A DNA stretch of 33,853 nt from an uncultured Wenzhouxiangella sp. Its GTDB lineage: Bacteria; Pseudomonadota; Gammaproteobacteria; Xanthomonadales; Wenzhouxiangellaceae. The notes below the pieces were generated by a model. The model saw only the letters and a list, made by a program, of their open reading frames with translations. It was not told the DNA's origin and searched no databases. Where the stretch lies: positions 1-33,853 of the forward strand of contig CAJXNU010000006.1 in NCBI GenBank assembly GCA_913057255.1, given 5' to 3'. Below are positions 1 through 33,853 of this stretch, in pieces (positions within the stretch are counted from its first letter, which is position 1; each line of letters begins with the position of its first letter). A program made the position numbers and the translations under genes.

Positions 1-163
1 ACTGACTGAGCTCCCACCAAATTTGAGTACGCGCCAGATGGGCTGCGTCTTATGGGTCGCTCTGCTCATCACAGCACGAGTGGAGATGAATGTTCAGTCA
101 TTGGGCTATTTTACGTCATTGACCTCACGTTCAGCGCTCAGTGAATGTTGAAAAAGTTTGCCT

Positions 164-192
164 TTGGGGCTGATTTGATCGGCTCATATGAT
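164..192 (+). promoter_or_regulatory. possible sigma70-like promoter upstream of speD
   Basis: TTGGGG (164-169), 17-nt spacer, TATGAT (187-192), just upstream of the speD ORF; the -35 match is weak. Confidence 0.3.
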
Positions 193-225
193 CGATAATA
201 GGAAATTCGTTTTTTGTCGTGGGTG

Positions 226-1023
226 ATGGCCATGGGTTCACGCAAAATTAAGCTCCACGGGTTTAACAACCTCACCAAAGCGTTGAGCTTCAATATCTAT
301 GACCTGTGCTATGCGACGACAGCAGAAGAGCGTCGCGATTACATCGCCTACATCGATGAGGCCTACAATGCTGAGCGGCTGACTCAAATCTTGTCCGATG
401 TCTCTAACATCATTGGCGCCAACATCTTAAACATCGCCCGTCAGGACTATGAGCCCCAAGGGGCGAGCGTCACCATGCTCATCTCTGAAGAACCCGTGGT
501 GATCGATGCAGACACGGCCACCGCAGCGCCTGGCCCGTTGCCAGAGAGCGTGGTGGGGCACTTGGATAAAAGCCACATTACCGTTCATACCTACCCAGAG
601 GCGCACCCGCACGATGGGATTTGCACTTTTAGGGCGGACATTGATGTGGCCACCTGCGGTGTGATTTCTCCACTGAAAGCCCTGAATTATCTGTTGCACA
701 GCTTTGAGTCTGACATTGTTACCATCGACTATCGCGTGCGCGGTTTTACTCGAGATGTGCGTGGCCGAAAGCACTACATCGACCACAAGATCACCTCAAT
801 CCAGGATTACTTGAGTCGCGACACCAAAAACGCCTACGACATGATCGATGTCAACGTCTATCAAGAGAACTTATTCCACACCAAGATGGTGTTGAAAGAC
901 TTTGATCTCGACGATTATCTCTTTCATCGCTCAGCAGACGACCTAGACCGACGCGAACGACAGCGCATTGAGAAGCGACTTAAAAAAGAGATGCGCGAGC
1001 TCTACTACGGTCGCAATCTCTAA
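226..1023 (+). CDS. speD: S-adenosylmethionine decarboxylase proenzyme
   Basis: ORF 214..1023; [23 protein letters not shown]-terminus and [11 protein letters not shown] self-cleavage region match the E. coli-type SpeD family. Start uncertain: TTG 214, ATG 226 or ATG 232. Confidence 0.93.
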
Positions 1024-2942
1024 GCACTGGCATCTCCGCCACAGGCCTCAAGCGCCTCAGCGGTCTCCATCCACTCAGCCTCTGCTGACTCCAACTCTGC
1101 TTGTGTGCGTGCTCTCTCGGCGATGAGATCGCTCACTTCATCGGCTCTCGCGGCATCGTGATAGAGATCAGGATCGGCCAAAGCGCTGTCTTGGGTTTGG
1201 CGGCGTTCGGTGAGCTTTTCAATGCGGGCATTGAGACTTTTGAGTTTGTTTTGTAGAGGCTTTAACTGGTTGCGTTGATTGGCTTTTTCTTGCCTGCGCT
1301 GTTTTTTTGAGCTCTCTGAGTTTGAGGGCGTCTCGCTGGAGGCGTCTCGCTCTTTGATCTGGGCCCGATAGTCGTTGAGGTCACCATCAAAGACGCTCAG
1401 ATGGCCTTGATGAATCAGCCAAAACTGATCCACGCTGTTGTTCAGAAGGTGGCGATCATGCGAGACCACGATCACCGCACCTTCGAAGGTTTGCAAGGCC
1501 ACCGTCAATGCATGCCGCATTTCCAGATCCAGATGGTTGGTGGGCTCATCAAGCAGCAATAAATTGGGTCTTTGGCGGACCAGTAAGGCCAAGACCAGAC
1601 GGGCTTTCTCACCGCCTGAGTATTGACCTGTGCACGATGTGGCCAGATCGCCACTGAAATCGAAGCCACCCAAGAAATCTCGGATCATTTGCTCGGTGGC
1701 CTGTGTACCCATTTGCTCATCGAGTCTGGCGATATGCCAAATGGCATTTTCTCGCTCATTGAGTTGCTCAATCTGATGCTGGGCAAAATAACCCACGTTG
1801 AGGCCACGGGCATGCGATAAGCGACCAGACAGTGGTGTGAGCTCACCAGCGATGGCTTTGATTAAAGTGGACTTGCCCGCCCCATTTAAGCCCAACAGCC
1901 CAATGCGATCACCGGGCGCGAGACTCATGCCAATCGAATCAATCACGCAGTGGTCGCCATAGCCCAGAGACACTTCATCGAGGTGCACCAAAGGATTGGC
2001 GACTTTTGGAGGCGCTGAAAATTCAAAATCAAAGGGTGAGTCTAAGTGGGCCGGTGCGATGGCCTCAAGCCGGCTCAGCGCTTTCAAACGACTCTGTGCG
2101 GCCTTGGCTTTACTGGCTTTTGCGCGGAAGCGGTCGATGAACTGCTGCATGTGCGCCATGGTTTGTTGTTGCTTCACATAGGCGGCTTGTTGTTGGCTGA
2201 GCCGCTCCGCTCGTTGCTTTTCAAAGTTGGTGTAGTCGCCTTTGTAAGTGTGGAGCTTGCAGTGTTCGATATGAATGATGGTGTCGACCACGGCATCTAG
2301 AAAATCCCGATCGTGTGAGATCACCACCAATGTGCCAGCATAATGTTTGAGCCAGCCCTCAAGCCAGGTGACCGTTTCTAAGTCCAAGTGGTTGGTGGGC
2401 TCATCGAGTAACAATAAATCAGACGGACACATCAAGGCTTTGGCTAAGCTCAGCCGAATCCGCCAGCCACCCGAGAATGAGTCAATTGGGGCATCGAATT
2501 CATCGTCTCTAAAGCCCAGTCCCGATAGCAATCGGGCCGCCCGCGCCCGTGCTTGATAGCCACCGGCTGCCTCAAGCGCTTCATGGGCAGCGGCAATGGC
2601 CATGGCCTCATCCACCTCCGATGATGCCGTCTTGGATTCTGCCTGGACCACGGCGCGCTCCGCGGCCCGAAAGGCCTCATCGCCGTCTAGAACAAAATCA
2701 ATGGCGGTCTGATCCAGCGCTTTGATGTGCTGGGCCATGTGCGCCACCGCCCACGCTTTGGGCAGGTCGACCTCCCCAGTATCGGTGGAGAGTTCACCTC
2801 TCAAGACAGCAAATAAACTGCTTTTTCCAGAACCATTGGCACCCACCAAGCCTACTTTGTGGCCAGGGAAAATGGTGGCGCTGGTGTTCTCCAAGAGGGC
2901 ATGGGCCCCATGTCGAACGCTGATTTGGCTGAGTTTGATCAT
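1020..2942 (-). CDS. yheS: ABC-F family ATP-binding protein, YheS-like
   Basis: Two ABC domains ([73 protein letters not shown]), linker and C-terminal coiled coil. Likely start is ATG at 2942 ([13 protein letters not shown]), not 3017. Confidence 0.9.
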
Positions 2943-3087
2943 CTCAAACGGTCTCGACTTGCCCTGATGAGTGGTTGGTGAGATGATCTCAAGCGCATTG
3001 GATAGAGCGTGTATCAATCACACACGTATGGCACCGCGTCACTTCCTCGCTTGTTTCAATGAGCGAGAAATTAAGGAAATCAAATCA

Positions 3088-4233
3088 ATGAATCTTATTG
3101 TAAAACTGATCGCTGGGATTGTCTTGGGTATTGTCATCGGACTGATTGCGCCTGATTGGGTGGTTCAGATCTTGCTGACGTTTAAAGGCTTATTTGGTCA
3201 GCTGCTGTTTTTCACCATTCCTCTGCTGATTTTGTTTTTCATCACCTCAGGCATCGCGGGCTTGCCACGTCAGTCAGGGCGGCTGTTGGGCCAGACCTTG
3301 GCTGGCGCCTATCTCTCCACCATTATGGCGGGCATCCTCGCGTTTATAGCCGCGGTGGTGTTGGTGCCCATGCTCACCACTTCAGTGGGTGAGGCGATCA
3401 CCGATCCAAACCAAACACTCGGGCCGTTTATTGAGGTCAACATCCCCCCGTTGATGTCGATCATGACCGCCTTGGTCGCCGCGTTCATCTTTGGTTTGGG
3501 GATTGCTGCGCGTGAAGCGGTGGCGCTCAAACAGGTCTTTGATCAAGGCCGTGATGTGATTGAATCTCTACTGGTCTCGGTGATCATTCCATTCTTGCCG
3601 CTTTATATTGCCGGCGTGTTTGCTGAGCTCTCAGCAGCCGGCACGGTTTTTGCAACACTGAAAACATTTGGTGTGATCTTGGCGCTGTCGGTGAGTCTCC
3701 ACTGGGTTTGGATCTTGGTGTTGTATTCCATCGTTGGGCTCAAGACAAAGCGCTCTCCTTTCTCACTGATTCGCCAAATGCTGCCCGCTTATTTCACCGC
3801 CTTGGGCACGATGTCGAGCGCCGCGACCATTCCAGTGACCCTCAAATCAGCCGAAGCCAATGGCGTGGATCCGAAGATTGCCGGTTTCACCATTCCATTG
3901 TGCGCCACCACGCATTTATCAGGTTCTACCATCACCATTGTGGCCTGCGCCGTGGCGGTGATGGTCTTGCAAGAAGGCCTTGCGCTTCCTGGCTTGATTG
4001 GCATGTTGCCCTTTATCTTGACCTTGGGCGTGGTGATGCTGGCTGCACCCGGTGTGCCGGGCGGGGCGGTGATGTCAGCGGTGGGTTTGCTCGGCTCTAT
4101 GCTCGGGTTTGGTGAAACCGCGGTGGCATTAATGATCGCACTTTATATGGCACAAGACAGCTTTGGGACGGCGTGCAATGTGACAGGCGATGGCGCCATT
4201 TCTCTATGGATCAACGAGTCACAGAAAAGCTGA
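3088..4233 (+). CDS. dicarboxylate/amino acid:cation symporter (DAACS family)
   Basis: Hydrophobic multi-TM protein with MNLIVKLIAGIVLGIVIGL start, LLFFTIPLLILFFITSGIAGL and TLSGS-like CATTHLSGSTI; start moved to ATG 3088 with an upstream AAGGAA. Confidence 0.85.
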   Translation: MNLIVKLIAGIVLGIVIGLIAPDWVVQILLTFKGLFGQLLFFTIPLLILFFITSGIAGLPRQSGRLLGQTLAGAYLSTIMAGILAFIAAVVLVPMLTTSVGEAITDPNQTLGPFIEVNIPPLMSIMTALVAAFIFGLGIAAREAVALKQVFDQGRDVIESLLVSVIIPFLPLYIAGVFAELSAAGTVFATLKTFGVILALSVSLHWVWILVLYSIVGLKTKRSPFSLIRQMLPAYFTALGTMSSAATIPVTLKSAEANGVDPKIAGFTIPLCATTHLSGSTITIVACAVAVMVLQEGLALPGLIGMLPFILTLGVVMLAAPGVPGGAVMSAVGLLGSMLGFGETAVALMIALYMAQDSFGTACNVTGDGAISLWINESQKS

Positions 4234-4304
4234 GTCAAAAACGCGGTTGGGTCACTATGGAGCGTTGAGTGATTTGACTGGTCAGGCATTTGTTGTGATG
4301 GCAT

Positions 4305-4345
4305 AAAAAAGGCGCCGATCTGAATGGATCGGCGCCTCTTTTTAT
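4305..4345. terminator. bidirectional intrinsic terminator between convergent symporter and hppA genes
   Basis: Perfect 10-bp stem GGCGCCGATC (4311-4320) / GATCGGCGCC (4327-4336), 6-nt loop, A6 upstream and TCTTTTTATTT downstream. Confidence 0.92.
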
Positions 4346-4403
4346 TTCAACGATCAAAACCAGTGGTCAGTGATGCAATCACTGACCGATCGGGTTTGAT
4401 GGT

Positions 4404-6425
4404 TTAGTGTGTCAACAAAGGTGCGATGACCAAGCTCACAATGGCCATCACGTTGATCAGGATGTTCATTGATGGGCCAGAGGTGTCTTTCAAAGGATCG
4501 CCCACGGTATCGCCAACCACATTGGCTTTGTGCGTTTCTGATCCTTTGCCACCAAAGTGACCTTTCTCAACATGCTTTTTGGCGTTGTCCCAAGCACCAC
4601 CGGCATTGGCCATGGTCAGTGCAAGCAACACACAGCCCAACAAGGCGCCACCGAGCATGCCACCGAGTGACTCGGCGCCAAGGCCAAAGCCAACCAGCAC
4701 CGGACCAAACACAGCCAGCGCTGCCGGCAGCATCATGCGTTTGATGGCAGAGGTGGTGGCGATGTCAACACAACGAGCGGCATCGGGGGTGCCCGTGCCT
4801 TCCAAAAGACCTGGAATCTCTTTGAATTGACGGCGGATCTCTTGGATCATTTCAAAAGCCGCATCACCGACCGCAGTCATGGTGATGGAAGCCACCAAGA
4901 AGGGGAACACACCACCGATGAACAGACCAATCAACACGTTGGGATTGGAGATGTTGAGCTCGAAGCCAGGCAAGGAGTAAGACACTTCAGCAATGTAGGC
5001 TGAGATGATGGTCAATGCCGCCAAAGCCGCTGCTCCAATGGCAAAACCCTTACCAATGGCTGCGGTGGTGTTACCCAACTCATCCAAAGAATCGGTGATC
5101 TTGCGCGTGTCTTCGCCCAGACCTGCCATCTCAGCAATGCCGCCGGCATTGTCTGCCACTGGGCCGTAGGCATCAATCGCCATGGTCATGCCCACAGTGG
5201 CGAGCATCGCCACAGCGGCAATACCGACACCATAAAGATCGGCATTGGCATTGGCGATAAAGATCATCACACAGATCGCCGCAATTGGAATCACCACAGA
5301 CTGCATGCCGGTGGCTAGGCCTGAAATAATGACCGTGGCAGACCCAGTCTCACCTGAACGGGCAATCTCTCTAACGGGCTTGCCTGCGGTGTAGTACTCG
5401 GTGGATAAACCAATGATCACACCACCGACAGCACCGACCACGGTCGCAATCCACACACCATTGTTGATGCCCAGGTAACCGACTAAGAAATAGGCCAAGA
5501 CAATAAAGCCAATGGCAGCCGACATGGTGCCCAAACGAAGGGCGACCTCAGGGCTCTTAGAAGAGCTCGCTTTGACCACCAAGATGGCCAAGATTGAGCA
5601 GACCAAGCCCAAAGAAGAGAGCAACAACGGCAAGCTCATCAAAGCGCTGCCTTCACCCATGCCTTCAACAAAGCTGGTGGCTGATTGCTGGACCATGACA
5701 GTGGCCAAGGCCACAGTGGCGATCATGGCACCACAGTATGATTCAAAAATATCTGAGCCCATGCCTGCAACATCCCCAACGTTGTCACCCACGTTATCAG
5801 CGATCACGCCTGGGTTTCTGGGGTCGTCTTCTGGGATACCGGCTTCCACCTTACCCACCAGGTCTGCGCCAACATCAGCCGCCTTGGTGAAGATGCCGCC
5901 ACCGACACGGTAGAACAAAGCCACCACGCCAGCACCCATGCCAAAGCCATGGATGTTGTGCGCCGTCTCTGGGTCCGTACCGAAGATGAAATACAGCGTG
6001 CCCAAGCCCAACAAGCCAAGTGAGGCCAGCACCATGCCCATCACAGAGCCGCCATAGAAGGCCACCATCAAAGCTTTGCTTTGACCAAACTCGTGTGCAG
6101 CTGAGGTGGTTCTCACATTCGCCCGAGTCGCGGCGGTCATGCCTAAGAATCCAGCCAAGGCCGAACACGTGGCACCGACTAAGAAAGAAATCGCGGTTTG
6201 TAGACCCAAACCGGAGCTCGCTAAGGCCACAAACAAGACCGCGACCGATAAGCCGATCAGGATCAACTCACGACGCATGAAGGCCAAAGCACCCTGTTGG
6301 ATCAGTTTGGCGATCTCAGAGGGCTTGCCTTCCATCGCGGGGTAGCTCATGACCACGCGATAGAGGATGAAGGCCACAACCAGGCCGACGACCCCGAGTA
6401 CTGGGGGGATGAGTAATTGATTCAT
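4404..6425 (-). CDS. hppA: membrane-bound, ion-translocating inorganic pyrophosphatase
   Basis: Multi-TM protein with [46 protein letters not shown] and [18 protein letters not shown] motifs; start at ATG 6425 (MNQLLIPP) with an upstream GGGAGA. Confidence 0.95.
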
Positions 6426-6507
6426 TGTGTCTCCCAAAAATACACTCGTTAAAGACTATTGTTTAGCTATTAGATCATTCAGTTGGAACCCGCTCATTGT
6501 AGTGAGA

Positions 6508-7485
6508 TCAGGCCTTTTGGGCAAATGCCAGGCAAACCCAATCCTCTTTGGTCTCCATCATCGGGCCGGGATCTAGGTCCCGGTACGCTGATTTGACTGC
6601 CTCTGCCTGCTCGATGAGAATCCCCGACAAAATCAAATGACCACCCGGTGCCACCAGACCCATCAGCTTCGGCGCCAACTCAATCAAGGGTTGGGCCAAG
6701 ATATTGGCCAAAACCAATGGGCTTTGTGTCTGGCCATGTTGTTCAAAGAAAGACGCGGGATCGAAGACTGAGACCGCATCATCACAGCCATTCATCCGCG
6801 CATTGTCTTGGGTCGCCGTCAATGCCTGTGGGTCATGGTCCACCGCCAACACCTGTTTGGCGCCCAAAAGAATGGCCGCAATCCCCAAAATGCCTGAGCC
6901 GCAGCCAAAGTCGATCACCGGATCATTAGAGGGAAGATGGGCTGGAGAACTTGCCCATTGATCCAGCCAGCTCAAACAAAGCGCCGTGGTGGGATGGGTG
7001 CCACTGCCAAACGCCAAGCCCGGATCGATGCGAATGACCACGGGCCAGTCAGGATCTGGCTCAACGTGTGTGGGACAAATCCAAAGCCGCTTGCCAAATG
7101 ACATGGGTTTGAATTGATCCATCCAAGCCCGAGTCCAGACTCGCTCTTCAATGGCCTTGGAGTGCACTGGGGTTGTGGTGCCGATCAGGCCACGCTCGAT
7201 GAGGGTGCGGGTGACATCGTCCAAGTCCTGATCGATGGGGAATAATGCCTCGATCACCACGGTGGGCCACAAAGGCAGGGCGCCTGGGTCGGGTTCATGC
7301 AAGGGATGGTCTTCGGCATCGACCAAGGTCACCGAGACCGCTCCTTGCTCAAATAGCGCCGTTTCGATCGGCTCGATGCTCACCGTTTGGTCTGCCGCCT
7401 CAGCCATTTGTTCGCTCTGCTCAATGGCCACGCTCAAAGACAAGGTTTGCCACTGAGGTGGGGTCAGGTGGGTTTGATCACTCAC
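6508..7485 (-). CDS. prmA: ribosomal protein L11 methyltransferase
   Basis: VWTRAWMDQFKPMSFGKRLWICPT, DPGLAFGSGTHPTTALCL, DFGCGSGILGIAA and ANILAQPL motifs; probable GTG start at 7485 overlaps the rsmE stop (GTGA) with a GGGAG ribosome-binding site. Confidence 0.92.
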   Translation of the reverse strand: MSDQTHLTPPQWQTLSLSVAIEQSEQMAEAADQTVSIEPIETALFEQGAVSVTLVDAEDHPLHEPDPGALPLWPTVVIEALFPIDQDLDDVTRTLIERGLIGTTTPVHSKAIEERVWTRAWMDQFKPMSFGKRLWICPTHVEPDPDWPVVIRIDPGLAFGSGTHPTTALCLSWLDQWASSPAHLPSNDPVIDFGCGSGILGIAAILLGAKQVLAVDHDPQALTATQDNARMNGCDDAVSVFDPASFFEQHGQTQSPLVLANILAQPLIELAPKLMGLVAPGGHLILSGILIEQAEAVKSAYRDLDPGPMMETKEDWVCLAFAQKA

Positions 7486-8234
7486 CCCATATCTCCCATC
7501 AGTGTGTGCAGACACGCCAGAGCAGCAGGGCCCGCTGTCTCGGTTCTAAGCACCCTCGGTCCCAAGCGAAGTCCTTGGGCACCGTGATTTTTGAGCGCGT
7601 CGATCTCTGATGGATCGAGACCGCCTTCAGGGCCAACGATCAAAGCAAGTTGATGGGTTTTGTCTACATTCGTCGGGCTCAGTTCAGCCAGTGGGTCTAA
7701 GTAAAAGGTGGGTGTGTGTGAGTCCAAGGCGCAGTGGCTGAGCTCGATCGGGGCGTCGATGGTTGGAATGCGCACCCGGCCACTTTGCTCGCAAGCGCCA
7801 ATGGCAATGGCTTGCCACCGCGCTTGGCGTTGGGTTTGGCGTTTGCCATCGAGCTTGACGCCGGTGCGTTTCGTAAACACCGGGCTGATGCGGGCCACAC
7901 CCAATTCGGTGGCTTTTTGGACCACCCAGTCCATGCGCTCGCCACGGCCGATGGCCTGAATTAAGTGGATCTGGAGTGGTGACTCGACCTGTGGGGTGGT
8001 TTGGCTTTCCAATGACACAACGCAGGCTTTGGGCCCCGGTCCGAGTTGAATTTGGCCGGTGTATTCCGCACCATCCCCGTTAAAGACAATCACCGAATCG
8101 CCCACTTGGTGGCGAAGTACCGTCAGTAAGTGCTTCGATGGCCCTTCTTCGAGGATGACGGTCTCACCGACCCTCAAATCTTGGGGGGTGTAGACGCGAC
8201 TCAAGCGGGCTTTGGGATTGATTGACGGGCACAT
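7482..8234 (-). CDS. rsmE: 16S rRNA (uracil-1498-N3)-methyltransferase
   Basis: LIVGPEGGLDPSEID, LRLGPRVLRTETAGPAAL and QATELGVARISPV-type motifs; start at ATG 8234 (MCPSINPKARLSRVYTPQ). Confidence 0.93.
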   Translation of the reverse strand: MCPSINPKARLSRVYTPQDLRVGETVILEEGPSKHLLTVLRHQVGDSVIVFNGDGAEYTGQIQLGPGPKACVVSLESQTTPQVESPLQIHLIQAIGRGERMDWVVQKATELGVARISPVFTKRTGVKLDGKRQTQRQARWQAIAIGACEQSGRVRIPTIDAPIELSHCALDSHTPTFYLDPLAELSPTNVDKTHQLALIVGPEGGLDPSEIDALKNHGAQGLRLGPRVLRTETAGPAALACLHTLMGDMG

Positions 8235-8309
8235 CAGCGTATGATGATGGATATTAAATGGGACATCAACAGGGCATGGCCCGCGGGTTGATAAGGATAG
8301 AGCAAGCAA

Positions 8310-8735
8310 ATGAACTCAAACGCCAAAGGTTTTTCACTGATCGAAGTCTTGGTGGTGGTTGTGATCATCAGTATTTTGGCGGCTGTGGTGGTGCCGCGCA
8401 TTATGGATGAACCCGACCGTGCCCGCGTGGTGCGTGCTGAGCAAGACATTCGGGCATTGGTCACGGCATTGAACCTGTACCGCCTAGACAATGCCACCTA
8501 CCCATCCACCGAGCAAGGGCTTCAAGCTTTGGTTGAAAGGCCCAGCGGCACGCCAGAACCGAGGAACTGGAAAGCGGGTGGCTATATTGATCAACTGCCC
8601 TTAGATCCATGGGGACGCGAGTATCAGTATCTCTATCCGGGCATCCATGGTGAGATTGATGTCTGGTCACTGGGCGCCAATGGGTTGTCGGGTGGCGAGG
8701 GCATCAATGCCGAAATTGGCAACTGGATGCGGTGA
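8310..8735 (+). CDS. gspG: type II secretion system major pseudopilin GspG
   Basis: Prepilin motif G|FSLIEVLVVVVIISILAAVVVP; LDNATYPSTEQGLQALVERP, DPWGREYQYLYPG. Confidence 0.96.
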   Translation: MNSNAKGFSLIEVLVVVVIISILAAVVVPRIMDEPDRARVVRAEQDIRALVTALNLYRLDNATYPSTEQGLQALVERPSGTPEPRNWKAGGYIDQLPLDPWGREYQYLYPGIHGEIDVWSLGANGLSGGEGINAEIGNWMR

Positions 8736-8765
8736 GTTCAGTTCGGTACCCAGTCCAGCCAAGAC

Positions 8766-9323
8766 GTGCTTAGTGTGCGCCGGTCTCTGATGCCGATGCA
8801 GCCGGCCACTGCTCGAGGCATGACCCTGATTGAGGTGCTCGTGGTGGTGGTCATTGCAAGTATCGTAGCGACCTTGGTGACGCTTCGTTTGGGGGCGTTT
8901 GATTCAACCCAATCCCCGCGGGATCAATTGCTCGAGGTGGCGCAAGCAGTCGATGCGGTTTGCGAGCAGGCCTTGTTTCGCGCCAAACCACAATCGCTGA
9001 GTTTTTATGCACAAGGCCTCATTTGGAATGGTGCCGACTCGCCAGAGCTGGTGAGCTGGTCAGAAGAATTACGGCTTCAATTGGTGCTTGAAGGCCATGC
9101 CACCCCGCTTCAAAAAACTCCTGAGCCATCCATGGTCGATGTCGGCAGAGATCTCACCACGGCCGGTTTGTCGCGGTCCAATCCGTTCCCGTTTCATATT
9201 TTGTGTGATCCCTTGGGGCAACGTACGGCGTTCGAGTTGCGGTTGAGACAGGGCGATCGCTTGGCTACGCTGATGATGGCCAGTGATGGTCAGTGGCAGA
9301 TTGAGTCGGGAGCAGAGCGTTGA
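8766..9323 (+). CDS. gspH: type II secretion system minor pseudopilin GspH
   Basis: Prepilin motif RG|MTLIEVLVVVVIASI and position between gspG and gspI; the start codon may be downstream. Confidence 0.85.
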   Translation: MLSVRRSLMPMQPATARGMTLIEVLVVVVIASIVATLVTLRLGAFDSTQSPRDQLLEVAQAVDAVCEQALFRAKPQSLSFYAQGLIWNGADSPELVSWSEELRLQLVLEGHATPLQKTPEPSMVDVGRDLTTAGLSRSNPFPFHILCDPLGQRTAFELRLRQGDRLATLMMASDGQWQIESGAER

Positions 9324-9706
9324 GTATCAGGCAACACAGGCATCAATCGGGCATGACACTGATTGAGGTGTTGGTGGCACTGGTCATTGTCTCAGTGGCG
9401 GTGCTTGCTTTGGCCCGTTCGGGCGGACAGGCCCTAGATACCCAATATGAGCTTGAACAACGCACGCTGGCGATGTGGGTGGCCGACCATGTCTTGGCTC
9501 AGATTGAGCTCGGTGATGATGCCGTCCCGGGTCAGCGGACGGGTGAAATGACGATGGCCAATCGCACTTGGTTTTGGCGGGCCGTGATTCAGCCCACACC
9601 CGATCAAGCCATGCTGCGGGTCGATGTGGTGATTGAAGATCGAGATGATGCAAGAGGCGAGGGTGTCACGCCGATCGTTGTCCAAACCGGGTTTGTCTCT
9701 TCATGA
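9320..9706 (+). CDS. gspI: type II secretion system minor pseudopilin GspI
   Basis: SG|MTLIEVLVALVIVSVAVLAL; 128 aa; 4-nt overlaps with both neighbours. Confidence 0.92.
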   Translation: MSIRQHRHQSGMTLIEVLVALVIVSVAVLALARSGGQALDTQYELEQRTLAMWVADHVLAQIELGDDAVPGQRTGEMTMANRTWFWRAVIQPTPDQAMLRVDVVIEDRDDARGEGVTPIVVQTGFVSS

Positions 9707-10299
9707 GATGGGTCCGTTACAAACGATGGATGGGCGGCTACACCTTGATTGAGGTGTTGATTGCCATTGGGATTTTTTCTGTCCTAAGTTTGAGTGCCTA
9801 CAGCGCACTCAACACGCTCTCGAGTGCCACCGAGGCCGCTGAGGTTCATGGCGAGGTGCTATCTGACTTGCAACTCACCATCGCCCGTTTGGATGCGGAT
9901 CTTCAATCGGTGGTGGCGCGCCCAAGCTTTGATGCCTCAGCCAACCGGCTCGAGGGTGATTTTTTTGGACAGGCCACGGCCTTTGGTGGCATCCGCTCTG
10001 GATGGGCCAACCCCTTGGGCCAGCCGAGAGCCGAGCTGCAGCGGTTTCAATGGCAGTTTGAAGCCGGCACACTGCAACGACTCTACTGGCCGACCTTGTA
10101 TCCCATCCGACGCTCTGATGTTCAAGTCGAAACCCTGGCGGTGGATTTGGAAGGCTGGTCGATTCGCTATTTTTCACCGAGGGTGGGTTGGCAGAGCCAG
10201 TGGCAAGCCAGGCCGGGTGAGGCCTTGCCGCAAGCGGTGGAGTTGATTCTCGACCACGCTCGATACGGCGAGATTCGTCGTTTGATTGTGCTGAACTGA
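9703..10299 (+). CDS. gspJ: type II secretion system minor pseudopilin GspJ
   Basis: GG|YTLIEVLIAIGIFSVLSLSAYSALNTL and synteny. Confidence 0.92.
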   Translation: MRWVRYKRWMGGYTLIEVLIAIGIFSVLSLSAYSALNTLSSATEAAEVHGEVLSDLQLTIARLDADLQSVVARPSFDASANRLEGDFFGQATAFGGIRSGWANPLGQPRAELQRFQWQFEAGTLQRLYWPTLYPIRRSDVQVETLAVDLEGWSIRYFSPRVGWQSQWQARPGEALPQAVELILDHARYGEIRRLIVLN

Positions 10300-10303
10300 T
10301 GCC

Positions 10304-11206
10304 ATGAACAGTCAATCCAAACAGTCCAAAGAACGCGGCGCGGCCATCCTAATCACTTTGGTGGTGGTCACATTGGCCAGCGTCATGGCTTTGGCGCTGC
10401 TTGAGCGGTCTCAAGAGAGTGTTGCCCGCACACAGGCGCTCATGGACCGATCAACGGTGGATCGGTTAAGCGATGGCATGGTGCTGTTGGCCAAGCGCAA
10501 TTTGGCCGAGTGGCAGGCCAATGGCAATCAACTGCCCGCAGGTATTGATTTGTCTGAGTGGACACCGCCTTATCAAGTGCCCGGTGGGGTGGTTCAGGGG
10601 CGGCTAATTGATCTCAGCGGTCGCTTTAATTTAAATGCCTTGCTGCATCCAGAGCCTGACCAGCGATTGTTCGCTCAACAGGTGCTGGAGCGCTTGCTGA
10701 TTTCTTTGAACTTAAACCAACGCCTGGCCGTTGAAATCGCCGCTTGGCTGCAACGACCACGAACCGAAGGTTCAGTCGGCCGCCTGCCGCTGATCCACAT
10801 CAGCGAACTGATCGAAATGCCGGGGATGGACCGACAAAGTCTGGAGACTTTGTCGCCTTGGGTGAGTGTGCTACCCACGCCCGAACTGTTGGTCAACGTC
10901 AATCAAACCACGCCAAGGGTGCTCGCTTCTCTGATGGGCTCATTGACGCTCACCGGTGCACAACAACTCCTAGGTGATGCACCTTTTGAGCGCATCGAAG
11001 ATCTCTGGGCTCATCCTGTCTGGGCTGGGATAGAGACCACGGTCAAAGAGCGTGCCGCCACCACCACACAATCGGATTGGTATTTGGCGCAGACCCGTGT
11101 CAGTTTGGATCGAGATGGTGAGCTGATCAGTCATGATGTTTTCCGCCTGATCTCAGCCACGGGCTCGGGTTATGATTTCAGGTATGTCAGTCAAGGACAG
11201 CCATGA
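10304..11206 (+). CDS. gspK: type II secretion system minor pseudopilin GspK
   Basis: RG|AAILITLVVVTLASVMALALLERSQ; DLSGRFNLNAL; 300 aa; synteny. Confidence 0.93.
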   Translation: MNSQSKQSKERGAAILITLVVVTLASVMALALLERSQESVARTQALMDRSTVDRLSDGMVLLAKRNLAEWQANGNQLPAGIDLSEWTPPYQVPGGVVQGRLIDLSGRFNLNALLHPEPDQRLFAQQVLERLLISLNLNQRLAVEIAAWLQRPRTEGSVGRLPLIHISELIEMPGMDRQSLETLSPWVSVLPTPELLVNVNQTTPRVLASLMGSLTLTGAQQLLGDAPFERIEDLWAHPVWAGIETTVKERAATTTQSDWYLAQTRVSLDRDGELISHDVFRLISATGSGYDFRYVSQGQP

Positions 11207-12423
11207 GTTTGAATAAATCATCGCGCCACCCATCGTCATCTGCGCAGGCCGAGACTTTATTTGTTCACTGGGTTGGTGATACACCCCACTGGGTGGCGGT
11301 GGATCGTCAAGGCCAGGTGCTTGAGTCGGGGGTTTTGGAATCTGATGATAACGATCGTCAGTTAAGTTGCCGGAGCGCTAGACACGTTGTGGTCTTATTC
11401 GATGCGGCGCTGGCAAGTCCCCTCACGCTGGATCTACCCCCCATGCCGGCCAATCGACAAGCTCAGGCACTGCAGTGGGCGGCTGAAGAGTTTGTGGCAG
11501 GCCCGATTGAGGAAGAGCATGTGGTGGCGGGGCCTCGCAGTGCGGATGGTGAGTTGTTTGCCCTGACCATGGCGCGCGAGACCATGGGTGAGCTGTTTGC
11601 ATCAATAGAACACTTGAGCCCCGATCAGTTGATGCCGGATGCTTTGTGTTTGCCCTATCAAGACGGACAGCTGAGTCTCGCCGAGTCTCATGGCCGAGTG
11701 CTGCTTCGCTGGGGGCGGTGGTCTTTTGGTGCTTTTAATGCCAGCACCGCTGCCTTAATGTTGGATCAGTTTCAGGCGCTTGATTGGGTTTGGTATGGCC
11801 AGCAAGCACCCAGCGCCTCACTGGATGAGACACTGTCCGGTCGCCTCTCCAGAGTCGGAGAGGATCGATCTCTACTTGAGCTTTTGATTCCGCAAGCTGG
11901 CGCTACTGAAATCAACATGCTCACTGGGCCTTGGCAACCCGATGCGGCCAAACGCTGGCGTGGTGAATGGCGTTGGGTGGCGGGCTTGGCTTTTGCCGTT
12001 TGTGTATTGGCGACCGGTTTGGTGGCCGTTGAGCAGCATCTATTGGCGCGTCAAGCCAACCAGCTCCAGGCCGAAGTCACTGAGACGTTTCAGTCTTTGT
12101 TTCCGGGTCAACGGGCCATGGGGCGTGAACGTGAGTTGCTGGCTCGTGAAATGGCGCGCTTGCAATACGGTCAGGCTGCCGGCTTAATGGAGTTGATGGG
12201 CTGGGTGGGGCCTGTTATCGCCGCCCAATCCAACCTGCGCGTGGAATCACTCAATTATCGCTCTGGTGAGTTAGAGCTCTCGGTCTCTGCGCCCGATGTG
12301 GCCAGTTTGGATGCCGTGGGCCAACAATTGCGAAGCCGTGATTTAGAGGCCAGTGTGCAGTCGGCCACTCTCTCTGGCCAAGGGGCCAACGGCCGTGTGA
12401 TCGTTCGACGGGGTGGCTCATGA
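11203..12423 (+). CDS. gspL: type II secretion system protein GspL
   Basis: Cytoplasmic actin-like N-terminal domain, single TM (WVAGLAFAVCVLATGLVAVE), C-terminal periplasmic domain; synteny. Confidence 0.9.
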   Translation: MSLNKSSRHPSSSAQAETLFVHWVGDTPHWVAVDRQGQVLESGVLESDDNDRQLSCRSARHVVVLFDAALASPLTLDLPPMPANRQAQALQWAAEEFVAGPIEEEHVVAGPRSADGELFALTMARETMGELFASIEHLSPDQLMPDALCLPYQDGQLSLAESHGRVLLRWGRWSFGAFNASTAALMLDQFQALDWVWYGQQAPSASLDETLSGRLSRVGEDRSLLELLIPQAGATEINMLTGPWQPDAAKRWRGEWRWVAGLAFAVCVLATGLVAVEQHLLARQANQLQAEVTETFQSLFPGQRAMGRERELLAREMARLQYGQAAGLMELMGWVGPVIAAQSNLRVESLNYRSGELELSVSAPDVASLDAVGQQLRSRDLEASVQSATLSGQGANGRVIVRRGGS

Positions 12424-12905
12424 TGGCTTGGTGGAATGCGCTGCCCTTACGACAACAGCGCCTGCTCATGGCCTTGGCGGTGGTGGTGATCGGCGCTTCC
12501 TTTTATGTCGGCCTTTGGGAGCCTTTGATTGAAGCACGCGAGGCCCGTCGAGCCGCGGTTGTGCATCACCAAACCACGCTCAATTTGTTAGAAGAGGCGC
12601 GTTCAGACATCCAGGCCTTGCAAAATCAAGCATCACGGATGGCAATGGATCCCAATCAATCACTGCTTCGCCTAGCCGATGAGAGTGCGCGTGCTGCCGG
12701 TTTGGCTGGTGCATTGACACGGATTGAGCCGGTGAATGAAAACCAAGTCAATGTCTGGTTAGATGGCGCCGCATTTGATGAGGTCATGTCATGGCTGAGT
12801 ACTCTGTCGATGAGTTCAGGTATTCAGGTCGAGCAGATGTCGGCCACTCGACAAGCAGATGGCTCGCAGGTCGATGTGCGCGTCTCTTTGTTGCTTGAGC
12901 GCTAA
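12420..12905 (+). CDS. gspM: type II secretion system protein GspM
   Basis: WWNALPLRQQRLLMALAVVVIGASFYVGLWEPL single-TM start, 161 aa; synteny. Confidence 0.9.
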   Translation: MMAWWNALPLRQQRLLMALAVVVIGASFYVGLWEPLIEAREARRAAVVHHQTTLNLLEEARSDIQALQNQASRMAMDPNQSLLRLADESARAAGLAGALTRIEPVNENQVNVWLDGAAFDEVMSWLSTLSMSSGIQVEQMSATRQADGSQVDVRVSLLLER

Positions 12906-12919
12906 ACAGTGAACTCAGC

Positions 12920-13642
12920 ATGAAGCGCCGCCTCATTTGGGTCTTTTTATTGGTCGTGCCCTTGGGCATCGTGGCCACGCTGCCCGCTTCTCTATTTCTC
13001 CCCAACGAGGAGGGCGCTGTTGAGTTCCAGCAAGTCACAGGGACCATTTGGTCTGGCCAGGCGCGATTGAAGTTGCCACAGCAGTCACCCTTGCCCGTTT
13101 CTTGGAGATGGGGTGGTGGACTCACGTGGGACTGGTCGATCGCCAGTCGCGATCTGGCCATTGAGGGTCAGTGGCGGCCATCGAATCGTGATCGCTTAGA
13201 AAACATCAGCGGTGAGATCAACATTCAGTATCTGGATGTGGCTCAGTGGTTGGTGGTGATCTGGCCAGAGGGGCAGCTGATTTTGGATGTGTCTTATGTT
13301 GAATTTGAACCGGGTATTTCTTTGGCAGCCTCGGGTCAGTTGCTATGGCAAAAGGCGCGGTTGGCAGGCTTGGTGAATGAGTCCTTAGGGGATCTCACCA
13401 TTGATTTGCGGCCCCATGAGACCTTGGCAGGCCATACCATTGCCGATATTCAATCCAACAGTCGAGGCGCGGTGCGAGTCAGTGGGGAGCTCAGCTCCAA
13501 CAGCGACCGCTACCAAGCCCTGATCAAGCTCCAACCCAGCGCTGAGCGCTTGGATCTGTTGCCTTATTTATTGCCACTTGGGCGTTTTAGTGATGGCGCG
13601 ATTAGAATAGAGCGATCTGGACAATTGGGGGTATTTCAGTGA
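12920..13642 (+). CDS. gspN: type II secretion system protein GspN
   Basis: N-terminal TM, GTIWSGQARL and WRWGGGLTWDWSIASRD-type motif; 240 aa; synteny. Confidence 0.88.
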   Translation: MKRRLIWVFLLVVPLGIVATLPASLFLPNEEGAVEFQQVTGTIWSGQARLKLPQQSPLPVSWRWGGGLTWDWSIASRDLAIEGQWRPSNRDRLENISGEINIQYLDVAQWLVVIWPEGQLILDVSYVEFEPGISLAASGQLLWQKARLAGLVNESLGDLTIDLRPHETLAGHTIADIQSNSRGAVRVSGELSSNSDRYQALIKLQPSAERLDLLPYLLPLGRFSDGAIRIERSGQLGVFQ

Positions 13643-14427
13643 GCACAAATCATCAAGTCGACACGCATTGGCTAACGGTCGCCAAAGAGGCCGCGCAGGC
13701 AGCAGAGTCGATTGCCATGTCATTTTTTCAAGGGGATCTTCAAGTCGAGACCAAGGCCGATGAGAGCCCGGTCACTGAGGCCGATCGCGCGTGCGAGCGG
13801 GCCATTCGCTCCGTCATCTCCGAGGCTTTTCCAGAACATGCCTTGGTGGGTGAGGAATATGGCGGCGAGCAAGAGGGTCGCTTTGTTTGGTTGATTGATC
13901 CCATTGATGGCACGCGAAGCTTTATTCGGGGCCTGCCGTTTTGGTCCATTCAGATTGCCTTGATGGTCGATGGCGAGCTGGTACTGGGTGTCTCCTCAGC
14001 GCCTGCGTTCAACGAGAGGGCATGTGCGCTCGTGGGTCATGGCGCCACGATTAATGACGCACCCATACGCGTGCGAGCGGTGGATTCGCTGTCTCAATCC
14101 GATGTGTCTTTTGGCAACATCCGATCACTGGCTCGTTCAGCGCAATGGCCTTGGGTGGGTCGTGTGATTGAACAGGCTGCCAGAACCCGAGGCTATGGTG
14201 ATTTTTATTCTTATCACCGACTGGCTGCAGGGCAGCAAGATGTGGTGATCGAGAGTGATGTCAATATTCTAGATATTGCCGCACTCACCGTGGTGGTCCG
14301 CGAAGCTGGAGGCTTGGTGAGTGATTTACAAGGCCAGCCCATCGGCCCCGAAACTACATCAATTTTGGCCGCGTGCCCCAGCTTGCATGCGACGCTTCTA
14401 AAAGACCTGCTATCCTTTAGCGAATGA
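13639..14427 (+). CDS. cysQ: inositol-monophosphatase-fold phosphatase, probably 3'(2'),5'-bisphosphate nucleotidase CysQ (HisN-like alternative)
   Basis: GEEYGG, WLIDPIDGTRSFIRG and IDVAALTVVVREAGG-like motifs; position between gspN and nudE. Confidence 0.7.
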   Translation: MSTNHQVDTHWLTVAKEAAQAAESIAMSFFQGDLQVETKADESPVTEADRACERAIRSVISEAFPEHALVGEEYGGEQEGRFVWLIDPIDGTRSFIRGLPFWSIQIALMVDGELVLGVSSAPAFNERACALVGHGATINDAPIRVRAVDSLSQSDVSFGNIRSLARSAQWPWVGRVIEQAARTRGYGDFYSYHRLAAGQQDVVIESDVNILDIAALTVVVREAGGLVSDLQGQPIGPETTSILAACPSLHATLLKDLLSFSE

Positions 14428-14993
14428 CATCAAAAACATTTAGCCGACCCCTTCCCATCATCCATGACAGACGCGAGCATCGTCCCGCGGATTTGTTCAA
14501 AGTCGAGCAGTTGGATCTAGAATTTTCCAATGGTCAGCGCCGGCAGTACGAGCGATTGATTTCTCGTGGGATTGGCGCGGTGATTGTGGTCCCAATGATC
14601 GATGATGAGCATGTGCTGTTAATTCGTGAGTATGCCTGTGGTTTCCATCGTTTTGAGCTGTGTCTGCCCAAAGGCCGGCTCGAAAAAGACGAGAGCATCT
14701 TAGACGGTGCCAACCGTGAACTCCAAGAAGAGTGTGGCTATGCCGCCAACCAACTGACCGAGTTGGGGCAATTGAGTCTGGCGCCTGGATACATGAGCCA
14801 CGCCACTCACGTGATTCTGGCGAGAGATCTGTATCCATCTCGTTTGCCCGGCGATGAACCCGAAGAGTTGGAAGTAGTTGAGTGGCCGATGAATGACTTG
14901 GTCAGCCTGATTCAGCGGCCTGACTGCACCGAGGGCAGAAGCATTGCCGCGCTCTACATGGCAAGAGATTTGATCGCCCAGGGGCAGATCTAG
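14424..14993 (+). CDS. nudE: Nudix hydrolase, ADP compounds hydrolase NudE-like
   Basis: Nudix box GRLEKDESILDGANRELQEECGY; REYACGFHRFELCLPKG; APGYMSHATHVILA. Confidence 0.87.
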   Translation: MTSKTFSRPLPIIHDRREHRPADLFKVEQLDLEFSNGQRRQYERLISRGIGAVIVVPMIDDEHVLLIREYACGFHRFELCLPKGRLEKDESILDGANRELQEECGYAANQLTELGQLSLAPGYMSHATHVILARDLYPSRLPGDEPEELEVVEWPMNDLVSLIQRPDCTEGRSIAALYMARDLIAQGQI

Positions 14994-15084
14994 CGACTGG
15001 CGTTCGGGGCAGCTCACAGCACGCCTTTCGGTTCTAAAATCCACTGGTAGACGCCACGGCTTGGCTTCGTTAAGCTAATACACT

Positions 15085-15426
15085 ATGAATGATCAACAAC
15101 CTCTGGTTTTCACCGAAGCAGCCGCGGCTAAGGTCCGAGAGCTGATCTTGGAAGAAGCCAATCCGAACCTGAAGCTGCGGGTTTATATCACCGGCGGTGG
15201 GTGCTCGGGCTTTCAGTATGGGTTTACCTTTGATGAGGCCACCGATGAGGGCGATATTGCCGTTCAGCGCGATGAGGTGACCCTCCTGGTAGATCCTCTG
15301 AGCTTTCAGTATCTCGAAGGGGCGGAAGTGGATTACACCGAGAACCTGCAAGGGGCTCGCTTCGTGATCAAAAATCCCAACGCTGCGACCACGTGTAGCT
15401 GTGGGTCATCTTTTGGTGTCGCCTGA
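15085..15426 (+). CDS. erpA: iron-sulfur cluster insertion protein ErpA
   Basis: A-type Fe-S carrier: [48 protein letters not shown]. Confidence 0.95.
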
Positions 15427-15475
15427 GTCAGCGGTCGCACATGCCCATCCTCACACATCACGCAGGTAGGGTTCG

Positions 15476-16279
15476 ATGAATATCTTGGTGCTCTTCGCTG
15501 CTTTGGCCATCAGCCACTACGCCTCGGGCATTGATCGGCTGCGCTCTGGTGAGGGGCTGATCGATTGGCTGGAATCCATGCGCGATCGCTGGTCCAGCCC
15601 ATCCTGGCTGGACTTGGCCTGGGTCTTGGGGGTCAGTGTGCTCGGGGGTGGTTTGCTCTCGGTGGTCGCCTATGGCATGGGTGGCTCATGGCTATGGGCA
15701 TTGGCTGCCTTGGTCATTTTGCTTTTTTGTATCGGTCCGAGGGATTTGGATCGCGATGTCGATCAGGCCTTGGCCCAAGGGGAGAATTCAGCGCTGGGTC
15801 TTTCGCCGACGGACGATGCCCATGTCGCCGGCATGCGCGTCTATGTGGCCGCATTGGCCCGATGGTTTGGTGTCATTGTCTGGTTTGTGCTGTTGGGCAT
15901 TCCCGGTGCTTTGTTGTATCGGATCACTGAGCGTGTGTGTGAGAGAAACATTGGCACCACAGATGGCGAATGGCTGTTTCGTTTGCGATTCTTTTTAGAG
16001 TGGCCTGTTTTGGTGTTTATGATGGTCTCCAGCGCACTGACCAATGACTTTGATCGCGTTTATCAAGCCTGGCACCGTTACCGCAAGCAGCGCATCGACC
16101 AAGGTCACGGCGCTTGGATGATTCACCGTGAGCTATTGGAGACGCTCGCTGATGCCGTGGTGCCCGAAGGTCTTGATCAACGAGGGGGCATTCAGCTGGC
16201 CCATCATTTTGTCTGGCGCTTGCTGATTTTATGGCTGGTGGTCTTGAGCGTTTTGCTGTTGACTGGATTGCTGTCCTAA
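15476..16279 (+). CDS. ampE: AmpE-like integral membrane protein
   Basis: Multi-TM; LLFCIGPRDLDRDVDQAL and GIPGALLYRITERV motifs typical of the AmpE/CobD-like family. Confidence 0.78.
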   Translation: MNILVLFAALAISHYASGIDRLRSGEGLIDWLESMRDRWSSPSWLDLAWVLGVSVLGGGLLSVVAYGMGGSWLWALAALVILLFCIGPRDLDRDVDQALAQGENSALGLSPTDDAHVAGMRVYVAALARWFGVIVWFVLLGIPGALLYRITERVCERNIGTTDGEWLFRLRFFLEWPVLVFMMVSSALTNDFDRVYQAWHRYRKQRIDQGHGAWMIHRELLETLADAVVPEGLDQRGGIQLAHHFVWRLLILWLVVLSVLLLTGLLS

Positions 16280-16321
16280 AACTCGCCATCCGAATAACCT
16301 AGACCCCATGGGAGAACGAGA

Positions 16322-17650
16322 ATGAAAAAACAAAACCGATTTGGCCGAATTCACTCGGTGACTGTCGCTTGTGTTCTGTGCATGGGCTTAGGCTCCACCA
16401 GCTGGGCTGAGAGCACTTGGCTTCGCTGTGGGGAGGTGCTCGATGTGGCCCAAGGTGAGTTGGTGGGTGCCCACACCATCGCGATTGACGATGGCCGCAT
16501 CACATCGGTCTGGTCCGGCTACCCCGCACCGGAGGCTGACCAGTCGATCAATGAAGTCGATCTCAAAGACATGACCTGTTTGCCGGGCTTGATGGATATG
16601 CACACCCATCTATCCTCGGAGTATTCACCGAGATCACAGGTCAATCGCTTCACCTTGAACGAGGCCGATGTGGCCCTGTTGGGTGCCAAGCATGCACGGG
16701 TCACGTTGGCGGCGGGATTTACCACCGTGCGTGATTTGGGCGACTCGTTCAATGCCACGGTGGCGCTGAGAAACGCGATCAATCAAGGCCAAATCCCAGG
16801 CCCAAGAATTTATACAGCCGCCAAATCAATCGCGACCACCGGCGGCCATGCCGATCCAACCAACTCGTGGCGTGCTGATCTTATGGGTCAGCCTGGCCCC
16901 AGAGAAGGCGTGATCAATGGCGTGGCCCAGGCCCGTGAAGCGGTCCGTCAGCGCTATAAAGATGGGGCCGATGCCATCAAAATCACCGCCACGGGTGGCG
17001 TGTTGAGTGTGGCCCGGAGCGGACAGAATCCGCAGTTTACCGACGATGAGCTCGATGCCATTATTGCGATCGCCAACGACTATGGCATGCATGTCGCCGC
17101 CCACGCCCACGGTGGCGAGGGCATGCGCCGAGCGGTTGAGGCGGGTGTGCACTCTATTGAGCATGGGACGTTCATGGACGATGAGATCATGGCCCTGATG
17201 GTGGACCGAGGCACTTGGTATGTCCCCACCATTTTGGCCGGCGACTTTGTGGCAGAAAAAGCCCAAATCGATGGTTATTTTCCACCCATGGTGGCGGCCA
17301 AAGCCGCGGCCATCGGCCCATTGATTCAAGAGACCTTTGGGCGGGCGTATCAAGCGGGCGTCAAGATCGCGTTTGGCACCGACTGTGGTGTGAGCCCGCA
17401 TGGAACCAACGCCGAAGAGTTTGCCTTGATGGTTGAGGCGGGCATGCCACCGGCCGAGGCGATTCGATCGGCCACCATGTCAGCGGCTGAGTTGCTGGGG
17501 GTCGAAGAAGAGCTTGGCCAAATCAAGCCAGGTTTCATTGCCGATGTGATCGCGGTCGAAGGCAATCCGCTGGCCGATGTCACTCGCCTTGAGTCGGTCT
17601 CTTTTGTGATGCGCGACGGCGAGGTGTTTCACGCCCCGCATAACCACTGA
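16322..17650 (+). CDS. exported metal-dependent amidohydrolase family protein
   Basis: N-terminal signal peptide-like segment ending SWA; PGLMDMHTHL, AAGFTTVRDLGD, DAIKITATGG, HAHGGEGMRRAVEAGVHSIEHGT, FGTDCGVSPHG. Confidence 0.87.
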   Translation: MKKQNRFGRIHSVTVACVLCMGLGSTSWAESTWLRCGEVLDVAQGELVGAHTIAIDDGRITSVWSGYPAPEADQSINEVDLKDMTCLPGLMDMHTHLSSEYSPRSQVNRFTLNEADVALLGAKHARVTLAAGFTTVRDLGDSFNATVALRNAINQGQIPGPRIYTAAKSIATTGGHADPTNSWRADLMGQPGPREGVINGVAQAREAVRQRYKDGADAIKITATGGVLSVARSGQNPQFTDDELDAIIAIANDYGMHVAAHAHGGEGMRRAVEAGVHSIEHGTFMDDEIMALMVDRGTWYVPTILAGDFVAEKAQIDGYFPPMVAAKAAAIGPLIQETFGRAYQAGVKIAFGTDCGVSPHGTNAEEFALMVEAGMPPAEAIRSATMSAAELLGVEEELGQIKPGFIADVIAVEGNPLADVTRLESVSFVMRDGEVFHAPHNH

Positions 17651-18812
17651 GTTCCAGATAGCCTCGGCCCACTTGGGTCGAGGCATTTTCTCCATCGGTG
17701 CGGCTTCTTTTCGCATCGAAGACATCAATCGCACCCTCCCAGTAAGCCACGGATTGTCTCCAGCGCTGTTCCTCGAACAAGGGACGCGTGATCAACGAGA
17801 GATCATGTTCTGTCAGTGTCACTCGCCAATGCGTGGGCCAGGCCACCCCCATGGAATCTGTCCACCACTGGAGTGGCGCGACCACAAAATCGCTGTGGTC
17901 TAAGTGATGCGTGGTGCCATCGGGCTCCACCAGCACGCCCGCTGAGAAAGACGACATGCTGTCGTCGAGATTTCTCAGGCGATACACCATCAAGTCTCTG
18001 CCATCGTCTAGGTGAATGGCAAACCAGTCCCACCCACTTTGCGTATCGGAAAGCTGTCCAGAACCCCACTCGCGATCGAGCCAAGCCAAGCCTTCCACCG
18101 AGAGTCGCTCGGCTTTGGGTGTGTGCAGAACGACCTGGCCCGTGGCCTGCATGCGGGTCAGAGAGTAATAAAAAGAGGCATTGCCCACCTCAGGTCCCTT
18201 TTGGCTAAATCCTTGATCGCCTTGCAACGTGATTGGGCGGGTGGGTACCAGATCAAGCGACAATTCAAACTCATCGGTTTGAGCATCGAGACGCCAACCT
18301 GTGTCAGTGGCCACCACTTGCCAATCTTTGAGCCACCACTTTTGTTCAGTGGCTCCTGCAAGATCCAGTGTGTCTCTAGCAAATCGCTCGGCTTGATAAA
18401 AACGAGGAGGCGTGGTGGCCGTGCCACCGTCACTCAAGGCTAAATGTGCCATCCATAAATGGTCGCTGGCCCAGGCCGAGGATGCTTCAGCCGGTGTGGC
18501 TTGAGAGTCATCACCCGGCGGATTGGCGCCAAACCGAAACAGCGTGAATTGAAAACCGAGTTCGCGGTCGGGCGCATCTAAGCGTCCAGTGAAATACCAC
18601 CACTCATTGCGAAAGCCCAGATGCGCTGCATGATCGGCGGGGAAGTTAAATGGCACAGGCGCTGTGACGCGCTCAAACCCCTCTGGGGCATCACCTAAGA
18701 GAGTCGATAAGGACCAGCCCGAGGGACTTGGGGTCTGCGTCCGGGTCTCAAGATGTAGCCACCCGATGATCAGAGCCAAAACCCCCAACAAAAAGATCAG
18801 TGTCTTTTTCAT
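17580..18812 (-). CDS. AttH/CrtC-like lipocalin-family protein (secreted or membrane-anchored)
   Basis: N-terminal hydrophobic anchor; DHAAHLGFRNEWWYFTGRL, LDREWGSGQLSDTQSGWDWFAIHLDDGRDLMVYRLR, GYLELSGYAG. Confidence 0.85.
   Translation of the reverse strand: MKKTLIFLLGVLALIIGWLHLETRTQTPSPSGWSLSTLLGDAPEGFERVTAPVPFNFPADHAAHLGFRNEWWYFTGRLDAPDRELGFQFTLFRFGANPPGDDSQATPAEASSAWASDHLWMAHLALSDGGTATTPPRFYQAERFARDTLDLAGATEQKWWLKDWQVVATDTGWRLDAQTDEFELSLDLVPTRPITLQGDQGFSQKGPEVGNASFYYSLTRMQATGQVVLHTPKAERLSVEGLAWLDREWGSGQLSDTQSGWDWFAIHLDDGRDLMVYRLRNLDDSMSSFSAGVLVEPDGTTHHLDHSDFVVAPLQWWTDSMGVAWPTHWRVTLTEHDLSLITRPLFEEQRWRQSVAYWEGAIDVFDAKRSRTDGENASTQVGRGYLELSGYAGRETPRRRASQKRPTQGE
17661..17689 (+). terminator. 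possible weak intrinsic terminator for the amidohydrolase gene
   Basis: GCCTCGGCCC ACTT GGGTCGAGGC, 10-bp stem with one G.T, followed by ATTTTC; lies inside the AttH coding region. Confidence 0.45.
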
Positions 18813-18813
18813 A

Positions 18814-21285
18814 TCAAAGCGACCTCAACAATCGAGCGGCCGGTGTTTTTTGGATTGCCCATGCCGGATAGAGACCTGCGATCAGACCAATGCCCAAGGC
18901 GATGAGGCCAGTCACGGCCCAAGGCATCAACGGCAGTCGCCATTCAATGTGCCAGCCAAAGGCCAGTGGCTGAATGATCGCTGATAAAACCGTGTGGATG
19001 ACCAAGCTCAGTGGCAGTGCCAATAAAGCCGCCATCACCGCCATGCCCAAGGTTTGCGCAATCACCAGTCGACTCAGTTGCTTGGGACTCAACCCCAGTG
19101 CCCTGAGCGTTGCATACTCTCTTGCCCGCTCAATGCCAATGGCCAATAGGGCGCTGATCAGTGCGATTGAGGCGATCAATCCAACCAGCCAAGCCAGTGC
19201 CCAAGAGATCTGAAACGTTTGATCAAAGACATTGAGCGTTTGATCTTTGATACTTTGACGCGTCGTGAGCGTGATGGATTCTTTCGAACCCAGCCCCTCT
19301 TTGATCTCTCCTAAGGTGGCTTCGATGTCATCGGAGTCAAAATACAAACCGAGGCTGTCTTTAAGTGGGTCTTCCCACAAAGAGAGATACAAACCATCAT
19401 CAATCGCCACAGCGCCTTGCTCGCTGGCATAGTCCCGAAACACAGCCAAGATCTCAAATGTCTCAGGCCCTTTGGGCGTGATCACCACAATCTCCTCACC
19501 GGCGCTGAGGTTTTGTTTGCTTGCCAGCGGTTCAGTGATCAACACCCCTTGACCCGATTCGAAAGCGGCTGGGATGGCCTGTGGACTGCCCAAGCTCGGT
19601 GCCACGGATAACCACTCAAACCCAGCCCAAGCTTGAGGTGGCAACTGATAAGACAAGACATCAAATCCGCTTGAAGTGCGGGCTCGACGGACGCTGCTGA
19701 CCGCTTCAATGCCGGGTGTTTGGACAACGAAGTTTTCGATCTCTTGGGTGATTGGCTCGTTGTTGATGGTGAGGTAGACCTCAGCTTGGAGTAGGCGTTC
19801 CACCCAGTCACCCACCGCGCCTCTAAACCCCAGCACCATCATGCCGATGCCGGCACTCAAGGCCAGTGCCAGGCTCAAGGCGGAGACCGCGGGCATGAGT
19901 CGATGCCGTGCACTCAACAGCATCAGCCAAGCGCGCTTGATCAGGCCATCGCCCAAGTGATGGCGAAGATGCGCCAATCCCCAAAACCCGAGCTTGGGCA
20001 ACCAAATGCTCAACGGTGCCAAGACCAAGAAAAGCCCAGCCAGCGCGATGGTTAAGTCGGTGGCCGAAAGCAGTATCAGGATGCCTGCCACGGCAGGGAG
20101 CACCGCCCAACGAGCCCAAGGCGTTGGTGGCCCCGACGGGCCTGAGTGATCTCTGGCCAATTGTCCGGGCGGGACTTGGAAAGCTTCTTTGAACACCGAG
20201 GCCAGCGTCACCAAAGCCATCACCAGTGCCATTGCCCACAGGCTGAGATAGAGTCCCCAAGTGGGTGTCACAACTGATGCAGGCGTGACTTGATAAATCG
20301 CGGCATAGGGTGCGCTGACCAAGGTAAGCAGGGCATTGGCCAATTCAGTGCCTGCGATCAGACCCAAGCCACCACCCAAAAGCGCCAAGCCCATCACTTC
20401 GGCGCCCAAGCCCATCACGACCTGAGCCTGCGTCACGCCAATGGCGCGCATTAACGCCAAAGTTTTCCGGCGCTGCACCAATAAAAATGAGAGCACCGCA
20501 TAGACCACCAACAAACCCACCGCTAAGGCAAGCAGGCTCATCGCCAGAAGATTGGTCCGCATGCCTCGACTCAAATCAGCCGCCGATGCGCGTCGCTCAG
20601 CCGAGGTCTCCACCACCCATCCATTGGCGGGTTGATTGTCTAGCCATGCCTTGGCGCTCAATGGCGCCTCAATCGCACTTAAATAACCCACCCAGCCAAA
20701 CAGCGTTTGCGCGGTGCTGATGTCCATGATCAATCGACCATCCAGCCCAGGGCTCGTTTCAACGATGGCGATGATATCCAAGGCGATCCTGCGGCTGGCT
20801 TGCTCGACCACCAGCGTGTCATCAACTGAGGCACCGAGTTGTTTGGCCGTGTTGGCATTGATGACCACCGCATCACTTGAACCGATGAGAGTGCCAGCAA
20901 TGGCGGTGCCGGCCAGAGCATGGCGCTCACCAATGCCAGATAACGGGTCGATGCCTAAGACCCTCATGGGTGTGGTGACATCAGAGTCTGGGGAGGCAAC
21001 CCTCACATTGACCTCCACCAGGGGATAGAGCTCTGGGGAGCCGGGTTGAATGGCCAAGTCTCGATAGATGGATTCGGGCAATCGAGCAGCGGTCGGTTGC
21101 ACCCGCACGGTGCTTTGGCCCACCAGCTGTGCGGTGGCCAGTTCCAGAGAACCGAGGAGGGCTTGTTGCATCAGCCACACGCCACTCATCACGGCCACGC
21201 CGGCTGCCATGCCAATCAAGGCCATCAGCCATTGGCCAGGATGTGACTGAATGAAGCGCTGGGATGAAAGCGCCAGCAGTCTCAT
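18814..21285 (-). CDS. ABC transporter permease, FtsX/MacB-like fold
   Basis: 823 aa; repeated FtsX-type TM blocks (RRKTLALMRAIGVTQAQV and REYATLRALGLSPKQLSRLV). Confidence 0.88.
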   Translation of the reverse strand: MRLLALSSQRFIQSHPGQWLMALIGMAAGVAVMSGVWLMQQALLGSLELATAQLVGQSTVRVQPTAARLPESIYRDLAIQPGSPELYPLVEVNVRVASPDSDVTTPMRVLGIDPLSGIGERHALAGTAIAGTLIGSSDAVVINANTAKQLGASVDDTLVVEQASRRIALDIIAIVETSPGLDGRLIMDISTAQTLFGWVGYLSAIEAPLSAKAWLDNQPANGWVVETSAERRASAADLSRGMRTNLLAMSLLALAVGLLVVYAVLSFLLVQRRKTLALMRAIGVTQAQVVMGLGAEVMGLALLGGGLGLIAGTELANALLTLVSAPYAAIYQVTPASVVTPTWGLYLSLWAMALVMALVTLASVFKEAFQVPPGQLARDHSGPSGPPTPWARWAVLPAVAGILILLSATDLTIALAGLFLVLAPLSIWLPKLGFWGLAHLRHHLGDGLIKRAWLMLLSARHRLMPAVSALSLALALSAGIGMMVLGFRGAVGDWVERLLQAEVYLTINNEPITQEIENFVVQTPGIEAVSSVRRARTSSGFDVLSYQLPPQAWAGFEWLSVAPSLGSPQAIPAAFESGQGVLITEPLASKQNLSAGEEIVVITPKGPETFEILAVFRDYASEQGAVAIDDGLYLSLWEDPLKDSLGLYFDSDDIEATLGEIKEGLGSKESITLTTRQSIKDQTLNVFDQTFQISWALAWLVGLIASIALISALLAIGIERAREYATLRALGLSPKQLSRLVIAQTLGMAVMAALLALPLSLVIHTVLSAIIQPLAFGWHIEWRLPLMPWAVTGLIALGIGLIAGLYPAWAIQKTPAARLLRSL

Positions 21286-21965
21286 GGGCGATCAGGGAGA
21301 AGTTTCCCGCCTTTGAGATGCATCACCACATCACAAGTCTCGGCGGCTTTGGGGTCATGTGTCACCACAATCACAGCGCAATTGAGGCGATGGGTGATGT
21401 CGCTGAAAAGATTCAAAACGGCGGCTGCATTGGTCTCATCGAGACTGCCGGTTGGCTCGTCGGCCAGTAATAGAGCGGGTTCATGCACCAGCGCTCGGGC
21501 AATGGCCACGCGTTGTTTTTCACCGCCGGATAAGGCCTGAGGCAAGCGACCCAGCAGTGCAGTGATCTCGAGTGCCTCGGCCAGTCGTTGAATGCGCTCT
21601 TGTCTGTCTGAGAGACCGCACAGCCACAGCGGGATTTCGATGTTCTCTGCTACCGTTAAACTGTCAATCAAATTGAAATCTTGAAAGACCAAGCCAATGT
21701 GCTGGGCTCGCCATTGAGTGCGCTCGGGCTCAGGCATCTCACTCAAAACTTGGCCACACACCACGACCCGTCCAGCATCGGGCTGATCCATTCCTGATGC
21801 CAGATGTAACAGGGTGGTTTTGCCCGAGCCTGACTGCCCCATGATGGCCAACCGAGTTTTGGCCGATAGCTCAAGATTTAAGTCATTCAGCAGCGGGTTG
21901 GAATCGATCACTCGGCCGAGATGTTCCAGTGAAAGAACCGGCGCCGAAGTCGCCTGCGGGTTCAT
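21282..21965 (-). CDS. ABC transporter ATP-binding protein (LolD/MacB-like)
   Basis: MGQSGSGKTTLLHLASGMDQPDAG, LSGGEKQRVAIARALVHEPALLLADEPTGSLD; real start is ATG 21965, not 22325. Confidence 0.92.
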   Translation of the reverse strand: MNPQATSAPVLSLEHLGRVIDSNPLLNDLNLELSAKTRLAIMGQSGSGKTTLLHLASGMDQPDAGRVVVCGQVLSEMPEPERTQWRAQHIGLVFQDFNLIDSLTVAENIEIPLWLCGLSDRQERIQRLAEALEITALLGRLPQALSGGEKQRVAIARALVHEPALLLADEPTGSLDETNAAAVLNLFSDITHRLNCAVIVVTHDPKAAETCDVVMHLKGGKLLPDRP

Positions 21966-22450
21966 GTCCCAGCCCCTGAGCCAAAGCGGATGCCCAGGGC
22001 GATGGCGCCACCGAGTAAGAGCAAAGTGATGACCACCACGCTGATCCCGAGGCGCATGTGACGATACCAAGCTGGACCTGACTGGGATTGCCACGGCGCA
22101 TCGAGGACCAAGTGGATGGCAAACAATGCGCCCAACCACAGGCTCGCCCAAGCAGTGGGAAACCACAGCGCAGGCCATGCCAATAAAACCAAAAGATTGG
22201 AGGCCACTAAGTGATGGCTGGATCGGGTGGAGGTGCGCGTGGCATGAATCCACTGAGACCACAACGTGCCGGCCATGAAAGACAAAATCAGCGCGCTGTA
22301 GGCGACCAGCGCCTGCTGCGCCCATTGGGGACCACCTAGGGCATGGGTAATAACCAAGGCCATAAAGGGAATGACCCCCAGCCAGCCCAGTGTTTTGGCG
22401 GTTTTTCGGGCCTGGAGTCCTAGCGTGGTGGGTGGTGAAGAATCATCCAT
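21962..22450 (-). CDS. DUF3429-like integral membrane protein
   Basis: 162 aa, several TM segments; TLGWLGVIPFMAL and AYSALILSFMAGTLW resemble DUF3429; start overlaps the ATPase by 4 nt. Confidence 0.75.
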   Translation of the reverse strand: MDDSSPPTTLGLQARKTAKTLGWLGVIPFMALVITHALGGPQWAQQALVAYSALILSFMAGTLWSQWIHATRTSTRSSHHLVASNLLVLLAWPALWFPTAWASLWLGALFAIHLVLDAPWQSQSGPAWYRHMRLGISVVVITLLLLGGAIALGIRFGSGAGT

Positions 22451-22553
22451 AGAAACCTCTGTGTATCGGAACGGCCCAACAGACTCGCCCTCACTCGTCG
22501 TTTTTGGGCGCCACTATCCGTCAGACGCTTATCTTAACCACCTGAGTGTCAAG

Positions 22554-22586
22554 AAAAAGCCCCGACTGATCGTGCCAGCCGGGGCT
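22554..22586 (-). terminator. minus-strand intrinsic terminator with no annotated upstream gene
   Basis: Minus-strand RNA: AGCCCCGGCUG GCACGAU CAGUCGGGGCU then UUUUC (11 bp with one G.U). No U-run on the + side, so it acts on minus transcripts. Confidence 0.75.
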
Positions 22587-22596
22587 CTAAGGGATG

Positions 22597-22646
22597 CGTT
22601 CGGCTCAGCAGGAGGGAGTCAGAGGAGCCAAAAACTGGGCCGAACG
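22597..22646. repeat. 12-nt inverted repeat, possible RNA hairpin
   Basis: CGTTCGGCTCAG (22597-22608) / CTGGGCCGAACG (22635-22646), 11 of 12 complementary plus one U.G on the + strand; 26-nt loop. Confidence 0.65.
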
Positions 22647-22654
22647 AAAGCAGT

Positions 22655-22666
22655 ATCCTCGAGGAT
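22655..22666. repeat. 12-bp perfect palindrome ATCCTCGAGGAT
   Basis: Direct reading of 22655-22666. Confidence 0.7.
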
Positions 22667-22704
22667 GAGTGAAGTTTGGGTGAAGCAAATTGCCAAGAAA
22701 TGGC

Positions 22705-22733
22705 TTGGATTTTTAAAAATCATGTGGTATAGT
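22705..22733 (+). promoter_or_regulatory. sigma70-like promoter with extended -10
   Basis: TTGGAT (22705-22710), 17-nt spacer, TGG-TATAGT (-10 at 22728-22733); predicted start near 22740. Confidence 0.55.
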
Positions 22734-22739
22734 TACAAC

Positions 22740-22845
22740 CAATCTTGGCATCACGCTGACAGTTTTGGCAAGGTTGCAGGGCGCTAAGCGAGATACATCA
22801 CTCCGAAAACATTGCCCCTCCCGACCTTTGGGAGGGGTTTTTTTT
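22740..22845 (+). ncRNA. candidate small RNA of about 105 nt upstream of pgi
   Basis: Bounded by the promoter at 22705-22733 and the terminator at 22815-22845; no convincing protein within. Confidence 0.45.
22815..22845 (+). terminator. strong intrinsic terminator
   Basis: Perfect 8-bp stem CCCCTCCC / GGGAGGGG, 7-nt loop GACCTTT, followed by T8. Confidence 0.92.
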
Positions 22846-22924
22846 GCCCTCGATGCGCATTTTTAGGGGGCCAGCTGGATATGTTGCATAAAAACAACAA
22901 CTCAGATCAATCTGGGCAGTGACC

Positions 22925-24364
22925 ATGAACCCAACCATTCTCGAATTATTTGCCAAAGAGCCCAACAGATCACGCGATTTTCGCGTGTCTGAGGGCGACT
23001 GGTACTACGACTTCAGTCACTTGCCTCTCTCAATCCATGCCAAAGAGGCCTTGTTGAGCACGTTTCTCTCTCAACAGCCTGCCCAGGCCATCGATGCTTT
23101 GTTTGGCGGAGAGATGGTCAATGGCTCAGAGGCCCAGCCGGCGCTGCACGCTCGTCTCAGATCGACAGACGATGCCCAAGTTCAGCATCAAAAGTCACGC
23201 TTTTTGGCGGTGGCCGAGCGCCTCTACACCGGGCAGTCTGGGCTGACTGATTTGATCCACATCGGCATTGGTGGCTCGGATCTGGGTCCTCGCTTGGTGG
23301 CCGATGCCCTCGATGCGGGCCACTCCGCGGTCAACGTGCACTGGTTGGCCACGGCCGATGGGCGTCGATTGAAGCGCTTGATGAGCACCCTCAATCCAGA
23401 GACCACGGGCTTAGTGATCGCCTCCAAGTCTTTTTCTACTGAAGAGACGCTGGCCCAGGCGGAGCACTTGAAGACTTGGCTGGGCGAGCGATTTGCCAAT
23501 CAGGTCTGGGCGGCGACCGCCAATCCTGAGCGCGCACAGGCCTTTGGCGTGCCAGCAGAGCATGTGCTGAGCTTTCCTCATTGGACTGGCGGTCGCTTTT
23601 CGCTTTGGTCGTCGGTGGGTGTGAGTGCAGCAGCGGTCATTGGCACAGACGCGTTTCAAGCACTGCTCGATGGCGCACACGAGGCCGATCAACGCTACCA
23701 ACAAGCCCCGAATGCTTGGCATGACAGCCTCGCTGTTTGGATTGCCTTGAGCGTGGATCATTTGCGCCGAGGTTTGGATCTCACCACCTTGGGCGTGGTG
23801 TCGTATGAGCCCCGTTTGGCTTTGCTTGGTGATTATTGTCAGCAGCTCTTTATGGAAAGTCTCGGCAAGAGGGTGGATGTAGAAGACCAACCCATCTCAG
23901 CTCCCACGGTGCCATTGATCTTTGGGGGGCGGGGTACGGATCTGCAGCACTCCATCTTCCAAGCGCTCCATCAGGGCATGGACACCCACCCATTGCTCCT
24001 CGTGGGGGCTTTGCACGATCCCGAGGCGCTAGCTGACTGTGGGCACATTCAGATGGCTCATTTGTTGGCCCAGCGACAGGCATTTGCACAAGGTCGGGGA
24101 GACGGCGCGGCTTATCAACATATGCCGGGCAATCGACCCGTGGCCTTGTTGTTGACTGACCAATTGAGCGCGCAGCGACTGGGCTTTTTATTGGCCAGTC
24201 TGGAGCATGCCGTCTACAGCTTGTCGGTCTTGTGGGGCATCAATGCATTTGATCAGTGGGGTGTCGAGGAGGGTAAGCGTTTGGCCGGTCCGTTGCGAAA
24301 GCGTTTAGAGAGCCATGAGGCGGGGATCGCTGACCTACTCGACTGGGATCTCAACCACCATTAA
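22925..24364 (+). CDS. pgi: glucose-6-phosphate isomerase
   Basis: IGIGGSDLGPRLV, ASKSFSTEETL, GGRFSLWSSVG, MESLGKRV, FDQWGVEEGK; start ATG 22925 (or GTG 22919). Confidence 0.95.
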   Translation: MNPTILELFAKEPNRSRDFRVSEGDWYYDFSHLPLSIHAKEALLSTFLSQQPAQAIDALFGGEMVNGSEAQPALHARLRSTDDAQVQHQKSRFLAVAERLYTGQSGLTDLIHIGIGGSDLGPRLVADALDAGHSAVNVHWLATADGRRLKRLMSTLNPETTGLVIASKSFSTEETLAQAEHLKTWLGERFANQVWAATANPERAQAFGVPAEHVLSFPHWTGGRFSLWSSVGVSAAAVIGTDAFQALLDGAHEADQRYQQAPNAWHDSLAVWIALSVDHLRRGLDLTTLGVVSYEPRLALLGDYCQQLFMESLGKRVDVEDQPISAPTVPLIFGGRGTDLQHSIFQALHQGMDTHPLLLVGALHDPEALADCGHIQMAHLLAQRQAFAQGRGDGAAYQHMPGNRPVALLLTDQLSAQRLGFLLASLEHAVYSLSVLWGINAFDQWGVEEGKRLAGPLRKRLESHEAGIADLLDWDLNHH

Positions 24365-24419
24365 TTGCCTCATCCTTGTACACTAAGCCAATGTGTGTGC
24401 AATCGAAAGGCTAAATCGG

Positions 24420-27014
24420 GTGTCTAAGACCTACGACCCACAACAAATTGAGTCAGCCATCCAACAGCGCTGGCAAGCGCAAGGGGCTCACCGAGCCGAT
24501 CGCGGAGAGGGTGAGCGGTTTTATTGCCTGAGCATGTTTCCTTACCCTTCAGGTAAGTTGCACATGGGGCACATGCGCAACTACACCATCTGTGATGTGA
24601 TTTCGCGCTATCAAATCATGCAAGGCAAGCAGGTCTTGCAGCCCATGGGTTGGGATGCTTTTGGGTTGCCCGCCGAAAATGCAGCCATGGCCAACAAAGT
24701 GCCACCCGCTCAGTGGACCCGCGACAACATCGCGCACATGCGAGACCAGCTTAAAGCTTTGGGTTTTGCCATTGACTGGGATCGCGAATTGGCCACCTGC
24801 GACCCCAGCTACTACCGATGGAACCAATGGTTTTTCTTGCGTCTGTTAGAGCGTGGCGTGGCTTACCAAAAAACCGGCGTGGTCAATTGGGACCCAGTCG
24901 ATCAAACCGTCTTGGCCAATGAGCAGGTGGTAGACGGTCGGGGTTGGCGAACAGGGGCAGTCGTTGAAAAGCGAGAGATCCCTATGTACTACCTCCGAAT
25001 CACCGACTACGCCGATGATTTATTGACGGCTTTAGATGACCTACCCGGTTGGCCTGAGCGAGTCCGCACGATGCAAGCCAACTGGATTGGCAAAAGCGAG
25101 GGCGCGGAGGTCGTCTTTGAGTGTGGCGAGCACCGAATTGAGGTGTTCACCACGCGTCCCGATACCTTGATGGGGGCGACCTTTATGGCGGTGGCTGCCG
25201 AGCACCCCTTGGCCAAGGAAGCCAGTCAGGGCCGCCCTGACATTGAGGCCTTTATCGAGTCGTGCCAACAAGGCGGTGTCTCAGAAGCGGATTTGGCGAC
25301 TCAAGAGAAGCGGGGCATCGATACCGGTCTCAAGGCCACGCATCCACTCACTGGCGAGTCATTGCCAATCTTTATTGCCAACTATGTATTGATGAGCTAT
25401 GGTTCAGGCGCCGTGATGGCTGTTCCGGCACACGATGCGCGCGATTTCGAATTTGCGCTGCAATACAAGCTGCCGATCAAACCAGTGATTGGATTGCCCG
25501 ATGGTCGCGAATACGATGCGACTGAGTGGCATGAAGACTATGCGACGAAAACCGGATCGCTGGTTCATTCAGGACCCTATGATGGCTTGAGTTGCGCTGA
25601 GGGCTTCGAGGCCATTGTGGCCGATCTAGAAAAGAAAGGCGCGGGTCGTCGCACCACGCAATACCGTCTGCGTGACTGGGGCATTTCCAGACAGCGCTAC
25701 TGGGGTTGTCCCATCCCGATCATTCATTGCGATGACTGTGGCTCGGTGCCTGTGCCCGATGAGGACTTGCCCGTGGTGTTGCCAGAGGATTTGGTGCCAG
25801 ATGGCTCAGGCAATCCATTGAATCGGTGCGAATCTTTTTTGAATGTGGACTGTCCCAAATGTGGGCGAGCAGCCAAGCGTGAGACCGACACCATGGATAC
25901 CTTTGTCGACTCCTCTTGGTATTTTCTTCGCTACACCTGTCCAGATAATTCAGAGGCGATGGTCGATCACCAGACGCAGTCTTGGATGCCAGTCAATCAA
26001 TACATTGGTGGCATTGAACACGCCATCTTGCATCTGCTCTATGCGCGTTTTTGGACGCGACTGATGAAAGATGAGGGGCTGGTTCAAATCAGCGAGCCGT
26101 TTGAGCATCTGCTGACACAAGGCATGGTGCTGGCAGAGACCTACTATCGTGAGGACGATTCAGGGCGCAGGCAGTGGTTCAACCCCAAAGACGTTGAAAC
26201 CGAACATGATGCCAAAGGCCGCGTGGTGTCGGCTCACTTGATCAGCGATGGACAAGCCGTCATCCCTGGCGGGGTCGAAAAAATGGCCAAGTCTAAGAAC
26301 AATGGCGTCGATCCTGCCGAGTTGGTGGCACGCTATGGGGCCGATACGGTTCGTTTGTTCTCGATGTTTGCCGCACCCCCAGAACAGTCATTGGAATGGT
26401 CCGATGCCGGTGTGGAGGGTGCTTGGCGATTTTTGAAACGCATGTGGACAGGCGTGCAAGCCCATGTCGATGCCCACCCATCGGTTGATGCGAGTCGTGG
26501 TGAGGGCATTGAGCGACAAGAAGCGCTTGATCTTCGTCGGCAGTTGCACGAGGCCATTAAAAAAGTGGGCGATGATTTTGGGCGTCGTTATGCGTTCAAT
26601 ACAGCCATTGCTGCGGTGATGGCGCTGTCCAATGAAATTGCCAAGTTTGAGGCCAACAACGAGGCCGAAGTCGCTTTGGTTCAGGAGTGTTGGGAGGGGG
26701 TGGTGATGATGATTGCGCCCGTCACCCCGCACATCAGCGAAGCGCTGTGGAATACGCTTGGGCACAACAGCTCGGTATTTGCCACCGGTTGGCCAAGGTG
26801 TGATGAATCGGCTTTGGTTCGCCAACAGATCACCATGGTGATTCAGGTCAATGGAAAGGTCAGAGACCGCATGGATGTGGCCCCCGGGTTGGATCAAGAC
26901 TCGATTGAGAGCTTGGCCAAAAACTCTGAGAACACCGCGCGCTTTTTGGACGGAAAGACCATTCGGAAAGTCATTGTGGTGCCCGATAAACTGGTCAATA
27001 TCGTGGCCACCTGA
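24420..27014 (+). CDS. leuS: leucyl-tRNA synthetase
   Basis: [22 protein letters not shown] (HIGH-like), [13 protein letters not shown] (KMSKS), [15 protein letters not shown]; start GTG 24420 likely ([11 protein letters not shown]). Confidence 0.97.
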
Positions 27015-27015
27015 A

Positions 27016-27594
27016 ATGACCACTCACGGCATGTTGCATATAAAGACACAGGCACTGCGGGTGCATCACTGGGTGTTGATGGTCATCTTGGCCATCGCGC
27101 TTGGTGGGTGTGGTTTTCAGCTCAGAGGTCAAGTCGATTTGCCCGATGCCATGCGGCTCATCCGCGTGACTTCGCCAGATAACACCACCGATTTTGTTCG
27201 TGAGTTGAGTGCGCAGCTACGGGCCAATGGTGTGCAATTGACCAATGGTACGGCGCCCAAGGCATCCAGCTTGCAGATCAAACGAGAGCGGGTCTATCGT
27301 GAAGCACTGACCATTTCGCAAGATGCCCGAGTGCGTGAGTATATTCTCTATCTCGAGGTTCAATTTGATTTCCTAGATTCAGAGGGTCAACCCATTATCC
27401 AAAACGAGGTGATTCGTTTATCTCGCGACTATCGTTTCAATGACCAAGCGATCTTAGGCTCCAGTCGGGAAGAAGAGATATTGGCTGAAGACTTGGCTCG
27501 CGCACTGGCCTCCATCATCGTTCGTCAATTGGCGAGCCGATTGGGCGGTTCACCTGCCAAGACATCTGTCCATCAGGAAAACACGTCTCAATGA
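27016..27594 (+). CDS. lptE: LPS-assembly lipoprotein LptE
   Basis: Lipobox LGGCGFQLRG, small lipoprotein between leuS and holA; start ATG 27016 or 27031, not 26851. Confidence 0.9.
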   Translation: MTTHGMLHIKTQALRVHHWVLMVILAIALGGCGFQLRGQVDLPDAMRLIRVTSPDNTTDFVRELSAQLRANGVQLTNGTAPKASSLQIKRERVYREALTISQDARVREYILYLEVQFDFLDSEGQPIIQNEVIRLSRDYRFNDQAILGSSREEEILAEDLARALASIIVRQLASRLGGSPAKTSVHQENTSQ

Positions 27595-28649
27595 AGGTTT
27601 TTCCCGATCGTTTGCCCGCCACACTAGAGAGCCCGTTGGCGAGCGTGTATTTGGTGGCGGGTCCTGAAGCGCTGCTGGTTGAAGAAGCCACCGATGCCAT
27701 TCGGTCTGCGGCAAGGGCCCAAGGCGTCAGCGAGAGGGTGGTATTGGATGCCGCAGGTCGCTTTGACTGGGATTCGCTGACTCAATCCACAGAGACGGGG
27801 TCATTGTTTGCATCGCGCCGATTGGTGGAATTGAACTTGCCCACTGGCAAACCCGGCAAAGAGGGTGGCAGTGCGCTAAGAGAGTGGGTGGGTGAGCCAA
27901 GAGATGATGTCTTGCTCATCAAATGTGCTGCTTGGGAAATGGCCAGTGAGAAAAGCGTTTGGTTCAAAGCGCTTGATCAGGCAGGGGTGTTTGTGCCCTG
28001 TTGGGCCGTGAAGCCCCATCAGTTGCCGAAATGGATTGTGGCGAGACTCCGCTCTCGCGGTTTGAGTATTGATGGACCCGGTGCGCAGTTTTTGGCCGAT
28101 CGGCTGGAGGGCAATTTACTGGCGGCCGCTCAAGAAGTCGAGCGTCTGGCCTTGTTCTATCCCCAAAATCATCGCTTGAGCTTGGCGGAGCTCAAAGAGG
28201 CCGTATCCGACAATGCCCGATTCGATGCATATAGACTCACAGAGCTGGTGTTGACCGGCCAAAGTGGGGCAGCGCTTCGCTGCGTTCGGGGTTTGTTCGA
28301 AACCGATGTCTATAAGCCGTTGGTCGTCTCGGCGCTGTCTCGTGAGCTACAGACCCTGGGATCGTTTTTGCTTTTGTCAAAATCCGTGGGCGAACAACAA
28401 GCCTTCCAAAAACTTGGGGTATGGCAGAGTCGACAAGGTCCACTGCAAATGGCGGCTAGACGTTTATCTGTTGAGCATTTGACCGAGGCAATGGTGCAGT
28501 TATCCGTTTTAGACAGGATGTCAAAATCTAGCCAATCGGTTTATTTCTGGATCACATTGGAGCGGGTGTGCGTCGCCTTGTGCACAGGTGAGTCCATGGC
28601 TCTTGTGGGCACCTCACTCACCGATGAGGGAATCGGTCATGTCGCCTAG
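27591..28649 (+). CDS. holA: DNA polymerase III subunit delta
   Basis: VYLVAGPEALLVEEATDAIR, LLIKC, EGNLLAAAQEVERLAL; synteny lptE-holA-nadD. Confidence 0.93.
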   Translation: MKVFPDRLPATLESPLASVYLVAGPEALLVEEATDAIRSAARAQGVSERVVLDAAGRFDWDSLTQSTETGSLFASRRLVELNLPTGKPGKEGGSALREWVGEPRDDVLLIKCAAWEMASEKSVWFKALDQAGVFVPCWAVKPHQLPKWIVARLRSRGLSIDGPGAQFLADRLEGNLLAAAQEVERLALFYPQNHRLSLAELKEAVSDNARFDAYRLTELVLTGQSGAALRCVRGLFETDVYKPLVVSALSRELQTLGSFLLLSKSVGEQQAFQKLGVWQSRQGPLQMAARRLSVEHLTEAMVQLSVLDRMSKSSQSVYFWITLERVCVALCTGESMALVGTSLTDEGIGHVA

Positions 28650-29340
28650 ACCAGCTCAATCAAGAAACCCGATCCAAAACCGTGCAGTGGCTGTTTTTGG
28701 AGGCACGTTCGATCCGGTACATCACGGCCATCTGCGGGCAGCTGCTGAAGTCAGTGAGTGGTTAAAAGTCAGTGACTTTCGTCTGGTACCGGTGGGATCT
28801 CCACCGCATCGCAGTCAAACCTATGCATCGGCTTTTCATCGCTTGGCGATGCTGGAGTTGGCCTTGGCACCGTATCAAGATCTCACGGTGGATGACCGAG
28901 AGGTCCGTCGTGGGGGCACCTCTTACATGGTCGATACCTTGAGAAGCATTCGCCAAGACGTCGGCGATGTGCCCGTCTTTTTGTGCTTGGGGCAGGATGC
29001 AGCCAATCGACTCGATACCTGGCGTGATTGGAAAGCGCTGTTCGATTTGGCCCACTTGGTGGTGATGACACGTCCAGACTCTCAATCCAATTATCCACCT
29101 GAGCTCGATGCCTATATTTCCGAGCGACGGGTGGACAGGACAAGGGACTTGGTCAGCACGCCCGCTGGCGGAGTGCGGCACGTTGAAGTCACCCAGTTGG
29201 CCATCTCTTCGACCCATATTCGCGCTCAAGTGGCCCAAGGTCATAGCCCGCGGTTTCTCTTGCCTGCGACGGTGTTGACCTATATCAACAAACACGGCCT
29301 GTATCGGACGAGCACGCCTTCCAAAGACAAGGTAAAATAA
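28639..29340 (+). CDS. nadD: nicotinate-nucleotide adenylyltransferase
   Basis: [36 protein letters not shown]; start ATG 28639 with GAGGGA upstream. Confidence 0.94.
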
Positions 29341-29393
29341 AGCCACATGCAATATTCCAATCCCAGAGAGCGCAGTTGAGTTCAGAGACGACG

Positions 29394-29744
29394 ATGTCTG
29401 CTTCGGCATTGCGTGACTTTGTAGTCACCGTGTTGGAGGACATGAAAGGCGAGCAGATCGAAGTCATTGACTTAACCGATCGCAATTCATTCGCTGACTA
29501 TCTAGTCATTGCCAGCGGCAACTCCACCCGTCAAGTCAAAGCGATGGCTGAGCGCGTGGTTGAACGGGCCAAGCAAAATGGCATCCGTCCCATGGGCATC
29601 GAAGGCGAGCGCGAGGGAGAGTGGGTATTGGTGGATCTATGTGATGTGGTTGTGCACGTCATGCTGCCTCAGACCCGCGCTTTTTATAACCTTGAGAAAT
29701 TGTGGTCGACACCACCCAGCGCGCGCAGCAATGCCAGAGGTTAA
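29394..29744 (+). CDS. rsfS: ribosome silencing factor RsfS
   Basis: [50 protein letters not shown]. Confidence 0.94.
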
Positions 29745-29749
29745 GCGCC

Positions 29750-30214
29750 GTGAAACTAGACGTTGTCAGTGTCGGTACCCGCATGCCGTCGTGGCTTTTA
29801 GAGGGCTGGCAAGACTACGCCCGTAGAATGCCACCGCATATGCCACTTCAATTGATTGAAGTGGATGCCGCTCATCCCAAAGAACCCAAACGTGCTGAAG
29901 TGGAGGCAGATCGCCTGCTGGCCAAGTGCCCGCCACGGTCTCGACGCGTGGCGCTCCAAGGCGGGCCCAATGCTTGGTCAACAGAAAAGCTGCACGACGC
30001 CATGGAGCGATGGCTTCATGATGGGGATGGGGTGTGCTTTTTTATTGGTGGCGCTGATGGCCTAGCGCGCACCTTGGTCGAAGCATGCGATGAGCGCTGG
30101 TCACTGGGTCCAGCGGTCTTTCCTCATATGTTGGTTAGGGTAATGGTGGCCGAGCAACTTTATCGAGCCTGGACCATCAGCCAAGGCCATCCTTATCACC
30201 GAGGTGATGGATGA
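29750..30214 (+). CDS. rlmH: 23S rRNA (pseudouridine-1915-N3)-methyltransferase
   Basis: FFIGGADGL, LVRVMVAEQLYRAWTISQGHPYHRG; GTG start at 29750 (VKLDVVSVGT). Confidence 0.94.
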   Translation: MKLDVVSVGTRMPSWLLEGWQDYARRMPPHMPLQLIEVDAAHPKEPKRAEVEADRLLAKCPPRSRRVALQGGPNAWSTEKLHDAMERWLHDGDGVCFFIGGADGLARTLVEACDERWSLGPAVFPHMLVRVMVAEQLYRAWTISQGHPYHRGDG

Positions 30215-30819
30215 GTGTCTCTTTGATCTTGGCCTCGGCCTCGCCTCGGCGTGCCGATCTCTTAAAACGCTTCGGCCTCCCATTCACCATTGAGCCGGCC
30301 GATATTGACGAACAGCCCATCGCCGGTGAGTCGGGCCCAGCGCTAATTCGGCGAGTGGCCAGAGAAAAAGCGCAGGCGGTCCGAGGTCAGTGCCCCAACC
30401 ATCACGTGCTGGGCTCCGATACGGGCGTATTGCTGGATCAAGCGTTCATGGGCAAACCAGCAAGTAGTGATGAGGCTTTTCAGATGTTGGAGAGGCTGTC
30501 CGGTCGAAGCCATGAAGTCAGTTCAGCGGTGTGCATCATCACCCCTGAAGGGGACGTGCTGGAAGCGTTTGCCACCACCACCGTGTGGTTGGCCACCTTA
30601 CCAAAAACATGGATTGAGGCCTATGTGGCCAGTGGTGATCCAATGGACAAAGCGGGTGCTTATGCCATCCAAAATGAAGCCGGTTTGTTTGTCTCGCGCA
30701 TTGAGGGCAGTTACAGCAATGTGGTGGGCCTCCCACTCTATGAAACAGGCCAGTTGTTGCGCCGTGCAGGCTTATGGCATCCTGAGCGATTAACACTTGC
30801 CAAGAGAGCCCCAGTTTGA
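30211..30819 (+). CDS. maf: Maf-family nucleotide pyrophosphatase
   Basis: LILASASPRRADLLKRFGL, VLGSDTGVLLD, GRSHEVSSAV, DKAGAYAIQ, GSYSNVVGLPLYE. Confidence 0.93.
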   Translation: MSVSLILASASPRRADLLKRFGLPFTIEPADIDEQPIAGESGPALIRRVAREKAQAVRGQCPNHHVLGSDTGVLLDQAFMGKPASSDEAFQMLERLSGRSHEVSSAVCIITPEGDVLEAFATTTVWLATLPKTWIEAYVASGDPMDKAGAYAIQNEAGLFVSRIEGSYSNVVGLPLYETGQLLRRAGLWHPERLTLAKRAPV

Positions 30820-32312
30820 GTGATGAAATACTAATCAACGTCACACCGACAGAATGTCGAGTGGCGGCTGTTGAGAGCGGTCTGGTCCAAGAGCTGTATC
30901 TGGAGAGACGGGACGTGATCAGCTATGTCGGCAACATCTACATGGGCCGGGTTGAGCGAGTGTTGCCTGGCATGCAGGCAGCATTCATCCATATTGGTCT
31001 GGCCCGTACTGCTTTCTTGCATATCGCCGATTTGTTGCCGCGCAACGTCGATGAGCTCACCGAGGAGGGCGTTGAAGGCGAGGCGGCGACTGAGACCAAA
31101 CCCATGCCCGCGATCAGTGATCTGCTTAACCAGGGACAAGTCTTGCCGGTGCAAGTCATGAAAGACCCATTGGGCAGTAAGGGGGCAAGACTCACAACAC
31201 AGCTGAGCATTCCCTCGCGCTATTTGGTGTTATTGCCCACCTCAACGCACATTGGGGTCTCTGTTCGGATTGAGGATGAGGGCGAGCGTGAACGTCTTAA
31301 GCAAATGATAGAGACCTTGATCGGTCCTGAACCGGCCATGGGTTTTATTGTCAGAACCAATGCAGAAGGTGTGGCAGAAGACGCCCTCAAAAGTGATTTG
31401 GAGTATTTGCTCAAACGCTGGGAGCGCGTGGTTCAAGACCAAAAGTCGGCCACAGAAACGCAATGTGTCTATGAGGATTTGTCGCTGCCCTATCGGTCTT
31501 TGCGAGATTTGATGCATGCAAGAATCGATAAAGTGCGAATCGATGATGCCTCAACTTACGAAGGTGCCATCCGCTTTGCCAAAGAATTCTTCTCAGATTG
31601 GGTCGATCGCATTGAGCATTACACGGCAGCGAGGCCCCTATTCGACCTCTATGGGGTGGAGTCTGAGATTGAGCGGGCGCTGAGCCGAACCACGCCATTG
31701 AAATCGGGTGGTCATCTCACCATTGATCAAACCGAGGCGATGACCACGGTGGATGTAAACACCGGCGGTTATGTTGGCATCAAAAACCCAGAAGAGACCA
31801 TCTTCAAGACCAATTTGGAGGCGGCACAAGCCATCGCCCGTCAACTTCGGCTCAGAAACTTAGGCGGAATCATCATTGTCGATTTCATTGACATGACCAA
31901 TGAAGAGCACAAGCGACAGGTGCTTCGTGTGCTGACCCATGCCCTAGAACGTGATCCGGCCAGAACGTCGGTCTCTGACATCTCCCCGTTGGGACTGGTG
32001 GAGATGACACGCAAACGAACCACACAAAGCCTGGAGCAGCGCTTGTGTGAGCCCTGCCGTGTCTGCGGTGGAACCGGTCGGGTGAAAACCGTCGAAACGG
32101 TCTGCTCGGAAGTGTTTAGAGAAGTGGTGAGAGCCACTCGCCAATTTGAAACGGGACAGCTTCAAGTGATGGCATCGCCCGGTGTGATTGATTGTATTTT
32201 GGATGAGCACGATGCCACGGTGGCTGAGCTCACTGACAAGCTTGGAACGGCCATTCGCTTTCAGCCCCACAGTGACTATGCATCGGATCAATTCGACGTC
32301 GTCTTACTTTGA
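30816..32312 (+). CDS. rng: ribonuclease G
   Basis: YVGNIYMGRVERVLPGMQAAFIHIGLARTAFLHIADL, TTVDVNTGGYVG, IIIVDFIDM, MTRKRTTQSLEQRLCEPCRVCGGTGRV. Confidence 0.96.
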   Translation: MSDEILINVTPTECRVAAVESGLVQELYLERRDVISYVGNIYMGRVERVLPGMQAAFIHIGLARTAFLHIADLLPRNVDELTEEGVEGEAATETKPMPAISDLLNQGQVLPVQVMKDPLGSKGARLTTQLSIPSRYLVLLPTSTHIGVSVRIEDEGERERLKQMIETLIGPEPAMGFIVRTNAEGVAEDALKSDLEYLLKRWERVVQDQKSATETQCVYEDLSLPYRSLRDLMHARIDKVRIDDASTYEGAIRFAKEFFSDWVDRIEHYTAARPLFDLYGVESEIERALSRTTPLKSGGHLTIDQTEAMTTVDVNTGGYVGIKNPEETIFKTNLEAAQAIARQLRLRNLGGIIIVDFIDMTNEEHKRQVLRVLTHALERDPARTSVSDISPLGLVEMTRKRTTQSLEQRLCEPCRVCGGTGRVKTVETVCSEVFREVVRATRQFETGQLQVMASPGVIDCILDEHDATVAELTDKLGTAIRFQPHSDYASDQFDVVLL

Positions 32313-32321
32313 GGTGAGTCT

Positions 32322-33853
32322 TTGACTGCCACTGACCCGCTAAAATCCCCCCATTACCGATGGCGTCGCCTGCGTGCCAGGCTGTTTAATGGGGTCGCCA
32401 TGGTGGTGATTGGCTTAGCGGTTGTGGTCGGGGTGACTCGATTGTTGTTGCCCCATATCGGAGAATTCAAGCCAGATCTGGAACGCTACCTGTCTGCCGA
32501 GCTCAATGCCGAGGTGGAGATTGGGTCAATGCAAGCCGCTTGGCCGGGACTGGTACCGACCCTGACGCTTGATGATGTCACCGTTGTTCCCAACACAGGC
32601 TCAGCGCTCAGCTTAGATACGGCCGTTTTCGAGATCAATTGGCTGAGGCTATTCCACTCTCGACGAGCGCCGCTAGAGGTCATCTTGGTCGGCCCGTCCG
32701 TCTCACTGATCGAAACGGCCAGCGGTCAATGGCAAGTGGCCTGGATGACAGACGCTGATGATCCGGGGGGCGTGGGCGATGTTGAAACGCCCAGTCGTGA
32801 TTCGGTGCCCAAGTTGCCCGAATGGTTGGGCGTATCCATCCGGGCCGCTTCTCTCAACTTAGAGCCCATCAATCAAGCGCCCATTGGCCTGTATGTGGCT
32901 GAGGCTAATTTTGCCAAGCGGGGCGATGAATACCGCTTATCGGGTTGGCTGGCCGCTGGAGCCAATGACAAAGAGCAGGTCCAATTTCGTTTGCTGATGG
33001 TGCAACAGCAAGCGCGCTGGGTTCGTGCACAAGCGTGGCTCAACGCGAAAGAAATTTCTCTCGACTATTGGTTGCGAGAAACTGGCGTGACAGACCAAAT
33101 TGAGGTGGCCACTGAACTGACCTTGGAGGCCTGGCTGACATGGGATGAGCAAGCAGGGGGTCGGGTCGATTCAAGCTGGTTGCTCACAGGGCCTCATGGT
33201 GAGGTGGAGGGCGAGGGTTCCGTTGAGCGTTGGCCGAGTGCAGACAAGCCATCCACTGAACGGGCTTGGGCAGCAGAGCTATTCCATCTTAATTTCAATG
33301 ATCAATCGGTGGTGTCCTCTCTGGCCTGGGCACAGCACAGCACGCTTCAAGGCTTATGGGTCGAGTTTGCGGACCTGGCCTCACTGCATCAAGCGCTCGA
33401 TCCTTGGTTGAGTTCAGATGCGCGCTGGCCATCGATGTTGTCGGGCCAACTAAAAGACATTGTGTTGACCGCTGATTCAGGCCGTCACTTTCACGAAGCT
33501 GATGGCGTGGTCAAAGACTTGGCCATTGTCATCGATCAATCCAATTTTTCATTGCAGGGGCTTGATGCCACCTTGGCTCGAGCTGGGGACCGACTGCGCG
33601 TGGTGCCTGATGGCCAACCCCAATTGATCTGGCCTGATGTGTTGAAAGGTGAGATCAAGGTGGATCAAGTGGAAGGAGAGATTTTCTTCTCACCTCAACA
33701 GGTCGAGTTTCGAGAGATTCAGGTGGAGAGCCCCTCAGTATCAGCGAGACTCAATGGCTCGATCTACACCACATCCGAGCGGCCATTTCTTGATTTATTA
33801 ATTGAAGCGCCTCGCATAGAAGAGGTCGATGTCCGACCTTATTTGCCACACAA
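32322..33853 (+). CDS. yhdP: YhdP-like (AsmA-like superfamily) large envelope protein, truncated by window end
   Basis: Open frame from TTG 32322 (LTATDPLKSPHYRWRRLRARLFNGVAMVVIGLAVVV...LPHIGEFKPDLERYLSAEL) with GAGGTGAG upstream; runs off the window, so absent from the ORF list; position after rng. Confidence 0.83.
   Translation, partial: MTATDPLKSPHYRWRRLRARLFNGVAMVVIGLAVVVGVTRLLLPHIGEFKPDLERYLSAELNAEVEIGSMQAAWPGLVPTLTLDDVTVVPNTGSALSLDTAVFEINWLRLFHSRRAPLEVILVGPSVSLIETASGQWQVAWMTDADDPGGVGDVETPSRDSVPKLPEWLGVSIRAASLNLEPINQAPIGLYVAEANFAKRGDEYRLSGWLAAGANDKEQVQFRLLMVQQQARWVRAQAWLNAKEISLDYWLRETGVTDQIEVATELTLEAWLTWDEQAGGRVDSSWLLTGPHGEVEGEGSVERWPSADKPSTERAWAAELFHLNFNDQSVVSSLAWAQHSTLQGLWVEFADLASLHQALDPWLSSDARWPSMLSGQLKDIVLTADSGRHFHEADGVVKDLAIVIDQSNFSLQGLDATLARAGDRLRVVPDGQPQLIWPDVLKGEIKVDQVEGEIFFSPQQVEFREIQVESPSVSARLNGSIYTTSERPFLDLLIEAPRIEEVDVRPYLPH

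Follow-up and report, generated by a model that had tools for sequence, protein, structure and literature searches.

In a 33,853-nt stretch of DNA from an uncultured Wenzhouxiangella sp. (the window), the region upstream of pgi carries a putative small RNA (sRNA) gene that, with its own promoter and terminator, is conserved across much of the Xanthomonadales/Lysobacterales. The existence of such a gene family, here called the pan-pgi sRNA, can be regarded as close to certain from comparative sequence analysis. What the RNA does must be argued from its architecture, and the account that we judge probable is that of an autonomous gene whose product acts in trans, probably with Hfq, by base pairing of a conserved core near the ribosome-binding sites of its targets.

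Promoter, fold, and terminator of the predicted RNA

Table 1. Features of the pan-pgi sRNA region, in window coordinates
Feature	Position	Strand	Details and basis
Promoter	22705..22733	+	-35 TTGGAT 22705-22710, 17-nt spacer, TATAGT 22728-22733; direct reading
Inverted repeat, imperfect (GTGGTA...TACAAC), overlapping the -10	22724..22739	.	Possible operator
Small RNA, about 106-107 nt	22740..22845	+	Predicted ends: 5' at about 22739-22741, 3' in the T run
5' stem-loop SL1	22740..22776	+	Folding; compensatory changes in 5/10 pairs (n = 51 sequences)
Core CAGGGCGC(TAAGCGAGA)TACATCACTCC, almost invariant, mainly unpaired	22777..22804	+	Alignments
Intrinsic terminator, hairpin of 8 GC-rich pairs followed by eight Ts	22815..22845	+	Direct reading; terminator scan; covariation
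pgi (glucose-6-phosphate isomerase)	22919..24364	+	ORF; downstream neighbor outside the sRNA unit
Second conserved structured RNA, divergent from the sRNA	about 22550-22648	-	Conservation, covariation

The hexamers named in the preliminary description, with their 17-nt spacing and extended -10, lie where that description placed them. TGTGG directly precedes TATAGT (extended -10 at 22723-22733), and the arrangement recurs in the family as the consensus TTGG(C/A)-N17-GTGGTAnnnT, drawn from 102 distinct promoters. A generic sigma-70 scan of the region did not detect this promoter because its -35 element is weak, matching at 3 of 6 positions; we nonetheless read it as a sigma-70-type extended -10 promoter that is proper to the predicted sRNA gene itself. 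The inverted repeat that overlaps the -10 is perfect (GTGGTA-N4-TACCAC) in many relatives and is extended to CTGTGGT-N6-ACCACAG in some Rhodanobacteraceae. At its actual spacing it is symmetric at means of 4.2 and 3.8 of 6 positions, compared with about 1 to 2.5 at most other spacings, and it is a possible candidate for an operator. Inverted repeats of another kind, resembling GCAACA-N4-TGTTGC, occur 5' of the -35 at four loci (L159, L160, L224, and L225) from families that do not have the GTGGTA promoter.

The segment from 22740 to 22846 has a folding energy of -37.4 kcal/mol (z = -3.0 relative to shuffled sequence). Its terminator, first noticed as an 8-bp GC hairpin followed by eight Ts, pairs CCCCTCCC (22815-22822) with GGGAGGGG (22830-22837) around a 7-nt loop, with the Ts at 22838-22845. 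A generic terminator scan also picked it up, with 11 pairs when G-U is included, and the hairpin covaries in relatives, where 6 of 10 pairs show compensatory changes and 99.6% of cells are paired. SL1 beats shuffled sequences in both forms of the RNA that are distinguished below (mean z, -2.3 and -1.9), and at three loci (L094, L131, and L135) the hairpin is retained despite a largely different sequence. When the two helices were scored together over 51 form-A sequences and 20 pairs, 91.6% of cells were paired, versus 85.3% after shuffling and 45 to 58% when slid, and double changes were found in 11 of the 20 pairs. The covariation score of 0.336, compared with 0.208 for shuffled and at most 0.122 for slid controls, was reached by none of 500 shuffles. 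One structural detail proposed earlier, internal pairing of GUUUU with AAAAC, did not survive the comparison, as it is lost in relatives that carry GACAT or similar in place of AAAAC. Coding potential was considered and rejected, neither start nor frame being conserved: no start codon is kept and the length of the core differs by single bases between homologues, so we take the RNA to be noncoding.

Distribution across genomes

The sRNA is present in single copy in its own genome and once per genome in nearly all carriers. Matches by blastn were obtained in 31 of 61 genomes, comprising its own and relatives, and 27 of 30 Wenzhouxiangella genomes, its own among them, have a homologue; the three without a match are incomplete (63 to 85%), and pgi was likewise not found in them. 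A covariance model built from 28 members (R1, alignment A1) located the sRNA in 99 of the order's 399 genomes; with a wider model (R2, alignment A3) the number was 127. A class-level sample of 369 genomes gave matches in only 7, its own genome among them. Six of these lie outside Wenzhouxiangella: one still falls within the order (Rhodanobacteraceae), another, from a different order (G403), contains a convincing homologue in the arrangement folK-panB-panC-[RNA]-panD-pgi, and the remainder are partial or weak candidates.

Besides Wenzhouxiangella, carriers recovered by a pattern scan include Tahibacter, Dokdonella, Chiayiivirga, Pseudomarimonas, and many Lysobacterales MAGs. Pattern matches in Amycolatopsis, an Acidobacteria MAG, and a few others came without the promoter and the neighborhood and were treated as chance. 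At pgi, the sRNA was not found in the sampled Xanthomonas-like genomes of family f2, presumably Xanthomonadaceae, nor in a further family (f9) or some Rhodanobacteraceae. Because the unit, the promoter arrangement, and the covarying structure are all conserved, a chance origin of the promoter and terminator is unlikely. Conservation of both elements in relatives, together with covariation, was what the preliminary description had asked of the region, and both were found.

An almost invariant core

Between the two hairpins, the core is made up of two blocks that hardly vary, connected by a short linker whose length differs among members. The blocks are CAGGGCGC and either TACATCACTCC (form A, in Wenzhouxiangellaceae and a second family) or AGGTAATCGTCACTCC (form B, in Rhodanobacteraceae and others), and within them CAGGG and TCACTCC show no variation among 40 sequences that represent about ten families. 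We presume that the core is a seed or a protein-binding region. As RNA, UCACUCC resembles an anti-Shine-Dalgarno sequence, and its complement, GGAGUGA, would be a plausible ribosome-binding sequence.

Long complements of the core were sought with 14-nt patterns allowing 1 mismatch in Wenzhouxiangella and with 16-nt patterns allowing 2 mismatches in Rhodanobacteraceae and relatives, and in neither group did a target recur near start codons. The patterns CGGAGTGATGTACC and CGGAGTGACGATTACC recur only at the sRNA genes themselves, and long antisense targets were rejected on these grounds. Other matches that were inspected are scattered, mostly within long reading frames, with no gene recurring. 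In the search with CGGAGTGACGATTACC, matches outnumbered the reversed-pattern control, a surplus that we attribute to a presumed coding bias. The lack of long conserved complements means that the core either uses short seeds or binds something else.

The second of these options describes an autonomous RNA that mainly binds a protein or small molecule, as a sponge or sensor, with the core serving as a binding site instead of an antisense element. The core, at about 28 nt in two almost invariant blocks, exceeds what a single seed needs, and the failure of its long complements to recur in genomes also speaks for binding of this kind. However, long invariant seeds are also found in multi-target sRNAs, UCACUCC is C rich in the manner of seeds aimed at Shine-Dalgarno sequences, and the RNA lacks GGA repeats such as those of CsrA/RsmA sponges. 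We consider a dedicated binding site unlikely and infer short-seed pairing for the core.

Gene neighborhood and independence from pgi

The spread of gene orders suggests that pcnB-folK-panB-panC-[sRNA]-panD-pgi is ancestral. Three kinds of upstream neighbor were found. In most families, the sRNA lies 75 to 250 nt behind panC or folK, where it might be a processed 3' end, and the whole element could then be merely the terminator of the upstream operon (the panC transcript) with a coincidental likeness to a promoter. In Wenzhouxiangella, this window included, the ancestral upstream genes are replaced by an ABC-transporter operon that is transcribed away from the sRNA, yet promoter, hairpin, core, and terminator are nonetheless retained, which makes derivation from a panC transcript very improbable.

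Downstream, panD is present in most Wenzhouxiangella genomes and gone from between the sRNA and pgi (22845-22919) here and in several relatives. The identity of pgi fits homologues and synteny, and its start, at GTG 22919 or ATG 22925, lies 74 to 80 nt past the terminator Ts, in agreement with the roughly 80 nt estimated at the outset. This proximity had led the preliminary description to offer an attenuated leader of pgi as an alternative to an sRNA. In a census of the next recognized downstream gene at 125 distinct loci, pgi (53 loci) or panD (50 loci) followed on the same strand at 103 (about 82%), as a cis-acting attenuator or riboswitch of pgi or panD-pgi would require. Its core would then be an aptamer and its terminator the expression platform, and aptamers too show invariant cores and covarying helices. 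Against such a leader stand the loci with other downstream neighbors. The next gene is leuS at 2 of the 125 loci and lies on the opposite strand at 5 others (queG at L161, L182, L194, and L229; murB at L224). Inspection of ten loci without a recognized neighbor added five more clear opposite-strand genes, identified by eye as an ATPase (L100, L112, L123, and L172) and a SEC-C-like protein (L159).

Promoter, core, and terminator are retained at these exceptions. A leader should always be upstream of, and co-directional with, the gene that it regulates, and because about ten loci with an opposite-strand next gene keep the whole unit, we rejected a pgi leader or attenuator. In addition, inspection by eye revealed no competing antiterminator, and Xanthomonas-like genomes, among others, have pgi homologues without the element. 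Taken with the frequent presence of panD in place of pgi, these observations leave any cis-acting leader of pgi or panD-pgi improbable. Promoter and terminator are conserved together and independently of flanking genes, and it is this autonomy, along with conservation and covariation, that upholds the original proposal of a plus-strand sRNA of about 105 nt. Because the RNA accompanies pantothenate and sugar-phosphate genes, an order-wide, free-standing RNA could also be imagined to sense a metabolite, or titrate a regulatory protein, tied to that metabolism, with the core as the binding site; we find this quite doubtful.

A second structured RNA on the minus strand

Divergent from the sRNA, about 60 to 80 nt from its promoter, lies a second conserved RNA with a TTCGG.../...CCGAA stem, a C-rich loop (CTCTGACTCCCTCC), and a terminator with a T run. 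Many Wenzhouxiangella genomes have it in the corresponding intergenic region, and in other Wenzhouxiangellaceae genera it is found between mnmG and an ABC-transporter gene (gene names assigned by eye). A covariance model (R3) matched in 27 of 399 genomes of the order, mostly Wenzhouxiangellaceae, and covariation in the helices gave a score of 0.424 versus 0.242, with 99.1% of cells paired. A search of Rfam gave no match for this RNA. At the loci examined, it precedes the ABC-transporter operon and has the same orientation, and it may be either an sRNA or a leader. Upstream of it on the minus strand, at about 22659-22690, is a conserved direct repeat, GTTCAC-N6-TTTCACC, with an 11-nt period and equivalents at L017, L018, L020, and L025. 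The repeat may resemble a PhoB/OmpR-type response-regulator box.

Proposed mechanism and significance

We propose that the extended -10 promoter drives synthesis of a noncoding RNA of about 107 nt, composed of a 5' hairpin, an open core, and a terminator with a U-tail. This RNA would act in trans, probably associated with Hfq, and its UCACUCC core would pair with target mRNAs near their ribosome-binding sites, reducing translation. A trans-acting sRNA best explains an element that is autonomous, noncoding, and structured, that combines an open invariant core with a U-tail, and that resides in genomes encoding Hfq (an hfq gene was present in all 16 genomes tested). U-tails of this kind are typical of Hfq-associated sRNAs. 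Action in trans appears highly likely from these features; antisense pairing of the core, as the means of that action, is a reasonable expectation held with less assurance.

Beyond Xanthomonas and closely related genera, the Xanthomonadales have few known sRNA families. An RNA that is kept in single copy and with a near-invariant core, in many families of the order and at one locus of another order, probably has a basic regulatory role. The alignments provide a ready seed for an Rfam family, and linkage to the pan and pgi genes, combined with clean exceptions, makes both the sRNA and the leader hypotheses directly testable.

Comparison with known RNAs

The first reading of the region did not recognize a known sRNA, and a scan against Rfam 15 agreed: at gathering threshold nothing matched in the window, nor did homologues of the element taken from many families give a match. 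The best matches below threshold (NsiR1, anti-hemB, and suhB/mmgR) scored 17 to 27 bits against thresholds of 39 to 49.5 and center on the terminator hairpin; the likeness consists of a GC-rich hairpin and a T run at the terminator, and the anti-hemB alignment covers essentially only the terminator. No description of the pan-pgi sRNA was found in the open-license literature.

In general design, the pan-pgi sRNA is closest to the trans-encoded, Hfq-dependent sRNAs of gammaproteobacteria such as Spot 42, with which it shares size, its own promoter, a 5' hairpin, an open seed-like region, a terminator with a long U-tail, a conserved neighborhood, and genomes that encode Hfq. It differs in its locus, which is pan-pgi and not polA, and its similarity falls below every Rfam threshold. 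Within the order, the obvious comparison is sX13, the most thoroughly studied sRNA of Xanthomonas. It is a conserved, order-specific sRNA of about 115 nt encoded downstream of polA, folds into three stable stem-loops whose loops are C rich, and has been reported only in Xanthomonadaceae (PMC3771888). Its C-rich motifs pair with G-rich sites near start codons, and Hfq is not needed (PMC3771888), a point that weighs against assuming Hfq dependence for an sRNA of this order. Both RNAs are order specific and conserved, similar in size, and alike in their variable flanks and in C-rich motifs that pair, or in the pan-pgi sRNA would pair, with targets. In contrast to sX13, the pan-pgi sRNA has one hairpin, an open core, and a terminator, and no copy was detected at pgi in the Xanthomonas-like genomes checked. 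Because locus and structure differ, the pan-pgi sRNA is not sX13, and these comparisons would place it as a previously uncatalogued family of a known kind.
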